A DNA stretch of 64,000 nt, taken from NCBI RefSeq assembly GCF_038592905.1, contig NZ_CP151943.1:4848501-4912500 (forward strand), given 5' to 3'. The stretch comes from Neobacillus sp. FSL H8-0543. GTDB lineage: Bacteria; Bacillota; Bacilli; Bacillales; Cytobacillaceae. How positions within the stretch are numbered: the stretch's first letter is position 1; each line of letters starts with the position of its first letter. The position numbers were made by a program, and so were the translations under genes. The notes below the pieces were generated by a model. That model ran no database searches. It saw only the letters and a program-made list of their open reading frames with translations, and was not told where the DNA came from. Of the stretch, positions 1 through 64,000 are shown piece after piece.

Positions 1-692
1 GCGGTGCACTGGCAAAAAACGTACTAAGTGGCGGTGAATCGTATGCAAGTATCATGCTGTGCCGCGAGACAAGTCAGCCTCAGGTAAAAAATGCAGCAGA
101 AGTTTTAGGAGTAAAAGAGGTTTCATTTCTCAACTTTCAATACGGAACAGTAGATTTAAGTGTTGAATCAAAAAAGAAGATTATTAAAGTGATCAGGGAG
201 GTAAAGCCAGATATTATTATTACTCAAGACCCAGAACATTCATTCCACGACCTAGACCCAGATCGTCGGCCAGCAATGACTCTTTTATTAGAATCGATTG
301 CATTAGCAAGTAGAGATTTTGCACTTGAGGATTTACCAGGGCTAGCACCTCATCCGATTCCAACTATTTATTATATGACTCCCCACCATCCTAACACTGT
401 AGTAGATATTACAGAAGTATGGGAGAAAAAAGAAAGAGCTATGGATACGCTCGAAAGCCAACTGGAATTCAGCGGTACGCATTTTGAACAAATGCTAGAT
501 TCTAAGGCAGCAGAAGCTTTATATCCGGGTTTTTCCAAACTCTCAAGCTATCACGAAAAGGGAAGAGCAATACATAAGGTCCTCGATAAAGCGGTCCATG
601 TATACCATGGTCTGGCCACTCATGGACATTATGCTTTTGCTGAAGCGTATCGAAGAGAAGGGAATTTCCATTTATCAGAATTGATTCAGTAA
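1..692 (+). CDS. PIG-L (LmbE-like) deacetylase, 5' truncated by window edge
   Basis: The frame is open from base 3, so the gene begins before the window. The missing N-terminus should carry the HPDD-type zinc motif of the PIG-L family, which removes N-acetyl groups from sugars or sugar conjugates (LmbE, MshB, BshB). Visible support is the central HSFHDLDPDRR segment (base 240 region), where the family has its conserved His/Asp-Arg stretch, then IPTIYYMTP and the VVDITEVWEKKERAM helix typical of the C-terminal half. It ends 25 bp before the binding-protein gene, so it is probably the first or an early gene of the ABC operon, which may import an acetylated substrate. The family is fairly sure; the substrate is unknown. 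Confidence 0.82.
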   Translation, partial: GALAKNVLSGGESYASIMLCRETSQPQVKNAAEVLGVKEVSFLNFQYGTVDLSVESKKKIIKVIREVKPDIIITQDPEHSFHDLDPDRRPAMTLLLESIALASRDFALEDLPGLAPHPIPTIYYMTPHHPNTVVDITEVWEKKERAMDTLESQLEFSGTHFEQMLDSKAAEALYPGFSKLSSYHEKGRAIHKVLDKAVHVYHGLATHGHYAFAEAYRREGNFHLSELIQ

Positions 693-717
693 GCAAATAA
701 AAAGAGGGGTGCCTTTA

Positions 718-2505
718 ATGAGAAAGTATTGGCTTAATGGACTGCTAATTTTCGCTTTACTCTTTTCCAATCTATCTATGGTAAGTGCTGAAACAATTGT
801 TCCTTCGTTAAAAATAGGGATTACCAAAGACGAAAATGGTCTTAACCCTTATACGTATGTGACCGGATACCCAGGATTGGATTTAATGAATTTGCTTTAT
901 GATAACCTGTTCCAATTGGACGCAAATAACCAACCAGTCCCTTGGCTGGCGAAAGACTATAAGGTAAGTGAAGATGGCTTAACCTATGAGTTTACACTTC
1001 AAGAAGGGGTAAAATGGCATGATGGAAAGCCATTAACTGCAGAAGATGTAAAGTTCACGGTAGAGTACTTCATCAAATATCCAAAATCCCGCTTCACGAA
1101 TCCACTAAAAGCGATTACGACGGTAAATGTTACAGATGAAACACATTTCTCCTTTGTCTTATCAAAAGCCGATCCTAACTTCATGACTCAGCCTCTAGCA
1201 GACTTGCCAATTTTACCACAACATATATGGTCGACAATTGATAAACCAGACGATGAAATGAATGCTTTAGGAAGCGGTCCATATATTTTGGAAGAACATC
1301 AGTCTAGTCAATATTACAAAATGAAGGCCAATAAGGATTACTTTAAAGGCGCCCCGCCAATTGAAGAAATCATCTTTCCGATTATTGAGGATACAACCGC
1401 ACTATTTAATGCACTTCAATCAGGTGAGATTGATGCAATCTCTTCAAGTATTTCACCGGAGCTTGTGAATCAATTTGAGTCTAAACCTAACCTTAAAGTG
1501 GCAAGAGGGCCTGGATATAGCACATCACTCTTCCAAATTAATGCAGAAAAATATCCGATGACAGAAAAAGCTTTCCGTCAAGCAATCGATTTTGCCATTG
1601 ATAAACAGAGTTTAGTTGATACAGTACTACTTGGTTTCGCCGAGGTTGGAAGTCCAGGGTTTATTCATCCATCGTCACCATTCTATAACAGTTCAATAAA
1701 GCCAAGATTTGATCAGGAACAAGCGAAACAAATCTTAGAAACTGCTGGTTTTAAAGATACAGATGGTGATGGTTTTAGAGAGGATCAGAAAGGCGAGAAA
1801 ATAGATTTAACCACTCTCGTATACTCGAATAATCCAATTAGAATTCGGACAGCGGAATTAATTGCGGAAGCACTAAATCAAGTGGGTATTAAAAGTGGCG
1901 TAAAAGCGATGGATTCTACCACAGTAGATTCATTAATGTGGCCTGATTTTGATGTCAGCAAGGGTAGAGATTATGACCTGGGTGTTTGGAGTTGGTCCAA
2001 TACGATGCAATTGTTCCCTGACCGGCTAGTGGATTTATTCCATTCCGATCCTGCAGTTGGTTCAGTAAATATTGGTGCTTATAAGAATCCAGAGTTTGAT
2101 GCGCTTGCAGAAAAACTTAAAAACACGATTGACGAAACGGAACGAGAAACTTTAATTAAGGAAATGCAAGCCTTTGTAGCGGAAGATTCACCAATTATTC
2201 CTTTATATTATCAGGAAATTGTCAATGCTTATAATCCATCCGTCTATGATGGCTATGTATTCCAAGTAGGAAAAGGGATTATTAATAAATTGTCATTTGT
2301 TTCCGGAGATAAACCAGAACCACCTGCAAATGAACAGCCAAAGACGGACGCTAAGTCTGCGGAAGACAGTCAATCTGGCAGCAAGGATGCAGCCAAAAAC
2401 AACACAGGGCTCTATATTTTTGGAGGAATAATCCTAATTGTTGTGGGTGCTTTCATCCTTCTTAGAAAGAGAAAAAATACAGACAAAGACGATTTTGATT
2501 TTTAG
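718..2505 (+). CDS. Peptide-type ABC solute-binding protein with C-terminal membrane anchor
   Basis: This is an extracytoplasmic substrate-binding protein of the SBP_bac_5 (DppA/OppA) family, about 595 aa. I start it at ATG 718, because AGAGGGG at 703-709 is correctly spaced for it and would overlap the GTG at 709. Residues 1-24 form a Sec signal ending VSA; there is no lipobox cysteine. The binding domain fills roughly residues 30-530. A polar, proline- and Asp/Ser-rich linker follows, then one hydrophobic helix (GIILIVVGAFILL) and an RKRK tail at the very C-terminus. Gram-positive binding proteins are usually N-terminal lipoproteins, so the C-terminal anchor is unusual. The matching permeases and ATPases follow directly. 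Confidence 0.9.
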   Translation: MRKYWLNGLLIFALLFSNLSMVSAETIVPSLKIGITKDENGLNPYTYVTGYPGLDLMNLLYDNLFQLDANNQPVPWLAKDYKVSEDGLTYEFTLQEGVKWHDGKPLTAEDVKFTVEYFIKYPKSRFTNPLKAITTVNVTDETHFSFVLSKADPNFMTQPLADLPILPQHIWSTIDKPDDEMNALGSGPYILEEHQSSQYYKMKANKDYFKGAPPIEEIIFPIIEDTTALFNALQSGEIDAISSSISPELVNQFESKPNLKVARGPGYSTSLFQINAEKYPMTEKAFRQAIDFAIDKQSLVDTVLLGFAEVGSPGFIHPSSPFYNSSIKPRFDQEQAKQILETAGFKDTDGDGFREDQKGEKIDLTTLVYSNNPIRIRTAELIAEALNQVGIKSGVKAMDSTTVDSLMWPDFDVSKGRDYDLGVWSWSNTMQLFPDRLVDLFHSDPAVGSVNIGAYKNPEFDALAEKLKNTIDETERETLIKEMQAFVAEDSPIIPLYYQEIVNAYNPSVYDGYVFQVGKGIINKLSFVSGDKPEPPANEQPKTDAKSAEDSQSGSKDAAKNNTGLYIFGGIILIVVGAFILLRKRKNTDKDDFDF

Positions 2506-2523
2506 ATAAGAAAAGAAAAATAT

Positions 2524-2557
2524 ATTCCTGTAAAAAGCATGGTTTTTTTACGGGAAT
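2524..2557 (+). terminator. Attenuator hairpin between binding protein and permease
   Basis: Arms ATTCCTGTAAAAA and TTTTTACGGGAAT face each other around a short loop (one G-T pair), and a pyrimidine-rich CTTTTC follows. It lies between the binding-protein gene and the first permease of the same operon. That position suggests partial termination or 3'-end protection, giving more binding protein than membrane subunits. Confidence 0.55.
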
Positions 2558-2584
2558 CTTTTCATCAATCGGGAGGTGAAGTTG

Positions 2585-3562
2585 ATGACGAAATTCGTGG
2601 CTGGAAAGTTATTTCAATACATAATAGTGATTATGCTGATGTTGACATTAAACTTTTTATTGCCAAGGCTAATGCCAGGTAATCCACTTGTATTTTTGGC
2701 AGGAGAAGATGTAGGCTTTATGACCAGCGCGGAAAAAGAGGCGATATTAGAAAAGCACGGATTAAATGATTCCATCATCAAGCAATATGGCACTTATATA
2801 AAAAATATTTTCACAGGAGATTTCGGTTTTTCTTATCAACAAAAACGCCCGATTATTGAATTATTAAAGGAAAGACTACCTTGGACGATGCTATTGACGG
2901 GGTTAGGTTTAGTAATCTCAACCATCATTGGGGTGCTATTTGGCGCAATTTCAGCATGGAAAAGAGGAACAAAAACAGATGCGAATCTTCTCACCGTGTT
3001 TATGTTCTTAAGTGCCATGCCTTCCTTTTGGGTAGGAATGATTTTAGTCTCCGTTTTTGCAGCCCAGTTAGGCTGGCTGCCGGTATTTGGTGCGGAAAGT
3101 GCATGGTCCAATTTAACGGGAATGGAACGCTTTTGGGATATTGTAAGCCATCTTATTCTCCCATTGACGACATTAGTATTAATTTCCGTCACGAGCACGT
3201 TTATGATTATGAGATATTCCATGCTGAATGTATTAGGTGAAGACTACATTATGATGGCAAAGGCAAAGGGTGTAAAAGATAAGGTGATTAAATATAAACA
3301 TGCGATGAGAAATGCTCTGTTACCTGTCGCAACTGTATTCATGCTTAGCCTTGGCTTCACCCTCGGCGGTGCAACGGTTATTGAAACGGTATTTGCGTAC
3401 CCGGGAGTAGGACGCTTAATGTTTGAATCCGTTCTAAGCCGTGATTATCCGCTTATCCAAGCGACGTTTCTAATTATTACATTCAGCGTGGTCATCGCTA
3501 ACTTCTTGGCCGATTTAATTTATCCGCTGCTTGATCCAAAGGTGGGAAGACATAATGGATAA
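2585..3562 (+). CDS. Peptide-type ABC permease, DppB/OppB-like
   Basis: An inner-membrane subunit of a peptide/nickel-type ABC importer, about 325 aa. An N-terminal membrane helix is followed by the family's MPGNPL segment, then a cytoplasmic stretch with GLNDSIIKQY and GDFGFSY, and five more hydrophobic segments. The coupling loop (EAA motif) is seen around LGEDYIMMAKAKGVKDKVI, followed by KHAMRNALLPV. ATG 2585 fits GGGAGG at 2571-2576; the upstream GTG (2576) lies inside that site. The gene overlaps the next permease by 8 bp, so the two are translationally coupled. Confidence 0.92.
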   Translation: MTKFVAGKLFQYIIVIMLMLTLNFLLPRLMPGNPLVFLAGEDVGFMTSAEKEAILEKHGLNDSIIKQYGTYIKNIFTGDFGFSYQQKRPIIELLKERLPWTMLLTGLGLVISTIIGVLFGAISAWKRGTKTDANLLTVFMFLSAMPSFWVGMILVSVFAAQLGWLPVFGAESAWSNLTGMERFWDIVSHLILPLTTLVLISVTSTFMIMRYSMLNVLGEDYIMMAKAKGVKDKVIKYKHAMRNALLPVATVFMLSLGFTLGGATVIETVFAYPGVGRLMFESVLSRDYPLIQATFLIITFSVVIANFLADLIYPLLDPKVGRHNG

Positions 3563-4412
3563 ACAAAAATGGAAGCATTATTGGCGTGTGATGTCCTCAA
3601 ATAATTTAGGCATGTTCGGAGTGGGATTACTGATTATATTTTTATGTATTGCTCTATTTGCCCCTCTGATCGCCCCTTTTGATCCAACGGAAAGGGTGGG
3701 CTCACCGTTCTCGAAACCAAATGGTGTATTCTTACTTGGTACAAACGATATTGGCCAAGACATTTTTAGCGAATTGTTGTACGGAACAAGGGTTTCACTA
3801 TTAATTGGTGTGATTGCCGCGTTCATCTCTATTATCTTGGGCTGTCTCATCGGGGTTATTTCAGGTTACTTTGGTGGAAAAATAGATACATTTTTAATGA
3901 GATTAGTAGATTTAGTTTTAGTTATTCCGTTTTTGCCTTTGATGATCTTATTGGCGGCTTTCATCGGTCCGAGTTTCTGGAATATTGTACTGGTAATCAG
4001 TCTCATTTCATGGGCATCACCGGCCAGGGTCATTCGCTCTCAAGTGTTAACGTTAAAAACGAAAGGTTATGTCGAAGCAGCCAGATCGATTGGTACCGGG
4101 GTACGAGTCATTCTAACACGACATATTTTGCCGGGTGTCATCCCCATTGCTCTTTCTCAATTCGTGTTAGCCGCGAGTCATTCTATCTTAATTGAAGCGT
4201 CACTCAGCTTCTTGGGGCTTGGAGATCCTTTTACAAAGAGCTGGGGAACGATTTTGTATTATGCACAGGCAAGGGGTGCCTTTTTAACCGACGCTTGGAT
4301 CTGGTGGATCTTACCTCCGGGATTACTAATCACGACACTTGTAATTGGTTTTGCTTTTACTGGCTATTCCTTAGAAGAAATCTTGAATCCACGTCTGAGA
4401 AAGGAGCGATAA
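3555..4412 (+). CDS. Peptide-type ABC permease, DppC/OppC-like
   Basis: The second membrane subunit of the importer, about 285 aa. It has the DppC pattern: an N-terminal helix, the DPTERVG / LGTNDIGQDIFSELLYG segment, then a five-helix domain. The coupling loop lies around GYVEAARSIGTGVRVILTRH, and the C-terminus ends in EEILNPRLRKE. ATG 3555 lies inside the end of the upstream permease, with GGTGGG at 3541-3546 as ribosome binding site. It should pair with the preceding DppB-like protein. Confidence 0.92.
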   Translation: MDKQKWKHYWRVMSSNNLGMFGVGLLIIFLCIALFAPLIAPFDPTERVGSPFSKPNGVFLLGTNDIGQDIFSELLYGTRVSLLIGVIAAFISIILGCLIGVISGYFGGKIDTFLMRLVDLVLVIPFLPLMILLAAFIGPSFWNIVLVISLISWASPARVIRSQVLTLKTKGYVEAARSIGTGVRVILTRHILPGVIPIALSQFVLAASHSILIEASLSFLGLGDPFTKSWGTILYYAQARGAFLTDAWIWWILPPGLLITTLVIGFAFTGYSLEEILNPRLRKER

Positions 4413-4415
4413 AGA

Positions 4416-5384
4416 TTGGGTACTGTACTATCAGTAGAAAACTTGTCCACATTTTTTAAAACGGATAAAGGCATTGCAAAGGCAGTAGAGAACGTTTCTT
4501 TTTCAGTGGAGGAAGGAGAAATGCTTGGCTTGATTGGTGAGTCAGGCTGCGGAAAAACAACTGTGGCCCAGTCGATTTTACGGCTAATCGAATACCCGGG
4601 CAAGGTGGTCGCTGGGAGTGTCCATTTGAATGGTAAAAATCTATTAAAAGTGAAGGATTCAGAACTCTTAAACTTAAGATGGAAGGAAATCTCTGTGATT
4701 CCCCAAAGTGCAATGAATGCACTTAATCCCGTTTACACGGTGGGGGACCAAATTATCGAGGCAATTATGCTTCACGAAAAGGTAAGTAAAAAAGAAGCCC
4801 TTGAACGAACAAAAATCTTACTAGAATTAGTCGGAATTGATCGGGAGCGCTGGAAAAGCTTCCCTCATGAATTTAGTGGAGGGATGAAGCAGCGTGTTGC
4901 TATCGCTATGGCACTTGCTTGCAACCCTAAACTAGTCATTTCTGATGAGTCGACCACCGGGCTTGATGTATTAACACAAGCACAAGTGATTGCCTTGATA
5001 AAAAATCTACAAAAGAAAATGGACCTATCAGTCATTCTTATCTCCCATGACCTCCCAATGGTCACAGCCATTTGCGATAGAATTGCGATTATGTATGCCG
5101 GAAAGTTAGTGGAGTGGGCATCCACGGAAGATATACTTAATGGTGCCAGGCACCCATATTCTCAAGCATTATTAAATGCCACTCCAGATCTTTCAAATCC
5201 TGAGCGTGAAGTCACTTCGATTCCCGGAAGTGTTCCGAACCTAATTAATATTCCTAGTTGCTGCCGTTTTCACACACGTTGTCCGTATGCCTTTGAGCGC
5301 TGCAGACAGGAAACTCCTGAGTTAAGGGAAGTGAATCAGGGGCATTATGCAGCCTGTTTTTTGGAGGAGGAACAAAATGGATAA
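4416..5384 (+). CDS. Peptide-type ABC ATPase, DppD/OppD-like
   Basis: A cytoplasmic ATPase subunit, 322 aa, starting at TTG 4416, nine bases after AAGGAG (4401-4406). It shows Walker A GESGCGKTT, the Q-loop in VIPQSAMNALNP, signature FSGGMKQR, Walker B LVISDES and the switch histidine in LISHDLPMV. The C-terminal oligopeptide-transporter extension contains the usual four-cysteine cluster (CCRFHTRCPYAFERC and a later C); similar cysteines hold an Fe-S cluster in some OppD proteins. It overlaps the next ATPase gene by 8 bp and should form a heterodimer with it. Confidence 0.92.
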   Translation: MGTVLSVENLSTFFKTDKGIAKAVENVSFSVEEGEMLGLIGESGCGKTTVAQSILRLIEYPGKVVAGSVHLNGKNLLKVKDSELLNLRWKEISVIPQSAMNALNPVYTVGDQIIEAIMLHEKVSKKEALERTKILLELVGIDRERWKSFPHEFSGGMKQRVAIAMALACNPKLVISDESTTGLDVLTQAQVIALIKNLQKKMDLSVILISHDLPMVTAICDRIAIMYAGKLVEWASTEDILNGARHPYSQALLNATPDLSNPEREVTSIPGSVPNLINIPSCCRFHTRCPYAFERCRQETPELREVNQGHYAACFLEEEQNG

Positions 5385-6381
5385 TTCAGTTCTACTCAAA
5401 GTCAATTTGTTAAAGAAAACTTTTGTGAAAAAGTCAGGAAACTTTTTAAAAAGAGAGAAAACAGATGTATTTGCGGTAAATAACGTTAATTTTGAAATCA
5501 AAAAGGGTGAAATTTTGGGGATTATCGGTGAGTCCGGCTGTGGAAAAACAACAACTGCCCGAATGGTCATGCGACTGATGAAAGAAACAAGCGGTGAAAT
5601 TTGGTTTAATGGCGTTGACTTGTGTAAGTTAAAAGAGTCAGAAACCAATCAAGTCAGAAAAAAAATGCAGATGATTTTTCAAGATCCTTATGATACGTTG
5701 AATCCTGGGATGAGGGTCGTTGATTTATTAATGGAACCAATCAACGCACACGAAAAGAACATGCCGCATCAAGAAAAAGTAAAAAGGGTAAAAGAAGCAA
5801 TTGAGTCCATTGAGCTTAAGCCGGCAGAAGATTATATGTATCGTTATCCTCATCAGTTAAGTGGCGGGCAGCGGCAAAGAATTGCCATCGCACGAGCGAT
5901 TATTTTGAAGCCCTCTTTCATTGCAGCCGATGAGCCAACCTCAATGTTGGATGTATCAGTACGAGCAGGAATCCTCAATCTTCTTCTGGACTTAAGAAAG
6001 AAAATGGGGTTAACGATGATGTTTATTACTCATGATCTTTCTACTGCAAGCTATATGTGCGACAGGATTGCTGTTATGTACCAGGGGCAAATCGTCGAAA
6101 TCGGCCCAACGAAGAAAATTATTCATGCTCCTTCCCATCCTTATACAAAGGCACTTGTTTCCGTTGTTAAGGATTTGAACTATTTTATAAAAAATCGAGA
6201 AAATCTGATTCTTGATGGTGAAGTAGATTCAACCCGAAAGGCAGCGGGCTGTCCATTTGTGACAAGATGCCCTCACCAAGAAAGTGCTTGTCATACAAAA
6301 ACACCACCAATAGAATCTTTAGGTAATGGTCATGTAGTATCTTGCCATTGTCATGCAGACTTATTAGAAAAAACTTCCTAG
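5377..6381 (+). CDS. Peptide-type ABC ATPase, DppF/OppF-like
   Basis: The second ATPase subunit, about 334 aa. ATG 5377 follows GGAGGAGG (5363-5370) and lies within the end of the preceding gene. Visible motifs are Walker A GESGCGKTT, MIFQDPYDTLNPGM (Q-loop), signature LSGGQRQR, Walker B FIAADEPTSMLD and H-loop FITHDLSTA. The C-terminal region has the four-Cys pattern (GCPFVTRCPHQESAC and a final SCHC). It completes the transporter started by the membrane-anchored binding protein at 718. Confidence 0.92.
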   Translation: MDNSVLLKVNLLKKTFVKKSGNFLKREKTDVFAVNNVNFEIKKGEILGIIGESGCGKTTTARMVMRLMKETSGEIWFNGVDLCKLKESETNQVRKKMQMIFQDPYDTLNPGMRVVDLLMEPINAHEKNMPHQEKVKRVKEAIESIELKPAEDYMYRYPHQLSGGQRQRIAIARAIILKPSFIAADEPTSMLDVSVRAGILNLLLDLRKKMGLTMMFITHDLSTASYMCDRIAVMYQGQIVEIGPTKKIIHAPSHPYTKALVSVVKDLNYFIKNRENLILDGEVDSTRKAAGCPFVTRCPHQESACHTKTPPIESLGNGHVVSCHCHADLLEKTS

Positions 6382-6395
6382 AAAAGAGGACTGTT

Positions 6396-7019
6396 ATGGA
6401 AAGTCATGTTAAAAAAATAAAAATAGCTGTAAACGGTGGGATTGATTTTGGTTCTAAGCTAACTGCGAAACAGCTATTGGTGATAGCGAAATATTTAGGT
6501 GAGCAAGAGCTTGAATTAACAACCTTCCAACAGCTTTATCTAGAAATACCGGAAAATCAAAAACAGCAGATGATCGATGAGTTTACCGCAGTTGGACTAC
6601 ACTGCTACCCAGTGGGGAATTATGTGAAAAGCCTAAGAACATGTAATTTTTGCAAGGGTGCAGAGGAAGAAGGAATGCCAGTTGCAATGGAACTAAATAA
6701 GAGAATTGCTGGCATTCCTGTTCCCTTTACGTTAAAGCCAGCATATACAGGCTGCCCGGTCGGATGTGGTGAACCACTTGTCAATGATATTGGGGTTATG
6801 AAAATAAAAGATAGCTATAATTTATATATTGGCGGAAAAACAAAAGGCCATGACGCAAGGGCCGGACAACTCTTCCGCGAAAATCTTAATCCGTCCGAAC
6901 TTTATTCTGCGGTAGAACAACTCATTCAACTCTACAGTGAACAGGGAAAAAAACGGGAACCGTTCCATAAGTTTGTGAACCGAATGGGATTTGATACGCT
7001 AGATGAAAGTATTGGTTGA
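6396..7019 (+). CDS. Small nitrite/sulfite reductase-related protein
   Basis: About 207 aa from ATG 6396 (AAGAGGA at 6384-6390). The N-terminal half resembles the ferredoxin-like half domain of siroheme nitrite/sulfite reductases (LTAKQLLVIAKYLGEQ, LELTTFQQLYLEIP). The C-terminal half carries RTCNFCKGAEEEG and GCPVGCGEP, resembling the cysteine signature that ligates [4Fe-4S] and siroheme. In full-size enzymes the first pair is spaced C-x5-C; here it reads C-N-F-C, so cofactor binding is uncertain. It is only half the size of a normal reductase subunit. It lies 14 bp after the ABC ATPase gene and probably shares its mRNA, which may hint at a sulfur- or nitrogen-containing substrate. The function is unknown. 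Confidence 0.65.
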   Translation: MESHVKKIKIAVNGGIDFGSKLTAKQLLVIAKYLGEQELELTTFQQLYLEIPENQKQQMIDEFTAVGLHCYPVGNYVKSLRTCNFCKGAEEEGMPVAMELNKRIAGIPVPFTLKPAYTGCPVGCGEPLVNDIGVMKIKDSYNLYIGGKTKGHDARAGQLFRENLNPSELYSAVEQLIQLYSEQGKKREPFHKFVNRMGFDTLDESIG

Positions 7020-7043
7020 AATTATTTATCAAAATTGAAGCTA

Positions 7044-7072
7044 TTCTCCTATATACCATATGGGGGTATAAT
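7044..7072 (+). promoter_or_regulatory. csoR promoter with CsoR-type operator
   Basis: A -10 box TATAAT (7067-7072) is preceded, 17 bp upstream, by a weak -35 TTCTCC (7044-7049). The palindrome ATACC-N7-GGTAT with a G-tract occupies 7053-7069, between the two boxes and overlapping the -10. This matches the form of copper-responsive CsoR operators, so autorepression of csoR-copZ is expected. Confidence 0.75.
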
Positions 7073-7098
7073 GTAATCTTATCGAGGAGGCGATCCAG

Positions 7099-7437
7099 AT
7101 GGTATCCGAAATTGAAACGAATTCAATGAATGATGAGTGCTGTAGCCATTCGAGCGAAAGAAAAAGTCATCATTCTGATAAAACAAAGCAAAACTTAGTT
7201 AGCCGCTTAAATCGAATAGAAGGGCAAATTCGCGGAATTAAAGGGCTAATTGAAAAAGACACCTATTGTGATGATGTGATCACACAAATTTCGGCCTGCC
7301 AATCTGCCTTAAATAGCGTAGCAAAAATTCTTCTAGAAGGTCATTTAAAAAGCTGCGTGGTAGAAAGAATTCAAGAAGGTGACCTGGAAGTCTTAGATGA
7401 AGTCCTTGTAACCGTTCAAAGGTTAATGAAGAAATAA
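7099..7437 (+). CDS. csoR: Copper-sensing repressor CsoR
   Basis: A 112-aa all-helical CsoR/RcnR-family repressor. In this family Cu(I) binding releases the protein from DNA. The Cu(I) triad is intact: C57 (DTYCDDV), H82 and C86 (GHLKSC). The N-terminal 30 residues add CC and several His (CCSHSS, SHHSD), which could give an extra metal site. GAGGAGG at 7084-7090 fixes the ATG at 7099. The gene is followed 16 bp later by copZ and then copA, the standard Bacillus copper arrangement. Confidence 0.95.
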   Translation: MVSEIETNSMNDECCSHSSERKSHHSDKTKQNLVSRLNRIEGQIRGIKGLIEKDTYCDDVITQISACQSALNSVAKILLEGHLKSCVVERIQEGDLEVLDEVLVTVQRLMKK

Positions 7438-7453
7438 TAGGAGGTAGGATAAA

Positions 7454-7660
7454 ATGGAAAAAGTAACGTTAAACGTAGAGGGAATGAGCTGTGGACATTG
7501 TGTAAAGGCGATCGAAGGCAGTGTCGGCGAGTTGAAAGGTGTTTCAACAGTAAAAGTTAATCTTGATTCAGGGATAGTGGATATTGAATATAAATCAGAT
7601 GAAGTAACTCTTGAAACGATCAAGGAGACAATTGACGATCAAGGCTATGATATAGTTTAG
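7454..7660 (+). CDS. copZ: Copper chaperone CopZ
   Basis: A 68-aa single heavy-metal-associated domain with the Cu(I) motif GMSCGHC near residue 10. It folds as a ferredoxin-like beta-alpha-beta unit and passes Cu(I) to CopA and CsoR. An AGGAGG-type site (7440-7445) precedes the ATG. It is cotranscribed with csoR, and a second operator separates it from copA. Confidence 0.95.
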   Translation: MEKVTLNVEGMSCGHCVKAIEGSVGELKGVSTVKVNLDSGIVDIEYKSDEVTLETIKETIDDQGYDIV

Positions 7661-7721
7661 TCTTAATAACAAACAAGGAGAAACGTGCTATCTATTAGCA
7701 CGCTCTCTTTTCAAAAAAAAT

Positions 7722-7738
7722 ATACCCTATATAGGTAT
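7722..7738 (+). promoter_or_regulatory. Second CsoR-type operator, upstream of copA
   Basis: ATACC-N7-GGTAT at 7722-7738 has exactly the same arms and spacing as the operator in front of csoR, and lies 12 bp before the chosen copA start. It implies that copA can be controlled from its own site as well as by read-through from csoR-copZ. Its closeness to the start codon means CsoR bound here could also act as a roadblock. Confidence 0.6.
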
Positions 7739-7750
7739 GAGGTGTTGGAA

Positions 7751-10165
7751 ATGGGTGAAAAGGTGTTAGAGAGCCAATTTCAAGTTACCGGTATGACCTG
7801 TGCTGCATGTGCACTCCGTATTGAAAAAGGGCTAAAGAAAGTGGAAGGCGTCCAGGACGCGAATGTGAATCTCGCACTTGAAAAAGCGACCGTAAAGTTC
7901 GATACAAGTGTCACAGGACCAGCAGAACTTCATAAAAAGGTTCGAGATTTAGGTTATGATGTCGTGACCAGTAAAACCGAATTCGATGTAACCGGCATGA
8001 CATGTGCAGCCTGCTCCGCAAGAATTGAAAAAGGCCTTAACAAAATGGAAGGAGTTGTGAGCGCCACCGTTAACCTAGCATTAGAAAAAGCAACGGTTGA
8101 ATACAATCCTTCCGTTTTAGCTCCAAAGGATATGGTTCAAAAGATCGAAAAACTCGGCTATGGGGCCATAGAAAAACAAGACAATGAACAGGAAACAATG
8201 GATTATCGCTTAAAGGAAATCGAGAAACAGCAAGGGAAATTTGTTTTTTCTATGATACTTTCCCTACCTCTCCTATGGGCGATGGCTGGCCACTTTAGTT
8301 TTACCAGTTTCTTATATGTACCAGATGCACTAATGAATCCATGGGTGCAATTCTTACTGGCAACTCCTGTTCAGTTTTTTATCGGAAAGCAGTTTTATGT
8401 TGGCGCATATAAAGCACTGCGAAATAAAAGTGCCAATATGGATGTACTAGTGGCACTTGGAACCTCAGCTGCTTATTTTTACAGTGTATATTTGTCATTC
8501 TCGACACTGGGAGGCGGCGATGTGCACCTCGAGGGATTATATTTTGAAACAAGTGCGGTTTTAATTACCTTGATTATCCTAGGAAAGCTATTTGAAGCAA
8601 AGGCGAAAGGTCGTTCATCGGAAGCCATTAAGAAGCTAATGGGTTTACAGGCGAAAACAGCGATGGTCATTCGTGAAGGTTTGGAACAAGAAATACCGTT
8701 AGAAGATGTGGCGACAGGCGATATCGTTCTAGTGAAACCTGGTGAAAAGGTTCCTGTCGACGGAGAAATTTTAGAAGGACGGACGGCACTAGATGAATCA
8801 ATGATTACTGGAGAGAGTGTACCAGTAGATAAAACAGTAGGTGACGCTGTCATTGGTGCGACGATTAATAAAAACGGCTTTATTAAAATTAAAGCGACAA
8901 AAGTTGGCAAAGAAACAGCGTTGGCTCAAATTATAAAGGTAGTAGAGGAAGCACAGGGTTCGAAAGCGCCAATTCAGCGTTTGGCTGACTCAATTTCTGG
9001 AGTATTTGTACCGATTGTAGTCGGCATTGCGGTAGTTACTTTTATCATATGGTTCTTCTGGGTAAGTCCAGGAAACTTTGCTGAAGCATTAGTAAAAATG
9101 ATTGCCGTTCTCGTCATCGCTTGTCCGTGCGCACTCGGGCTTGCAACTCCAACCTCAATTATGGCTGGTTCCGGAAGATCTGCTGAGTTCGGAATATTGT
9201 TTAAAGGCGGAGAGCATTTGGAAATGACTCACCGGATCAACACTATCATTCTCGATAAAACAGGCACAATCACAAAGGGAACTCCAGTTTTAACCGATGT
9301 GATCACCACAATGGAGGAAGCAGAATTTTTAACCCTTGTAGGTTCGGCAGAGAAGCAGTCAGAACATCCGCTTGCAGAGGCAATTGTCGATGGAATTAAG
9401 GAAAAGCAGATAGAGTTAAAAAATCCCTCCGTATTTGAAGCGGTTCCAGGTTATGGAATTCGAGCGGAAGTGGATGGGAAAGAAATACTCGTTGGAACAC
9501 GCCGATTAATGAAAAAATTCGAGGTAGACATTGAACAGGCATTAAGCGAAATGGATTCTCTTGAAAAACAGGGTAAAACAGCGATGCTAGCAGCGGTCGA
9601 TGGGAACTACGCCGGTATGGTGGCTGTGGCCGATACAATTAAGGAAACATCGATGCAGGCAGTGAAACGATTGAAAGAGTTAGGGCTTGAAGTAATTATG
9701 ATAACTGGTGATAACCAGCAGACAGCTCAGGCGATTGCGAAACAAGCCGGAATTGATCATGTTATTGCTGAAGTTTTACCAGAAGGAAAGGCAGAAGAAG
9801 TGAAAAAGCTTCAACAGCAAGGCAAGAAAGTTGCTATGGTTGGGGATGGGATTAATGATGCTCCAGCGCTTGCGATTGCCGATATTGGAATGGCGATTGG
9901 AACCGGTACAGATGTCGCGATGGAAGCAGCAGATATCACTTTGATCAGAGGCGATTTAAACAGCATTGCAGATGCGATTTATATGAGCAAAAAGACCATT
10001 CGTAACATCAAGCAAAACCTGTTCTGGGCATTTGCTTATAATAGTTTAGGCATTCCAGTTGCAGCATTAGGATTTTTAGCACCATGGCTAGCCGGGGCGG
10101 CAATGGCCTTTAGTTCTGTTTCGGTCGTCTTGAATGCCCTTCGTTTACAACGAGTCAAATTGTAG
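7751..10165 (+). CDS. copA: Copper-exporting P1B-type ATPase CopA
   Basis: An 804-aa Cu(I) efflux pump from ATG 7751; a longer frame from 7685 would run through the operator. Two N-terminal metal-binding domains each have GMTCAAC. The membrane CPC copper motif is C458-P-C460 ([12 protein letters not shown]). D502 of DKTGTITKG is the phosphorylated aspartate. SEHPLAEA (HP locus), GDNQQTA and [13 protein letters not shown] complete the ATPase core. The last two membrane helices include the YNSLGIP segment of Cu(I)-type pumps. It works with CopZ and is followed 12 bp later by the His-rich protein. Confidence 0.97.
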
Positions 10166-10177
10166 AGGAGTAAAGAC

Positions 10178-11047
10178 ATGAAAAAATGGGCTATTTCAGC
10201 AATCGTTTATTTATTAGTGGTCGTAGGCGGGTATTATGTTTATGCTTCGGTTGCGGATCCAGTAACTCATGACAAACAGAAAGAAACAGAACATATTGAC
10301 ACAACAGCACCTGGTCATAAAGAAGAAGTAACAGGTTCTCATGAAGAAGATGCAGATTCCCATGAAGATGAGGGAGCGCATGACGAAAGTGGCGGGGACC
10401 ATAGTGGAGAGAGTGAGGTCCATGCGAGTATTCAAACAGAAAATGGTGAATTAGTCATTGCCTTGAATGACTTGCAAGGAAACCCCGTATCCGATCTAGA
10501 GGTTAATCACGAAAAACTTTTACATTTGATTGTCGTTAGCTCAGACCTGAAAGAATATCAGCATTTGCATCCTGAAACAAACGAACCAGGTGTATTTAAC
10601 GTGATTCATTCATTAAAAAATGGAGAATACAAAGCATTTATTGATATCAAACCAACAGGGAAAAAGTATGTACTGGAACCAATTTCATTTTTAGTTGGGG
10701 AGCAGCATGATGACCATAGTGATAACGCGCTGCAAGTAGACGAGGAATTAGTGAGAAAAGTGCAGGGACATAAAGCGACATTGGAGCCTAGTTCCTTCCG
10801 TACAAATGAGGAAATCGAACTCTCTTTTGATTTAGCGGGAGAAACTCCTGAACAATATCTCGGAGCATTAGGGCATGTCGTCATTTTGGATGAAAAAGGA
10901 GAAAAGTACATTCACGTTCATCCGCTTGCAGGAAATGACCCTGTTTTTGCAACCCAATTCTCCGAAGCTGGAATTTACAAGATATGGGCAGAGTTTAAAT
11001 TTAGCGGTAAAGTATATGTATTTCCTTATGTGATTGAAATCAAATAG
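10178..11047 (+). CDS. Membrane-anchored His-rich extracytoplasmic protein, copper-operon associated
   Basis: A 289-aa protein that I do not recognise by name. Residues 4-24 form one membrane helix or uncleaved signal anchor. Residues 40-80 are very rich in His, Glu and Asp (GSHEED, DSHEDEGAH, GGDHSGES), which suggests metal binding outside the cell. Two beta-rich segments follow, with LHLIVVSSDLKEYQHLHPE and the matching YIHVHPL; these paired HLHP/HVHP strands look like a repeated immunoglobulin-like fold. It starts 12 bp after copA, so it probably helps in copper (or silver) handling at the outer membrane face. The context is strong; the function is inferred. Confidence 0.75.
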   Translation: MKKWAISAIVYLLVVVGGYYVYASVADPVTHDKQKETEHIDTTAPGHKEEVTGSHEEDADSHEDEGAHDESGGDHSGESEVHASIQTENGELVIALNDLQGNPVSDLEVNHEKLLHLIVVSSDLKEYQHLHPETNEPGVFNVIHSLKNGEYKAFIDIKPTGKKYVLEPISFLVGEQHDDHSDNALQVDEELVRKVQGHKATLEPSSFRTNEEIELSFDLAGETPEQYLGALGHVVILDEKGEKYIHVHPLAGNDPVFATQFSEAGIYKIWAEFKFSGKVYVFPYVIEIK

Positions 11048-11055
11048 TCTTTTTA

Positions 11056-11094
11056 AATAGGTTCCTGTAGCGTTTACAGGAATTCTATTTTTTT
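11056..11094 (+). terminator. Terminator of the copper operon
   Basis: Stem AATAG + TTCCTGTA pairs with TACAGGAA + CTATT (11056-11089), followed by a run of T. It lies nine bases after the stop of the His-rich gene. Confidence 0.8.
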
Positions 11095-11121
11095 AGCGGT
11101 GTTGAGTTTTCAAAATGAAAA

Positions 11122-11223
11122 GAGCGCTCATTCCCAATCTCCGTTTCTTTTACGTATGGGTGACTGAGCACTCTCCTCATATCCCCAAACATAGTTCTTT
11201 TCACGATTTGGGTAAATGAGCGC
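11122..11223. repeat. Intergenic element bounded by inverted repeats
   Basis: GAGCGCTCATTCCCAATC (11122-11139) faces GATTTGGGTAAATGAGCGC (11205-11223) as an imperfect inverted repeat, with a C/T-rich interior containing TGAGCACTCTCCTCAT. No coding frame is evident. It could be a small non-autonomous repeat or a folded RNA; only one copy was noticed in the window. Confidence 0.4.
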
Positions 11224-11314
11224 GATGCTCAATTAAGTTTAAGGTAACTTTTATTAAATAGATGTCGATTTTCAACGAATCTTATCTGTAATAGTCTTAT
11301 TGTATTTAATGACA

Positions 11315-11333
11315 TATCCCCCCTGGGGGGATA
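11315..11333 (+). promoter_or_regulatory. Operator for the second CsoR-family regulator
   Basis: A perfect palindrome, TATCCCCCC-T-GGGGGGATA, lies 24 bp before the regulator gene. GC-tract palindromes flanked by AT are typical of CsoR/RcnR/FrmR-family sites. The arms differ from the two copper operators (ATACC/GGTAT), so cross-regulation with csoR is unlikely. Confidence 0.65.
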
Positions 11334-11357
11334 ATATGGTTATAAGGAGGAATATAA

Positions 11358-11657
11358 ATGCCTGAACATGAACATAACCATAAACACAGTCATGAACATA
11401 AACACAGAAAAAGTGTAATCAATCGTCTTGCCAGAATTGAAGGACATGTAAGAGGCGTTAAACAAATGGCCATGGATGAACGAGATTGTTCCGATATTCT
11501 TCTACAGATTGCTGCGGTCAGAAAGGCACTCGATAACACAGCCAAATTAATTTTAGAGGATCACTTAGAAACCTGCTTAGTCGATGCCGTCCATCAAGGA
11601 AATGAGCAAAAAGTTCTGGAGGACATAAAGAAATCTCTGAATAATTTTATTCGTTAA
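11358..11657 (+). CDS. CsoR-family metal- or stress-sensing repressor with His-rich N-terminus
   Basis: A 99-aa paralogue of CsoR. The CsoR ligand triad is present: C44 (ERDCSD), H69 and C73 (DHLETC). The first 17 residues alternate His with Glu, Asn or Lys (seven His), an arm that could chelate Ni, Co, Cu or Zn. AGGAGG at 11345-11350 precedes the ATG. It is two bases from the following MATE-gene region, so the two form one unit under the GC palindrome. Copper is the simplest inducer from the triad, but the different operator and the MATE partner argue for caution. Confidence 0.85.
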   Translation: MPEHEHNHKHSHEHKHRKSVINRLARIEGHVRGVKQMAMDERDCSDILLQIAAVRKALDNTAKLILEDHLETCLVDAVHQGNEQKVLEDIKKSLNNFIR

Positions 11658-11671
11658 GGGTGGCGGAGTAT

Positions 11672-13045
11672 ATGAAGGAGATGAAAGAACAGCAAGAACA
11701 AACGACTAAACAAAAGATAGCAGTCATCCTCGCTTTAGCCGTACCAGCAATGATTGAAAATATTCTACAAACGATTGTAGGTTTTGTTGATACTCTTTTT
11801 GTTTCACAATTAGGCCTAAATGAAGTAACAGCAGTAGGGATTGCAAATACAGTGCTCGCTGTTTACATTGCTATTTTCATGGCTCTAGGGGTAGGGACGT
11901 CATCTCTCATTGCTAGAAGTATTGGGGCCGGCGATATGGATAAGGCGAAGAGCATTGCCAGGCAATCTACTATTCTATCAGGAATATTTGGGCTTCTGTT
12001 TGGATTAATTTCTCTATTTTTCAGTGAACAATTAATGCAGTTAATGGGGGCAGAAGCAAAAGTTTTAGAGGATGGTGCCGCTTATTTTAGGATTGTTGCG
12101 ATTCCTTCCATTTTTATTTCCCTTATGTTTACGTTAGGTAGTATTTTACGTGCCGCAGGTGATACAAAAACTCCGATGAAAGTCAGCTTTTGGATTAATA
12201 TTCTCCATATTGGTTTAGATTACATACTAATTTTCGGCTCCTTCGGGTTTTCAGGATTCGGAGTAGAAGGTGCAGCATGGGCAACTGTCATTGTGAGAGT
12301 AATTGGAACCGTGGCACTCTTTTATTATATTAAAAAATCAAAAGTATCCTTTTCGTTGATTCCAAAGATTTCAAAGCAGGAGTCATCCACGCTCATCAAA
12401 CTCTCCACTCCAGCTGCGGTGGAACGATTAATCATGAGATTAGGACAGGTGCTCTATTTCGGATTAATAGTCAAAATTGGTGCGGATACGTTCGCGGCAC
12501 ATACGATTGCAGGAAATATTGAAACGTTCTCATATATGCCGGGATATGGATTAGCAATTGCAGCGACAACATTAGTGGGGCAAAGTATAGGGGCAAAACG
12601 CTTCAAGGATGCTTACGCATATGGAATGCTAACAACAGGAATCGCCGTTGCATTCATGAGTGTTATTGGAATTCTATTATTTTTCTTATCACCTTGGTTT
12701 GCCAGTTGGTTTACTACCGATAGGGATGCAGTCGATATGGTAGTTACGGCTTTAAGAATCGATGCTTTTGCACAGCCCGGCTTAGCTATTAGTTTAGTGC
12801 TCACCGGAGCACTTCAAGGTGCAGGAGATACAAAAAGCCCCATGTATAGTACCGCCATTGGGATGTGGGTGATTCGAGTATTAGGGGTCTATATCCTCGG
12901 CATTCATTTCGGCATGGGGATTGCGGGTATTTGGCTGTCGATTGCACTAGATTTATATGTAAGAGCAATCTTCTTGTATTATAAATTTAGAAATTTTGCG
13001 AAAAGTAAGGATAACATAGCTAGAGAAAATACTGTTTCTAATTAA
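11672..13045 (+). CDS. MATE family multidrug/cation efflux transporter
   Basis: A 12-helix membrane exporter of about 457 aa, driven by H+ or Na+. The two six-helix halves show internal repeats (AVPAMIENILQTIVGFVDTLFVS; GAGDTKSPM in the second half matching AAGDTKTPM in the first). Signature parts include GVGTSSLIARSIGAGD. ATG 11672 gives reasonable spacing to AAGGGTGG (11656-11663); GTG 11660 is possible but too close to a site. It is cotranscribed with the CsoR-family repressor, so its substrate may be what that repressor senses. A MATE next to a CsoR-family gene is not a standard pair. Confidence 0.9.
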   Translation: MKEMKEQQEQTTKQKIAVILALAVPAMIENILQTIVGFVDTLFVSQLGLNEVTAVGIANTVLAVYIAIFMALGVGTSSLIARSIGAGDMDKAKSIARQSTILSGIFGLLFGLISLFFSEQLMQLMGAEAKVLEDGAAYFRIVAIPSIFISLMFTLGSILRAAGDTKTPMKVSFWINILHIGLDYILIFGSFGFSGFGVEGAAWATVIVRVIGTVALFYYIKKSKVSFSLIPKISKQESSTLIKLSTPAAVERLIMRLGQVLYFGLIVKIGADTFAAHTIAGNIETFSYMPGYGLAIAATTLVGQSIGAKRFKDAYAYGMLTTGIAVAFMSVIGILLFFLSPWFASWFTTDRDAVDMVVTALRIDAFAQPGLAISLVLTGALQGAGDTKSPMYSTAIGMWVIRVLGVYILGIHFGMGIAGIWLSIALDLYVRAIFLYYKFRNFAKSKDNIARENTVSN

Positions 13046-13085
13046 AAATTCCAAACTCCATTATGTCGGAGTTTGGAATTTTTTT
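13044..13085 (+). terminator. Terminator after MATE gene
   Basis: A near-perfect stem, AAATTCCAAACTCC against GGAGTTTGGAATTT, has an 8-base loop and a T tract that begins inside the second arm. It starts at the MATE stop codon. Confidence 0.92.
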
Positions 13086-13100
13086 GCTGAAACCATTCAG

Positions 13101-13130
13101 TGGTAGCTTGAGGGGAATCGAACCCACTTG
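13101..13130 (-). other. tRNA 3'-end-like relic
   Basis: Read on the minus strand, this stretch has a T-arm core GGGTTCGATTCCC followed twelve bases later by CCA. No anticodon or D arm can be folded upstream, the T stem has mismatches and the acceptor length is one base short. It is therefore not a working tRNA; it could be a remnant or an old attachment site. The 13046-13587 spacer otherwise holds a cre box and a leader hairpin (listed separately). Confidence 0.3.
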
Positions 13131-13245
13131 CCGGACCAGGACGTTGCGAGATTTATTGAATAAGAAAAATATAGTATTCTTTAATTAATAAGCTGTTTAG
13201 TAAAAATCAATTATCTAATTTTTCAGAAATATAGGAACGCAATAT

Positions 13246-13259
13246 TGAAAGCGTTATCA
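13246..13259 (+). promoter_or_regulatory. CcpA-binding cre box
   Basis: TGAAAGCGTTATCA matches the cre consensus TGWAARCGYTWNCW at every position. It lies about 340 bp before the GH20 hexosaminidase gene and upstream of a leader terminator. Carbon catabolite repression of that gene is the natural reading. Confidence 0.7.
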
Positions 13260-13316
13260 ATCAATGGTAAACTTTATATGGTGATACATAATTAACACAT
13301 GTTACTGATTCGATCA

Positions 13317-13379
13317 GGCAGAGTGGCTCAATTAAAAGAATATTAATTCTTTTAATTCGATACCACTCTGCCTTTTTTG
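13317..13379 (+). terminator. Leader terminator upstream of the hexosaminidase gene
   Basis: Outer arms GGCAGAGTGG (13317-13326) and CCACTCTGCC (13363-13372) are perfect. An inner stem AATTAAAAGAA/TTCTTTTAATT extends the hairpin, and six T follow. No gene precedes it after the MATE terminator. It therefore ends a short RNA that starts near the cre box: either an attenuator for the downstream gene or a small RNA of its own. Confidence 0.7.
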
Positions 13380-13587
13380 AGTAATGTAATTGAAGAATAA
13401 TCTACCTTGATTAATAGAATCTAGGTGAAACGGGTTTTAAAAACTACTTAAGAACAATCATAATCAGCACAGTAAATTTACTATCCTTACTAGAGAGGGG
13501 GGAGGTCAAGGAGAAAGTTCTTTTTCTATAGACTTCAAATTCAATATTCGCAGAGCAAATGGTACTCTAAAATATTAACGAGGTGGG

Positions 13588-16500
13588 ATGGAATTGAGTT
13601 TGGATATGAAAAAATATTATTTCAGTTTACTATGTATCATATGTATATTAGTGGCTTATTTACTGCCTGCGGCTAATGCATCAGCAGAGGTACAAAACCC
13701 TAATTTAGCACTAGACAAGCCTGTTCAAGTTTCTGGATTGGAAGTGAATGACGGGAGATTAGCAGCTGATTTTGCCGTAGATGGAATTCGCTCTGGAAAA
13801 TCAAAGAATGGAAAATCGGATGCGCGATGGTCTTCGAATAAAAGGAGCACATCAAATCCAAATGCAGCACAATGGATTTATGTGGATTTAGGAACAGAAC
13901 AAACTATTAGCCAAATAAAAGTTTTGTGGGAAAAAGCCTATTCCCCAGACTATGAGGTTCAAGTTAGTAATACAACAAATGAGGGAGATTGGAAAACAAT
14001 AGGTCATTACACCGATGCCTCAGAAGCAAACTTAGAAAAAATAATTTATTTACGTCAATCCGAAACTGCAAGATATGTACGAGTAAAGGCTAACAAATCG
14101 CGAAACACTCCAGCTCCAGGTGTCACTCAATTACTGCAGGTTTCGATCTGGGAACTGGAAGTTTTTGAACATATTCAGTTTAACAATGCACAAGACGTTG
14201 TTAATTACTTGAGTGAAGTGAAGCCTAAACTATCTAGCGATGGTAAAAAAATTGTTTTACCAGACTCCCCAGACCCACGATATGAAGTTTCTTTATTTGG
14301 TTCGGATAATAAGCAGATTGTTGATATGAATCTAAATTACTATCAACCAATTAGTGATATGAGTGTAAATATTTTATACAAAATAACGAATAATGGTGAC
14401 AGTAAAGATTTTGCTACCTCTACCAAAGATATTTTGATTACTATGGAAGGTAAATATCAACATGAAGAAGGTGATAATCCTGTTCCGAACGTCATACCCG
14501 GTCTGCGGGAATGGAAGGGGTATACAGGTGATTTTGAACTTACAAAAAAAGCAAAGGTAGTGGTAGATGAGTCTTCTCCAAATTCATTAATGGAAACAGC
14601 ACGTAGTATTCAAGACTATTTTAAGAATATGTTAGGAATAGATATTACTGTTAATAAAGGTACGAAGCCAAGTATTGGAGATATTTTTCTTACAATAGAC
14701 AATGCGAAAGAAAATTTAGGTAAGGAAGGGTATACTCTTGATATCACTGATAAAATTATTGTTAGTGCTCCTAAAACAAAAGGTATCCTTTATGGTGGGA
14801 TATCACTTACGCAAATCTTATACCAATCAAACTCTAAAAATACCATTCCTAAAGGAATAGCAAGAGACTATCCTAAATATGAAGTGCGCTCAGGAATGTT
14901 GGATGTTGGTAGGATGTATATTCCATTAAACTATGTACAGGAAATGACAGAATATATGGCCTGGTTTAAGTTAAATGAAATTCAAATGCATATTAACGAT
15001 TATTGGGGATCAGCCAATTATCAAGCTTTTCGGGTAGAAAGTAAAAAGTATCCAGAAATTAATGCGAGGGATGGGTATTATACACAGGAAGAATATATTG
15101 CTTTTCAAAATAATATGAAAAAAATTGGAGTAGATGTGGTTACAGAAATTGATACACCGTATCATGCGGAAAGCTTTAGGGCTGTTAATCAGGATATGAT
15201 GCTCTCTAAAGGGGCATTAGATATTACCACACCGGAAAAGCAAAAATTGGTTTATCCATTTATTGAATCACTTTTTGATGAGTTTCTTGGGGAAAGTCCA
15301 AATGATAGTAATCGGATCGTTCAAACTGGTAAATTCCACATGGGAACAGATGAGTATGATAAAAAATATTCCGAGCAAATGAGAGCCTATACAAACCATT
15401 TTATTAATTACATTAATGATAAAGGCTACGAAACGAGAATTTGGGGATCCATTGGGAAAAATGGATTTAATGGAAGTACACCAGTAAGCAATCAGGCAAC
15501 GATGAATATTTGGGCTCCCTATTGGTCCGATGTACAGGAGATGTACGATTTAGGATATGACATTGTTAATACGGTCGGTGGAGATTTATATATTGTTCCG
15601 ATAGGGAATGCTGGATATCCGGATTATTTCGACCTAAAAGGTAAATATGAAACATGGGAAGTAAATGACTTTTGGGGCAATAACCGACAGGGAGGAAAAG
15701 GTGGAGCAACCATGCCATATGCCCATCCGCAAACTAAAGGTGCAGAATTTGCGGTATGGAATGATATGACTTCCTTTTTGGGTGGTTTATCAAGTTATGA
15801 TATTTTTGATCGAATGAAGGATGCGGTTGTATTAATGTCCGAAAAAACGTGGTACGGAGAAAAAACAGCAGGGCAGTCCTCAGAGCAGTTTATGGACCGG
15901 GTGAATTCTGTTAAAAATAAGATCCCAACATCTAATCCTTCTAGATTTATTGAGTCCAAAACAGATGTAGTCCTTAAATATGACTTTGAATCTATGAATA
16001 ATAACCAAGTAAAAGACTTGTCAGGTAATGAATATGATGCAAAAATCAAAAGTCGTCCAAACCTTGTGGATGGTTATGATGGTCAATCCTTACAGTTGGA
16101 TGGGAATAATTACATTGAACTTCCTTTGTCAGGGATAGGATATCCCTATACGGTTTCGTTTGATATTAAATTAGATGAAGGATCTCTAGACGAAGCCACA
16201 CTGTTTTCTGGATCAGATGGGGATTTTTATTTGAACTTAAACCAAACAGGTAAGTTGGGATATCAAAGAAAAGAGGAAACAGCGGAAGGAAGTCTCTATA
16301 AATTTGAAAACTATACATTTAGCCACAATTACGCACTCAAAGAAAACGAATGGCAGAATGTAGTTTTGGTTGGGGATAAAAAGAAAACAACCCTATTTAT
16401 TAATGGAAAAGAGGTATCGACTTCTGAACAAACGAATAAGTTGGGATTACGGACCAATGACTCCTCGACATTTGTTCTGCCTTTGGAAAAAATCGGGCAA

Positions 16501-17247
16501 GGAATCAAAGGGAAAATCGACAACATTACTTTAATGAATAAGAGCCTAACGAGCAATGACATTAATGATATTTTATCTTACGATCCTGGGCAAAGAAATT
16601 TTGCATACCAACAAAAGGTAACCGCCTCTTCGGAATACGACCAATCTCAAGGTGCAGCAAATATAACGGATGGATTATTAACTACTAGATGGGGTTCCCA
16701 ATACAAAAATATTTCCGCTCCTGAGATAGATAATCAATGGATTATGGTAGAGCTGGAGAATTCTCGCAATTTAGATACAGTGAAGCTTTATTGGGAACGA
16801 GCAAGGGCGGAAAAATATAAATTGCTCGCTTCAAAAGATGGAAATACCTTCGAGGAAGTTTATTCTTATCCGGAAAGTCCAGGTTCTGAAACTACCAGTG
16901 ATGCAGATACGATCCATTTAAACGATGTTCATGCAAAATATTTAAAGATCGTCATGTCGGAAAGAAAACCAGTAAATGGTAACCTTTACGGATATAGTTT
17001 ATATGAGCTTGAAGCATATGGGAAAACAGAAATTTCTAAAGCGGAGAAATTATTGGAAGAGGCAGAAGAGCTGCTTAAGATAACAATAACTGGTGCAAAA
17101 GCAAATAAAGAAAGAATCGAACTGCTTGCTGCCATGGACGCACTGGGGTCATATGTAAGCAGCGGACAAGAAATTGATGGATTTAGCTACCATGTTTTAG
17201 TTAGAAGTCTTGAAACAAGAATGGATAGATATAAGAATAAGCTTTAG
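13588..17247 (+). CDS. Secreted GH20 beta-N-acetylhexosaminidase with carbohydrate-binding modules
   Basis: A 1219-aa multidomain exoenzyme. A signal peptide (about residues 7-32, ending ANASAEV) leads to an F5/8C (CBM32-like) module (about 40-195), a GH20b domain (about 305-430) and the GH20 catalytic barrel (about 435-760). A LamG-like module (about 790-985), a second F5/8C module (about 1000-1150) and a helical tail follow. The catalytic Asp-Glu pair is D588-E589 in HMGTDEY. It should release terminal GlcNAc/GalNAc or lacto-N-biose-type units from glycans or chitin fragments. There is no LPXTG or S-layer anchor. The start is ATG 13588 or TTG 13594; the TTG is better spaced from GAGGTGG. 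It stands alone, with a cre box upstream. Confidence 0.9.
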   Translation: MELSLDMKKYYFSLLCIICILVAYLLPAANASAEVQNPNLALDKPVQVSGLEVNDGRLAADFAVDGIRSGKSKNGKSDARWSSNKRSTSNPNAAQWIYVDLGTEQTISQIKVLWEKAYSPDYEVQVSNTTNEGDWKTIGHYTDASEANLEKIIYLRQSETARYVRVKANKSRNTPAPGVTQLLQVSIWELEVFEHIQFNNAQDVVNYLSEVKPKLSSDGKKIVLPDSPDPRYEVSLFGSDNKQIVDMNLNYYQPISDMSVNILYKITNNGDSKDFATSTKDILITMEGKYQHEEGDNPVPNVIPGLREWKGYTGDFELTKKAKVVVDESSPNSLMETARSIQDYFKNMLGIDITVNKGTKPSIGDIFLTIDNAKENLGKEGYTLDITDKIIVSAPKTKGILYGGISLTQILYQSNSKNTIPKGIARDYPKYEVRSGMLDVGRMYIPLNYVQEMTEYMAWFKLNEIQMHINDYWGSANYQAFRVESKKYPEINARDGYYTQEEYIAFQNNMKKIGVDVVTEIDTPYHAESFRAVNQDMMLSKGALDITTPEKQKLVYPFIESLFDEFLGESPNDSNRIVQTGKFHMGTDEYDKKYSEQMRAYTNHFINYINDKGYETRIWGSIGKNGFNGSTPVSNQATMNIWAPYWSDVQEMYDLGYDIVNTVGGDLYIVPIGNAGYPDYFDLKGKYETWEVNDFWGNNRQGGKGGATMPYAHPQTKGAEFAVWNDMTSFLGGLSSYDIFDRMKDAVVLMSEKTWYGEKTAGQSSEQFMDRVNSVKNKIPTSNPSRFIESKTDVVLKYDFESMNNNQVKDLSGNEYDAKIKSRPNLVDGYDGQSLQLDGNNYIELPLSGIGYPYTVSFDIKLDEGSLDEATLFSGSDGDFYLNLNQTGKLGYQRKEETAEGSLYKFENYTFSHNYALKENEWQNVVLVGDKKKTTLFINGKEVSTSEQTNKLGLRTNDSSTFVLPLEKIGQGIKGKIDNITLMNKSLTSNDINDILSYDPGQRNFAYQQKVTASSEYDQSQGAANITDGLLTTRWGSQYKNISAPEIDNQWIMVELENSRNLDTVKLYWERARAEKYKLLASKDGNTFEEVYSYPESPGSETTSDADTIHLNDVHAKYLKIVMSERKPVNGNLYGYSLYELEAYGKTEISKAEKLLEEAEELLKITITGAKANKERIELLAAMDALGSYVSSGQEIDGFSYHVLVRSLETRMDRYKNKL

Positions 17248-17253
17248 AGATTA

Positions 17254-17303
17254 GAGTCAGTCCCCCAATATACTAATGCTTTAATCACTGAGGTACTGAA
17301 CTC
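17254..17303 (+). repeat. Palindromic intergenic repeat, copy 1
   Basis: An imperfect 50-bp inverted repeat beginning GAGTCAGTCCCCC and ending ACTGAACTC, with TAATGCTTT inside. It starts seven bases after the hexosaminidase stop codon. Two relatives in opposite orientation occur at 21322-21373 and 39890-39941. The remainder of the spacer to 17564 holds a terminator and nothing else convincing. Confidence 0.7.
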
Positions 17304-17416
17304 AATGTTACAGTGTCGCTTCATTGTCGAAGTTGCAAAAGTAGTCGGAAAAATCCTAATCAACTTGACAAAAAAATGTATATACCGCCTATATTTTCTG
17401 TACCTTTGGTTAATAA

Positions 17417-17444
17417 AAAAACCCCCTTTAAACTAGGGGGTTTT
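17417..17444 (+). terminator. Intrinsic terminator
   Basis: AAAACCCCC and GGGGGTTTT form a stem around TTTAAACTA, with the T tract in the second arm. It ends transcription downstream of the hexosaminidase and is nearly symmetric, so it may also act on the other strand. Confidence 0.75.
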
Positions 17445-17564
17445 CTGTCTTCCTATCAACATGATTTTGATAAACACAGGTGGAAAAATAATCCTTCCTT
17501 AATGTCAGACTTTAATCCTATAATAGATATATGAATAGTTCCAATATAGGAGATCAAAAATGAC

Positions 17565-18467
17565 ATGAAGAAATTCACAGCAAGTTATTGCTATACCAAT
17601 GTAAATTTTATTATTACTAACCTACCTAGCTATCAGATAATAACACCATACACAAACATTAACCGTATTGTACAAAATATGGTCATGCGTGGAGCACCTA
17701 CGATTGCTTCGAAATTTTTACGAAAAGAGCTCAACTTAGAGAGAGATTATTTAAACACTATGGAAAAGGTGAAGTTTCTTTCGAAGGAAAACTTGAACTG
17801 GACCCAGACGATTAAAGGGGATGTCAGTAATGATGATTATCCTGCTGCCCAATTTTATAATGACTTAGGATCTATATTAAAAACTTTTGGATTTATAAGG
17901 AATTTAACCATTGCTGAATGCCCGATTTCAAAAATACTCCCTGAGGTTAATCAAGCGTTTAACAACCAGCAAGTGGATTTCTATATTCCTCTTCTTAAAA
18001 CGGTCATTGAAGTAGATGGGTCACACCACAAAAATCAAGTCGTACTTGATAAAAAAAGAGATAAAGCTTTTGAACGTGCGGGAATAAATGTGGTACGGAT
18101 TAATACAAAAGAAATTAGAAATAGAAATTATGAACAGTTTAAAGAGGAATTCAGAAAGATATATAGGGCCAATAAGGATAACTTTAATCAATATCGGGAT
18201 TACCTAGCTATGAATCATAGGGACTATGATGTACAAATTAAATTGACCTCTATTGCTAGATTTCAAGTTTTTATTCTTGAACTGCTTGATCGAGGTGTTC
18301 TTTCCTTTGATAACAAGACCTGGAATTTTAATGTATTTGCAGTGGATGCCCGACGTTATTTGGAGTTAGCATTAAAGGATTTAGAGTTATGGATTGCCAA
18401 TATTGCTGCCTTGTTTAATACATCTATTGATATGCCACATATAAAGATAACTGTATTAACGTCATAA
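17565..18467 (+). CDS. DUF559-type PD-(D/E)XK nuclease domain protein, possibly a truncated helicase
   Basis: A 300-aa protein. Residues about 135-190 match DUF559/Vsr-like nucleases: QVDFYIPLL gives the first acidic residue, TVIEVDGSHH the E-x-D core, then KKRDKAFERAGINVVRI. The rest is not recognised. This nuclease type is often fused to the N-terminus of large SF1/SF2 helicases; no helicase motif follows here and the frame stops cleanly, so a 3'-truncated remnant is possible. AGGAG (17548-17552) is 12 bases from the ATG; a two-codon ATG-ACA-TGA at 17560 overlaps the start. Flanking repeats and pseudogenes fit a decaying accessory stretch. Confidence 0.6.
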   Translation: MKKFTASYCYTNVNFIITNLPSYQIITPYTNINRIVQNMVMRGAPTIASKFLRKELNLERDYLNTMEKVKFLSKENLNWTQTIKGDVSNDDYPAAQFYNDLGSILKTFGFIRNLTIAECPISKILPEVNQAFNNQQVDFYIPLLKTVIEVDGSHHKNQVVLDKKRDKAFERAGINVVRINTKEIRNRNYEQFKEEFRKIYRANKDNFNQYRDYLAMNHRDYDVQIKLTSIARFQVFILELLDRGVLSFDNKTWNFNVFAVDARRYLELALKDLELWIANIAALFNTSIDMPHIKITVLTS

Positions 18468-18490
18468 AAAATCCTCAGGTCCATAATAGT

Positions 18491-18520
18491 GCCCTGCTAT
18501 TTGCTTTTATCTAGCAGGGC
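18491..18520 (+). terminator. Hairpin after nuclease gene
   Basis: GCCCTGCTA (18491-18499) and TAGCAGGGC (18512-18520) pair perfectly around a 12-base loop. The following bases (TTGTCCTTTAT) form only a weak T tract, so termination may be partial. Confidence 0.6.
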
Positions 18521-18589
18521 TTGTCCTTTATAGTAAGGGAGAAATCGTTTATATATGGACACTACACAATAAGAAGGGAGAGAAAAGGA

Positions 18590-19915
18590 GTGAATCGAAT
18601 ACGGATAGTTGCCATTTTATCATTGTTATTTGGCTTTATGCTTATGCTGCTTCCAGTGGATAGCTTTGCCAAAGGGGAATTAGTCTATGTCGTACCGATT
18701 GAAAAAACAGTTGAAAAGGGATTGTACTCCTTTTTGAAAAGAGCCGTTGAAACAGCTGAGAATGAAAATGCTGACGCCATTATTTTTGAAATAAATACCC
18801 CTGGAGGAGCAGTTGATGCTGCTACAGATATTGGTAAGCTGCTTACTTCCACGAATATCAAGACAGTAGCTTTTATTAATAACCGAGCGTTATCCGCTGG
18901 TGCATATATTTCATTAAATATGGATGAAATCTACATGGTAAAAGGAGGGACTATTGGGTCGGCTGCGATCATTGACCAGCAAGGTAATACAGCTGGAAAA
19001 AAAGCGGAATCCTATTGGTTTGCCGAAATGAAAAACGCGGCAAAGCATGCTGACCGGAATCCAATTTATGCTCTGGCGATGGCTGATGAAAATGTTGATC
19101 TACCAGAGTACGGAGCCGAAAAAGGGAAATTATTAACATTAACCTCCGAACAGGCTGTAGAGGTTAAATACGCTGAAGGAATTGTTAACAATCTTGATGA
19201 ACTGCTTGAATTACTCGGATATACCGAAGCGGATGTAAGACCTCTTGAAGTAAGCATGGCAGAAAAAATTGCCCGCTTTATCACGAATCCATTTGTTTAT
19301 TCAATTTTACTAACGATTGGTTTCCTTGGTATCGTACTGGAATTATTCTCACCAGGTTTTGGGGTTTCCGGGTTTATCGGAATATCAGCATTGCTGCTGT
19401 TTTTTTACGGACATCTCGTCGCTGGACTTACTGGCTATGAAACCCTTATTCTATTTATTACCGGACTCGCCCTTATATTATTAGAGTTATTTATATCAGG
19501 AGGTATAGTAGGGATCCTCGGTTTTGTGGCAATTATTTCAAGTTTATTTTTAGCAGCAGATAACGTGGTACATATGGGAATATCCCTGCTTATAGCCATT
19601 GTCGTTTCCATCTTGATTTCTATTTTATTGATTAAGGTTTTTGGTAAAAAATTGCGACTGTTTAAAAAGCTCATTTTAACCGATTCCACGAATACAGAAA
19701 GCGGATATGTTTCTAATATAAATCGATCAGAATTAGTTGGTTTGGATGGCTATGCGTTAACCATACTACGACCATCCGGCACCATCCTTATTGGTAACGA
19801 ACGGATAGACGCCGTAAGTGAAGGAGCCTTTATTGACAAAGGTTCCAAGGTAAAAGTAGTAAAGGCAGAAGGAGCCCGAATTGTTGTCAGAGCCAGAACA
19901 AACTTGGATAAATAG
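18590..19915 (+). CDS. NfeD-family membrane serine protease (long form, YqeZ-like)
   Basis: About 441 aa from GTG 18590 (GGGAG upstream). A signal or first membrane helix is followed by a ClpP-like protease domain (VVPIEKTVEKG, INTPGGAVDAA, NNRALSAGAY). S102 in the LSAGAY motif is the likely nucleophile, working with a lysine in the AGKKAESYW region as in the Ser-Lys NfeD proteases. Four or five membrane helices (ILLTIGFLGIVLELF onward) and a C-terminal OB-fold NfeD domain (VGLDGYALTILRPSGTI) follow. In Bacillus this protein partners with a flotillin (FloA) in membrane quality control; no floA lies next to it here. Confidence 0.9.
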   Translation: MNRIRIVAILSLLFGFMLMLLPVDSFAKGELVYVVPIEKTVEKGLYSFLKRAVETAENENADAIIFEINTPGGAVDAATDIGKLLTSTNIKTVAFINNRALSAGAYISLNMDEIYMVKGGTIGSAAIIDQQGNTAGKKAESYWFAEMKNAAKHADRNPIYALAMADENVDLPEYGAEKGKLLTLTSEQAVEVKYAEGIVNNLDELLELLGYTEADVRPLEVSMAEKIARFITNPFVYSILLTIGFLGIVLELFSPGFGVSGFIGISALLLFFYGHLVAGLTGYETLILFITGLALILLELFISGGIVGILGFVAIISSLFLAADNVVHMGISLLIAIVVSILISILLIKVFGKKLRLFKKLILTDSTNTESGYVSNINRSELVGLDGYALTILRPSGTILIGNERIDAVSEGAFIDKGSKVKVVKAEGARIVVRARTNLDK

Positions 19916-19933
19916 TCGGTGTGTTTTTTCAAC

Positions 19934-19979
19934 AGGGCAGGATATTCTGCTTTTCAAAAGCAAAGTAACCTGCCCTTTA
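19934..19979 (+). terminator. Terminator after NfeD gene
   Basis: AGGGCAGG and CCTGCCCT close a stem with an inner GCTTTT/AAAAGC helix; TTTAA follows. Confidence 0.65.
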
Positions 19980-20088
19980 ACTTCTCATATTGAGTGACTG
20001 TCACAACCCGAGTTTTGATGTTTAAGGGTTAGTCGAAAAGAAATAAGTGGATAATAATGAAAACAACTAGAATATGGAGGAATAACGA

Positions 20089-20409
20089 ATGAAATTTCCA
20101 AATGATGCTGATGGAGATGCTTTACAAAGTTTATATAAAGATGGAGTAGATTTTAAAAAACAACAATCAGTGGACTTCTTTGTTGCCGTTCCTGATAAAG
20201 CAACAGGTGAAGAATTATCGCAAGTACTAAAAGGCGAAGGATTCAATTGTTTCTTAGACCAAGACGACGAAACGGAAGAGTGGGCCTGTTGTTGCACGAA
20301 AAGAATGTTATTAAATTATAATGAACTAATAAAAATACAGAATAAATTAGATAACTTAAGTAAACCACATGGTGGTTTTGCTGACGGTTGGGGCGTTTTT
20401 GTAGAATAG
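20089..20409 (+). CDS. RraB-family (DUF1260-type) protein
   Basis: A 106-aa cytoplasmic protein matching the RraB family along its length: DADGDALQSLYKDGVDF at the start, VDFFVAVPD, W-x-C-C-C-TKRM in the middle and the terminal GGFADGWGVFVE. In enterobacteria RraB inhibits RNase E; Bacillus lacks a classical RNase E, so the role here is unknown. GGAGG at 20074-20078 precedes the ATG. It stands alone between two terminators. Confidence 0.85.
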   Translation: MKFPNDADGDALQSLYKDGVDFKKQQSVDFFVAVPDKATGEELSQVLKGEGFNCFLDQDDETEEWACCCTKRMLLNYNELIKIQNKLDNLSKPHGGFADGWGVFVE

Positions 20410-20446
20410 AAAAAAGAATAGCGTGTTATCATTTATTGATGAAAGT

Positions 20447-20482
20447 GGTGCCATTCCAAATAGGGGATGGTGCCTTTCTTTT
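20447..20482 (+). terminator. Terminator after RraB-like gene
   Basis: GGTGCCATTCC pairs with GGGGATGGTGCC, followed by TTTCTTTTT. A similar hairpin ends the operon at 43157-43188. The remaining spacer up to 20744 holds an AT-rich promoter-like stretch (TTTACATTTAGTATAA, about 20687-20702) but no gene. Confidence 0.8.
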
Positions 20483-20744
20483 TATCCTAAATACTTCGAT
20501 TTCAAATATTAATGAATTACTAGTGTATTAGATATGGTAAAAGTGCTAGGCTCTATCCAAAAAATGGAGGTTGCCTTTATTCTTTAATCAATCTTACATT
20601 TCACTCATTCACCAAGGCCGGCATGTTGCCCTAAAGACAGTATCCTGCCTATTTTTGTAAATTACACTTGACTCGATGTGTTTACTTTACATTTAGTATA
20701 ACCGGTTTGACCTTTTGTAAAATTAATCATACAAGGAGGTGTGA

Positions 20745-20891
20745 ATGATGACTTGGAGTAACAAGACAAACGATCGTGGCTCTCGAAAAGGGAAACTACT
20801 CCCATCTTTGGAACTGGCTTTTCGCATTGCTCATGCCTTTAACTTACCGTTGGAAGAGGTCTTCTTTTATGGAGATAACAAGACCGAGTAA
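20745..20891 (+). pseudogene. Remnant of a small Xre-family HTH regulator (truncated and frameshifted)
   Basis: The frame from ATG 20745 ends with SLELAFRIAHAFNLPLEEVFFY, the typical second half of short Xre regulators, but starts with unrelated residues. Shifting by one base from 20752 recovers LGVTRQTIVALEKGNYS, which is exactly the missing recognition-helix part. The two halves join if one C is restored in the C-run at 20801-20803. The first HTH helix is also absent. A good AAGGAGGTG site (20733-20741) remains. The gene is therefore broken twice, unless the 48-aa peptide has a new use. Confidence 0.75.
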
Positions 20892-20936
20892 GTTGCTTTC
20901 CCGTCTTTGAATTGATAAACGTGAGAGGATTAAAAG

Positions 20937-21323
20937 ATGAATTCAAAAAAAACAGCAAGAATTATAGGGGTACTGTTTATACTCGCAGCAGTTACAGCGG
21001 TGATAGGTCTTAATTTATACGACCCTATCTCAAACGGTCCCGATTATCTGAGAAATGGTTCCGAACACGCCAACCGAGTGGTAATTGGAGCCTTAATGGA
21101 ATTAATGCTTGTTGTTTCATCGGTGGGAACGGCCACTACTATGTTTCCATTGTTAAGGAAGTATAATGAAACAATCGCAATATGGCATGTTTGCTTCAGG
21201 TTTCTTGAAGCAGTAGTTATTACAGTTGGTGTCATCAGTGTTTTAACCCTCTTAACCCTAAGCCAGGAATTTGTTGCAGCAGGAACCCCAGATCCTTCAT
21301 CCTATCACGCTTCAAGAAAATAG
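20937..21323 (+). pseudogene. DUF4386-type membrane protein, 3' truncated
   Basis: 128 aa with three membrane helices (ARIIGVLFILAAVTAVIGL, VIGALMELMLVVSSVGTA, FRFLEAVVITVGVISVLTLL). The sequence fits the N-terminal half of the DUF4386 family, whose members are usually a little over 200 aa with six helices. The frame ends in SYHASRK, and the stop codon coincides with the first bases of a palindromic repeat at 21322. Loss of the 3' half next to that repeat is the simplest reading. GAGAGG (20925-20930) precedes the ATG. The family function is unknown. Confidence 0.7.
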
Positions 21324-21373
21324 GGTCAGTTCCCCGTTCAAGTAAAACATTACTGTGCCGGGGGACTGGCCCT
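21322..21373 (-). repeat. Palindromic intergenic repeat, copy 2
   Basis: Inverted arms AGGGTCAGTTCCCCG and CGGGGGACTGGCCCT surround a centre that reads GTAATGTTTTACTT on the minus strand. It aligns with the copies at 17254 and 39890. The second arm is followed by GTTTTT, so this copy can also serve as a terminator for the truncated DUF4386 gene. Confidence 0.75.
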
Positions 21374-21447
21374 GTTTTTGGCCCGAGATGAAGAAAAAGA
21401 TAAAATAGTTTCTTGTGTTATTTCTAGAAAAAGAGAGAAAATAATGT

Positions 21448-21503
21448 TTGACAATTCGGAAAATTCATATTAAACTTTAAATAATAAAACTGGTACGTAT
21501 AAC
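21448..21503 (+). promoter_or_regulatory. Promoter and putative GntR operator of the left regulator
   Basis: TTGACA (21448-21453) and TAAACT (21471-21476) are 17 bp apart. Downstream, TGGTACGTATAAC (21491-21503) recurs with one mismatch in front of the paralogous gntR gene at 39.5 kb. A shared site just downstream of both promoters is best read as an operator for one or both regulators. Confidence 0.55.
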
Positions 21504-21600
21504 CTGATAACAGGTATTGTTTACATCAGCATAAAAGGACTTCGTCTAATCAATGTATGAAGGGAAATAATCCATATATTTATTGAAAAGAGTTGATTAC

Positions 21601-22374
21601 ATGTTAGATGAAAAAAGTGTCATCCCTCTTTATTACCAACTTAAAGAGATATTAAAGGAAAAAATAAAAGACAGTTCATGGGAGGAAGGATTAAAGGTTC
21701 CATCCGAAAGAGAGCTGATGGAATTCTATGGTGTAAGTCGCGCAACAGTTCGAAAAGCAATAAGTGAACTCATGATGGAAGGATTGATCTTTAGTAAACA
21801 AGGTGTTGGAACCTTTGTTTCCAAAACAAAAATTACACAGAATTTAATAGGAGAACTAAGCTTTAATCGGCAAGCAATACTTCAAGGATTAACTCCAAGT
21901 TCAAAGGTTGTTTACGCAGCTTTGGAATCACCTCTACCTAACCGCATCGTGGATATTTTCAATTTAAATCAAACTGAGAAAATTCATAAAATCATCCGAG
22001 TTCGTTCAATAAATAACACTCCATTAATATTAGAAACTTTATACATCCCATACAAATTTGCACCAGAAATATTAAATCAAGATTTAAAGAATATTACAGT
22101 ATTTAATTATTTGGAAAATGAGTGTAAGCTAACTTTCACTCACTCTACCCTTGAAATTGAACCTATAGCAATTAATGAATTTGAATCAAATTTCTTAGAA
22201 ATAGAGGTTGGTAAACCGTCTCTATCGCTAGAGCGAGTGATCTATTTCCATGAGCAAGTAATCACCATTCAAAGACGAATTATGCGTGGGGATCGAGGAA
22301 AGTTTTCCCTGACTTTAGGGGAAAAACCAAAAAAACACGAAGATTATCTTGTTGGTATTGAATTTAACGAGTAA
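21601..22374 (+). CDS. GntR-family (HutC/UTRA) transcriptional regulator, left copy
   Basis: About 257 aa from ATG 21601, the start that aligns with its paralogue at 39488. The N-terminal winged HTH is clear (PLYYQLKEIL, PSERELMEFYGVSRATVRKAI, GLIFSKQGVGTFVS). Residues about 90-245 form the UTRA ligand-binding domain (GLTPSSKV, NTPLILETLYIP, IEPIAINEFES, GKPSLSLERVIY). Such proteins are usually repressors released by a small metabolite. It opens the catabolic island and reads into it. Confidence 0.92.
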   Translation: MLDEKSVIPLYYQLKEILKEKIKDSSWEEGLKVPSERELMEFYGVSRATVRKAISELMMEGLIFSKQGVGTFVSKTKITQNLIGELSFNRQAILQGLTPSSKVVYAALESPLPNRIVDIFNLNQTEKIHKIIRVRSINNTPLILETLYIPYKFAPEILNQDLKNITVFNYLENECKLTFTHSTLEIEPIAINEFESNFLEIEVGKPSLSLERVIYFHEQVITIQRRIMRGDRGKFSLTLGEKPKKHEDYLVGIEFNE

Positions 22375-22433
22375 GTCAAATTTTAATGCGGTTTTCATCA
22401 TCCCAAAATATTAGTAAAAGAAGGGGAGAGTGA

Positions 22434-23051
22434 ATGAATTCAAATATAAGGATTCTAATAAAATTACTTTTCACTTTTTTAAAGATAAGCCCAATCACCT
22501 TTGGTGGCGGTTATGCCATGACTACATTAATTGAATTAGAAGTCGTAAATAAAAACGAATGGATAAAAAAGGAAGAAATCATTGATGTATTCACTATTGC
22601 ACAAACCTTGCCTGGAGCGGTTGCGATAAATTCCGCCATATTCATTGGCTATCGTGTAGCCGGTTTTACTGGTGCCGTGGTTTCATTAATTGGCATTTTG
22701 TTCCCTACCTTTTTGATTGTCATATTGGTTTCACTAATTTATTTCATCTTCAAGGACAATTCAATTATTAAAGCCGCATTTAATGGAATTGGTGCTTCAA
22801 TCGTTGCTTTGATTCTATATGCAGGATTTTTAATTGGAAAGACAGCTATCAGAGGAAAAACGAGTGTATTTATCATGATCCTGAGTTTATTACTGCTAAT
22901 CATTTTTCATATAAATCCGATCATATTGATAATTAGCGGGGCTTTGGTAGGAATGATTAAACTGAAACCTAAATCTGTTGGTGAAAAAGGGGGGGGAATA
23001 ACTACTAGGGATGAGCAAATGTTGTTTATAAAGAAAGTTAAAGAGGAATAA
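22434..23051 (+). CDS. CHR-family (chromate/sulfate-type) transporter, N-terminal half protein
   Basis: 205 aa, one CHR domain with about six membrane helices. Family marks are FLKISPITFGGGYAM near the start and TIAQTLPGAVAINSAIFIGYRVAG. It is one half of a split two-gene transporter; in Bacillus such short pairs act together. Chromate is a sulfate analogue and the native anion of many CHR proteins is unproven. Its place beside alkylsulfatase-family genes makes sulfate export an attractive idea (inference). The C-terminus has a poly-Gly stretch (GEKGGGITT). Confidence 0.9.
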   Translation: MNSNIRILIKLLFTFLKISPITFGGGYAMTTLIELEVVNKNEWIKKEEIIDVFTIAQTLPGAVAINSAIFIGYRVAGFTGAVVSLIGILFPTFLIVILVSLIYFIFKDNSIIKAAFNGIGASIVALILYAGFLIGKTAIRGKTSVFIMILSLLLLIIFHINPIILIISGALVGMIKLKPKSVGEKGGGITTRDEQMLFIKKVKEE

Positions 23052-23053
23052 TT

Positions 23054-23590
23054 ATGATGTATTTACAACTTTATTGGGGATTTTTTCTAGTTGGCTGTTT
23101 TTCATTTGGCGGAGGCTATGCCATGCTCCCTCTAATTGAAAGGCTAATATCTAGTCATGATTGGATGACATCAGGACAGTTTGCAGAGGTTATTTCTCTA
23201 TCAGGTATGCTCCCAGGCTCTATAGGGACAAATGCTGCTGTTTTTGTGGGTTTTCAAACAGGCGGAATAGCAGCTTCACTTGTTGCAACGGCTGGAATTA
23301 TCACACCATCCTTAATACTAGTGGTTCTAATCAGTAAATTTTTTAAGCGCTTTCAAGATAGTGAAATTATTGAAAAAGCTTTTTATGGTTTAAGGCCAGT
23401 TGTCGTAGGATTGCTAGTCTATTCAGCTATTAAATATGCTTTTTCCTTAGAGATAATGACGACCATTTCTATAGAAACAATCATTTTTACTATTATGCTC
23501 ATAATTTCCTTGCTTCTCTTAATCTATAAAAAAATCCACCCACTGTTCCTAATCTTCTTATCTGTGATAGGCGGAATAGCATTTTTGTAA
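23054..23590 (+). CDS. CHR-family transporter, C-terminal half protein
   Basis: 178 aa, the partner of the preceding gene and two bases from it. It repeats the motif set (FLVGCFSFGGGYAMLPLIERL, ISLSGMLPGSIGTNAAVFVGFQTGG) and has about six helices. The paired short proteins correspond to the two halves of full-length ChrA and are expected to insert with opposite topology. Confidence 0.9.
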   Translation: MMYLQLYWGFFLVGCFSFGGGYAMLPLIERLISSHDWMTSGQFAEVISLSGMLPGSIGTNAAVFVGFQTGGIAASLVATAGIITPSLILVVLISKFFKRFQDSEIIEKAFYGLRPVVVGLLVYSAIKYAFSLEIMTTISIETIIFTIMLIISLLLLIYKKIHPLFLIFLSVIGGIAFL

Positions 23591-23634
23591 TCAATGTCCA
23601 TTATTTTTTTGAAATGAAGGGGGTTAAGGTTTCT

Positions 23635-24408
23635 ATGTCTATTCAAAAATTATTCGATCTCACTGGCCAAACAGCCATTGTTACAGGCGGTGGTAGAGGC
23701 TTGGGTCGCCAAATTGCATTAGGGTTAGCTGAGGCCGGGGCAAATATTGTTCTATGCTCAAGAAATCTTGCTGCTTGTGAAAGTGTAAAACAAGAAATTA
23801 TTGATAAGGGTAGGGAGGCTATCGCATTATATGTAGATGTTACCAAACCGGATACAATTGATAAGCTTGTTGATGCCGCCATTAGCCAATTTGGGAAGAT
23901 TACTATATTGGTTAATAATAGTGGGATTGGTGGTAGATTTCCAGCTGCAGAAATGCCGTTGGAAAAATGGCAGAGTGTTATTGATACGAATCTTACAGGT
24001 GTTTTTCTCATGTGTCAGGCAGTTGGCAAAACGATGATTGAAAATAGCTATGGAAAAATTGTTAATATTGGCTCAGCTGCAGGATTTAAGGGAACAGAGC
24101 CCTTTTGGCTGGATAATGTGGCATATAACTCAAGTAAAGGGGCGCTGTCGATTCTTACAAAGGATCTGGCGGTAAAATGGGGGCCCTTGGGCGTGTATGT
24201 AAATACTGTTGCTCCGGGTACATTTCCAACCGATATAAACCGGGAAAAGATAGCAAAAATTGGTGAAATCATGTTGGATAATATTCCATTACGAAGATTT
24301 GGTGGAGAAAACGATTTGATGGGAGCTGTATTATTCTTTGCTTCAGGAGCTTCCAACTTTTGTACAGGGCAGACGTTACCTATTGATGGAGGATTAACGG
24401 CAAAATAA
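23635..24408 (+). CDS. Short-chain dehydrogenase/reductase (SDR)
   Basis: About 257 aa, classical SDR. The nucleotide-binding motif is TGGGRGLG near residue 17; NNSG, the catalytic Ser in NIGSAAG, and Tyr/Lys in AYNSSKG are all present; the C-terminus ends with LPIDGG. ATG 23635 is preferred because AAGGGGG (23617-23623) lies upstream of it and downstream of the ATG at 23614. It should oxidise an alcohol or reduce a ketone with NAD(P). In this island it could process the alcohol released by ester hydrolysis (inference). Confidence 0.9.
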   Translation: MSIQKLFDLTGQTAIVTGGGRGLGRQIALGLAEAGANIVLCSRNLAACESVKQEIIDKGREAIALYVDVTKPDTIDKLVDAAISQFGKITILVNNSGIGGRFPAAEMPLEKWQSVIDTNLTGVFLMCQAVGKTMIENSYGKIVNIGSAAGFKGTEPFWLDNVAYNSSKGALSILTKDLAVKWGPLGVYVNTVAPGTFPTDINREKIAKIGEIMLDNIPLRRFGGENDLMGAVLFFASGASNFCTGQTLPIDGGLTAK

Positions 24409-24501
24409 TATTTGGGTATGAAAAGCCCCATTTGGAAGCCTTTCCATTATTAGCCAAGACAATATTAATACACTGAAAACATTAATCGAGGAGGATACCT
24501 G

Positions 24502-26259
24502 ATGAGTATTAAACCAAATGAAACAAAGCAGAACCCCAGTGAGAATGTAGCAACGGCAATAAACCCCAATCTCTACATGGGTGGATCTGTGGAAAAAGTG
24601 ACAATGTCTAACGGTGCAATTGTTAATAAAGTATTGGCAAAGCATTATACAGATCTGCCAGGGCCTTCCATAACAAAATTAACAGACAAAATTACGGTTT
24701 TGGAAAATTACTCACTAGAAAATACAATCATTATTGAAGGAAAAGAGGGAATCATTGTCTGGGATACCGGTTCAAATTTGGGGATTGGTAAAAAGAAATA
24801 TAAGGCACTAAGAAGTGTAACCGATAAACCGATTATGGCTATCATTTATTCTCATAACCACTACACGAAAGGGGCAAAAGCTTTCCTTTCTGAAGAAGCG
24901 GAAGATGGGTCTATCCAAATCATTGGTCACCCAGATATACATAAAAATACGATCAATTCAACGGCAGAGCTTGGAAAAGCAATCTCCAAATCAACAGCAC
25001 AGCACTTTGGGTTATACCTGCCAAATCAAGGACCTGATGCACCGCCTATTAGCTATGATGGTGGAAGTGATGCTGACAAGTCTTCTGGTTATGTAAAGCC
25101 AAACTATGGGGTAAGGGATGGAGAAGAACTAATGGTCGACGGAGTTAGGATACAGTTCTTTTATACTCCTGCGGACACATTTGATTCAATCACTGCCTGG
25201 CTCCCTGATCACGATACAGTCATCACAAACAGTATTTGGCATGTCCTTCCCAATATGTATACGTTAAGAGGACAGCCTTATCGTGATCCCGATTATTGGA
25301 TTAAAGGAATTGACCAGATTCGCAGTATTAGGCCTCAATATCTAATCACGTCACATGGCAATCCAATGAAAACTAGAGAAGCAAGCTATGAATTAGCGAC
25401 ATCTTATCGTGATGCCATGTCATTCATTTATTGTCAAACCATTCGATTGATTAATAAGGGGTTGAAGCCGGACGAGATTGCGGAGGAAATCACTTTGCCT
25501 GCCCATCTTTCGCAGCATCCTAGATTAATAGAAGTTTATGGTGAGTTCAAGCATCAGGTAAAGGGAGTTTACAGTGGTTTGATCGGCTGGTTTAGTTTAG
25601 ATGCTGCCGACATAAATCCAGTGCCAATCTCCTTTAGATCACTGAAAATTATTGAAGGCTATGGCGGAATTCCTAAAGTTCTTAAAGCTTGCCGTGAATC
25701 CATTGAAAATCATGAATATGCATGGGCAGCGGAGCTGGTTACACATGTGTTGAATATACAGCCTGACCTGAAGGAAGCCCGCGAGATGAAAGCCGAAGCT
25801 TTAAGGGAAATGGGTCAATTGACATCGGCCCTATCATCAAGAGGCTTCTATCTTTCCCAAGCACTCGAGCTTGAGGGGAAGGTTGATCTATCAAACATCC
25901 CTAATTCGTTCTCGAAAAATTACGATAAAGCAGCAGCGCAAAAGTATCCAATCGAAACCTCCATCAAGCTGCTGGAGTATAAAATAATCCCAGGTAAATG
26001 TGAGCATCTTAATCGGATTTTATCCATTGAATTTACTGACCTAAATCAAACATTCGGTTTACACGTCAGAAATGGGGTTGCTGAATTTATTGATTCCCCT
26101 CCTAAACAGCCCAATATATCAATCGCTCTGCCAAGCACAGTTTGGTTAGACATCATTTTGGGCAAGTATACCATCGATGAGGCTCTCAATCATGATTCTG
26201 TCCAGATTAGTGGAGAGGGCTCAGCCATCAGTGAACTGATGCAAAGCTTTGATTTATAA
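24502..26259 (+). CDS. Alkylsulfatase-family MBL-fold protein with altered metal motif (long paralogue 1)
   Basis: A 585-aa cytoplasmic protein with the three-part layout of SdsA/BDS1 alkylsulfatases: MBL fold (about 55-330), dimerisation domain (about 335-480; VKGVYSGLIGWF, YAWAAELVTHVL) and an SCP2-like C-terminus (about 485-585). The HxHxDH zinc motif reads H118-N-H120-Y-T122-K123, so the Asp and third His are lost. The later acidic ligand region reads VITNSIW instead of the family's glutamate-containing AEN. A later His (TSHGNP) remains. It may bind one metal or act non-enzymatically. GAGGAGG at 24489-24495 precedes the ATG. Its tandem paralogue follows 30 bp later. Confidence 0.85.
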   Translation: MSIKPNETKQNPSENVATAINPNLYMGGSVEKVTMSNGAIVNKVLAKHYTDLPGPSITKLTDKITVLENYSLENTIIIEGKEGIIVWDTGSNLGIGKKKYKALRSVTDKPIMAIIYSHNHYTKGAKAFLSEEAEDGSIQIIGHPDIHKNTINSTAELGKAISKSTAQHFGLYLPNQGPDAPPISYDGGSDADKSSGYVKPNYGVRDGEELMVDGVRIQFFYTPADTFDSITAWLPDHDTVITNSIWHVLPNMYTLRGQPYRDPDYWIKGIDQIRSIRPQYLITSHGNPMKTREASYELATSYRDAMSFIYCQTIRLINKGLKPDEIAEEITLPAHLSQHPRLIEVYGEFKHQVKGVYSGLIGWFSLDAADINPVPISFRSLKIIEGYGGIPKVLKACRESIENHEYAWAAELVTHVLNIQPDLKEAREMKAEALREMGQLTSALSSRGFYLSQALELEGKVDLSNIPNSFSKNYDKAAAQKYPIETSIKLLEYKIIPGKCEHLNRILSIEFTDLNQTFGLHVRNGVAEFIDSPPKQPNISIALPSTVWLDIILGKYTIDEALNHDSVQISGEGSAISELMQSFDL

Positions 26260-26289
26260 ACTAAACCTATCAAAGGAGGGAATGGCGGT

Positions 26290-28005
26290 ATGGATCAAAT
26301 GACAGAACAACATTTGAAATCTCCTTACCTTGGAGCACCCGTGGATCAAATGACAATGCCTCATGGAGCTTTTGTCAATAAACTTATGGGAGAAGCCTAT
26401 GGGAAACGAAGAAAATCAAAAATTAGGAAAATAGGAAACCGAATTACCGTATTAGAGAGATTTTTCCTGGAAAACTCAGTAATTATCGAGGGTGAGAATA
26501 GCGTCATTTTCTGGGATACAGGTTCCAATATGGGAATTGGAAAAAAGAAATACCAATTGCTGCGGCAAATAACTGATAAACCAGTACGAGCCATTATTTA
26601 CTCCCACAGTCATTATACCAATGGAGCAAGAGCGTTTGTCCCAGAAGGGGAAGAGGGAAAATTGATTGACATCATTGGTCATCCAGATATCCATAAAAAT
26701 TGTATGAATTCCGGTATTGAACTGGGGCCAGCTTTCTCCCGTAATATTGCTCAGCATTTTGGCATGATGCTCCCTAGAACGGGTCATGATGCTTCGCCAA
26801 TCAATTATGAAGGAGAGGATGGAGAGGATAAATCCTCAGGTTATATAAGGCCAACCTATGAGATTAAGCATGAAGAAGAATTAACGATTGATGGGGTGAG
26901 AATGCAATTTTTTTACTCTCCTTCAGATGCGAATGATTCGATTACCCTATGGCTTCCAGACGATGATACAGTGATCACGAACAGCATTCTTAGCTCGTTG
27001 CCCAATATGTATACATTAAGGGGTCAGCCATATCGTGATCCTGTCATGTGGATGAACGGAATTGATAATATAAGACGAATCAACCCCACTTACCTTGTTC
27101 CTGAACATGGTGAAGTGATGCTAACAAGGGAAGACAGCTATGAATTGGCTACTGCTTACCGGGACTCCATTGCTTTTATCTATAGCCAAACTATTCGTGG
27201 GATTAACAAAGGGTTGAAACCAGATGAAATCGCAGAATCTGTTAAGCTCCCGGAACATCTTGCCAAGCATCCTCGTCTAACGGAAACCTACTTGGAACTA
27301 AAGCACCATGTAAAGGGAGTTTATAGCGGGTTAATTGGCTGGTTCAGTATGGACGCAGCAGATATTAATCCTGTCCCCCGTAAAATTCGTGCTCAAAAAT
27401 TAATACAAGGTTTTGGGGGAATTGATAAAGTCGTAAATTCTGCCAAGGAATCTTTAGTGAATAAAGAATACGCTTGGGCAGCAGAACTTATTAACTATGT
27501 TTTGACGATTGCTCCTGACTATGAACAGGCCAAACAAATAAAGGCTGATGCATTAAGGAAAATGGCTTATGTCACGCCAGCTTCATCATCAAGAAACTTT
27601 TATTTAACCCAGGCCTACGCTCTGGAAGGAAAGATCGATTTTAATCAAATTCCAGCTGGTTTTTCACCAGTTGACGAGAAAAGAATTGGCGCCCTGCCAA
27701 TCGTGGAGGCTGTAAGGGTCCTTCAATATCGGATTGACCCTATTAAATCAGCCGGCACCGATGCACAGATAGAGTTACATTTTATTGATAAAAGCGAAAC
27801 CTTGGGCCTGTGTATTCGAAATGGAGTGGCGGAGTGTGTTCATCATGCATTGCAAAATCCGACTTATTCACTCTCCGTCCAAAGTTCTGACTGGTACAGC
27901 TTGATCTTTAAGCGAAATGATTTATCTGCCTTACTATCCAGCGGACGAGTACAACTAACAGGGGATCCGCAGGCATTGATTGGAATATTAGAAATGTTTG
28001 AATAA
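26290..28005 (+). CDS. Alkylsulfatase-family MBL-fold protein with altered metal motif (long paralogue 2)
   Basis: 571 aa, clearly a duplicate of the preceding gene (shared DTGSNMGIGKKKY, MYTLRGQPYRDP, GLIGWFSMDAADINPVP). The zinc motif is again changed: H106-S-H108-Y-T110-N111 in place of HxHxDH. The region that follows is LSSLPNMY, lacking even the His kept in paralogue 1. The parallel loss in both copies points to a conserved feature of this subfamily, not random decay. AAGGAGGG (26274-26281) precedes ATG 26290. It has no signal peptide. The domain order is the same: MBL, dimerisation, SCP2-like. Confidence 0.85.
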   Translation: MDQMTEQHLKSPYLGAPVDQMTMPHGAFVNKLMGEAYGKRRKSKIRKIGNRITVLERFFLENSVIIEGENSVIFWDTGSNMGIGKKKYQLLRQITDKPVRAIIYSHSHYTNGARAFVPEGEEGKLIDIIGHPDIHKNCMNSGIELGPAFSRNIAQHFGMMLPRTGHDASPINYEGEDGEDKSSGYIRPTYEIKHEEELTIDGVRMQFFYSPSDANDSITLWLPDDDTVITNSILSSLPNMYTLRGQPYRDPVMWMNGIDNIRRINPTYLVPEHGEVMLTREDSYELATAYRDSIAFIYSQTIRGINKGLKPDEIAESVKLPEHLAKHPRLTETYLELKHHVKGVYSGLIGWFSMDAADINPVPRKIRAQKLIQGFGGIDKVVNSAKESLVNKEYAWAAELINYVLTIAPDYEQAKQIKADALRKMAYVTPASSSRNFYLTQAYALEGKIDFNQIPAGFSPVDEKRIGALPIVEAVRVLQYRIDPIKSAGTDAQIELHFIDKSETLGLCIRNGVAECVHHALQNPTYSLSVQSSDWYSLIFKRNDLSALLSSGRVQLTGDPQALIGILEMFE

Positions 28006-28067
28006 GTTTAAGAGTCCCTACTATCTAATGATTGGGAAGAAATTATTTTATTCAAAAAGGAGAAAAA

Positions 28068-28916
28068 ATGGTTACCAAAAAGTCGATTAAGATTGATACC
28101 CTAAATATCTCGTATGTAGATGAGGGAGAACAGGGGGCTCCTCCTGTTCTGCTCATCCATGGTGTACCCGAGTCAAGTATGTTATGGAAGCATCTCATCC
28201 CAGGAATTGTTTCGCAAGGTTTTCGGACCATTGCTCCGGACCTCCCTGGATTTGGCCAAAGTGATCGATTTCAGACTGAATCATCATGGGCTAATTATGT
28301 CAAATTTATTAATCGTTTTACTGAAGAACTTAAGTTAGAAAAAGTACATCTCATTGTTCATGATTGGGGCGGATTAATAGGTTTACGATGGGCCTGTGAT
28401 CATATAGAAAAAATCGGCAGTTTAATTATAAGTGACAGTTCATTTATACCGGGATACAGATGGCATCCGATAGCTAGAAAGTGGCGGACTCCTGAAGTTG
28501 GTGAACAAGTAATGGAAACGATGGCTGACAAAGAACAGTGGTTTACCAATATGAAGAAAGAAGTTCCTCCAATAGACGAAGAAGTGCTCGAAGACTTCTA
28601 CTCTATTTACCAAACAGAAGATTCACGAAGGGTCATTCTGGATTTATACCGATCGGCTAGTCCTGAGTTACTGGAACCCTATCAAAAGCTGTCAGCAATA
28701 AAAAGTCCCGTTACTATTTTGTGGGGGGAAAATGATCCTTACATTCACTATGAATTTGCCTATAAAATGCGTGACCTACAATATCCGCATGCTGCGGTCC
28801 ATATAATACCTGACGCCGGTCATTTTATCCATATTGAGGCACCTCAGAAGGTGGTTCCATTGGTGGATGAACACTTTCAAACTGTTAAAAATAATGAGCA
28901 AAAAATGATTCAATAA
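28068..28916 (+). CDS. Alpha/beta hydrolase of the haloalkane dehalogenase/epoxide hydrolase type
   Basis: About 282 aa from ATG 28068 (AAGGAG upstream). The nucleophile elbow is VHDWGG with Asp D99 followed by W100, as in dehalogenases and epoxide hydrolases and unlike Ser esterases. HGVPES (residue 31) forms the oxyanion region, GENDPYI gives an acidic residue and DAGHFIHIEAP the catalytic His. A variable cap domain lies around residues 125-210. It should open an epoxide, remove a halogen or cleave a related bond. It lies between the alkylsulfatase-like pair and the acyl-CoA ligase. Confidence 0.88.
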   Translation: MVTKKSIKIDTLNISYVDEGEQGAPPVLLIHGVPESSMLWKHLIPGIVSQGFRTIAPDLPGFGQSDRFQTESSWANYVKFINRFTEELKLEKVHLIVHDWGGLIGLRWACDHIEKIGSLIISDSSFIPGYRWHPIARKWRTPEVGEQVMETMADKEQWFTNMKKEVPPIDEEVLEDFYSIYQTEDSRRVILDLYRSASPELLEPYQKLSAIKSPVTILWGENDPYIHYEFAYKMRDLQYPHAAVHIIPDAGHFIHIEAPQKVVPLVDEHFQTVKNNEQKMIQ

Positions 28917-28953
28917 ATTTTACAAGAAACTGAAGCAAGGGATTGATTAAGAC

Positions 28954-30573
28954 ATGATGGATGTTCAATTAACTACAATTTCTTTACTAAAAAGAGCAGA
29001 GAAATATTTCGCTAAGAAAACGGTTGTTTCCAGGACTCCATCTGGTATTCAACGATTCACTTATCAACAAATAGGTGAGAGAATCAGAAGATTATCAAGT
29101 GTTCTGGAGAAACTGGGTGTGAACAGAGGGGATATGGTTGGAACCATAGGCTGGAACCATCACTGGCATTTAGAGGCGTATTTTGCGATTCCAAATATGG
29201 GAGCAGTGCTGCATACAATAAATTTTCGCCTTTCGGACGAACATTTGATATATATCATCAACAATGCAAAGGATAAGGTTTTGCTTGTTGACAAAGATTT
29301 CCTTCCTATTATTGAAAGAGTAAAGGACAAGATTCCATCAGTTGAGTCCATTATTGTGATGACCGATGAGGAAGAGCTTCCGTATACGGAGCTGAGTTCA
29401 TTGTATTTATATGAAAAACTGATTCGTAATGGGGACCCAAACTATCAGTTTCCAACAGATATTAAGGAAAGCGAACCTGCAGGGATTTGCTATACATCCG
29501 CAACTACTGGAAACCCAAAGGGTGTCTTGTATACCCATCGGAGCATGGTCCTGCACAGCATGGCTCAAAGCATGGCGGATGGAGTCGGCATTTCAGAGGG
29601 GGACACAGCTCTTGTCATCGTTCCGATGTTCCACGTCAATGCATGGGGACTGCCTTTTACAGCAGCGATGCTAGGTACGACTCAAGTATTGCCTGGACCA
29701 AACTTTACTCCCAAGGTACTTTTGGAACTGATCCAATCCGAAAAAGTGACGTTAACAGCAGCAGTGCCAACTGTTTTGCTAGGTATAATAAATGAGTTGG
29801 AATCACATCCATATGATACATCAAGTCTACGGATGATAGTGAATGGGGGTTCTGCAGCTCCAAAAAGTATGATCCGAGATTACGAGATGAAACATCAAAT
29901 TCCATTCTATCAAGCTTATGGAATGACAGAAACAAGTCCGTTTGTTTCGATCACCCGTTTGAAAAGCTATCAGCAGGATTTGCCTTACGAATCGAAGCTT
30001 GACTTAAAAGCAAAGCAAGGAATAATGGTTCCGGGAGTAGAAGCAAAAATTATTGATGAAAATGGCGAAGTACAATGGGATGGAAAAAGTATGGGAGAAT
30101 TGCTTCTTCGTGGGCCGTGGATTACTGATTCCTATTATAAGGAACCGGAGAAAACAAAAGAAGCTATTGTGGATGGTTGGCTGCATACAGGTGATATTGC
30201 GACGATAGATGAAGAGGGCTTTGTAAAACTGGTCGACCGGACAAAGGATTTAGTAAAAAGCGGTGGTGAGTGGATCTCTTCCGTAGATTTAGAAAATGCT
30301 ATAATGGCTCACGAAGCAGTTGCGGAAGCTGCAGTTGTTGGTCTGCCACATCCAAAATGGCAGGAACGTCCGATAGCGGTAGTCGTTTTAAAAGAAAAAT
30401 TTAGAGATAAAGTAACAAAAGAGGACATCATTGAATTTATTAAACCGCAGTTTGCGAAATGGTGGATTCCGGATGATGTTATCATGATGGATGAAATCCC
30501 TAAAACCTCTGTTGGAAAGTTTCTAAAGCGAGCATTAAGAGAGAAGTTGGAATCATTCTTTGTGGCAAAGTAA
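28954..30573 (+). CDS. Long/medium-chain acyl-CoA ligase (AMP-forming)
   Basis: A 539-aa ANL-superfamily enzyme. It has the P-loop CYTSATTGNPKGVLYTH, YGMTETSPF, GWLHTGDIA, the hinge SGGEWISS and the C-terminal catalytic Lys segment KTSVGKFLKRAL. It should activate a carboxylic acid to its CoA thioester with ATP via an acyl-adenylate. Between the SDR/hydrolases and the ABC importer, it is the expected entry point to beta-oxidation. Its exact substrate cannot be read from sequence. Confidence 0.9.
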   Translation: MMDVQLTTISLLKRAEKYFAKKTVVSRTPSGIQRFTYQQIGERIRRLSSVLEKLGVNRGDMVGTIGWNHHWHLEAYFAIPNMGAVLHTINFRLSDEHLIYIINNAKDKVLLVDKDFLPIIERVKDKIPSVESIIVMTDEEELPYTELSSLYLYEKLIRNGDPNYQFPTDIKESEPAGICYTSATTGNPKGVLYTHRSMVLHSMAQSMADGVGISEGDTALVIVPMFHVNAWGLPFTAAMLGTTQVLPGPNFTPKVLLELIQSEKVTLTAAVPTVLLGIINELESHPYDTSSLRMIVNGGSAAPKSMIRDYEMKHQIPFYQAYGMTETSPFVSITRLKSYQQDLPYESKLDLKAKQGIMVPGVEAKIIDENGEVQWDGKSMGELLLRGPWITDSYYKEPEKTKEAIVDGWLHTGDIATIDEEGFVKLVDRTKDLVKSGGEWISSVDLENAIMAHEAVAEAAVVGLPHPKWQERPIAVVVLKEKFRDKVTKEDIIEFIKPQFAKWWIPDDVIMMDEIPKTSVGKFLKRALREKLESFFVAK

Positions 30574-30586
30574 CTGAAATTTCAGT
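30573..30586. other. Perfect 14-bp palindrome at ligase stop codon
   Basis: ACTGAAATTTCAGT begins at the last base of the ligase stop codon, 56 bp before the binding-protein start. It lacks a loop, so an operator or a weak terminator (ATATTTTTATT follows) is possible. No second copy was seen. Confidence 0.3.
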
Positions 30587-30628
30587 ATATTTTTATTAAT
30601 ACTAAATTACGAGGGTGTGAGTATATCG

Positions 30629-32236
30629 ATGAAAACATCGAAAAAGTGGTTAAATATAAGTTTTGCCCTAATTTTGACTATGGTTCTCGTTCTAACTGGC
30701 TGTTCATCATCAAGCGAAACTTCTAAAGAAACCAATTCCAATAATAAATCGACTGATAATGACACAAACAAAGTAAAGGTTCTAAAAGTAGCGATGCCTG
30801 GTAATGCGACCAGATTAGATCCAGCTTTTGCCGCTTCCGCTCCTGACCTTACGGTTAACCAAACTCTCTATAATGGTCTGGTACGATTTAAGCCTGGAAC
30901 TGTTACTGTCGATGGAATCGAGGGAGATTTGGCAGAATCTTGGGAAGCCAGTGATGATGGAACTGTTTGGACGTTTAAGCTTCGAAAAGGTGTGCAGTGG
31001 CATTTTGGTTATGGGGAACTTAAAGCTTCAGACGTAAAGTGGACCTATGAACGTCTACTCAATCCAGAAACAGGCTCACCCTATCTTGAAGATTTAAAGA
31101 TTATTAAGGAAGTTCAAACCCCTGATGACTATACGGTAGTTTTCCAGTTACACCGTCCTGACCCTTCTTTCCTTCCGCGATTGCTGGGTGACGATTCTGC
31201 AGGAGCAATAGTAAAGAAAGAAGCAATTGAGGAAGCCGGGAAAGATTCGATGGTAAAACCAGTAGGGACTGGGCCATTCATGTTAAAAGAGTATAAACTC
31301 AATGAAAAAGTGGCTTTAGAAAAAAATAAAGATTTCTTCCGAGGTGAACCAAAGCTTGATGGAATTGAATTTATTACGATGGCGGATCAAAATTCAGTGG
31401 ATATTGCCATGGAAAAGGGTGAGATTCATCTAGCAACTGGAAATGCGGATAAGTTATGGGTTGAGAAGACGGAGAAAAAAGATTTCACTATTGATTATCC
31501 GGATCCGCCGCTCAACTGGTTACTTCACCTTGATTCAACTATTAAACCGCTCGATGATATTCGTGTTCGAAAAGCGATTGCCCATGCCATTGATATGGAG
31601 AAATTTGTAAAGGAAGTTTATACCTCTAAAGTTGCAACGCTCGCTTCTGGACCGTTGGCAAGTAACATGGAGGGGCATGCGGATTTGGGAAATTATAAGT
31701 ATGACCCTGAATTATCAAAAAAATTACTAAAAGAGGCTGGCTACCCAGATGGATTGGAACTGCCACCAAACTTTGTTAATACCCGCTCTTCGTATCTAAA
31801 TCAGATGACCTTTATCCAAGAACAATTGCGCCAAGTAGGAATTAAAATGGAATTAACGCAGGCTGATATTCCAACGTATCAAGCGAATATTCGTAAAGGG
31901 TTGAACAATATAAGTCTATATACAAAAAATTTCAAGCCTCATGCTGCTTTCCCAGTCAATTTCTTTTTCCATACTGGATCTATTGGAAAAACGAACTTTT
32001 CTAAGTACGACAAATCAGATAGCTTAATAGAGCAGGCGGCACAGGAAATGGATCCGGCGAAGTCCAAGGAATTGTATGAAGAACTTCAAAAACAAATAAT
32101 GGATAATTATTCAATCGTTCCACTGATTGAAACAAAAAGTATCCTTTTCCGGAGACCGGAAGTTAAACTTGGATACGATTTCAAGGGCACGTTTGTTTAT
32201 TCCTATCCAATCTATGAAACAACTGATTTAGAGTAG
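30629..32236 (+). CDS. Peptide-type ABC solute-binding lipoprotein
   Basis: About 535 aa, SBP_bac_5 family. It has a lipoprotein signal with lipobox LVLTGC and a Ser/Asn-rich linker, then the binding domain (LDPAFAASAPDLTVNQTLYNGL, WEASDDGTVWTFKLRKGVQWHFG). ATG 30629 is chosen; the GTG at 30617 overlaps the GAGGGTG site. It feeds the permease/ATPase genes that follow. Family members bind peptides but also nickel, opines, sugar acids and other solutes, so the name peptide-type describes the fold only. Confidence 0.92.
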   Translation: MKTSKKWLNISFALILTMVLVLTGCSSSSETSKETNSNNKSTDNDTNKVKVLKVAMPGNATRLDPAFAASAPDLTVNQTLYNGLVRFKPGTVTVDGIEGDLAESWEASDDGTVWTFKLRKGVQWHFGYGELKASDVKWTYERLLNPETGSPYLEDLKIIKEVQTPDDYTVVFQLHRPDPSFLPRLLGDDSAGAIVKKEAIEEAGKDSMVKPVGTGPFMLKEYKLNEKVALEKNKDFFRGEPKLDGIEFITMADQNSVDIAMEKGEIHLATGNADKLWVEKTEKKDFTIDYPDPPLNWLLHLDSTIKPLDDIRVRKAIAHAIDMEKFVKEVYTSKVATLASGPLASNMEGHADLGNYKYDPELSKKLLKEAGYPDGLELPPNFVNTRSSYLNQMTFIQEQLRQVGIKMELTQADIPTYQANIRKGLNNISLYTKNFKPHAAFPVNFFFHTGSIGKTNFSKYDKSDSLIEQAAQEMDPAKSKELYEELQKQIMDNYSIVPLIETKSILFRRPEVKLGYDFKGTFVYSYPIYETTDLE

Positions 32237-32242
32237 CCTACT

Positions 32243-32287
32243 GTTGGTGGGAAGGAGCGTAGTTTTCTCTCCCTCCTTCTTCCCAAC
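32243..32287 (+). terminator. Hairpin between binding-protein and permease genes
   Basis: GTTGGTGGGAAGGAG pairs imperfectly with CTCCTTCTTCCCAAC; TTTACG follows. As at 2524-2557, it sits between binding protein and permease and probably sets their ratio. Confidence 0.5.
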
Positions 32288-32310
32288 TTTACGAAAACGG
32301 GGTGATTGTT

Positions 32311-33246
32311 TTGTTGAAATTTTTAGTACGGCGAATATTGGTTGCCATTCCAACAGTTTTTATTACCTTAACCATAATTTTTTTCGCTCTTAGAGTTCTT
32401 CCGGGGGATCCAGCATTAGTGATTCTGGGTGAAAATGCCAGTGAGGCGGCATTAGAAAATTTACGAAAGCAAATGGGATTAGATTTGCCTGTATGGCAAC
32501 AGTATTTACATTATTTGGGCGATATCTTTACCGGGAATTTTGGTGAATCCATTGCATCAGGAACCCCGGTTATGACACTTATTGCAGATAATTTCGTACC
32601 CACTATCGCTTTGTCCATTAGTAGTATTGTTGTTGGGTGTATTCTAGGGATTCCAATTGGGATCTTATCAGCCTTAAAGCCTAATTCTTGGATCGATTTC
32701 ATCATGCGAGTTTTTTCATTTATTTGGTTATCTTCACCACCATTCTTACTTGGAATTCTCCTGATTTTAGCTTTTTCTCTTAAGCTTAATATTTTCCCGT
32801 CTATGGGATCAGGTGAAGGGTTTTGGGGAAGTTTATTCCACTTGATTCTGCCAACCTTTACATTGGGTTTAATCCTTTCTGGTGTCATGATGAGATTCGC
32901 CCGTGCCAGTATGCTGGAGGAAATCAATCAAGATTATATTAGAACGGCTAAGGCAAAAGGTATTCCGAACAGGGTCGTTGTTTTTAAACATGCCTTAAGA
33001 AATAGTCTTATTCCTGTTATAACGGTCATTGGTATTGATATAACCGCTTTGATTAGTGGAGCTGTTATAACAGAAACGATTTTTAGCCGCCCAGGCTTAG
33101 GAAGTTTAGCGGTAGGTGCAATCCTAACGAGAGACTTTGCAATTCTTCAAGGATGCCTCATTCTGTTTGCTTTATTGGTTATTTTTGTGAACTTAATTGT
33201 GGATGTGAGTTATTCCTTTGTTAACCCAAAAATAAGGCCAAGATAA
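32311..33246 (+). CDS. Peptide-type ABC permease, DppB-like
   Basis: About 311 aa. It shows the MLKFLVRRILVAIPT start, VLPGDPALVILG, GLDLPVWQQYLHYLGDI and the coupling loop around EEINQDYIRTAKAKGIPNRVV with KHALRNSLIPV. A TTG start (32311, or 32314) is best placed behind CGGGGTGA (32298-32305). It partners the DppC-like gene that follows. Confidence 0.9.
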   Translation: MLKFLVRRILVAIPTVFITLTIIFFALRVLPGDPALVILGENASEAALENLRKQMGLDLPVWQQYLHYLGDIFTGNFGESIASGTPVMTLIADNFVPTIALSISSIVVGCILGIPIGILSALKPNSWIDFIMRVFSFIWLSSPPFLLGILLILAFSLKLNIFPSMGSGEGFWGSLFHLILPTFTLGLILSGVMMRFARASMLEEINQDYIRTAKAKGIPNRVVVFKHALRNSLIPVITVIGIDITALISGAVITETIFSRPGLGSLAVGAILTRDFAILQGCLILFALLVIFVNLIVDVSYSFVNPKIRPR

Positions 33247-33277
33247 ATATATTTAAAAGGAAAGGAGAGATGCTAAA

Positions 33278-34201
33278 ATGGTACAGCCATTACGACAGGA
33301 AACTGAAGCTAATCTAGTTTCGGAAATTTCAAATACAGAAATACCAGTTAAAAAACGTGTCAAATCTGCAGAATGGGCCGCATTTAAGAAAAACCCTTTA
33401 GGTATGACAGGGCTGGTGATTTTAGTTTTTATGTTATTGGTTGCCATAACGGCTCCGTTCATTATACCCCATGATCCTCTAGCTCAAGATGTTGCGAATC
33501 GTGCGAAGGGTGTCTCAGTAGAACATTGGCTTGGAACGGACCCTTTAGGAAGAGATATTTTAAGCCGTGTCATTTTGGGATCACAAACCTCCTTATTTGT
33601 TGGCTTTATTTCAGTAGCTGTCAGTACTATTGTAGGAGGATTGCTAGGGATGGTTGCTGCTTATAAGGGGGGCTGGCTTGACGATGTATTAATGAGAATC
33701 CTTGAATCCATCATGATGATCCCACTTTTATTATTTGGATTAATGGTTCTTGTCGCATTAGGGTCAAGTATGACAACTTTAATCATTGTGATTAGCATTG
33801 GGTTAATTCCTGGGGTAGCAAGAATGGCAAGGGGATCCGCCTTGGAAGTAAAAGAGCGGGAGTATATTAAAGCAGCGATCTCTTTAGGGGCAGGAAACTT
33901 TCGGGTGATCATTCAGCATATTTTTCCCAATATTTTAGGGCCGCTATTGGTCATTTCCACCCTTCATATGTCTTCTGCCATTCGGATTGAAGCTAGTCTT
34001 AGCTTTCTGGGAGTTGGTGTTCAGCCTCCGACACCTACATGGGGAAATATGATTCAGGAAGGGTTTACATATATCACCTCTACCCCTGGACTAGTCCTTT
34101 TCCCTGGGTTGGCGCTGCTTATTGTATCGATTGCGTTTAATGTAGTGGGGGATGCGATGCGTGACGCCTTCGATCCCCATATTAAACAACAGAGAAAGTA
34201 G
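33278..34201 (+). CDS. Peptide-type ABC permease, DppC-like
   Basis: 307 aa. An N-terminal cytoplasmic tail of about 45 residues precedes the first helix. LGTDPLGRDILSRVILG and the coupling loop around REYIKAAISLGAGNFRVIIQHIFPN are typical, and the C-terminus ends DAMRDAFDPHIKQQRK. AAAGGAGAG (33261-33269) precedes the ATG. It lies 31 bp after the DppB-like gene and 11 bp before the ATPase. Confidence 0.92.
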   Translation: MVQPLRQETEANLVSEISNTEIPVKKRVKSAEWAAFKKNPLGMTGLVILVFMLLVAITAPFIIPHDPLAQDVANRAKGVSVEHWLGTDPLGRDILSRVILGSQTSLFVGFISVAVSTIVGGLLGMVAAYKGGWLDDVLMRILESIMMIPLLLFGLMVLVALGSSMTTLIIVISIGLIPGVARMARGSALEVKEREYIKAAISLGAGNFRVIIQHIFPNILGPLLVISTLHMSSAIRIEASLSFLGVGVQPPTPTWGNMIQEGFTYITSTPGLVLFPGLALLIVSIAFNVVGDAMRDAFDPHIKQQRK

Positions 34202-34212
34202 GAGGTAGGAAA

Positions 34213-35175
34213 ATGGCTGCTGTTTTGGAAATTAAGGATTTACAAGTCGGCAGGAAAAACAAGGAAGGTTTTAATGCCATACTGGAGAACGTTAGCTTTT
34301 CCATTAATGAAGGGGAATTTGTGGCAGTTGTTGGAGAAAGCGGCTGTGGAAAAAGCATGACTGCTTTATCTATTATGGGACTCCTTCCAAAGACGATGCA
34401 AGTCGGTTCAGGCTGCATTTTATATAATGGTAAAGATATAACCAAAATGTCTGTGAAAGAAATGAATAAAATTCGGGGAAAAGAAATATCTATAATTTTC
34501 CAGGAGCCGATGACATCATTGAACCCGTCTTTCACTATTGGGAACCAACTGGCAGAAGTCTTTAAATACCATACGGACTTAAATGCCAAAGAAATTAAAA
34601 AAAGGTCGATTGAAGTCCTAAATCAAGTAAAAATACCTGATGCTGAAGAAAAATTAAAGGCTTATCCTCATGAACTTTCCGGGGGGATGAGGCAGCGTGT
34701 GATGATTGCGATGGCCCTTGCCTGCAATCCAAAGGTTTTGATAGCTGATGAACCGACAACTGCCTTGGACGTTACCATTCAAGCGCAAATACTCGAATTA
34801 TTGTATGAACTCCAGCAGAATTTGAATATGACGGTGATCATGATTACCCATGATTTAGGGGTTGTGGCAGAAATCTGTCAAAAGGCAGTGGTGATGTATG
34901 CAGGGCAAGTGATTGAAGAAGCGTCCGTTGAGGAATTGTTTGAAAATCCTAAACACCCCTATACAAAAGCCTTAATGCTTTCTGTTCCAAAATTAGGAAG
35001 TAGAAAGAAGGAACTATACTCCATTGAGGGGACTGTACCTGACTTTGACAACATGCCTAAAGGATGTCGCTTTAATCCTCGCTGTCAAGCTGCCACACAT
35101 GAATGCAGAGAGAAAGAACCGCAATTAATGGATGTTGGGCATGGAAGGAGGGTACGTTGTTGGCACTTCATGTAA
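34213..35175 (+). CDS. Peptide-type ABC ATPase, DppD-like
   Basis: 320 aa. It has Walker [24 protein letters not shown], signature LSGGMRQR, Walker [13 protein letters not shown]-loop MITHDLGVV and the C-terminal cysteine-rich oligopeptide extension ([15 protein letters not shown], final C). A GGAGG site lies just upstream. Its 3' end overlaps the start of the DppF-like gene by 16 bp. Confidence 0.93.
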
Positions 35176-36146
35176 AAGAAGAAATTCTAATTGATGTAAT
35201 AAATTTAACAAAATACTATCCTATGAAAGGAAACTTCTTTGGTAAATCCAATGATGTCATCAAAGCAGTCGATGGTGTTTCTTTTCAAGTTAGGAAGGGC
35301 GAAACATTTAGCATTGTTGGAGAATCAGGTTGTGGCAAAAGTACCACAGGCATGTCCCTATTGAGACTAATCGAACCTACTTCGGGTGAGGTGGTATTTA
35401 GGGATAAAAATGTTTTAGTAATGAAGCGAAAGGAGATGCTGGATTACCGGCAAAATATACAAGTTATCTTCCAGGATCCCTATAGTTCTTTAAATCCAAG
35501 ACACACCATTAAGAAAATTTTAAGTGAGCCATTTGCCATTAATACGAAACTATCTAATGCCCAAATTGAAGATGAAGTGAGCAAACTTCTCAGACTAGTC
35601 GGTATGGATGTCCATCATTTATATCGGTATCCCCATGAGTTTTCCGGCGGCCAGCGGCAACGAATTGGCATTGCTAGAGCACTTGCATTGAATCCACAGC
35701 TCATTATCTGTGATGAGCCGGTATCAGCATTGGATGTCTCGATTCAATCACAAATATTAAATTTACTCAAGTCACTTCAACAAAAGCTTAAACTTACCTA
35801 TATTTTTATCTCCCATGATTTAAGTGTAGTAGAACATATCAGTGACCGGGTTGCTGTTATGTACCTTGGGAAAATTGTTGAAATCGGAACCCGGGAACAA
35901 ATATTCAACAATCCTCAGCACCCTTATACAAAGGCATTGTTATCATCGATTCCGGTTGCTGACCCCAAATTAAAAAAATTGACACAAAGAGTTCATTTAG
36001 AAGGAGATGTACCAAGTCCGAGAAACCCGCCAAAAGGGTGTCCGTTTTATTCCAGATGTCCAGTCAGAATGGATTCATGTAATCAAACCGCCCCTGAATT
36101 GAAGGAGATTTCGCATGAGCATCAAGCTTCATGCCACTTAATATAA
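35160..36146 (+). CDS. Peptide-type ABC ATPase, DppF-like
   Basis: About 328 aa. TTG 35160 is preferred, seven bases after AAGGAGGG (35145-35152). It has YYPMKGNFFG, Walker [24 protein letters not shown], signature [29 protein letters not shown] and the terminal GCPFYSRCPVRMDSC cluster. It completes the second importer of the window, enclosed by alkylsulfatase-family genes on both sides. Confidence 0.92.
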   Translation: MALHVKEEILIDVINLTKYYPMKGNFFGKSNDVIKAVDGVSFQVRKGETFSIVGESGCGKSTTGMSLLRLIEPTSGEVVFRDKNVLVMKRKEMLDYRQNIQVIFQDPYSSLNPRHTIKKILSEPFAINTKLSNAQIEDEVSKLLRLVGMDVHHLYRYPHEFSGGQRQRIGIARALALNPQLIICDEPVSALDVSIQSQILNLLKSLQQKLKLTYIFISHDLSVVEHISDRVAVMYLGKIVEIGTREQIFNNPQHPYTKALLSSIPVADPKLKKLTQRVHLEGDVPSPRNPPKGCPFYSRCPVRMDSCNQTAPELKEISHEHQASCHLI

Positions 36147-36167
36147 ACGATTTTAAGGAGGATGGAA

Positions 36168-37400
36168 ATGGCAAGAAACTTTTTAAGCGTATTGGAAACA
36201 CAAATGAACCAAGTATTTAAGAATAGTACAAAGGATGTTCAATTAATTGAATTTAAAAAGGATTTTTTCTATGCGCCTGGTTTTGGGAATGTTGGTGTAG
36301 TCCTTACAACTGAAGGTGTAGTTGTCATTGATACTTGTATCAGCCCAGAACACGCAGAAAAGATATATAAGGAAATCCGTAACCTGACAGATTTGCCAAT
36401 CCGTTATATTATCTACACGCATGGTCATATGGATCATGTCAATTCGGCAGAAGTATTTAAGGAAAATGGAACGATTGTTGTTGCCCATGAAAATGTTATC
36501 GATCGATTTAGAAAATATCAAATCTTGAAGGAACATAGGCAACGGATTGGCTCTGTTCAATTTGACAATAAAACAACTGATGTGAAAAAATACGATTTTA
36601 CTTACCCAGAAATTACCTTTCATACCGAGTACGAATTTATACTTGGGGAAAAGAGGTTCCAAATTATCCATGGAAAAGGAGAAACGGATGACCATTGCTT
36701 TGTCAGCATACCAGTTGAAAAGGTCATTTATTCAGGAGACTTTTTCATCTCGTCCTTTCCTAATATTGGGAACCCGTTAAAAGAGGTTCGCTTTGAAAGG
36801 GAATGGTATGAAGCCTTAGAAAAAATCAGAGATAGGCAGCCGGAATTCCTCGTTCCGGGACATGGGGATCTTTTTGTTAATAAGGACACGATTCAAACCG
36901 CTTTACAAGATGTCATAGAATGCCTGCGTTTTGTCCATGATGAGGTCATTTATCATATGAATAAGGGAACTTTGCTAGAGGATATGCTCGATCAGATTAA
37001 ACTTCCTGAGCATTTGGAAAAAAGCGAATATATTAAACCACATTATGGCTGTTTAATGTTTGCCATCAAAGGAACACACCGTAGATATTCCGGTTGGTTT
37101 GATGGGAACCCGACTAACCTGCAGCCTGCCAAACAAAAGGTTGTCGCAAAAGAAATTCTGTCTTTTATCCCTAATCCAAATGCCATCCTAGAAAAATGTA
37201 AACAGCTTCGTGATAATGGGGAGTTTCAAATGGCGCTACATTTGATTGATTTACTCGTATTTGGTAGTGAAGAACCGGAGGCTTTAGAATTAAAAGCTGA
37301 ATTAACCAAAAAACTTTCAGAGAAAAATGATAATTTTATTATGAGAAATATTTATAAACAAATTGCCCAAAGTATGGTCTCAGAAAATACCCATAAATGA
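36168..37400 (+). CDS. Short alkylsulfatase-family MBL hydrolase with intact metal motif (copy 1)
   Basis: About 410 aa from ATG 36168; the ATG at 36162 abuts the AAGGAGG site. The MBL zinc motif is complete, H85-G-H87-M-D89-H90, followed by KGETDDH, SGDF and PGHGD ligand regions. The C-terminal third resembles the alkylsulfatase dimerisation domain (GTHRRYSGWFDGNPTNL, FQMALHLIDLLVFG), but the SCP2-like domain of the long paralogues is missing. There is no signal peptide, so it acts inside the cell. It should hydrolyse a sulfate ester or another ester/thioester. Confidence 0.87.
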   Translation: MARNFLSVLETQMNQVFKNSTKDVQLIEFKKDFFYAPGFGNVGVVLTTEGVVVIDTCISPEHAEKIYKEIRNLTDLPIRYIIYTHGHMDHVNSAEVFKENGTIVVAHENVIDRFRKYQILKEHRQRIGSVQFDNKTTDVKKYDFTYPEITFHTEYEFILGEKRFQIIHGKGETDDHCFVSIPVEKVIYSGDFFISSFPNIGNPLKEVRFEREWYEALEKIRDRQPEFLVPGHGDLFVNKDTIQTALQDVIECLRFVHDEVIYHMNKGTLLEDMLDQIKLPEHLEKSEYIKPHYGCLMFAIKGTHRRYSGWFDGNPTNLQPAKQKVVAKEILSFIPNPNAILEKCKQLRDNGEFQMALHLIDLLVFGSEEPEALELKAELTKKLSEKNDNFIMRNIYKQIAQSMVSENTHK

Positions 37401-37411
37401 GGAGGAAGGAA

Positions 37412-38635
37412 ATGAGTATTGCTAGTTTACAAAATGATATGAAGAACTATGCGTCTCAAAATAGCGATGTGGTCTTCGAAAAGGTGAGAGACGGGTATTA
37501 CTTTGTGAAAGCATTTGGGAATGTTGGTGTTGTTGAAACCGATGAGGGAATAGTGGTAATCGACAGTACCTTAAGTACCGCGCAAGCAGAAGGAATCCTA
37601 TCGAAAATCAGAGCTGTGACCAATCAGCCGATTAAATATTTGATCTACACTCATGGACATGGTGACCATGTTGGCGGTGCCAGAGTCTTTAAAAATGAAG
37701 GGGCACAAATCATTGCCCAGCGGAATGTTATTGCCCGCTTAGAAAGATATAAGGAATTAAATAACTACCATTATATTATTAACGAGCGTCAATTCGCCAC
37801 AAGTTTTCAAATGAGTAATCTATGGGATGAGGTTTTATTTCCAGATATTGTTTATGATCAAGAATATGTAATTACACTGGGTGGAAAGACCTTTCATCTA
37901 ATACATGGCAAAGGGGAAACCGATGATGCTACGGTGATCCATATTCCAGAGGATGATGTCGTGTTCACGGGCGACTTTATCATTCGCTCTTTTCCGAATG
38001 TAGGCAATCCCGCAAAGGATATCCGATTTGCAAAAGAATGGGCTCTAATGATGGAGAAAATTCGTAGCCTGCAACCCAAAATTACATTTCCTGGACATGG
38101 GCCTTATATCAATAATCCGAAAATTTTCGATGCTCATACCACTGCTATCAAGGAATCAATGGAATTTGTTCAAGAACGTGTGGTTTCAGGGTTAAATGAC
38201 GGGAAATCTTTAGAAGAAATTCTCGAAGGTGCGAAACTGCCTTCTCATTTGGAAGAAAGTCCTTATTTAGCTCAATTTTATGGCTGCTTGGACTTTGCTA
38301 TCAGAGGCACATACCGTCGATACACTGGTTGGTATGATGGGAATCCAACCAATCTCTATCCTGAAAAGAGCAGGACAGTTGCAGCTGAAATTAATAGTCT
38401 GATTGCAAATGAGGAAAAAATCCTAAATAGGGCAAATGAACTGATTCAAATAAATAAGCATCGACTTGCTCTCTATCTGTTGGATATTATTATTGAATCA
38501 GAAGGAAAGTTATGTAAGGAAGCTCAAAACGTTAAAGCAGAGATAGTTGCTCATCTATCCGAGGTAGACGAAAATTATATGAGGAAAAATATTTATCATA
38601 ATGCTTCAAATGTAATATTGAAGGAATCTAACTAA
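37412..38635 (+). CDS. Short alkylsulfatase-family MBL hydrolase with intact metal motif (copy 2)
   Basis: About 407 aa from ATG 37412 (GGAGGAAGG directly before). It is a tandem duplicate of the preceding gene: H81-G-H83-G-D85-H86, then KGETDDA, TGDFI, PGHGP and GTYRRYTGWYDGNPTNL. The second ligand region keeps the acidic residues lost in the long paralogues. It is the last + strand gene of the island and runs toward the convergent GntR gene, with a shared terminator between. Confidence 0.87.
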   Translation: MSIASLQNDMKNYASQNSDVVFEKVRDGYYFVKAFGNVGVVETDEGIVVIDSTLSTAQAEGILSKIRAVTNQPIKYLIYTHGHGDHVGGARVFKNEGAQIIAQRNVIARLERYKELNNYHYIINERQFATSFQMSNLWDEVLFPDIVYDQEYVITLGGKTFHLIHGKGETDDATVIHIPEDDVVFTGDFIIRSFPNVGNPAKDIRFAKEWALMMEKIRSLQPKITFPGHGPYINNPKIFDAHTTAIKESMEFVQERVVSGLNDGKSLEEILEGAKLPSHLEESPYLAQFYGCLDFAIRGTYRRYTGWYDGNPTNLYPEKSRTVAAEINSLIANEEKILNRANELIQINKHRLALYLLDIIIESEGKLCKEAQNVKAEIVAHLSEVDENYMRKNIYHNASNVILKESN

Positions 38636-38656
38636 TTTAACAATTAATAATAGGAA

Positions 38657-38695
38657 GCTCTTTACAAAGGAATGTTATATTTCTTTGTAAAGAGC
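38657..38695. terminator. Bidirectional terminator between convergent genes
   Basis: GCTCTTTACAAAG (38657-38669) and CTTTGTAAAGAGC (38683-38695) are a perfect 13-bp stem; ATTTATAATTTT follows on the + strand. It separates the MBL gene from the minus-strand GntR gene. Confidence 0.85.
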
Positions 38696-38705
38696 ATTTA
38701 TAATT

Positions 38706-39488
38706 TTAGGAGAGACCAATATTAACCTTTAAGTCTATATTTAAGTCAGGCTCATTATTATTATTCTGTTTAATCGTAAAGAAGTATTTGCATCTTTCAC
38801 CAAGCATGATGTGTTTTGACATCACTACTGCCTTGCTGTCATCGTAAAGTATACGTTCAACAGATAAAGCTGGCTTTCCAACTTCCGATTGTAACTGATT
38901 TGCTTCAAATTCATTTAGAGTGATCGGTTCGATATCAATTACGGAATGTGTAATCTGAATATTGCACTCATTCTTTAAGTAATCAAATAAAACCAACTTT
39001 TCCAAATTTTTTTCTGTTATATTTGGGACTAAATCAAAAGGGATGCAGGTTGTTGCTAAAATCAAAGGTTGACGATCAGCGAAAAGTACCCCGCTATATT
39101 TAAATATTTGATCAGAGTTGTTTAACTGAAAAGTATTTAATATTCGTTTGGAAATATATTGATCGGTTCCAGAAAAAATTACTTTCATACTGGGGACTAA
39201 TCCTTGAGCCGTAACTTGATGGGCATAGGCTAATTCACCAGTTAAGTCCTGTAAAACTTTTCTTTTGGCGACAAATGTGCCTACCCCTTGTTTTTTCTCA
39301 ATTAGTCCTTCAAATAAGAGATCGTTTAGTGCTTTTCTTGCAGTAGCTCGGCTAATATTATATTGCTCCATTAGCTCTCTTTCAGAGGGAATCTTTTCGC
39401 CTTCCTTCCAAGAGCCATCTTTTATTTTTTCTTTAAAGATTTCTTTTAATTGATAATAGAGTGGTATAACACTTTTATCATCTAACAT
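38706..39488 (-). CDS. GntR-family (HutC/UTRA) regulator, right copy
   Basis: About 260 aa. Its N-terminus is almost the same as the left regulator (DKSVIPLYYQLKEI, PSERELMEQYNISRATARKAL, KKQGVGTFVAK), while the UTRA domain (QGLVPSMKV, IEPITLNEFEANQ, GKPALSVERILY) is more diverged. ATG 39488 aligns with the left copy and is nine bases from GGGGAAGAG; TTG 39497 and ATG 39494 lie closer. It is convergent with the island, and its promoter carries the same putative operator as the left copy. Confidence 0.92.
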   Translation of the reverse strand: MLDDKSVIPLYYQLKEIFKEKIKDGSWKEGEKIPSERELMEQYNISRATARKALNDLLFEGLIEKKQGVGTFVAKRKVLQDLTGELAYAHQVTAQGLVPSMKVIFSGTDQYISKRILNTFQLNNSDQIFKYSGVLFADRQPLILATTCIPFDLVPNITEKNLEKLVLFDYLKNECNIQITHSVIDIEPITLNEFEANQLQSEVGKPALSVERILYDDSKAVVMSKHIMLGERCKYFFTIKQNNNNEPDLNIDLKVNIGLS

Positions 39489-39529
39489 AAACATCAACTC
39501 TTCCCCGTTATAAATGACAGCCTTAATAT

Positions 39530-39550
39530 GTTATCCGTACCACTATTATA
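39530..39550 (-). promoter_or_regulatory. Promoter and putative GntR operator of the right regulator
   Basis: On the minus strand an extended -10 (TGC-TATAAT, hexamer at 39545-39550) is followed two bases later by TGGTACGGATAAC (39530-39542). The latter matches the site before the left gntR gene at 12 of 13 bases and in the same orientation. Binding there would block transcription start, fitting autorepression. Confidence 0.6.
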
Positions 39551-39756
39551 GCATAACAAAATTCGGAATTCTGAAAATTCTTTAATAAGTCGGAAAGACT
39601 CTATCGAAAAAATCAATAGAGATCATCGCATTTGTTTTTTAATAAAGGGATTTTTTGAGGACATCCAGTTAGGCATGGTTATGCCAATGCCCATTTATAT
39701 TTCACGGCGAAGCCAGAAAATATGGACGAATGTATAGTAAGAGGGGATAGTAACCT

Positions 39757-39921
39757 TTGAAAACTATTCCCTTAATTGAGGAATATTTCTTTGATTGTTC
39801 CGAAATTGTTCAGTCACTGATTGAGGGATTCTGGGATGGAAGCTTATTAAAAGTTCAGGTTAGCAACTTGTTTTGTTTACTAAGACTTTGGGATCAGTCC
39901 CTCAGGAAACAAAAGCATTAA
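39757..39921 (+). pseudogene. Short ORF running into the repeat, likely a gene remnant
   Basis: A TTG start with AGAGGGG ten bases upstream opens a 54-aa frame (IEEYFFDCSEIVQSLIEGFW and so on) that ends inside repeat copy 3. The sequence is not recognised. As with the DUF4386 gene at 20937, coding sequence appears to have been cut at the repeat. The region 39551-39756 shows no convincing gene. Confidence 0.3.
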
Positions 39922-39941
39922 CGCACTGGGGGACTAGTTAC
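39890..39941 (-). repeat. Palindromic intergenic repeat, copy 3
   Basis: GGGATCAGTCCCTCAGG faces CTGGGGGACTAGTTAC. On the minus strand the centre reads TTAATGCTTTTGTTT, aligning well with copy 1 (TAATGCTTTAATCAC). Arms and centre are shared by all three copies, so they form one repeat family. Confidence 0.7.
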
Positions 39942-40031
39942 AGCAAACCCCTCTAAAGATTGAGATACAACTACAAACTATGTATTATTACCAAAAACAC
40001 ACCAGAGTATTTCATAAAAGTATCAACTAAA

Positions 40032-40139
40032 ATGAATGATGATCCTGCTTTTACTGCGGAACTGTCCAAATACCATCATCAAAAAATAAAGGTTCCCAAG
40101 CATCAACCACCTAAAAGAGAATATCTTCAGGGGGGATAA
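40032..40139 (+). other. Possible small or remnant ORF
   Basis: ATG 40032 begins a 35-aa basic frame ending REYLQGG, but the frame is open further upstream (from about 39957) without a start or ribosome site. It has no recognisable family. It may be the end of a lost gene whose transcript stops at 40197-40233. Confidence 0.25.
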
Positions 40140-40196
40140 TGAGTTTGTATTTAAAGGTTAAGTATTATTCTAGGGCAAGGATAAAATGAATAAGAA

Positions 40197-40233
40197 GGTA
40201 GGTACAACCCAAAGGTTGTAGCTACCTTTTTTT
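40197..40233 (+). terminator. Terminator before the restriction-like cluster
   Basis: GGTAGGTACAACC and GGTTGTAGCTACC pair around CAAA (one mismatch), followed by seven T. It insulates the three-gene cluster at 40.3 kb from upstream transcription. Confidence 0.9.
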
Positions 40234-40328
40234 GTCGTTTAATAGTATTACTATTTTCCTATATTTATATGACTCCTAAGGCACAGATGGTATAATTTAA
40301 CTAAAATCTACAAAATAGGAGAATTTGA

Positions 40329-40844
40329 ATGGTTACAAACTCAGCTCAGATTTTTTCATTACCACGTAATCTACGAGGTAGAAGTATTCATCAAAATGTT
40401 ATACCGACTGTATGCAATTTAAAGAATATGCTAGATAAGTTGATTGTGATCAATGGAAATGAAGCTCTTCTGAAGCAATGGGAGAAGAGAAGCTACAAAG
40501 CCTATCAGATCGAGAAAATTAAATTAGCAGTGATGTTCGCTACTACAACGGAAAATAGAATTCAACTTATTAAACAACATATTCTAAGCGGCGAACCTAA
40601 TGATTTTGGCGCTAGCTGTATTGATATTTATTTGGTTGCTTATGTTGCAGAAAATTATCAGCCAGGGAAGCTAGCGTTTTTTGAATATGTAATGAAAAAT
40701 GGAATAACAGATAAATCCAATTCAGCACAAGCGATTTGGCAGGTAGGTAAAGGAGATGGAACCTATTTGGGTGTTTTAAACGATGATGGTTCTGTTAAGG
40801 ACTGGGGCTTTTTTGAAAAATGGATAAATGGCTTGGGGGAGTAA
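40329..40844 (+). CDS. Unknown 171-aa protein, first gene of restriction-like cluster
   Basis: I do not recognise this protein. It is soluble, has no signal peptide or membrane segment, and is mostly helical up to about residue 110. A basic stretch (WEKRSYKAYQIEKIKLAVMF) may touch nucleic acid, and a C-terminal aromatic-rich part (DGTYLGVLNDDGSVKDWGFFEKW) looks like a compact beta unit. AGGAG (40317-40321) precedes the ATG. The next gene begins two bases after its stop, so the two are almost certainly cotranslated and functionally linked to the modified-DNA reader. Confidence 0.7.
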   Translation: MVTNSAQIFSLPRNLRGRSIHQNVIPTVCNLKNMLDKLIVINGNEALLKQWEKRSYKAYQIEKIKLAVMFATTTENRIQLIKQHILSGEPNDFGASCIDIYLVAYVAENYQPGKLAFFEYVMKNGITDKSNSAQAIWQVGKGDGTYLGVLNDDGSVKDWGFFEKWINGLGE

Positions 40845-40846
40845 AA

Positions 40847-41248
40847 ATGTTAACTGAAGGAAAGATATATAGACGAAGAGATTTGCATGATAAATTTGGA
40901 GGTCAGCAGCAATCAGGAATTAGCACACCGAGTAAATTCCCGATGATTTTGATTTTTTCGGGAGAGAGTGGCAAGAATTACGGCTATACAGATGGTTGGC
41001 AAGGGAATAGCGTTTATTATTATACTGGTGAGGGCCAAGAGGGAGATATGAAATTCACTAAGGGTAATAAAGCCATTAGAGATCATCTCTTAAACGGGAA
41101 AGACATCTATTTATTCCAAAATAACAGCACGGGCCATGTGAAATTTGTCGGTGAAATGATTTGTACAGGCTACCATCATCGAACAGCACCGGATCGAAAT
41201 GGCCATAATAGAGAAGCGATCGTCTTTGAATTGAAGGAAAAGAAGTAG
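40847..41248 (+). CDS. Stand-alone SRA-like (ScoMcrA-type) modified-DNA-binding domain protein
   Basis: About 133 aa from ATG 40847 (GGGGGAG at 40837-40843). It resembles the SRA-like domain of ScoMcrA-type HNH endonucleases: LHDKFGGQQQSGIST, GYTDGW, YYTGEGQEGDM, GNKAIRDHLLNGKDIYLF, then TGYHHRTAPDRNGHNREAIVFEL. In those enzymes this domain recognises 5-methyl- or hydroxymethylcytosine. Here the HNH nuclease is absent from the chain, so cutting would have to come from a partner; the next gene encodes a nuclease-helicase. The family assignment rests on motif memory and is fairly confident. Confidence 0.8.
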   Translation: MLTEGKIYRRRDLHDKFGGQQQSGISTPSKFPMILIFSGESGKNYGYTDGWQGNSVYYYTGEGQEGDMKFTKGNKAIRDHLLNGKDIYLFQNNSTGHVKFVGEMICTGYHHRTAPDRNGHNREAIVFELKEKK

Positions 41249-41298
41249 AAACGATTACATAGAAGATTCATATTTTCCTGTATTGGAGATACATATCC

Positions 41299-43113
41299 AT
41301 GGAAACGAAGCAAGGTAAAAGATGTGGTTGGTCCGGTAGTATTACTCAATTTTTAGTGTTAGATGAATCGAATTTTCTTGCACATTTAGGTGATTTTATT
41401 GGTGATTTCAAAGAGGAACAGGTGGAAGCCTGGAGGAACAGCTATCACGTTTTACAACAGACACTCTCTTCCTATCAATCTGAGCCGTGGCAGCTGATTT
41501 TTGAATATGAACTACCTCGAGAGGGTGGCCGTCGTCCTGATGTATTATTACTTCTCCCAGGAGAACTGCTCGTGATCGAATTTAAAATGAAAGGAAATCC
41601 ACGTTCCGCTGATTATGAGCAGCTCTCAAGCTACGTTCGTGATTTTAATCATTATCATGAAGCCGTTGCGAAGTATAGCTTACAGGTAAGAGGTGCGCTC
41701 GTTCTAACCTATTTTAAAGAAGAGAAAATGCAAATAAACACAGAAAAGCGGTTATATATAACTACAGGTTCAGGCTTAGGTAAATTTCTAGCGCTACTGA
41801 AGAAAAACGCGAAGGGAAAATTGCTTGATAGCGACGAATTTCTGCAAGGATCATACGATAGATTACCCACAATTGTCGAAGGTGCCAGAGCGATTATGAC
41901 ACATGAGCCACTTCCTTCTATTAGAAAAGTGAACAATACCAATATTTCTCAGGTGCTTGAGACTCTTGTTTCTATTGTTGAAGAAGCAAAAAAGACGAAA
42001 ACGCACCATTTAGTATTATTAACTGGCGTTCCTGGTGCGGGGAAGACGTTAGTAGGTTTACAGTTTTCACATATGGTCGAAGATGCAGTCTATTTATCTG
42101 GTAATGGACCATTGGTGGATGTCCTCCAAGACGCCCTCGGAAATAAGACGTTTGTTCAAGCATTAAAGAACTTTAAATGGGAGTATCTAAAGCATCACGT
42201 GATCCCCGCGGAAAATATCTTTATTTTTGATGAGGCACAGCGGGCTTGGGATTCCAAGAAGATGAAGAAGCCTTTTTCTGAGCCAGATTTGATGGTGAAA
42301 ATCGCACAGGATCTAAAAGGTTGGTCCGTCATAATTGGCTTAATTGGCGAAGGGCAGGAAATATACGAAGGCGAAGAAGGTGGACTTCCGTTATGGAATA
42401 CGGCCATCAAGGATGGGCAATGGACCGTTCACTCCCATGAACATTTAGCCGGTCAATTTCCTCATGCCACTCATCATGTAACCCATCAGCATCTAAACTT
42501 AAATGTATCACTAAGAAGTCATTTGGCTCTTGGTTTGCACACTTGGGTTCACCATTTGCTAACTGGGAAAATTGATGAATGTACTGAGGAAACAAACCAA
42601 TTAAAAAAAGATCGTTTTACCTTGTATGTTTCTAGAGATTTAGAACAGATCAAGGACTTTGTAGGTACACGATATCAGGGGCAGGCTAAACAGTTCGGGT
42701 TAGTCACTTCCTCGAGAAGGGAATATGGTATTCAACACCCTTATCATTTTGTTAAGGGTTTACCTATTGCCTCCAGGTATACAACAAAACCCTATGTATC
42801 CTACTTTAACCACACTCCATCAGACTACTATTCTTCTACACTACAATTTGCCGCTTCAGAATTTGAAACGCAGGGATTAGAGCTTGATTTAGCGGTGGTT
42901 TGCTGGGGCTACGATTTAACTTGGAATGGTAGAGAATGGACGGACCATTTCCAGGACAGAAATCTAAACGATCCAAAAAGGATTCGACTAAATAGCTATC
43001 GCGTCTTACTAACAAGAGGGCGGGATGGGATGATTATCTATATTCCTGATATCCCCCATCTTGATGGAACCTGGTCACTTTTTAAAGTGATTGGTGTTGA
43101 GGAATTAAGGTGA
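41299..43113 (+). CDS. PD-(D/E)XK nuclease fused to DUF2075 P-loop ATPase/helicase
   Basis: 604 aa. The N-terminal part has a nuclease core, D81 (RRPDVLLLL) and E94-F-K96 (LLVIEFKMKG), the D...ExK pattern of the PD-(D/E)XK fold. Residues about 235-600 form a DUF2075-type SF1-like ATPase with Walker A GVPGAGKT (243-250), Walker B IFIFDEAQRAW (D311, E312), an LIGEGQEIYEGE switch segment and a late ELDLAVVCWGYD / YRVLLTRGRDGMIIYIP motif. It is 50 bp after the SRA-like gene and followed by a terminator, so the three genes form one unit. It is expected to be the effector that moves on and cuts DNA. Confidence 0.85.
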   Translation: METKQGKRCGWSGSITQFLVLDESNFLAHLGDFIGDFKEEQVEAWRNSYHVLQQTLSSYQSEPWQLIFEYELPREGGRRPDVLLLLPGELLVIEFKMKGNPRSADYEQLSSYVRDFNHYHEAVAKYSLQVRGALVLTYFKEEKMQINTEKRLYITTGSGLGKFLALLKKNAKGKLLDSDEFLQGSYDRLPTIVEGARAIMTHEPLPSIRKVNNTNISQVLETLVSIVEEAKKTKTHHLVLLTGVPGAGKTLVGLQFSHMVEDAVYLSGNGPLVDVLQDALGNKTFVQALKNFKWEYLKHHVIPAENIFIFDEAQRAWDSKKMKKPFSEPDLMVKIAQDLKGWSVIIGLIGEGQEIYEGEEGGLPLWNTAIKDGQWTVHSHEHLAGQFPHATHHVTHQHLNLNVSLRSHLALGLHTWVHHLLTGKIDECTEETNQLKKDRFTLYVSRDLEQIKDFVGTRYQGQAKQFGLVTSSRREYGIQHPYHFVKGLPIASRYTTKPYVSYFNHTPSDYYSSTLQFAASEFETQGLELDLAVVCWGYDLTWNGREWTDHFQDRNLNDPKRIRLNSYRVLLTRGRDGMIIYIPDIPHLDGTWSLFKVIGVEELR

Positions 43114-43156
43114 AACAAGATAATGATCCTACACCGCCTCTAACCAAGGCCATTTT

Positions 43157-43188
43157 GCACCATTCCATATAGGGAATGGTGCCTTTTT
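43157..43188 (+). terminator. Terminator after DUF2075 gene
   Basis: GCACCATTCC and GGAATGGTGC pair around ATATAG, followed by CTTTTT. It closes the three-gene cluster. The spacer to 43341 otherwise contains only AT-rich sequence and a distant GACATTCAT/ATGAATGTC inverted pair. Confidence 0.9.
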
Positions 43189-43341
43189 AGAATTTATAAA
43201 TCTAGAAAATCTATGTTTTTTTATATCACAGACATTCATCCCAAAAGATAAAGGTTTAGAGTTTCGGTTTAACAAAAGAGAAAAAACCCCCCTTACCCTA
43301 AAACGAAGCATGAATGTCCAAAATTTTTCTTTGTCAAAAAA

Positions 43342-45411
43342 TTAGGGTGTTTTTGAACTCCAATCATTACTTAAATTTTCTCGGAGATGATAGGCCAGCT
43401 GTATTTTTAAAAGATCTTCTGGTTTTTCAAGTGAGATTCCAAGGGTATCTTCAATTTTTCTAATTCTTTGATAAAGTGTGTTGATATGTATATGGAGATC
43501 CTCAGCCGTTTTTGCAGCATTCCGATTAAATTTTATCAAGGAAAGTAGTGTTTGTTCAAGTTCACTATTACGTACACCATGCGTTGCTAATGGACTAAAA
43601 ATTTCTTGGAGAAATTCTTCTACTTCTTCATTTGAAAGATTTAAAAACAGGCGATTTATTCCAATTTCAGAAAACTCGATGGAACCTGTACGTTTTTGAG
43701 AAGAACGGTATGCCAATGCCTTGTTTGCATCAGCATCTGTCTTCTTAATCGAATCAATCCCCTTGTACATCATGCCAATCCCCGCATAAAGTTTTTGTCC
43801 ATCATTTTGCTCCCAATCGTTTAAAATAGTATTTAATTTTTTGATCACATTCGACCTTTCAGAAGGATGTTTTACTGAAAAAAGGATGGAAACCTTATTG
43901 TTGTTGCCGAAAATAATTTTCTCTTCCTCCTGAAAATGATAGTTCATTCGAGCAACAAAACGATGAACGGGGGTTTGGAGTGTCCCAAGTTCATTGTGAT
44001 TTGATAATTCGACTTTTATGGTAAAAAGATTTTTTTTTAAATCGATGCCAAAGTCCAGCCCCTGTTGAAAAAGAAGGGTAGTATTCTCATTCTTTAAAAG
44101 ATCCGAATAAAAGTCGTGGATTTTTTTATTATGGACTTCGGTTAATAATTGCCTTTTTGCCAGTTCTAAAGCTAATACCGATCCACCTCTTTCTACAATG
44201 ATATTTTCCATCTGTGTCAATTGCCGTGTAACTAGGACAACGATGCTGGCATAACATACCCGATTCACAAGGATAGGGTAGATGAACAAAGATTTCATCT
44301 CGTTATCGATAACGTCTACATAGATTGAATCAGTCTTATTGGCACATATTTTTGTAATTTCATCCATGCTCAAAATAGAAGAATCCATTTTACTAGTCAT
44401 ATAGAATTTATTTTCATTTAAATCGACAAACATAACATGTAGGCCAAGCATCCGATTTAACTCCTGTGTAATCGTCTCAATCCCTTTATTTTGGATTGAG
44501 AGTTGTGTCAGCGTACTATGGACTTCATTTTGCTTCACCAGCACTTGATTTTTTCGATTAATTTCAGTAAATAATCTAGCATTTTCAATAGCGATGGCAA
44601 TTTGTGCAGATAGACCTTTTAGAATTTGAAGATCCCATTTGGCTATATGGGGCACGCGCTTACCACGATGAATACTTAATACACCTAATACCTCATTTCT
44701 AAATCTTACAGGTACGATCACGCTTGCATGGATTTTCGGATAGGGAAAAGCCGACTTTAGAAATTGTGAGTTTATAGGTGATATTCCCTTCATGGACTCC
44801 ATCACATGCAAAGAGGATATATAATACCTAGTTTTTCCATCTTGATACGTTTTACCGCAAACGGATTCGCCCACTTTATATTGGACCTGTTCTATGTCTT
44901 TATTCCAGCCTCTATATGCCCGGCAGACCAAGCGGTCAATGGCAGGACTGTACAACCATAAGGATGATACATCAGCTCCTGGAATTACTGTGGCAACGTT
45001 ATCTAGCATCGTAGTTAGCAATTCATCTAAATCGAGTGTAGAAGTAATATTTTGAACACCATCAATCAGTTTTTTTAATTTTACCTCCTTACTTGTTGTT
45101 GCAAGCTCGGAGTAGACAGGATAAAGCAGATAATATAAATACTCCATATCTTCTTTGGTTAATAGTGGTTTAATATCAATAAAAGAGATGGCCACTTTAT
45201 AGTTTTCAGGAAAATCAAGCAAGTAATAATTTTGATTATCTAAGGGGAATGTATAGTTTTCTATTGAATTATCAGGGCGCGGATTCGCATTTACATTTTG
45301 ATGGGTAACCTGAACCCATTTATGGTCAAATGGGCTGTATGACCATATTTGATATTCATTCAAAGACAGTTTTTTAGTCAAAAAGGTACGCATCAACGAA
45401 AGGTTATTCAT
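43342..45411 (-). CDS. PucR/CdaR-type transcriptional regulator with GAF domain
   Basis: 689 aa. A GAF sensor (about 110-270) starts at LDELLTTMLDNVATVIPGADVSSLWLY and includes VGESVCGKTYQDG. A short coiled linker and a second sensor-like region follow. A CdaR GGDEF-like segment (YAGIGMMYKGIDSIKKTDADANKALAYRS, about 560-590) and the C-terminal PucR HTH (NAAKTAEDLHIHINTLYQRIRKIEDTLGI, about 635-665) complete it. Such regulators usually activate a neighbouring catabolic operon when they sense its substrate. It is divergent from the carboxylase/ABC operon across a 222-bp spacer. GGAGTGAT lies before its ATG. Confidence 0.88.
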   Translation of the reverse strand: MNNLSLMRTFLTKKLSLNEYQIWSYSPFDHKWVQVTHQNVNANPRPDNSIENYTFPLDNQNYYLLDFPENYKVAISFIDIKPLLTKEDMEYLYYLLYPVYSELATTSKEVKLKKLIDGVQNITSTLDLDELLTTMLDNVATVIPGADVSSLWLYSPAIDRLVCRAYRGWNKDIEQVQYKVGESVCGKTYQDGKTRYYISSLHVMESMKGISPINSQFLKSAFPYPKIHASVIVPVRFRNEVLGVLSIHRGKRVPHIAKWDLQILKGLSAQIAIAIENARLFTEINRKNQVLVKQNEVHSTLTQLSIQNKGIETITQELNRMLGLHVMFVDLNENKFYMTSKMDSSILSMDEITKICANKTDSIYVDVIDNEMKSLFIYPILVNRVCYASIVVLVTRQLTQMENIIVERGGSVLALELAKRQLLTEVHNKKIHDFYSDLLKNENTTLLFQQGLDFGIDLKKNLFTIKVELSNHNELGTLQTPVHRFVARMNYHFQEEEKIIFGNNNKVSILFSVKHPSERSNVIKKLNTILNDWEQNDGQKLYAGIGMMYKGIDSIKKTDADANKALAYRSSQKRTGSIEFSEIGINRLFLNLSNEEVEEFLQEIFSPLATHGVRNSELEQTLLSLIKFNRNAAKTAEDLHIHINTLYQRIRKIEDTLGISLEKPEDLLKIQLAYHLRENLSNDWSSKTP

Positions 45412-45581
45412 GGTTTATCACTCCAGTGTGAAGATTTACATTGAATGAGAGAAAAGAAGAGATATATACACATTGATATCATTTTAGCAATCAAGTATGA
45501 TTCTTGTAAATATAAAATATTTAAAAGATTCTGATTTTTGTAATCAGGGTATTTTTTAAGGTGGTGAAAGTTGAACAAAAA

Positions 45582-45595
45582 TGTAAGCGTTTAAA
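45582..45595 (+). promoter_or_regulatory. Candidate cre box upstream of the acid-catabolism operon
   Basis: TGTAAGCGTTTAAA matches the cre consensus TGWAARCGYTWNCW except for the conserved C near the end. It lies 39 bp before the biotin carrier gene in the divergent spacer, a fitting place for catabolite repression by CcpA. No unambiguous -35/-10 pair could be picked in this AT-rich stretch. Confidence 0.45.
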
Positions 45596-45633
45596 TTATT
45601 ATTAGAAATAATTTAAAAAGGGAGAGAAAGAAA

Positions 45634-45846
45634 ATGAGTCAATTATTGTCATCTATGGCGGGGAATCTATATAAAGTTTTGGTCAAAATGGGTGATCGAT
45701 TAGAGCCCGGTGAAGAAGTTGCGATTCTCGAATCTATGAAAATGGAGATCCCTATTACAACGGAGACCGCAGGGACTGTTAAGGAATTAAAAGTGAGTGA
45801 GGGCGATTTTGTAAATGAAGGGGACGTTATCCTGGTATTGGAATAA
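45634..45846 (+). CDS. Biotin carboxyl carrier protein (biotinyl domain)
   Basis: A 70-aa free-standing biotinyl domain. The biotinylated lysine is K36 in ESMKMEIP, flanked by the conserved methionines, and MGDRLEPGEEVAI and VSEGDFVNEGDVILVLE complete the barrel. It should shuttle carboxylate between the biotin carboxylase encoded at 60932 and the carboxyltransferases at 51299 and 56346, all in the same gene run. It is the first gene after the divergent promoter, with GGGAGAG upstream. Confidence 0.93.
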   Translation: MSQLLSSMAGNLYKVLVKMGDRLEPGEEVAILESMKMEIPITTETAGTVKELKVSEGDFVNEGDVILVLE

Positions 45847-45888
45847 AATCCTAGCAGGATAGATAAGAATAAACCAGGGAGGCTTTCC

Positions 45889-47445
45889 ATGAAAAAAACT
45901 ATCAGATTATTTAGTCTTTTATCGTTATTGTGTCTATTGATTATTGCAGGATGTTCACAGAATAAAAATGTAGCAAACAATCAATCCCCTGAAGGAACTA
46001 AAAGTAGCGGTGAGCCGAAAAAAGGGGGCAATCTTGTATTTGGTTATGATACAGATTTAAGTAATTATGATCCGATTTTGGGAAACTCAGGAAATGATCA
46101 CGCACTCTTATATCCTGTCTATGATACTCTCGTTAACTATAATAGTAATTTAGAGTCACAACCAGGACTAGCTGAATCATGGGAAACACCAGATAACAAA
46201 ACGATTATTCTTCACTTAAGAGAAGGTGTCACCTTCCACGATGGAACTGAATTTAACGCTGAAGCGGTTAAATTTAATTTGGACCGTGTCAACTCAGAGG
46301 AATCAAATATTTCCGATATTGCCAATGTTGAATCGGTTGAAGTAGTTGATACGAATACCGTCAAATTAAATCTCAAACAAGCTGATTCTTCTATCATTCT
46401 AGCACTCTCTGATCGCTCCGGAATGATGGTTTCACCAACAGCTGTAGAGAAGTTAGGTCCAGATTTCAGTCAAAATCCTGTTGGTGCAGGACCATTTAAG
46501 TTCGTAAAATGGGTTCGTAATGGAGAAATTCAACTAGCAGCATATGAGAAATACTGGCAGGAAGGGCTTCCATATCTAGATACCATCACAGCTAAAATAA
46601 TGCCAGATGAAAATACACGTTTAAACGCTTTTAAATCCTCTCAATTAGATTTTTATTGGAATGTGTCTGCTAATAACCTTCAAATATTTAAAAATGATAA
46701 AAATGTTACCTTAGATTCAAAAATGAGAGTGTATTTTCATAATATTTATTTGAATACAAAAATGGAACCGTTTGATAAGAAGGAAGTAAGACAAGCATTA
46801 CTCCATTCAATTGATCGAGAATCAATTGTAAAAGCAATTTACCTTGGGAATGGAGAACCAGCATACCAAGCTTTCCCGAAAGATTATTGGGCATCTAATC
46901 CTGATATGAAAATTGAATATGACCCGGCTAAATCAAAGGAACTTCTTAAAAGTATAGGATTAGACAGGGTCAGTTTTGATATGTTCGTTCCAACTGTTCC
47001 AGAATATCAAAGAGTTGGTGAAGCAATTAAGGCTCAAGCAAAAGAAGCGGGTTTTGACATAACTATCCAGTCGATGGAACTAACTAAAGGTGTAGCCATG
47101 TTTTTTAATGAAAAACAAATTGCTGCAAACTTAACTTCATGGACAGGTCGACCTGATCCACAACAGACCGTTAATTTGTTCTTTAGTGGAAACGGTTTTT
47201 ATAATACTGGCGGTGAGACCTCACCTGAGAAGGAAGAATTGATTGCAAAGGCTGCTTCTTCCTATGATGAGAATGAACGTGCAGACCTTTACGGTAAAAT
47301 CAATGAAATGTCTATTCTAGACGAAGCCATGACCATTCCGATTGTTTTTACACCAGTTACTGCTGCAATGACACAACAAGTAAAAGGATTTGAAGGAACA
47401 TTGCTTGGAAAACCAAGAGTTTCCTTCTTGTGGATTGATAAATAA
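45889..47445 (+). CDS. Peptide-type ABC solute-binding lipoprotein
   Basis: 518 aa, SBP_bac_5 family with lipobox LIIAGC and a Ser/Asn/Pro-rich linker. The binding domain opens with LVFGYDTDLSNYDPILGNSG and includes WETPDNKTIILHLREGVTFHDGTEF and NPVGAGPFKFV. It is the third such binding protein in the window and feeds the importer whose genes follow. Its place inside an acyl-CoA operon suggests a carboxylic acid or conjugate as ligand (inference). Confidence 0.92.
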   Translation: MKKTIRLFSLLSLLCLLIIAGCSQNKNVANNQSPEGTKSSGEPKKGGNLVFGYDTDLSNYDPILGNSGNDHALLYPVYDTLVNYNSNLESQPGLAESWETPDNKTIILHLREGVTFHDGTEFNAEAVKFNLDRVNSEESNISDIANVESVEVVDTNTVKLNLKQADSSIILALSDRSGMMVSPTAVEKLGPDFSQNPVGAGPFKFVKWVRNGEIQLAAYEKYWQEGLPYLDTITAKIMPDENTRLNAFKSSQLDFYWNVSANNLQIFKNDKNVTLDSKMRVYFHNIYLNTKMEPFDKKEVRQALLHSIDRESIVKAIYLGNGEPAYQAFPKDYWASNPDMKIEYDPAKSKELLKSIGLDRVSFDMFVPTVPEYQRVGEAIKAQAKEAGFDITIQSMELTKGVAMFFNEKQIAANLTSWTGRPDPQQTVNLFFSGNGFYNTGGETSPEKEELIAKAASSYDENERADLYGKINEMSILDEAMTIPIVFTPVTAAMTQQVKGFEGTLLGKPRVSFLWIDK

Positions 47446-47468
47446 AGTGAAGAGAGAAGGGAAGACCA

Positions 47469-48416
47469 TTGTTTTTTAAATTTTTACTTCGACGGTTGAT
47501 GTATGTAGTCCCAATGTTAATCGTAACGACACTGATCGTCTTTTCCCTGATTCTGCTCATTCCGGGTGATCCTGCACTTGCCCTTCTTGGTGATAATGCA
47601 ACAGAAGAAAAACTGACTCAGTTGAGAAGTCAACTGGGTCTGGATCAACCCATACTGGTTCAGTATTGGAACTGGCTGGTCAATGCGGTCCAAGGTGATT
47701 TGGGCCGATCACTCTTTACAGGTGAAATCGTAAGCGAATCCGTATTTTCTAGGCTTGGCATTACTTTTCAACTTTGCCTCGCTGCCATTCTAATTTCCTT
47801 TATTTTTGGAATGACTTTTGCGATAGCTTCCATCATTAAACCGAATAGCTGGCTTGACTATATTGCTAGATTTATAGGCACTCTGGGCACAGCTATCCCT
47901 AATTTCTGGCTTGCTATGCTGCTGATTGTGATATTCAGTGTCAATCTTGGATGGCTGCCATCAACGGGATTTACTAGTTTTTTTGATAGTCCCAGTGGGT
48001 ATTTCCAAATGATTATCCTTCCTGCTATTTGTTTAGGAGCTTTTGGAGCTGCCCAAATTACCCGGCAATTAAGATCCACCTTGCTTGAAGTACTGGATAC
48101 AGACTATATACGTACAGCTTATTCTAAAGGGTTATTACTTTGGCTTGTCATTTGGAAGCACGCCCTAAGAAATTCCTTCCTTCCTGTTATTACAACGATT
48201 GGACTCTTATTTGGGAATATGCTCGGTGCGACGGTTGTAATAGAAACTGTATTTGCCATTCCTGGTATGGGTCAACTGGCAGTAAACTCTATTTTGCAAA
48301 GGGATTTCCCGATGCTACAAGGTGTCGTACTAGTTATGGTCGTGTTAGTCCTCGTAATCAATTTTGTGACAGATGTCATATATAGTATTTTGGATCCGAG
48401 AATTGAATTTGATTGA
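47469..48416 (+). CDS. Peptide-type ABC permease, DppB-like
   Basis: 315 aa, TTG start behind a GAGAGAAGGGAAG stretch. It shows MFFKFLLRRLMYVVPM, LIPGDPALALLGDNA, GLDQPILVQYWNWL and the coupling loop LDTDYIRTAYSKGLLLWLVIWKHALRNSFLPV, ending SILDPRIEFD. It is closest in style to the DppB-like gene at 32311, so the two importers are probably related by duplication. Confidence 0.92.
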   Translation: MFFKFLLRRLMYVVPMLIVTTLIVFSLILLIPGDPALALLGDNATEEKLTQLRSQLGLDQPILVQYWNWLVNAVQGDLGRSLFTGEIVSESVFSRLGITFQLCLAAILISFIFGMTFAIASIIKPNSWLDYIARFIGTLGTAIPNFWLAMLLIVIFSVNLGWLPSTGFTSFFDSPSGYFQMIILPAICLGAFGAAQITRQLRSTLLEVLDTDYIRTAYSKGLLLWLVIWKHALRNSFLPVITTIGLLFGNMLGATVVIETVFAIPGMGQLAVNSILQRDFPMLQGVVLVMVVLVLVINFVTDVIYSILDPRIEFD

Positions 48417-48431
48417 GAAGGAGGATAATGG

Positions 48432-49271
48432 ATGCAATTCCGTTTGGTTTTCCACCGAATAGTTAAAGAAAGACTCGCATTTGTTAGTTTAATTTATCTG
48501 ATCTTTTTAGTATTACTTGCCCTATTTGCTCGTTTTATTGTCCCGTTTGATCCCGAAGCACAGGATTTAACGAAAATCATGTTAGCGCCAAATGGAACGC
48601 ATTGGTTTGGAACGGACGAATTGGGAAGGGATATTTTCACCCGTGTCCTCATGGGAGCACAGGCAGCCATCCAAGCAGGCCTGGTGGCAATTTTCATTCC
48701 CCTTGTAGTTGGAGTGCCGTTGGGGATTATATCCGGGTATCTTGGCGGTATAGTTGATGACATCTTTATGAGGATTGTAGATGCCATATTATCCTTTCCT
48801 GCTATTCTTCTAGCTTTAGGAATTACGGGAGCATTAGGTGTTAGTTTATGGAATGCGATGATTGCAATTGGAATTATTTTTACCCCGCAATTTGCCCGAT
48901 TAGCAAGGGGACAAACGCTTCAGGTAAGACGGGAACCTTATGTGGAGGCAGCTAAAATTTCAGGTGCAGGACCAATGTGGATTATGTTCAAACATATCCA
49001 TCCTAATATCCTATCGCCTATCATCGTTCAGGCATCCTTTAGTTTCAGTTTGGCGATTATTGTCGAGGCTTCCTTAAGCTTTCTCGGCATGGGAGCACAA
49101 TCCCCTCAAGTGAGTTGGGGCGGCATGCTTCAACAAGCATACAGTATGATTTTTGTTAATCCATTAATGATGGTATTCCCTGGTGTAGCCATACTGCTTT
49201 CTGTTTTAGCAGGAAACTTTTTTGGTGACGGGATTCGCGTTGCGATTGATCCTAAAATAAAAAGATCTTAG
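48432..49271 (+). CDS. Peptide-type ABC permease, DppC-like
   Basis: 279 aa. It has LARFIVPFDPEAQDL, HWFGTDELGRDIFTRVLMG, IISGYLGGIVDDIFMRIVDA and the coupling loop REPYVEAAKISGAGPMWIMFKHIHPN, ending VAIDPKIKRS. AGAAGGAGG (48417-48425) fits ATG 48432; the ATG at 48428 is out of frame. Confidence 0.93.
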   Translation: MQFRLVFHRIVKERLAFVSLIYLIFLVLLALFARFIVPFDPEAQDLTKIMLAPNGTHWFGTDELGRDIFTRVLMGAQAAIQAGLVAIFIPLVVGVPLGIISGYLGGIVDDIFMRIVDAILSFPAILLALGITGALGVSLWNAMIAIGIIFTPQFARLARGQTLQVRREPYVEAAKISGAGPMWIMFKHIHPNILSPIIVQASFSFSLAIIVEASLSFLGMGAQSPQVSWGGMLQQAYSMIFVNPLMMVFPGVAILLSVLAGNFFGDGIRVAIDPKIKRS

Positions 49272-49282
49272 GGGGGATTGAA

Positions 49283-50296
49283 TTGGGAGAAACTTTTGAA
49301 CCAGTTTTAGAAGTAAAAAATCTTTATTCGTATATCCCCACACCAAAGGGAGCAATAAATCCTGTTAACAATATTTCTTTTACGATTGGAAAAGGAGAGA
49401 TTGTTGCTTTGGTGGGAGAATCGGGGAGCGGTAAAAGTGTTACGGCCTTATCAATAATGGGATTGAATGCTCCATCCATTAAATATAGTAAGGATAGTGT
49501 GATTAGTTATAAAGGCGAAAACTTGCTGAATATGAAGAAAAAGCAATTGAAAAAGATACGAGGAAACGAAATTTCGATGATTTTCCAAGATCCGATGTCT
49601 TCCCTCAATCCTCTTCATCCGATTGGTAAACAAATTGCAGAATCGATTCAGATTCATCAGGGAGTCAGTTATAAAACAGCGAAAGAAACCGTCATCCATT
49701 TGCTATCCAAGGTCGGGATTCCTGATCCAGAAAATAGACTACGCGACTATCCACATCAATTGTCTGGAGGAATGCGGCAAAGAATCATGATTGCCATTGC
49801 CCTTGCATGCAATCCTTCGTTACTCATTGCGGATGAGCCTACGACTGCTCTCGATGTAACGATTCAAGCACAGATTTTAAACGTCTTGCGTCAACTGCAA
49901 AGAGAGACTAATATATCAATCTTGATGATTACCCATGATTTAGGGGTGGTAGCAGAGATGGCCGACAGGGTCCTTGTCATGTATTGCGGGGAAATTGTTG
50001 AGGAGGGAGATGTCTATTCTCTTTTCCAAAACCCCCAGCATCCTTATACAAAAGGATTATTGGCAAGCGTACCTAAATTGAGAGGTGCCTCGGAAAAGTA
50101 TCTCCATACGATTCCGGGTGCGGTACCTAACCCACTTGAACTTCCGAAGGGTTGTAATTTTTATTCTCGTTGCATCAGTGCAACCGAAAAATGTCTTCAA
50201 CTTACCCCGAAACTTACTAAGACTGGTAACCAAAGCCAGGCTGCATGTTGGAATATAGTAGAGCAACAAACGGAAGAGGTGACCGTTCATGCCTGA
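49283..50296 (+). CDS. Peptide-type ABC ATPase, DppD-like
   Basis: 337 aa from TTG 49283 (GGGGGGA upstream). It has Walker [24 protein letters not shown], signature LSGGMRQR, Walker [14 protein letters not shown]-loop MITHDLGVV and the C-terminal cysteine region [15 protein letters not shown]. It overlaps the next ATPase gene by 8 bp. Confidence 0.93.
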
Positions 50297-51257
50297 ACCA
50301 TTGATATCCATTAGGAACGTAAAAAAATACTATCCAATCGGCAGCGGTTTGTTTGGTAAGAAAAACAAATGGTTGAAGGCGGTTGATGGAATTAGCCTGG
50401 ATGTCCATCAGGGTGAAACTGTTGGTCTTGTTGGTGAATCCGGTTGCGGAAAATCGACTCTCGGAAGAATGGTTGTAGGTTTACTTGAACCGACAACAGG
50501 AGAAGTGATATTTGAAGGAAACTCCCTGTTATCCAAAGGAAGGAAGAAGAGAGAGATAGGGAAAAATATTCAAATGGTCTTTCAAGACCCCTATTCCTCC
50601 CTTAATCCGAGGATGACCGTTACCAACATTATTGCTGAACCCTTAGTCCTTCATAAATTCGGTACCAAAAGTGATAGGAAAAAAAGGGTGGATGAATTAC
50701 TTGAAAAAGTAGGACTTACTTCAGCACATGGCACCCGTTATCCAGAAGAATTCTCTGGTGGTCAACGTCAAAGAATAGGTATTGCTCGGGCTTTAGCTTT
50801 AAATCCAAAACTGATAGTCTGTGATGAACCAGTTTCAGCATTAGATGTTTCTATTCAAGCGCAGATTTTAAACCTGTTAAAGGATATCCAGGAAGATATG
50901 GGGTTATCATATGTCTTTATTGCCCATGGATTACAGGCGGTTAAGCATATCAGTGATCGGATAGTCGTAATGTATTTAGGTAAGGTTGTGGAAGTTTCGG
51001 AAACAGATCAGCTGTTCGAGCGGCCACTCCATCCCTATACAGAAGCACTGATCTCTGCAGTACCAGAACCTGATCCGTCCATTCGGGATAGAGAACGCAT
51101 TATTCTGAGTGGTGATATTCCAAGTCCTGCAAACCCGCCAACTGGCTGCAGATTCCATACCCGCTGCAGACTTGCCGATGAGCGTTGTAAAAGAATCGAT
51201 CCGCCTCTCGAGCAAGTAGCGGATGGAAGATGGGTGGCATGTTTTTATCCTGGATAA
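50289..51257 (+). CDS. Peptide-type ABC ATPase, DppF-like
   Basis: 322 aa. It has [12 protein letters not shown], Walker [24 protein letters not shown], signature [20 protein letters not shown] and an H-loop reading FIAHGLQAV, where the usual HDL is HGL; the switch histidine itself is kept. The cysteine-rich tail is [15 protein letters not shown]. It is the last transporter gene and is followed after 41 bp by the first carboxyltransferase. Confidence 0.92.
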
Positions 51258-51298
51258 TAAGGAAAGATGATTAAAGAACTTCAAAAGGAGGGTATTAA

Positions 51299-52855
51299 AT
51301 GACTTGGGAAGTAGAAATTAACGAAATTCGACGCCGGGAAGAATTAGCAAAACAAATGGGCGGTGAGGAACGGGTTGCAAGGCATAAATCTAGAGGAAAA
51401 CTAACGGTCAGAGAAAGAATTGTCAGTTTGCTAGATGATAACACCTTTCATGAAACGGGTGCCATTGCAGGGAAGGCGAAGTATGATGAAAATGGTGAAT
51501 TGATAGAATTTACACCGGCAAATTTCTTATTGGGAACAGGCCGAATTAATGGGCGCAAGGTTGTAGTCGGCGCTGACGATTTTACTGTTCGCGGCGGTGC
51601 AGCAGATGGAGCGATTATGGGAAAACAAATCTATGCGGAACGTATGGCACATGATTTGCAGTTACCCCTAATCCGGCTTGTTGATGGTACTGGCGGTGGT
51701 GGTAGTGTTACTTTTCTCGACACCCAAGGCCATACATATATTCCGGTAAATCCAGCTTGGGATTTAGTGGTTGCGAATATGGAACGTGTTCCTGTTGTGG
51801 GCTTGTGTTTGGGATCTGTTGCAGGGCTAGGTGCTGGAAGAGTTGCCGCTTCACACTTTTCCGTAATGGTAGAGGAAACGGCGCAACTATTTGTTGCAGG
51901 ACCTCCTGTTGTTAAATATGGTATGGGTCAGGATTTGACGAAAGAAGAACTAGGTGGAATTCAAGTTCATCGGTCAAGTGGAGCGATAGATAATATTGCT
52001 AGTTCAGAAGAAGATGCATTTGTGCAGACTCGTAGATTCTTATCCTACCTGCCTTCAAGTGTATGGCAGCTGCCCCCTGTAGAAAAAAGTGAAGACAATC
52101 CCCTTCGGAAGGAGGAGCGCTTACTTTCTGTCATTCCTAAAAACAGAAGAGCCCCTTATAGGGTTCGTGAAATCCTGCAAATGATTTTCGATGAAGACTC
52201 GACCTTTGAGATGGGCAGGTATTATGGCGGTGGTACTCTTACATGTTTTGCCCGGCTTAACGGACATCCTGTAGGGGTACTAGCTTCCGACCCGTATGTA
52301 AATGGCGGAGGTCTAACGGCTGAGAGTTCCGAAAAAATTGAAAGATTTGTAGATCTTTGTCAAACCTTTCATTTGCCGATTATCAATTTAGTCGACCAGC
52401 CTGGTATGGTAATTGGACTCCCAAATGAAATAAAGGGTACGATTCGAAAAGGGGTTCGTGCCATTGCGGCTATTTATCAGACAAAAGTTCCGATGATTGA
52501 GATTATTATGCGCCGTGCTTTTGGAGTAGGAGGTGCAGGTATGACCAATGGACACGGCTTGAACTTGCGATATGCGTGGCCTTCTGGTGATTGGGGTTCA
52601 CTCCCTGTTGAGGGTGGTGTACAGGTGGCTTATCGCCGGGAACTAGAGGCAAGTGACAATCCACAAGAGTTATTAAATCAACTTCTTGAACGGATGGAAT
52701 CTGTAAGGTCACCAATTCGGACAGCTGAAGTGTTCGGCGTGGAAGAGATTATCGATCCGCGAGATACAAGGCCGCTCTTATGTGAATGGGTTCAGGATGC
52801 TTACGCACTTCTCCCACAAATGCTTGGCCCTTCAAGTCATGGGATGAGACCTTAA
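51299..52855 (+). CDS. Acyl-CoA carboxylase carboxyltransferase subunit (copy 1)
   Basis: 518 aa with the two-lobed crotonase-like carboxyltransferase fold. The N-lobe has RGKLTVRERIVSLLDD, RLVDGTGGGGSV, GSVAGLGAGRVAASHF. The C-lobe has VDQPGMVIG and RRAFGVGGAGMTNGH, where propionyl-CoA carboxylases usually show GAAYGG-type glycine motifs. The two oxyanion regions look complete, but the substrate pocket differs clearly from copy 2 at 56346, so the two probably carboxylate different acyl-CoAs. GGAGGG (51287-51292) precedes the ATG. Confidence 0.88.
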   Translation: MTWEVEINEIRRREELAKQMGGEERVARHKSRGKLTVRERIVSLLDDNTFHETGAIAGKAKYDENGELIEFTPANFLLGTGRINGRKVVVGADDFTVRGGAADGAIMGKQIYAERMAHDLQLPLIRLVDGTGGGGSVTFLDTQGHTYIPVNPAWDLVVANMERVPVVGLCLGSVAGLGAGRVAASHFSVMVEETAQLFVAGPPVVKYGMGQDLTKEELGGIQVHRSSGAIDNIASSEEDAFVQTRRFLSYLPSSVWQLPPVEKSEDNPLRKEERLLSVIPKNRRAPYRVREILQMIFDEDSTFEMGRYYGGGTLTCFARLNGHPVGVLASDPYVNGGGLTAESSEKIERFVDLCQTFHLPIINLVDQPGMVIGLPNEIKGTIRKGVRAIAAIYQTKVPMIEIIMRRAFGVGGAGMTNGHGLNLRYAWPSGDWGSLPVEGGVQVAYRRELEASDNPQELLNQLLERMESVRSPIRTAEVFGVEEIIDPRDTRPLLCEWVQDAYALLPQMLGPSSHGMRP

Positions 52856-52880
52856 TTTTGGAAAAAGGAGAGGAAGTATA

Positions 52881-54605
52881 TTGAATCCATTAATGGAAGG
52901 AGCATTTCCGGAAGAAGTCGTTACGAAAAGCCTGCAGTATTGGGCAGAAACGGCGGGAGAAAAAACATTTCTTTATTATGGTGAAGATGAGAGACGTATT
53001 TCGTATCAAAAATTCCATCAATTAACAAATAGTATTGGACATTCTTTGATATCTAGGGGAATTCATAAAGGGGATCGAATATCTGTCTTCTTAAAAAACC
53101 CACTTATTTCTACCATGGTCATGTTTGGAATTTGGAAATGTGGTGCGGTATTTAGTCCTATCAATTTTAACTATCGGGGCAAGCTATTAAGTTATCAGTT
53201 GAAAGATTCACAACCAAAAATGCTCATTACAGAGCGAATGATGGTTCCAATATTAAATGAAATTGCATCAGAAATCGAGGGGATTGTCACCTTTGTCCAT
53301 AATCCGATGGAAGGGGAACATGACTTTATTGTGGAGCTTACAGATATTTCGTTGCATGCAAATTATAATGAAATATCATTCGAACGCTTGCTGCGTGGGG
53401 ATACTAGTAATCTTGATGTAGAGTTAAATTATTGGGATACTGCCAATATCATTTATACCTCAGGAACCACTGGACCAGCAAAAGGTGTCGTTCAATCACA
53501 CCGGTGGATCAATGGATATACGGTTGGGAGCAGGCAAATGATGTCCTATGATGATGTTATTTATAATGATCTCCCACTTTACCATGTTGGTGGAGCCTTT
53601 TTTAATGTTGCAAAAGGTGCATATGAAGGCTGTACGGTTGCTCTTTGGGATAAATTCAGTCCCAATCAATTTTGGGGCAGGATTGAAAAAAGCAGGTCAA
53701 CGATGGTTACGCTGCTCGATGTTATGATTCCATGGCTAATGAACGCGGCGCCGAACGAAAACGATCGAAACAATACGTTAAATAAAGTGCATATGCAGCC
53801 ACTTCCTAAATATCATAATGATATTGCAAAGAGATTCGGCTTTGATATCGTTACAGCTGGTTTTGGGCAAACGGAGTCAGGTAATCCGTTGATTAGCATA
53901 ATCCTTGAGACAGAAGAGGGTGAGGGAACACCGCTATCCCTTTATAAAGGCCATTCAAGACAGGAGATTGTTGATCAATGTAAGGTAAACAGAATCCCAA
54001 TCCTTAATGGAAACCAGGATTTGAAAAAGGGATTTATGGGAACTCCTCCTAACTACTTTGAAATCACGATACTGGATGATAATGATTTAGAAGTTCCTGT
54101 TGGTCAAGTAGGCCATCTGGCTTTGCGACCACGTTTACCACATCTTATATTATCTGAATATTTAAATAAACCTGAGTCTACTGTAAATTCTTTCAGAAAC
54201 CTTTGGTTTCATACTGGTGATGCCGGTTACCTTGGAGAAGATGGAAATTATTATTTTGTTGACCGACTCGGCGGAGTCATTCGCTGTCACGGCGAAAAAA
54301 TATCATCCTATCAATTGGAGGATATTGTTAACGGACATCCTGAAATTGAGCTTACCGCAGCTTTTCCAGTTCCTGCAGAGGTTGGGGATGAAGATGATGT
54401 GGCCATCTATGTAGTAAAGAAGACGGACTCTTCGCTTAACGAGTCAGAACTGAAGGATTGGGTAAAGGATAAGCTTCCCAAATACATGTGGCCTAAGTAT
54501 GTTCGATTCACATATGAATTACCAAGGACCCCCACAAATAAAATTGAAAAATATAAGTTAAGAAACGAACTAATGTCACAGCTGAGATTACAAACTTCGA
54601 ATTAA
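52881..54605 (+). CDS. Acyl-CoA ligase (AMP-forming), CaiC-like
   Basis: 574 aa from TTG 52881; ATG 52893 is an alternative. ANL-superfamily motifs: IIYTSGTTGPAKGVVQSH, GFGQTESGNPL, LWFHTGDAGYLGEDG, DRLGGVIRCHGEKISS and the Lys region PRTPTNKIEKYKLR. It is longer than usual because of a stretch around residues 350-385 (KGHSRQEIVDQCKVNRIPILNG). It should produce an acyl-CoA for the adjacent carboxyltransferase. The substrate is unknown; the similarity to crotonobetaine/carnitine-CoA ligases is general. Confidence 0.87.
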   Translation: MNPLMEGAFPEEVVTKSLQYWAETAGEKTFLYYGEDERRISYQKFHQLTNSIGHSLISRGIHKGDRISVFLKNPLISTMVMFGIWKCGAVFSPINFNYRGKLLSYQLKDSQPKMLITERMMVPILNEIASEIEGIVTFVHNPMEGEHDFIVELTDISLHANYNEISFERLLRGDTSNLDVELNYWDTANIIYTSGTTGPAKGVVQSHRWINGYTVGSRQMMSYDDVIYNDLPLYHVGGAFFNVAKGAYEGCTVALWDKFSPNQFWGRIEKSRSTMVTLLDVMIPWLMNAAPNENDRNNTLNKVHMQPLPKYHNDIAKRFGFDIVTAGFGQTESGNPLISIILETEEGEGTPLSLYKGHSRQEIVDQCKVNRIPILNGNQDLKKGFMGTPPNYFEITILDDNDLEVPVGQVGHLALRPRLPHLILSEYLNKPESTVNSFRNLWFHTGDAGYLGEDGNYYFVDRLGGVIRCHGEKISSYQLEDIVNGHPEIELTAAFPVPAEVGDEDDVAIYVVKKTDSSLNESELKDWVKDKLPKYMWPKYVRFTYELPRTPTNKIEKYKLRNELMSQLRLQTSN

Positions 54606-54673
54606 TTTAATCCGAGATTAGGAACTATTTTTTTCAAAATAAGAATGAAATTAGCGATGGGGGTATAAGAGAA

Positions 54674-56344
54674 ATGAAGGAACTATTGCGAAAAAGCTGG
54701 CCTAGTCAGGTCCCGAAAACATTAACATATCGACTTGGGCAAAGGCCACTTCATGAGTATGTAAAACTAAATGCCATTCATACACCCGATAATATTGCCT
54801 ATTCGTTCTATGGAAAGGAACTAATATGGAAAGAGATTGACGAATCTGTTGATAAATTTGCTCAATTCCTAACGGACCAAGGGGTGAAAAAAGGAGATTG
54901 TATTGCATTATTTATGCAAAATTGCCCTCAGTATATCATTGCCCACTACGGAATACAGCGACTGGGAGGAATTGTCGTCCCTTTAAACCCAATGTACAAA
55001 GAATCTGAGTTGGAATACTTGATAAATGAGGTAAAGATAAAAGCAATCGTCACAGGTCAAGAACTGTATTCTCGCATTGAAGTCATTCGCTCAAAAACTC
55101 AGTCGATCGAATTTGTTGTAACAACAAATTATTCTGATTATCTTCCTGACGAACCAACATTGTCTTTACCCCAAGAATTAACACTTAAAAAGGAACATCT
55201 TAAAGGGTCATTTGATTTCATTCACATCTTAAGTGAACATGAACCCTATTCCCATCATGTTGAAATAGACCTCTGGAATGACATCGGATTAATGGTCTTT
55301 ACATCTGGCACAACTGGAAGACCGAAAGCTGCGATGTTACCGTATGGCAGTGCCCTTTTTAAAACGGCAGCCACCATTCAAGGTAATCAGTATCAATCTA
55401 GTGAACGGTATTTAACAGTTGCTCCATTATGCCATATCGCAGGGATGGTTATGGGGGTGAATATCCCTGTTTATGCTGGTTGTGAATGTATATTATTAAC
55501 TCGGTTTGACCCAATGACAACCATTGATGCAATTGAACAATATAAAATCAGTGCTTGGTATAGTATCGCACCAATGAATGTCGCTATATTGAACACACCG
55601 GGAATTGAAAAAAGGGATTTATCTTCCCTAAAATCGAATGCATCTACTAGTTTTGGAGTGCCTGTTACCGAACAATTAGCAAATACGTGGAAGAAAGTAA
55701 CACAAGGTTGCATTATGCACGAAGCTTCTTATGGATTAAGTGAGACACATACTTGTGATACTTTTATGCCGAAAGACCAAATTAAATGGGGGAGCTGTGG
55801 AATCCCTACATTTGATACAGATCTTAAAATAATCAAAACTGAAACGGGTGAATTGGCTGGCCATGGTGAAAAGGGTGAAATCGTCATCAAGAATCCGGGG
55901 GTATTTAAAGGCTATTTAAATAGACCAGAGGCTACAGCTGAAACGCTTAGAGATGGCTGGGTTCATACAGGCGACATTGGAAGTGTTGATGAGGATGGCT
56001 ATTTATTTTTCCATGGGCGTATTAAAGAAATGATCAAATCCTCAGGCTATAGTGTATTCCCTGAAGATGTTGAAGCCATGCTAAATGAACATCCAGGAAT
56101 TCTCCAATGTGCTGTAATCGGTGTGCCGGATGAAATAAGAGGGGAAAGTGTAAAAGCTTTTATAGTATTAAAGCCGGATTTTGTTGGTAAGATTTCAGAA
56201 CAAGAAATGATTGGTTGGGCTAAGGAGAAAATGGCCGCCTATAAATCTCCTAAATATGTAGAATTTTTACTTCAATTGCCTGCAACAAGCTCAGGGAAAG
56301 TGTTAAGAAGACTCCTGAAAGAACCGGAAAGAAAGGAGGTTTGA
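54674..56344 (+). CDS. Acyl-CoA ligase (AMP-forming), long-chain-type
   Basis: 556 aa. It has FTSGTTGRPKAAML, SYGLSETHTCDTF, GWVHTGDIGSVDEDG, the hinge RIKEMIKSSGYSV and the C-terminal Lys in ATSSGKVLRRLLK. It is complete in every ANL core motif and not closely related to the ligase at 52881. Two ligases and two carboxyltransferases alternate here, as if each carboxyltransferase has its own activating enzyme. It ends one base before the second carboxyltransferase. Confidence 0.9.
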   Translation: MKELLRKSWPSQVPKTLTYRLGQRPLHEYVKLNAIHTPDNIAYSFYGKELIWKEIDESVDKFAQFLTDQGVKKGDCIALFMQNCPQYIIAHYGIQRLGGIVVPLNPMYKESELEYLINEVKIKAIVTGQELYSRIEVIRSKTQSIEFVVTTNYSDYLPDEPTLSLPQELTLKKEHLKGSFDFIHILSEHEPYSHHVEIDLWNDIGLMVFTSGTTGRPKAAMLPYGSALFKTAATIQGNQYQSSERYLTVAPLCHIAGMVMGVNIPVYAGCECILLTRFDPMTTIDAIEQYKISAWYSIAPMNVAILNTPGIEKRDLSSLKSNASTSFGVPVTEQLANTWKKVTQGCIMHEASYGLSETHTCDTFMPKDQIKWGSCGIPTFDTDLKIIKTETGELAGHGEKGEIVIKNPGVFKGYLNRPEATAETLRDGWVHTGDIGSVDEDGYLFFHGRIKEMIKSSGYSVFPEDVEAMLNEHPGILQCAVIGVPDEIRGESVKAFIVLKPDFVGKISEQEMIGWAKEKMAAYKSPKYVEFLLQLPATSSGKVLRRLLKEPERKEV

Positions 56345-56345
56345 C

Positions 56346-57908
56346 GTGACAGAACAAGTAAAGGATATCGTAAAAGAATCGGTTGAGGATTTAATCAATA
56401 GGAAAAAGCTTGCCATACTAAATGGCGGTATCGAGAAAATTCAGCGTCAGCATGAAGCAGGCTTTTATACAGCAAGAGAAAGGATTGACCTACTGGTGGA
56501 TTCAGATTCTTTTCTGGAATTTGGCATGCTCAATCATTCGGATATTCCCGGATTAGAGAACAAGAGTGCAGGTGATGGTCTTATTGTCGGTATTGCCAAA
56601 GTAGATGGAAGACCGATTGTGGTACAGGCAGGTGATAAAACGGTGTTTGCAGGGACAGAAGGTGCCGTTCACATGCGAAAAGCGAAAACCATCCACGAGT
56701 ATGCGTTAAAACGCGGTTTACCTTTGTTCTTCCTTCATGAAGGCGGAGGGCTTAGAATGCCTGATGGTATGGGATCAGACGGAATCAGTGATAAACTTTT
56801 TCCACAGGAAATGCTGACACATAGCAGACAGGTTCCTTTTATCACAAGTATTCTAGGTGATAGCTTTGGAGGTCCAACATGGATGGCCGTTTCATCTGAT
56901 TTTGTCACCCAGCTAAAAGGAACCTGTATGGCGGTTGCTGGTCCTCGAATGATTGAGATGGCTACAGGCCAGCGGGTATCTACAGAAGAATTAGGTGGTT
57001 GGAAGGTCCATGCCTCTCAGACAGGTCAGGCGGATGCATTCGGTAATACTGAGGAAGAGTGTATTGCACAAATGAAAAAGTACTTCAGCTATATGCCGTT
57101 AAATGCAACGATGGAAACCCCCTATAAAGAAACCAATGATGATCCTTACCGAAGAGTAGAACGATTGTTGGATATTTTACCAAACAAAGCAAATAGAGCC
57201 TATGATATGAAGAAAATTATCATCGAAATCGTGGATGATCGTCAATTCTTTGAGTATAAGGAGTTATATGGCCCTGCACTTTTAACGGTTTTTGCCAGAA
57301 TGAACGGTAGGACAGTTGGAATTGTTGCCAGTCAGCCTATTAAATATGCGGGAGCATCAGGGGTACAGGAATGCGAAAAAGCCACTGATTTTATTTGTTT
57401 ATGTGATTCCTTTAATATTCCAATGATTTTTTTACATGATACTCCTGGATTCCGAATAAGTAATGAAGCTGAAAAGCAAAAAATACCAACCAAAATCATG
57501 GTCTGGAACCAAGCGCTCGCTCATTCAACCGTTCCGAAAATATCGGTTATTATTCGAAAAAGTGTGGGTGCTGCTTATGGAAACATGTGTGGACCTACAA
57601 TGGGGGCGGATTTTGTTGTTGCATGGCCCACCGCGGAGATAAACTTCACGGGACCAGAAGTGGGAATCAATGTTGTATATGGGCGGCAGTTAGAGGGGGT
57701 GGAAAATGCTAAGGAAGTTCGAAAAGAGCTTCTCGAAAAGTGGGCATTCGATAGTTCTCCTTACAAAGCGGCAGCAAAACACCTTATCGACGATGTTATT
57801 GATCCACGGGATACTCGAAAATTTCTTTGTAAAACATTAGAGTTTGCGGTTGTGAAAAATGGATCGATGAGTGAACGAAGATTAGCAAACTGGCCGACAG
57901 GTATTTAA
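56346..57908 (+). CDS. Acyl-CoA carboxylase carboxyltransferase subunit (copy 2)
   Basis: 520 aa from GTG 56346, with AAGGAGG (56334-56340) at the end of the previous gene. It has FYTARERIDLLVDSDSF, FLHEGGGLRMPDG, ILGDSFGGPTWMAV in the N-lobe and LHDTPGFRIS, RKSVGAAYGNMCGPTMGADF, AWPTAEINFTGPE in the C-lobe. The GAAYG segment is closer to propionyl/methylcrotonyl-CoA carboxylases than in copy 1. It would use the same biotin carrier and biotin carboxylase. Confidence 0.9.
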   Translation: MTEQVKDIVKESVEDLINRKKLAILNGGIEKIQRQHEAGFYTARERIDLLVDSDSFLEFGMLNHSDIPGLENKSAGDGLIVGIAKVDGRPIVVQAGDKTVFAGTEGAVHMRKAKTIHEYALKRGLPLFFLHEGGGLRMPDGMGSDGISDKLFPQEMLTHSRQVPFITSILGDSFGGPTWMAVSSDFVTQLKGTCMAVAGPRMIEMATGQRVSTEELGGWKVHASQTGQADAFGNTEEECIAQMKKYFSYMPLNATMETPYKETNDDPYRRVERLLDILPNKANRAYDMKKIIIEIVDDRQFFEYKELYGPALLTVFARMNGRTVGIVASQPIKYAGASGVQECEKATDFICLCDSFNIPMIFLHDTPGFRISNEAEKQKIPTKIMVWNQALAHSTVPKISVIIRKSVGAAYGNMCGPTMGADFVVAWPTAEINFTGPEVGINVVYGRQLEGVENAKEVRKELLEKWAFDSSPYKAAAKHLIDDVIDPRDTRKFLCKTLEFAVVKNGSMSERRLANWPTGI

Positions 57909-57956
57909 AAGAGGGTTTACGAATACAAAATAGAAAAAGGTATAGGAGGAAAAAAA

Positions 57957-59132
57957 TTGTCTAATAGAGATGCAGTGATTGTTTCAGCGGTAAGGACTCC
58001 GATTGGAAGGCAGGGTGGTGCATTAGCTAGCCTGGACGCCCATGAATATGGAGCAGTCGTAATAAAGGAAGCCTTAAGAAGGGCAGGAGTAAACGCAGAG
58101 CAAATTGAAGATGTTATTTTTGGAAATGTATTAAGCGGTGGAGGAAACATTGCTAGATTAACAGCTTTACAGCTGGGAGTATCTCTGGAAACACCTGGGG
58201 TTACCATCGATCGTCAGTGTGGGTCAGGTATTAATGCAGTTAATTTTGCAGCTCAAGCCATCAAAGCTGGAGCAGGAGATATTTATGTCGCTGGTGGAAC
58301 AGAGAGCATGAGCCGTGCACCTTATTTAATGGATCGGGCAACAAAAGCGTATAGTCCAGCACCGCCAAGATTTCGGTCAGCTCAGCTTTCACCAAAGGAA
58401 ATTGGGGATCCGCCAATGGGAATCACGGCTGAAAATCTTGTTAAAAAATATAACATTACTCGAGAAGAACAAGATGCGTATTCATTTAGAAGTCAACAAA
58501 GAATGGCATCAGCCATGGAACAAGACTTCTATAAAGAACAAATTGTTCCAATCGTATTACCGGTGAGAAAAGGGGAGCCAATCATTTTTTCAACGGATGA
58601 ACATCCACGTCCAAATACGACTCTAGAAGGTTTAGCAAAACTATCACCAGCTTTTCTAGAAGGTGGTACGGTTACCGCGGGTAGTAGTTCAGGACTTAAT
58701 GATGCAGCGTGCGCTTTAGTTATTATGTCTCGTGAGAAGGCTTCTGAATTAGGATTAAAGCCGCTGGCAGTCATTCGTGATTATGCCGTAAGTGGAGTCG
58801 ATCCAAACATTATGGGTATTGGTCCAGTGCCTGCAGTGAGAAAGCTATTAAAGCGGACAGGCTTAACGATAAATGATATTGATTTAGTGGAACTAAACGA
58901 AGCGTTTGCTTCACAGGTTATTGCCTGCAATCGAGAGCTGGAAATTAACGAAGAAAAACTAAATGTTAACGGCGGTGCGATTGCGCACGGTCACCCACTG
59001 GGAGCGACAGGTGCTATTTTAATGACCAAAGCGATTTATGAATTACAAAGAACTAATAAACACACGGCGATCATTACGGCCTGCATTGGCGGCGGCCAAG
59101 GCATTGCTACGTTGATTGAACGAGAAGGATAA
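57957..59132 (+). CDS. Acetyl-CoA acetyltransferase / 3-ketoacyl-CoA thiolase
   Basis: A 391-aa thiolase from TTG 57957 (TAGGAGG upstream). The acyl-accepting cysteine is C88 in [28 protein letters not shown] (His) and TACIGGGQG (second Cys) complete the active site. It cleaves a 3-ketoacyl-CoA to acetyl-CoA, or condenses two acetyl-CoA. It is followed by the dehydrogenase and hydratase of the same beta-oxidation cycle. Confidence 0.95.
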
Positions 59133-59204
59133 GACAAGGTTCCCATTTTTAATTTTACCAATCAGTCCATACTAACTATTCAGTATCTAAAAGGAGTGTA
59201 ATAG

Positions 59205-60092
59205 ATGGATATTCATGATGTAAAACATATTTCGGTATTAGGAGCAGGATCCATGGGCCACCAAATTGCCATGTTATGTGCATTAGGCGGCTTTTCAACT
59301 ACAATCTATGATATTCAAGAGAGTGCTTTGGAGAAAGCAAAAGAAAACTTAGAATTCCAAATGGGAAAGTGGATCCAAAAAGGGAAGATTAGCAGCGAAG
59401 CTTTGGCGGAAGCCTTCGCACGTTTATCCTATACTACAAGTTTAGAAGTTGCAGTAGGAAACACAGACTTTGTGATTGAGGCTGTCGTTGAAAAATTAAA
59501 TGTGAAGCGGGAACTTTTCGCCGCCGTTGATCAATTGGCTCCACCTCATGCCATTCTGACATCTAATAGCTCCACCATTGTCAGTTCCAGAATTGCAGAT
59601 GCAACGGCTAGACCAGAAAAAATCTGTAATATGCATTTCTTCTTCCCTGCTCTGGTAATGGATTGTGTGGAAGTTGTTATGAGTGATACCACTTCTCAAG
59701 AAACGGCTAATGTCACATTGGCCGTTTGTGAAAAAATCAAGCGGACAGGAGTATTATTACGAAAGGAAACATGGGGTTTTGTTGCCAATCGTCTGCTTTT
59801 TGCTCTAAACAAAGAGGCGCTTAAGCTCCATGAGGAAGGGATTTGTGATTATAAAGACATTGATATCATTGTACGTAAATCACTAAACCATCCATTAGGG
59901 CCATTCGAACTGATGGATCTATCTGGAATTGATGTCGGATATTACGCACTTTCAGAAAAATACACAGAAACAGGAAATATTGAAGATAAACCTCCTATAA
60001 GTCTGGAAGAAAAAGTAAATGCAGGTACTTTGGGCAGAAAGACGGGAATGGGCTGGTATGAATATGAAGGAGCAGGGGTGAAGGTTAAGTGA
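59205..60092 (+). CDS. 3-hydroxyacyl-CoA dehydrogenase (3-hydroxybutyryl-CoA type)
   Basis: 295 aa. The NAD-binding motif VLGAGSMGHQIA lies near residue 11; SNSSTIVSSRIADAT holds the catalytic Ser/Asn region, and MHFFFPALVMDCVEVV corresponds to the family's His-containing MHFFNP-type segment. The C-terminal helical domain has NHPLGPFELMDLSGIDV and GRKTGMGWYEY. It oxidises 3-hydroxyacyl-CoA. Its stop overlaps the GTG start of the hydratase by four bases (GTGA). Confidence 0.95.
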   Translation: MDIHDVKHISVLGAGSMGHQIAMLCALGGFSTTIYDIQESALEKAKENLEFQMGKWIQKGKISSEALAEAFARLSYTTSLEVAVGNTDFVIEAVVEKLNVKRELFAAVDQLAPPHAILTSNSSTIVSSRIADATARPEKICNMHFFFPALVMDCVEVVMSDTTSQETANVTLAVCEKIKRTGVLLRKETWGFVANRLLFALNKEALKLHEEGICDYKDIDIIVRKSLNHPLGPFELMDLSGIDVGYYALSEKYTETGNIEDKPPISLEEKVNAGTLGRKTGMGWYEYEGAGVKVK

Positions 60093-60871
60093 ATAATCAA
60101 TTAGTCAAACTTGAGAAAAATGACAATATTGCTATCGTAACAATTGACAATCCGCCATTAAATGTTTTAAGCAACCAGGTAACCAATGAGTTAAAAACAA
60201 CCTTTGATGAAATTGCCAATGATTCTGAGATTGTAGTAGTAATCTTGACCGGTGCTGGAAGCCGTGCGTTCATGGCGGGTGCTGATATTAAAGAATTCCC
60301 ACAATCAATCGGCCAAACAGGCATGAAGGAACGGGTATTGGAGCAGCACGCTGTCTTTAACCAAATCGATTTTCTTCCAAAGCCAACAATTGCTGTATTA
60401 AATGGGCTGACCTTTGGTGGAGGATGTGAACTTGCCATTACCTGCGATATCCGGATCGCTGAAGAACATGCTCAACTAGGATTGCCTGAAATAAAATTAG
60501 GAATCTTTCCAGGCGGTGGAGGTACCCAACGACTTCCTAGAATCATAGGGGAAGCAAAAGCAAAGGAGCTTATGTTTGTGGGCAACCCTATTACTGCTCA
60601 CGAAGCTGAAAAAATCGGATTAGTAAACAAAGTGGTTGGAACAGGACAAGGAATGAACGAGGCAATGGTTTTGGCAAAGCAAATGAGCGGATACTCCCTT
60701 CAAGCATTATCCCGCATAAAGAAAGCGGTAGATGAAGGAACAAATATGGAATTTTTTGCTGGAATCGAAAGGGAAGCTGAACTGTTTGAAGAAGTTTTCT
60801 TAACAGAAGATGTCAAAGAAGGAGTTTCAGCGTTTATTGAAAAAAGAAAGCCTGTTTTCGCCCATAAATAG
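60089..60871 (+). CDS. Enoyl-CoA hydratase/isomerase
   Basis: A 260-aa crotonase-family enzyme starting at GTG 60089. The oxyanion hole is formed by AGADIKEF and LTFGGGCELAITCD. A catalytic acid is expected in LPEIKLGIFPGGGGTQRL (Glu in LPE, Gly in the GGGG turn), the classical hydratase layout. It hydrates an enoyl-CoA, just before the dehydrogenase in the pathway. Confidence 0.94.
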   Translation: MNNQLVKLEKNDNIAIVTIDNPPLNVLSNQVTNELKTTFDEIANDSEIVVVILTGAGSRAFMAGADIKEFPQSIGQTGMKERVLEQHAVFNQIDFLPKPTIAVLNGLTFGGGCELAITCDIRIAEEHAQLGLPEIKLGIFPGGGGTQRLPRIIGEAKAKELMFVGNPITAHEAEKIGLVNKVVGTGQGMNEAMVLAKQMSGYSLQALSRIKKAVDEGTNMEFFAGIEREAELFEEVFLTEDVKEGVSAFIEKRKPVFAHK

Positions 60872-60931
60872 TATTGGAAAAAGGATAGGTGCTTCTTTAA
60901 CTCTCTTTTATTAGCAGAAAAGGAGGTAAAA

Positions 60932-62284
60932 ATGTTTAATAAAATTCTTATTGCCAATCGAGGAGAAATTGCAGGCCGTATTATTCGTACTTGTAAATCC
61001 TTGAAAATCCAATCCGTTGCTGTTTATTCCGAGGCAGATGCTCAAGCCCTTCATGTGAAAATGGCCGATGAAGCCTATTTAATAGGAGGACCACGGGTTA
61101 GTGAGAGCTACCTTAATATGGATAGAATAATCGAAGTCGCACAAAAGTCTAAAGCGGAAGCCATTCATCCTGGATATGGATTGCTATCGGAAAATGCTAC
61201 TTTTGCAAGAAAATGTGAGGAAGCTGGACTTATCTTTATTGGACCAAGTCCAGAGGTCATTGAGCAAATGGGTAGTAAGATTACATCTCGTATTGCAATG
61301 GAAAAGGCAGGGTTACCAATTATCCCGGGTAGTAAGCAGCCCCTTAAAGATGTAGAAGAGGCAGAGCTTGTTGCAATTGAAATGGGCTTTCCCGTGATGC
61401 TTAAAGCATCTGCAGGAGGTGGAGGAATTGGTATACAGCTTGTGAATAGTGCGGAAGAACTTCGAAAGTCTTATGCTGGGAATCAGACTCGTGCTGCCAA
61501 CTTTTTTGGAAACGGTGCTATGTACCTTGAAAAGTATATTCAAAACCCGCATCACATTGAAATTCAAATTTTAGCAGATAAACAAGGAAATACGGTGTTC
61601 TTATGGGAAAGAGAATGCTCGATCCAACGCCGTCATCAAAAGATTCTTGAGGAAGCGCCATCTCCTTTTTTGGATGAAACCACCCGAAAAAAAATGGGAG
61701 AGGCTGCTGTACGGGCTGCTAAATCAATAGGTTACAGTAATGCTGGTACAGTTGAGTTTCTAGTAGATTCAGAAATGAATTTTTATTTTCTTGAAATGAA
61801 TACTAGATTACAAGTGGAGCATCCTGTTACCGAAGAAATAACTGGAATTGATTTAGTAGAAAAACAATTAAGAATCTCATTCGGAGAAACATTAGGAATC
61901 ACTCAATCAGAAATTACGAGAAACGGGCATGCAATTGAAGTTCGAATCTATGCAGAAGACCCAAAAACATTCTTCCCATCACCTGGGAAGATAACAAAAT
62001 TTAGTATCCCAACAGGCAGGAATATCAGACATGAATTGGCGGTGGAAGAGAATTCAACCGTCTCTCCTTACTACGATCCAATGATTGCTAAATTAATTGT
62101 AACGGCTGAAACTCGTGAGGAAGCAATTGATCGACTACATTCAGCATTAGACTCTTATCACGTCGAGGGTATAAAAACGAATGTTTTATTCCTAAAGGAG
62201 CTAACGCTTCACCCCGAATTCCAGTCCGGGGAAACAACGACCCATTTCTTGGAACAAAACAAACTTACTATTACCACTAAATAA
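60932..62284 (+). CDS. Biotin carboxylase subunit of acyl-CoA carboxylase
   Basis: A 450-aa ATP-grasp biotin carboxylase of the AccC type. It has FNKILIANRGEIAGRIIRT, HPGYGLLSENA, the glycine-rich ATP loop KASAGGGGIGI, RECSIQRRHQKILEEAPS, EMNTRLQVEHPVTE and SPYYDPMIAKLI. There is no fused biotinyl domain; the chain ends soon after ATTHFLEQNKL-type residues, so it must use the free carrier at 45634. AAGGAGG (60921-60927) precedes the ATG. Confidence 0.95.
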   Translation: MFNKILIANRGEIAGRIIRTCKSLKIQSVAVYSEADAQALHVKMADEAYLIGGPRVSESYLNMDRIIEVAQKSKAEAIHPGYGLLSENATFARKCEEAGLIFIGPSPEVIEQMGSKITSRIAMEKAGLPIIPGSKQPLKDVEEAELVAIEMGFPVMLKASAGGGGIGIQLVNSAEELRKSYAGNQTRAANFFGNGAMYLEKYIQNPHHIEIQILADKQGNTVFLWERECSIQRRHQKILEEAPSPFLDETTRKKMGEAAVRAAKSIGYSNAGTVEFLVDSEMNFYFLEMNTRLQVEHPVTEEITGIDLVEKQLRISFGETLGITQSEITRNGHAIEVRIYAEDPKTFFPSPGKITKFSIPTGRNIRHELAVEENSTVSPYYDPMIAKLIVTAETREEAIDRLHSALDSYHVEGIKTNVLFLKELTLHPEFQSGETTTHFLEQNKLTITTK

Positions 62285-62335
62285 CAAGGCAATTTTATAA
62301 AATAACAGTTACCTATATAGGAGGAAGTTAAGTAG

Positions 62336-63316
62336 ATGAAGAGTTGGATTGTAAATAAATTAGGTGACCCTAAGGATGTATTAGAGTTAAAAGAGTTAAT
62401 GGTTCCATCTGTTAAAGAGGGGGAACTATTAATTCAAGTGGAAGCTTCCTCCCTAAATTTTTTCGACATACTACTCTGTCAAGGTAAATATCAAGAAAAG
62501 CCGCCGACTCCATTTACACCAGGTGCTGAGATTTCTGGAATTGTGCGTGCAGTTGGAGAAGGAAGTCGGTTTAAGACGGGTCAGCGAGTAGTAGCAACTC
62601 CACCGTTACCTAATGGCGGATTATCTGAATGGGTTAGTGTCCCAGAAGATTCTGTATATATCATCTCTGATTCCTTGTCTCCTAGTGAAGCTGCATCCAT
62701 GTTTATTACCTATCAAACCTCTTACTATGCCTTATATCACCGTGCCAATATTCAAAAAGGGGAAGTTCTATTAGTTCATGCAGGAGCTGGCGGTGTTGGC
62801 TCGGCTGCCATTCAGCTTGGTAAATCAAGAGGAGCGAAGATTATCGCAACTGCAGGTGGTCCTGAAAAGGTTAAATTATGCAAAGATCTTGGAGCTGACA
62901 TCACCATCGATTATCTGACTGAAGATTTTGTTGAAATCGTGAAAAAGGAAACAGACGGACGTGGAGCCGATGTCATTTATGATCCTGTTGGCGGAGATAT
63001 TTTTGATCGTTCGAGAAAATGTATCGCCTTTGATGGACGTATTTTGGTCATTGGGTTTGCTGGCGGCCGAATTCCAAATGCCCCGGTAAATCATGCCTTG
63101 ATTAAAAATTATTCCATTGTCGGAGTCCATTGGGGTTTGTTCCGCAAATTACATCCCGATAAAGTGATTGAGATTCACGAAGATTTAATGAGGCTTTTTG
63201 AGCAAGGGTTAATAAAGCCATTAATTTACCGTGTGTATGATTTTAAGGATGTCCCATTGGCATTAGATGTACTTGCAGATCGTCAAACCTTTGGGAAATT
63301 AGTAGCTTTGCCATAA
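62336..63316 (+). CDS. Zinc-independent quinone oxidoreductase-like MDR protein
   Basis: 326 aa, medium-chain dehydrogenase/reductase superfamily, NADPH:quinone reductase type. LNFFDILLCQGKY, PFTPGAEISGIV and the cofactor loop VHAGAGGVGSAAIQLGKSRGA are clear; the catalytic and structural zinc cysteines of alcohol dehydrogenases are absent. It may reduce an enoyl-CoA or related double bond or quinone. It is likely cotranscribed with the flanking acyl-CoA genes (AGGAGG at 62321-62326). Confidence 0.9.
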   Translation: MKSWIVNKLGDPKDVLELKELMVPSVKEGELLIQVEASSLNFFDILLCQGKYQEKPPTPFTPGAEISGIVRAVGEGSRFKTGQRVVATPPLPNGGLSEWVSVPEDSVYIISDSLSPSEAASMFITYQTSYYALYHRANIQKGEVLLVHAGAGGVGSAAIQLGKSRGAKIIATAGGPEKVKLCKDLGADITIDYLTEDFVEIVKKETDGRGADVIYDPVGGDIFDRSRKCIAFDGRILVIGFAGGRIPNAPVNHALIKNYSIVGVHWGLFRKLHPDKVIEIHEDLMRLFEQGLIKPLIYRVYDFKDVPLALDVLADRQTFGKLVALP

Positions 63317-63357
63317 AGTATTTAAATAAAAAATAATAGGTTTAGGAGCTGAATGGA

Positions 63358-64000
63358 ATGAATTTTTCTTATAGTGATAAGGTAGTTAATTTGCAAAAAA
63401 AAGTGATCAATTTTATGGAAGAGTATGTTTATCCAAATGAAAAGGTCTATCAGGAGCAGTTGAATCAACAGAAGACACGCTGGTCTGCTATACCACCGAT
63501 TATGGAAGAACTAAAACAAAAGGCAAAAACTGAAGGTCTATGGAACTTGTTTTTGCCAGAAAGTGAATATGGGGCTGGTTTAACTAACGTAGAATATGCA
63601 CCATTGTGTGAAATTATGGGCAGATCTGTCATAGGACCGGAAGTGTTTAATTGTAATGCACCAGATACTGGAAACATGGAGGTACTCGTCCGTTATGGGA
63701 CAGAAAGGCAAAAAAAACAATGGCTTGAACCCCTGCTTGCCGGAGAGATTCGTTCGTGTTTTTCGATGACAGAGCCGGATGTGGCTTCGAGTGATGCGAC
63801 AAATATTGAAACAAGTATTGTAAGAGATGGCGATGAATATGTAATTAATGGTAGGAAATGGTGGTCATCTGGGGCTGGAGACCCTCGATGCAAGATTGCG
63901 ATTGTGATGGGAAAAAATGATCCAACCTTACCGTTATATGAACAACAGTCTATGATTCTCGTTCCTTTAAATACACCAGGTGTTAAGATTGAACGGATTT
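63358..64000 (+). CDS. Acyl-CoA dehydrogenase, 3' truncated by window edge
   Basis: 214 codons are visible from ATG 63358 (TTTAGGAG at 63341-63348) and the frame is still open at the window end. The N-terminal helical domain and the middle beta domain are present: [45 protein letters not shown] (flavin and substrate loop) and [11 protein letters not shown]. The motif order resembles ACAD10/11-type and other larger family members. It should introduce the first double bond of beta-oxidation using FAD, which completes the cycle with the hydratase, dehydrogenase and thiolase upstream. Confidence 0.92.

Follow-up and report, generated by a model that had tools for sequence, protein, structure and literature searches.

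Modification-dependent restriction can be carried out by multi-part systems that include an NTPase, as in McrBC and GmrSD. In Schlafen proteins, the core is a nuclease of a kind different from PD-(D/E)XK. For the family of Schlafen group 3 helicase proteins represented in PADLOC by the PDC-S41 profile, no function was given in the open-licence papers searched. The SRA-HNH modification-dependent endonucleases, in turn, are described as NTP-independent (PMC6212794).

Here I describe a locus in a 64,000-nucleotide stretch of Neobacillus sp. FSL H8-0543 (hereafter the window), where three intact and co-oriented genes encode a small protein of predicted helical fold (gene 1), an SRA-type reader (gene 2) and a predicted nuclease-helicase (gene 3). 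I interpret this locus as type IV restriction in a new form: its products may form a divided, ATP-dependent, modification-dependent restriction module, to which I give a probability of about 0.5. The features are collected in Table 1.

Table 1. Features of the locus, in positions of the window
Feature	Positions	Strand	Description
HNH-nuclease gene remnant	39999..40139	+	Last 46 codons and stop; tblastn with the MRMR6 protein
Terminator-like hairpin behind HNH remnant	40203..40220	+	Pattern scan; surroundings partly common to three locus copies
Promoter-like site	40269..40296	+	ATGACT-16-TATAAT, TG before second hexamer; 10/12 matches (pattern scan)
Gene 1	40329..40844	+	171 aa, predicted helical; weak fold likeness to BrxA; relatives often carry a MazG fusion
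Gene 2	40847..41248	+	Stand-alone SRA-type modified-base reader (candidate), 133 aa from ATG 40847
Gene 3	41299..43113	+	Predicted nuclease-helicase, PDC-S41 / Schlafen group 3 family, 604 aa
PD-(D/E)XK motif region, gene 3	41505..41622	+	E69, R79-P80-D81, E94-x-K96, Q108
SLFN-g3 helicase domain, gene 3	42007..43050	+	Residues 237-584
Terminator-like hairpin past gene 3	43157..43182	+	10-bp stem and T run; pattern scan

The reader and the nuclease-helicase

The reading frame of gene 2 can start at 40820 (142 aa) or at the ATG given in Table 1, which is the better choice, lying two bases past the gene 1 stop with the sequence GGGGGAG ahead of it. In either case the chain consists of an SRA domain only, with no nuclease. 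It matches the PADLOC mREase_IV profile (E 3.4e-5), its family profile finds ScoMcrA chains, and along 127 aa it is 51% identical to the SRA portion of a protein that joins SRA and HNH. Gene 2 itself has no Pfam match at E <= 1, and its relative P0123 (85% identical) matches SAD_SRA at E 5.9e-4, below the Pfam cut-off. On these matches gene 2 is a stand-alone SRA-type reader and a candidate modified-base binder. Residues Y47, D49 and Y59, a pocket-type Tyr/Asp/Tyr set, are kept in 15 of 15 sequences. The TagI pocket is lined by Tyr55, Asp58 and Tyr67 (PMC6212794); the gene 2 residues are of the same kind and may correspond to these, with a spacing that is off by one. Gene 2 was not found in the viral contigs.

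Gene 3 matches the profile of PDC-S41, a defence candidate of PADLOC, at E 4.4e-119, over positions 3–632 of 657, and the Pfam family SLFN-g3_helicase (PF09848) with 188.7 bits (cut-off 24), which I take to be the family once named DUF2075, as sources use that name for relatives. All 34 rows compared, the window included, carry D81, E94, K96 and the Walker A and B residues without change, and the 18 sequences of a wider set keep every one of these, together with E69 and Q108; the C-terminal R573/R575 pair is absent from one of these 18 (L048, with a split frame). The product is predicted to combine a nuclease with a PD-(D/E)XK motif and a helicase of Schlafen type. Weak, sub-threshold matches to NERD and HSDR_N were seen at its N-terminus, while searches against solved structures gave no convincing match by sequence (best E 0.33) and none by profile at E <= 0.01. 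The structural model has a pLDDT of 86.5, and its comparison mainly spans residues 187–604, with residues 1–186, of the predicted nuclease, barely covered. Proteins that combine a Schlafen-type helicase with a nuclease motif abound in bacteria, and scores were obtained for at least 7,729 relatives. The sequence-only reading had already called gene 2 a free SRA domain and gene 3 a nuclease-helicase of the DUF2075 kind with these motifs, and both assignments are supported.

Against the locus of Bacillus sp. MRMR6, dN/dS (NG86 method) came to 0.09 in gene 2, where dS was nearly saturated at 1.4, and to 0.11 in gene 3, so purifying selection has maintained both genes. Saturation of dS prevented the calculation of a ratio for gene 1.

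Remnants of a fourth gene

In a tblastn search, residues 257–300 of a 309-aa HNH protein from MRMR6 aligned at 82% identity across 44 aa with the region upstream of gene 1 (E 8.7e-19), and the stretch 39999–40307 matches MRMR6 at the nucleotide level with 79% identity. In MRMR6 the HNH and SRA genes stand side by side; these and the helicase gene are kept, and gene 1 is a stub only. Since gene 2 is open there, and gene 3 as far as codon 554, gene 1 may be dispensable or decaying in that genome; with gene 1 lost and the 606-codon gene 3 interrupted by an in-frame stop at codon 554, decay affects one of the two best loci. A second, decayed copy of the locus, on the same chromosome as the window, retains fragments of HNH, gene 1 and SRA in that order. 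The cassette order HNH-gene 1-SRA(-gene 3) is seen in three copies, and the window genes look like the surviving part of a four-gene cassette from which the HNH gene was lost.

This changes the picture of a three-gene cluster insulated by terminators, as it had been described from the sequence. The genes are real and terminator-like hairpins do lie on either side, but such sites are not more numerous in the region than in shuffled sequence (4, against a mean of 2.9, sd 2.0), and because the upstream hairpin sits behind the HNH remnant, the supposedly insulated cluster is not self-contained and looks like a truncated four-gene locus. At the promoter-like site, the stretch GGTATAATTTAACTAAAAT is identical in the three locus copies; counts of such sites in the pattern scan were not above shuffles. 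Another short sequence, possibly a mobile-element end, recurs close to two truncation points. A clean empty site in genomes G150 and G158 was ruled out, as their right flank matches from 43349 on and the left does not within 14 kb.

Neighbourhoods in other genomes and rival explanations

Across 14 non-viral loci, an HNH gene or remnant lies within 1.2 kb of gene 3 in 12, and an SRA gene close to it in 8, six of these being SRA-HNH fusions. Dropped before this count were fragmentary gene 3 places in G121, G157, G063, G137, G003 and G628 (L053, L057, L058, L059, L020 and L132) and NZ_CP102590 (L064), which judging by its length, its place and the match name is the record of L051; L048 was retained despite a diverged gene 3 in two pieces (590 + 92 aa), and the loci are partly non-independent, with 97% alike gene 3 sequences in L050 and L051 and one genome holding L047 and L048. 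The 193 genomes of the family contain 12 distinct SRA places, and 6 of these adjoin a gene 3 relative, far above a rough chance expectation. In the window and in L061, L048, L129 (a NUDIX, SRA-HNH, gene 3 run with overlapping ends) and L130, the gene immediately before gene 3, and on its strand, is an SRA or SRA-HNH gene. Gene 3 and the SRA-HNH gene diverge in L046 and L049 and converge in L047, so there is no shared operon at these loci. Among the 193 genomes, the intact trio was found in this one only. Proteins of metagenome contigs suggest further intact pairs: the longest contig given is 1,702 bases for both P0007 (gene 1) and P0122 (gene 2), and 3,287 bases for both P0124 (gene 2) and P0134 (gene 3). 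The earlier idea of a split type IV system is partly supported, since the link of SRA to the cutter recurs.

For five near-identical gene 3 copies on viral contigs (95.6–99.8% to each other), no relative of SRA or HNH was found within three ORFs, so the SRA reader is not a requirement for gene 3. The same absence within three ORFs was found for the diverged relatives L186–L190, and at L131 none of the restriction-type neighbours searched for lies within 4 kb. DNA methyltransferases adjoin L187 and L188, also a restriction setting, and McrBC adjoins gene 3 on an Exiguobacterium plasmid. In 7 of 13 other loci, a NUDIX or MazG enzyme lies close to, or is fused with, some part of the module; the N-terminal part of the HNH-NUDIX gene aligned to SRA at just 30%. 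An HNH-looking ORF near the viral copy L181 was rejected as an HNH gene for want of a Pfam match. Persicobacter plasmid matches (28% identity) and weak matches (about 26–32% over ~90–150 residues; e.g. L003, L016-L019, L021-L029) were left out of the neighbour comparison.

Gene 1 has no family match in Pfam (E <= 1), where BrxA (PF08849) is among the families, nor in NCBIfam or PADLOC. Its predicted fold is all-helical, and the closest solved structures, weakly, are BrxA DNA-binding proteins, whose all-helical fold has two HTH motifs. Homology to BrxA by sequence was rejected (hhalign probability 0.3% against 18 BrxA sequences). No BrxA match exists in this genome, and a BFVD fold search returned nothing at E <= 0.001. 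Gene 1 is present in 19 of the 193 family genomes. Its neighbourhoods were compared in 15 of the 18 other genomes and L133 (fragments in G015, G065 and G100 being left out), and in 9 of these 16 loci it adjoins restriction-type genes. Its relatives are often fused to MazG, and also to HIT-type enzymes. The idea that gene 1 is a phage or plasmid gene was rejected: tblastn against 50,697 phage and 72,556 plasmid records gave no match, and two peptide patterns found none in viral contigs.

In the type IV reading, gene 2 would flip out and recognise a modified base in incoming DNA, most likely 5-methyl- or 5-hydroxymethylcytosine. That site would recruit or license gene 3, which would move along or unwind the DNA by its Schlafen-type helicase and cut by its PD-(D/E)XK domain, possibly to anti-phage effect. 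Gene 1, in the same operon, would supply a small protein that binds DNA in an accessory or controlling role. The HNH nuclease, presumably once the fourth member, is lost here, which would leave gene 3 as the only cutter. Counted for this reading are the whole-length PDC-S41 match, the 18/18 motifs and 15/15 SRA residues, the 8/14 and 12/14 neighbourhoods, the cassette order in three copies, the dN/dS of about 0.1 and the methyltransferase neighbours; counted against it are the trio found here only, the viral and L186–L190 copies without SRA or HNH, L131, the decay in MRMR6, the non-independent loci and the barely covered nuclease fold.

It is possible, though I consider it rather unlikely, that gene 3 is instead a self-sufficient defence effector acting by abortive or broad DNA/RNA degradation, and that genes 1 and 2 are independent neighbours sharing its promoter or island, the SRA and the lost HNH being the actual type IV enzyme. 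The PDC-S41 name, which I take to denote a single-gene candidate in PADLOC, would agree with this, as would the viral copies, the divergent or convergent SRA-HNH genes, the fusion of SRA and HNH in several relatives, and their adjacency in MRMR6. However, gene 2 has remained intact and under selection since the MRMR6 split although the HNH gene is gone here, and both the same-strand SRA genes directly before gene 3 and the 6 of 12 SRA places count against it. A reading of the locus as a decaying cassette that no longer functions is improbable: the three open frames with intact motifs, the dN/dS of genes 2 and 3 and the promoter-like stretch shared by three copies weigh against it, even if HNH has been lost here, gene 1 in MRMR6 and the greater part in the second copy, with the gene 3 stop in MRMR6 and the possible mobile-element end near two truncations pointing the same way.

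A further alternative concerns gene 1 alone, and I regard it as plausible, if short of an even chance. Its product may be a separate nucleotide-metabolism or regulatory protein and not a DNA-binding partner, its position before gene 2 being fortuitous. The MazG and HIT-type fusions suggest as much, as do the general absence of genes 2 and 3 where gene 1 occurs, its removal in MRMR6 and a BrxA identity without sequence support, but the two-base distance to gene 2, the same gene order in the decayed copy and the 9 of 16 loci beside restriction-type genes speak against it.

Comparison with known systems

A broader reading, which I put forward tentatively, is that of an undescribed four-part modular restriction system of Bacillales, made of an HNH nuclease, a BrxA-like adaptor that binds DNA (gene 1), a free SRA and a Schlafen-type nuclease-helicase. 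Reader, cutter and motor would be separate chains, fused, exchanged or lost between genomes, and the NUDIX and MazG enzymes would clear modified nucleotides, whether phage-made or freed by cutting. Gene 1 differs from BrxA of BREX in that it has neither a Pfam match nor profile-profile support as BrxA. The proposed module resembles McrBC and GmrSD in being multi-part and modification-dependent with an NTPase; no McrB-type AAA GTPase, McrC or GmrSD domain was found in the three proteins (Pfam, E <= 1).

Gene 3 is by profile a member of PDC-S41, but that model describes a protein on its own and does not include the recurrent SRA, HNH and NUDIX partners. The recurrent link to SRA and HNH leads to the hypothesis that Schlafen-type nuclease-helicases are ATP-driven cutters in modification-dependent restriction. 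Human SLFN11 and SLFN14 are comparable in their helicase half, whereas the N-terminal half of gene 3 carries the PD-(D/E)XK motif; if the hypothesis is true, this would be a bacterial counterpart that couples a Schlafen helicase to a reader of DNA. Finally, the SRA-HNH endonucleases ScoMcrA, TagI and ScoA3IV share with gene 2 a reader of the same family, but combine SRA and HNH in one chain, whereas here the SRA stands alone beside a predicted ATPase-nuclease.

Layout of the locus

The sequence-only reading had proposed an insulated three-gene cluster acting as a split type IV (modification-dependent) restriction or anti-phage system. I confirmed the three genes as open frames, all on the forward strand, in a 5.3 Mb, one-contig genome of the same genus as Bacillus sp. 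MRMR6. A pattern scan also marked a promoter-like site and a hairpin, but since the counts of promoter- and terminator-like sites do not exceed those of shuffles, the scan by itself is no evidence for a promoter or terminators.

Coordinates of the locus features (window positions unless a locus is named)
Feature	Position	Strand	Remark
Gene 1 (171-aa protein, predicted helical)	40329-40844	+	open frame
Gene 2 (SRA-type protein)	40847-41248	+	open frame; longer alternative start 40820 overlaps gene 1
Gene 3 (predicted nuclease-helicase)	41299-43113	+	open frame
Promoter-like site	40269-40296		ahead of gene 1; pattern scan
Hairpin	43157-43182		beyond gene 3 end; pattern scan
Second ~615-620-aa family, example	L003, G000:C1:4779793-4780149		similar places in other genomes

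The free SRA-like protein of that reading also holds up: judged by its sequence relatives, gene 2 is a stand-alone SRA-type protein. Nine small relatives were found in a protein search limited to small proteins, and Y47, D49 and Y59 are kept in all 15 aligned relatives, half of which are SRA-HNH proteins. SRA domains take up the flipped modified base in a pocket; in TagI its walls are formed by Tyr55 and Tyr67 together with Asp58 (PMC6212794).

Remnants of a fourth gene

In MRMR6 (L061), the gene for a 309-aa HNH protein (HNH309) stands ahead of gene 2, gene 1 is reduced to its last 21 residues between the two (62% identity, tblastn), and the frame of gene 3 is interrupted by a stop at codon 554. 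In the window, positions 39999-40130 match HNH309 residues 257-300 with 82% identity (tblastn). A decayed second copy of the cassette spans L062:5397-10752 (G000:C1:4915397-4920752), ∼3–8 kb past the window on the same chromosome. There, tblastn identified HNH309 residues 267-309 (L062:10271-10399), then gene 1 residues 157-171 and gene 2 residues 1-47, with a gene 3 fragment (residues 27-75) ∼5 kb ahead of these. Aligned at the nucleotide level, the three places share the HNH 3' end, the hairpin region, the promoter-like stretch and the start of gene 2, and nearly all of gene 1 is missing in two of them. The simplest history suggested by these matches is an HNH-gene 1-SRA-gene 3 cassette, which would have lost different parts at different places.

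HNH309 carries an HNH_2 domain, with 6yex as the nearest solved chain (E 1.3e-12, residues 185-308). Among the loci retrieved, searched over 9 kb, its first 170 residues, which lie outside any assigned domain, are matched in MRMR6 and at only two other places: the Virgibacillus-type locus L128, where the match (64% over 144 aa) is divergent from gene 3, and L047, where a fragment adjoins gene 3.

Some further features lie nearby. The short pattern GCNTTARCGCACYGGGGGRCT occurs at window 39915 and L062:10716, close to where the HNH gene and, in the second copy, gene 2 are truncated; in the loci scanned by regex it occurs at just those two sites, and it is perhaps a mobile-element end. Window 39677-39841 resembles the end (3') of an AAA_5 ATPase gene of the L047 defence island, with a 68% match at the nucleotide level, and is perhaps the relic of a further upstream defence gene. 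Near the MRMR6 cassette, L061:3738-7502 encodes a 1,254-aa DUF4011 helicase with a REase_MTES_1575 domain (PADLOC PDC-S37, E 1.8e-207).

Gene neighbourhoods and the proposed mechanism

I compared 14 non-viral gene 3 loci over 4 kb on each side (the window, L061, L046-L052, L128-L131 and plasmid L063); these are not all independent, L050 and L051 being near-duplicates (97%) and L047 and L048 coming from one genome. An SRA-bearing gene is present in eight (window, L061, L046-L049, L129 and L130), and an HNH gene or remnant lies within 1.2 kb in 12, namely these eight, L050-L052 (HNH-NUDIX genes) and L128. In L063, McrC and an AAA protein adjoin gene 3, and L131 has none of the searched partners within the 4 kb. 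Conversely, the 193 family genomes hold 12 distinct SRA places (13 rows, two being one gene), six of which adjoin a gene 3 relative. By rough estimate, far below one such adjacency is expected by chance, as there are fewer than ten full-length gene 3 genes in these genomes of several thousand genes each.

SRA and HNH genes thus recur beside gene 3. Against this, on viral contigs no SRA, HNH, NUDIX or MazG relative was found within three ORFs of gene 3 in the five near-identical copies L181-L185, which match the Bacillus cereus-group protein P0210 at 90%, or in the more distant relatives L186-L190 (L191 failed the profile). A C5 cytosine methylase directly precedes gene 3 in L188, and an N6/N4 DNA methylase lies two genes ahead in L187, as if the same cutter also served ordinary restriction-modification.

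NUDIX is near or fused at gene 3 loci L048-L052, L129 and L130, and MazG occurs at L047, L052 and L130. MazG-type enzymes, encoded separately or as fusions, are found repeatedly next to restriction-type helicases and McrB-like genes (L047, L052, L130, L133, L085-L091). Enzymes that clear nucleotides seem to accompany such islands regularly. Separately, a second family of ∼615–620-aa open frames shows a weak match to the ATPase part of gene 3 (26–32% identity).

Gene 1 is present in 19 of the 193 family genomes and, by profile search, in two of 398 phylum-drawn genomes, the window's included. Restriction-type neighbours occur at nine of 16 other gene 1 loci. In seven (L085-L091) gene 1 follows a pair of large genes, which in L089 encode an AAA_5 protein with a PDC-M26A match and a DUF2357-PDDEXK_7 protein; the latter also accompanies a McrB_N-AAA protein in L058. 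The other two have GmrSD_N and UvrD genes (L092), or a MazG gene and a PLD-helicase matching PADLOC mREase_IV (L133). At L093, L095 and L098 the neighbour is either a weak PDDEXK_4 gene or a gene related to a PDC-S11 gene, and no defence neighbour was noticed at L094, L096, L097 and L099. Gene 1 thus accompanies restriction-type genes, not specially genes 2 and 3.

The best-supported reading is that the three genes form a divided modification-dependent restriction enzyme, in which the SRA protein would read the DNA modification, gene 3 would move along the DNA and cut, and gene 1 may assist or control. The support is anatomical; recognition of the modified base, contact between the proteins, the substrate and protection are inferred. 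The proximity of SRA genes to gene 3 partly supports the split reading proposed earlier; the broader company of gene 1 and the HNH gene as a fourth cassette member do not fit its self-contained three-gene form. In the main competing reading, gene 3 would act alone and the SRA protein would formerly have served the HNH enzyme. Against this, gene 2 is intact and under selection here despite the loss of the HNH gene, although that selection is an average over all the time elapsed since divergence from MRMR6.

Relation to described systems

In a mainly open-licence literature with few preprints, I found no paper on the pairing of SRA with the gene 3 family, which is not proof of novelty. A survey of SRA- and SBD-HNH enzymes does not use the word "helicase" (PMC7461809). 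Near BREX, wHTH/SRA-HNH nucleases are reported to act as auxiliary effectors, and BrxA-like domains are reported across BREX types (PMC12839542); YprA-family helicases are reported to contain a BrxA-like domain (PMC12458937).
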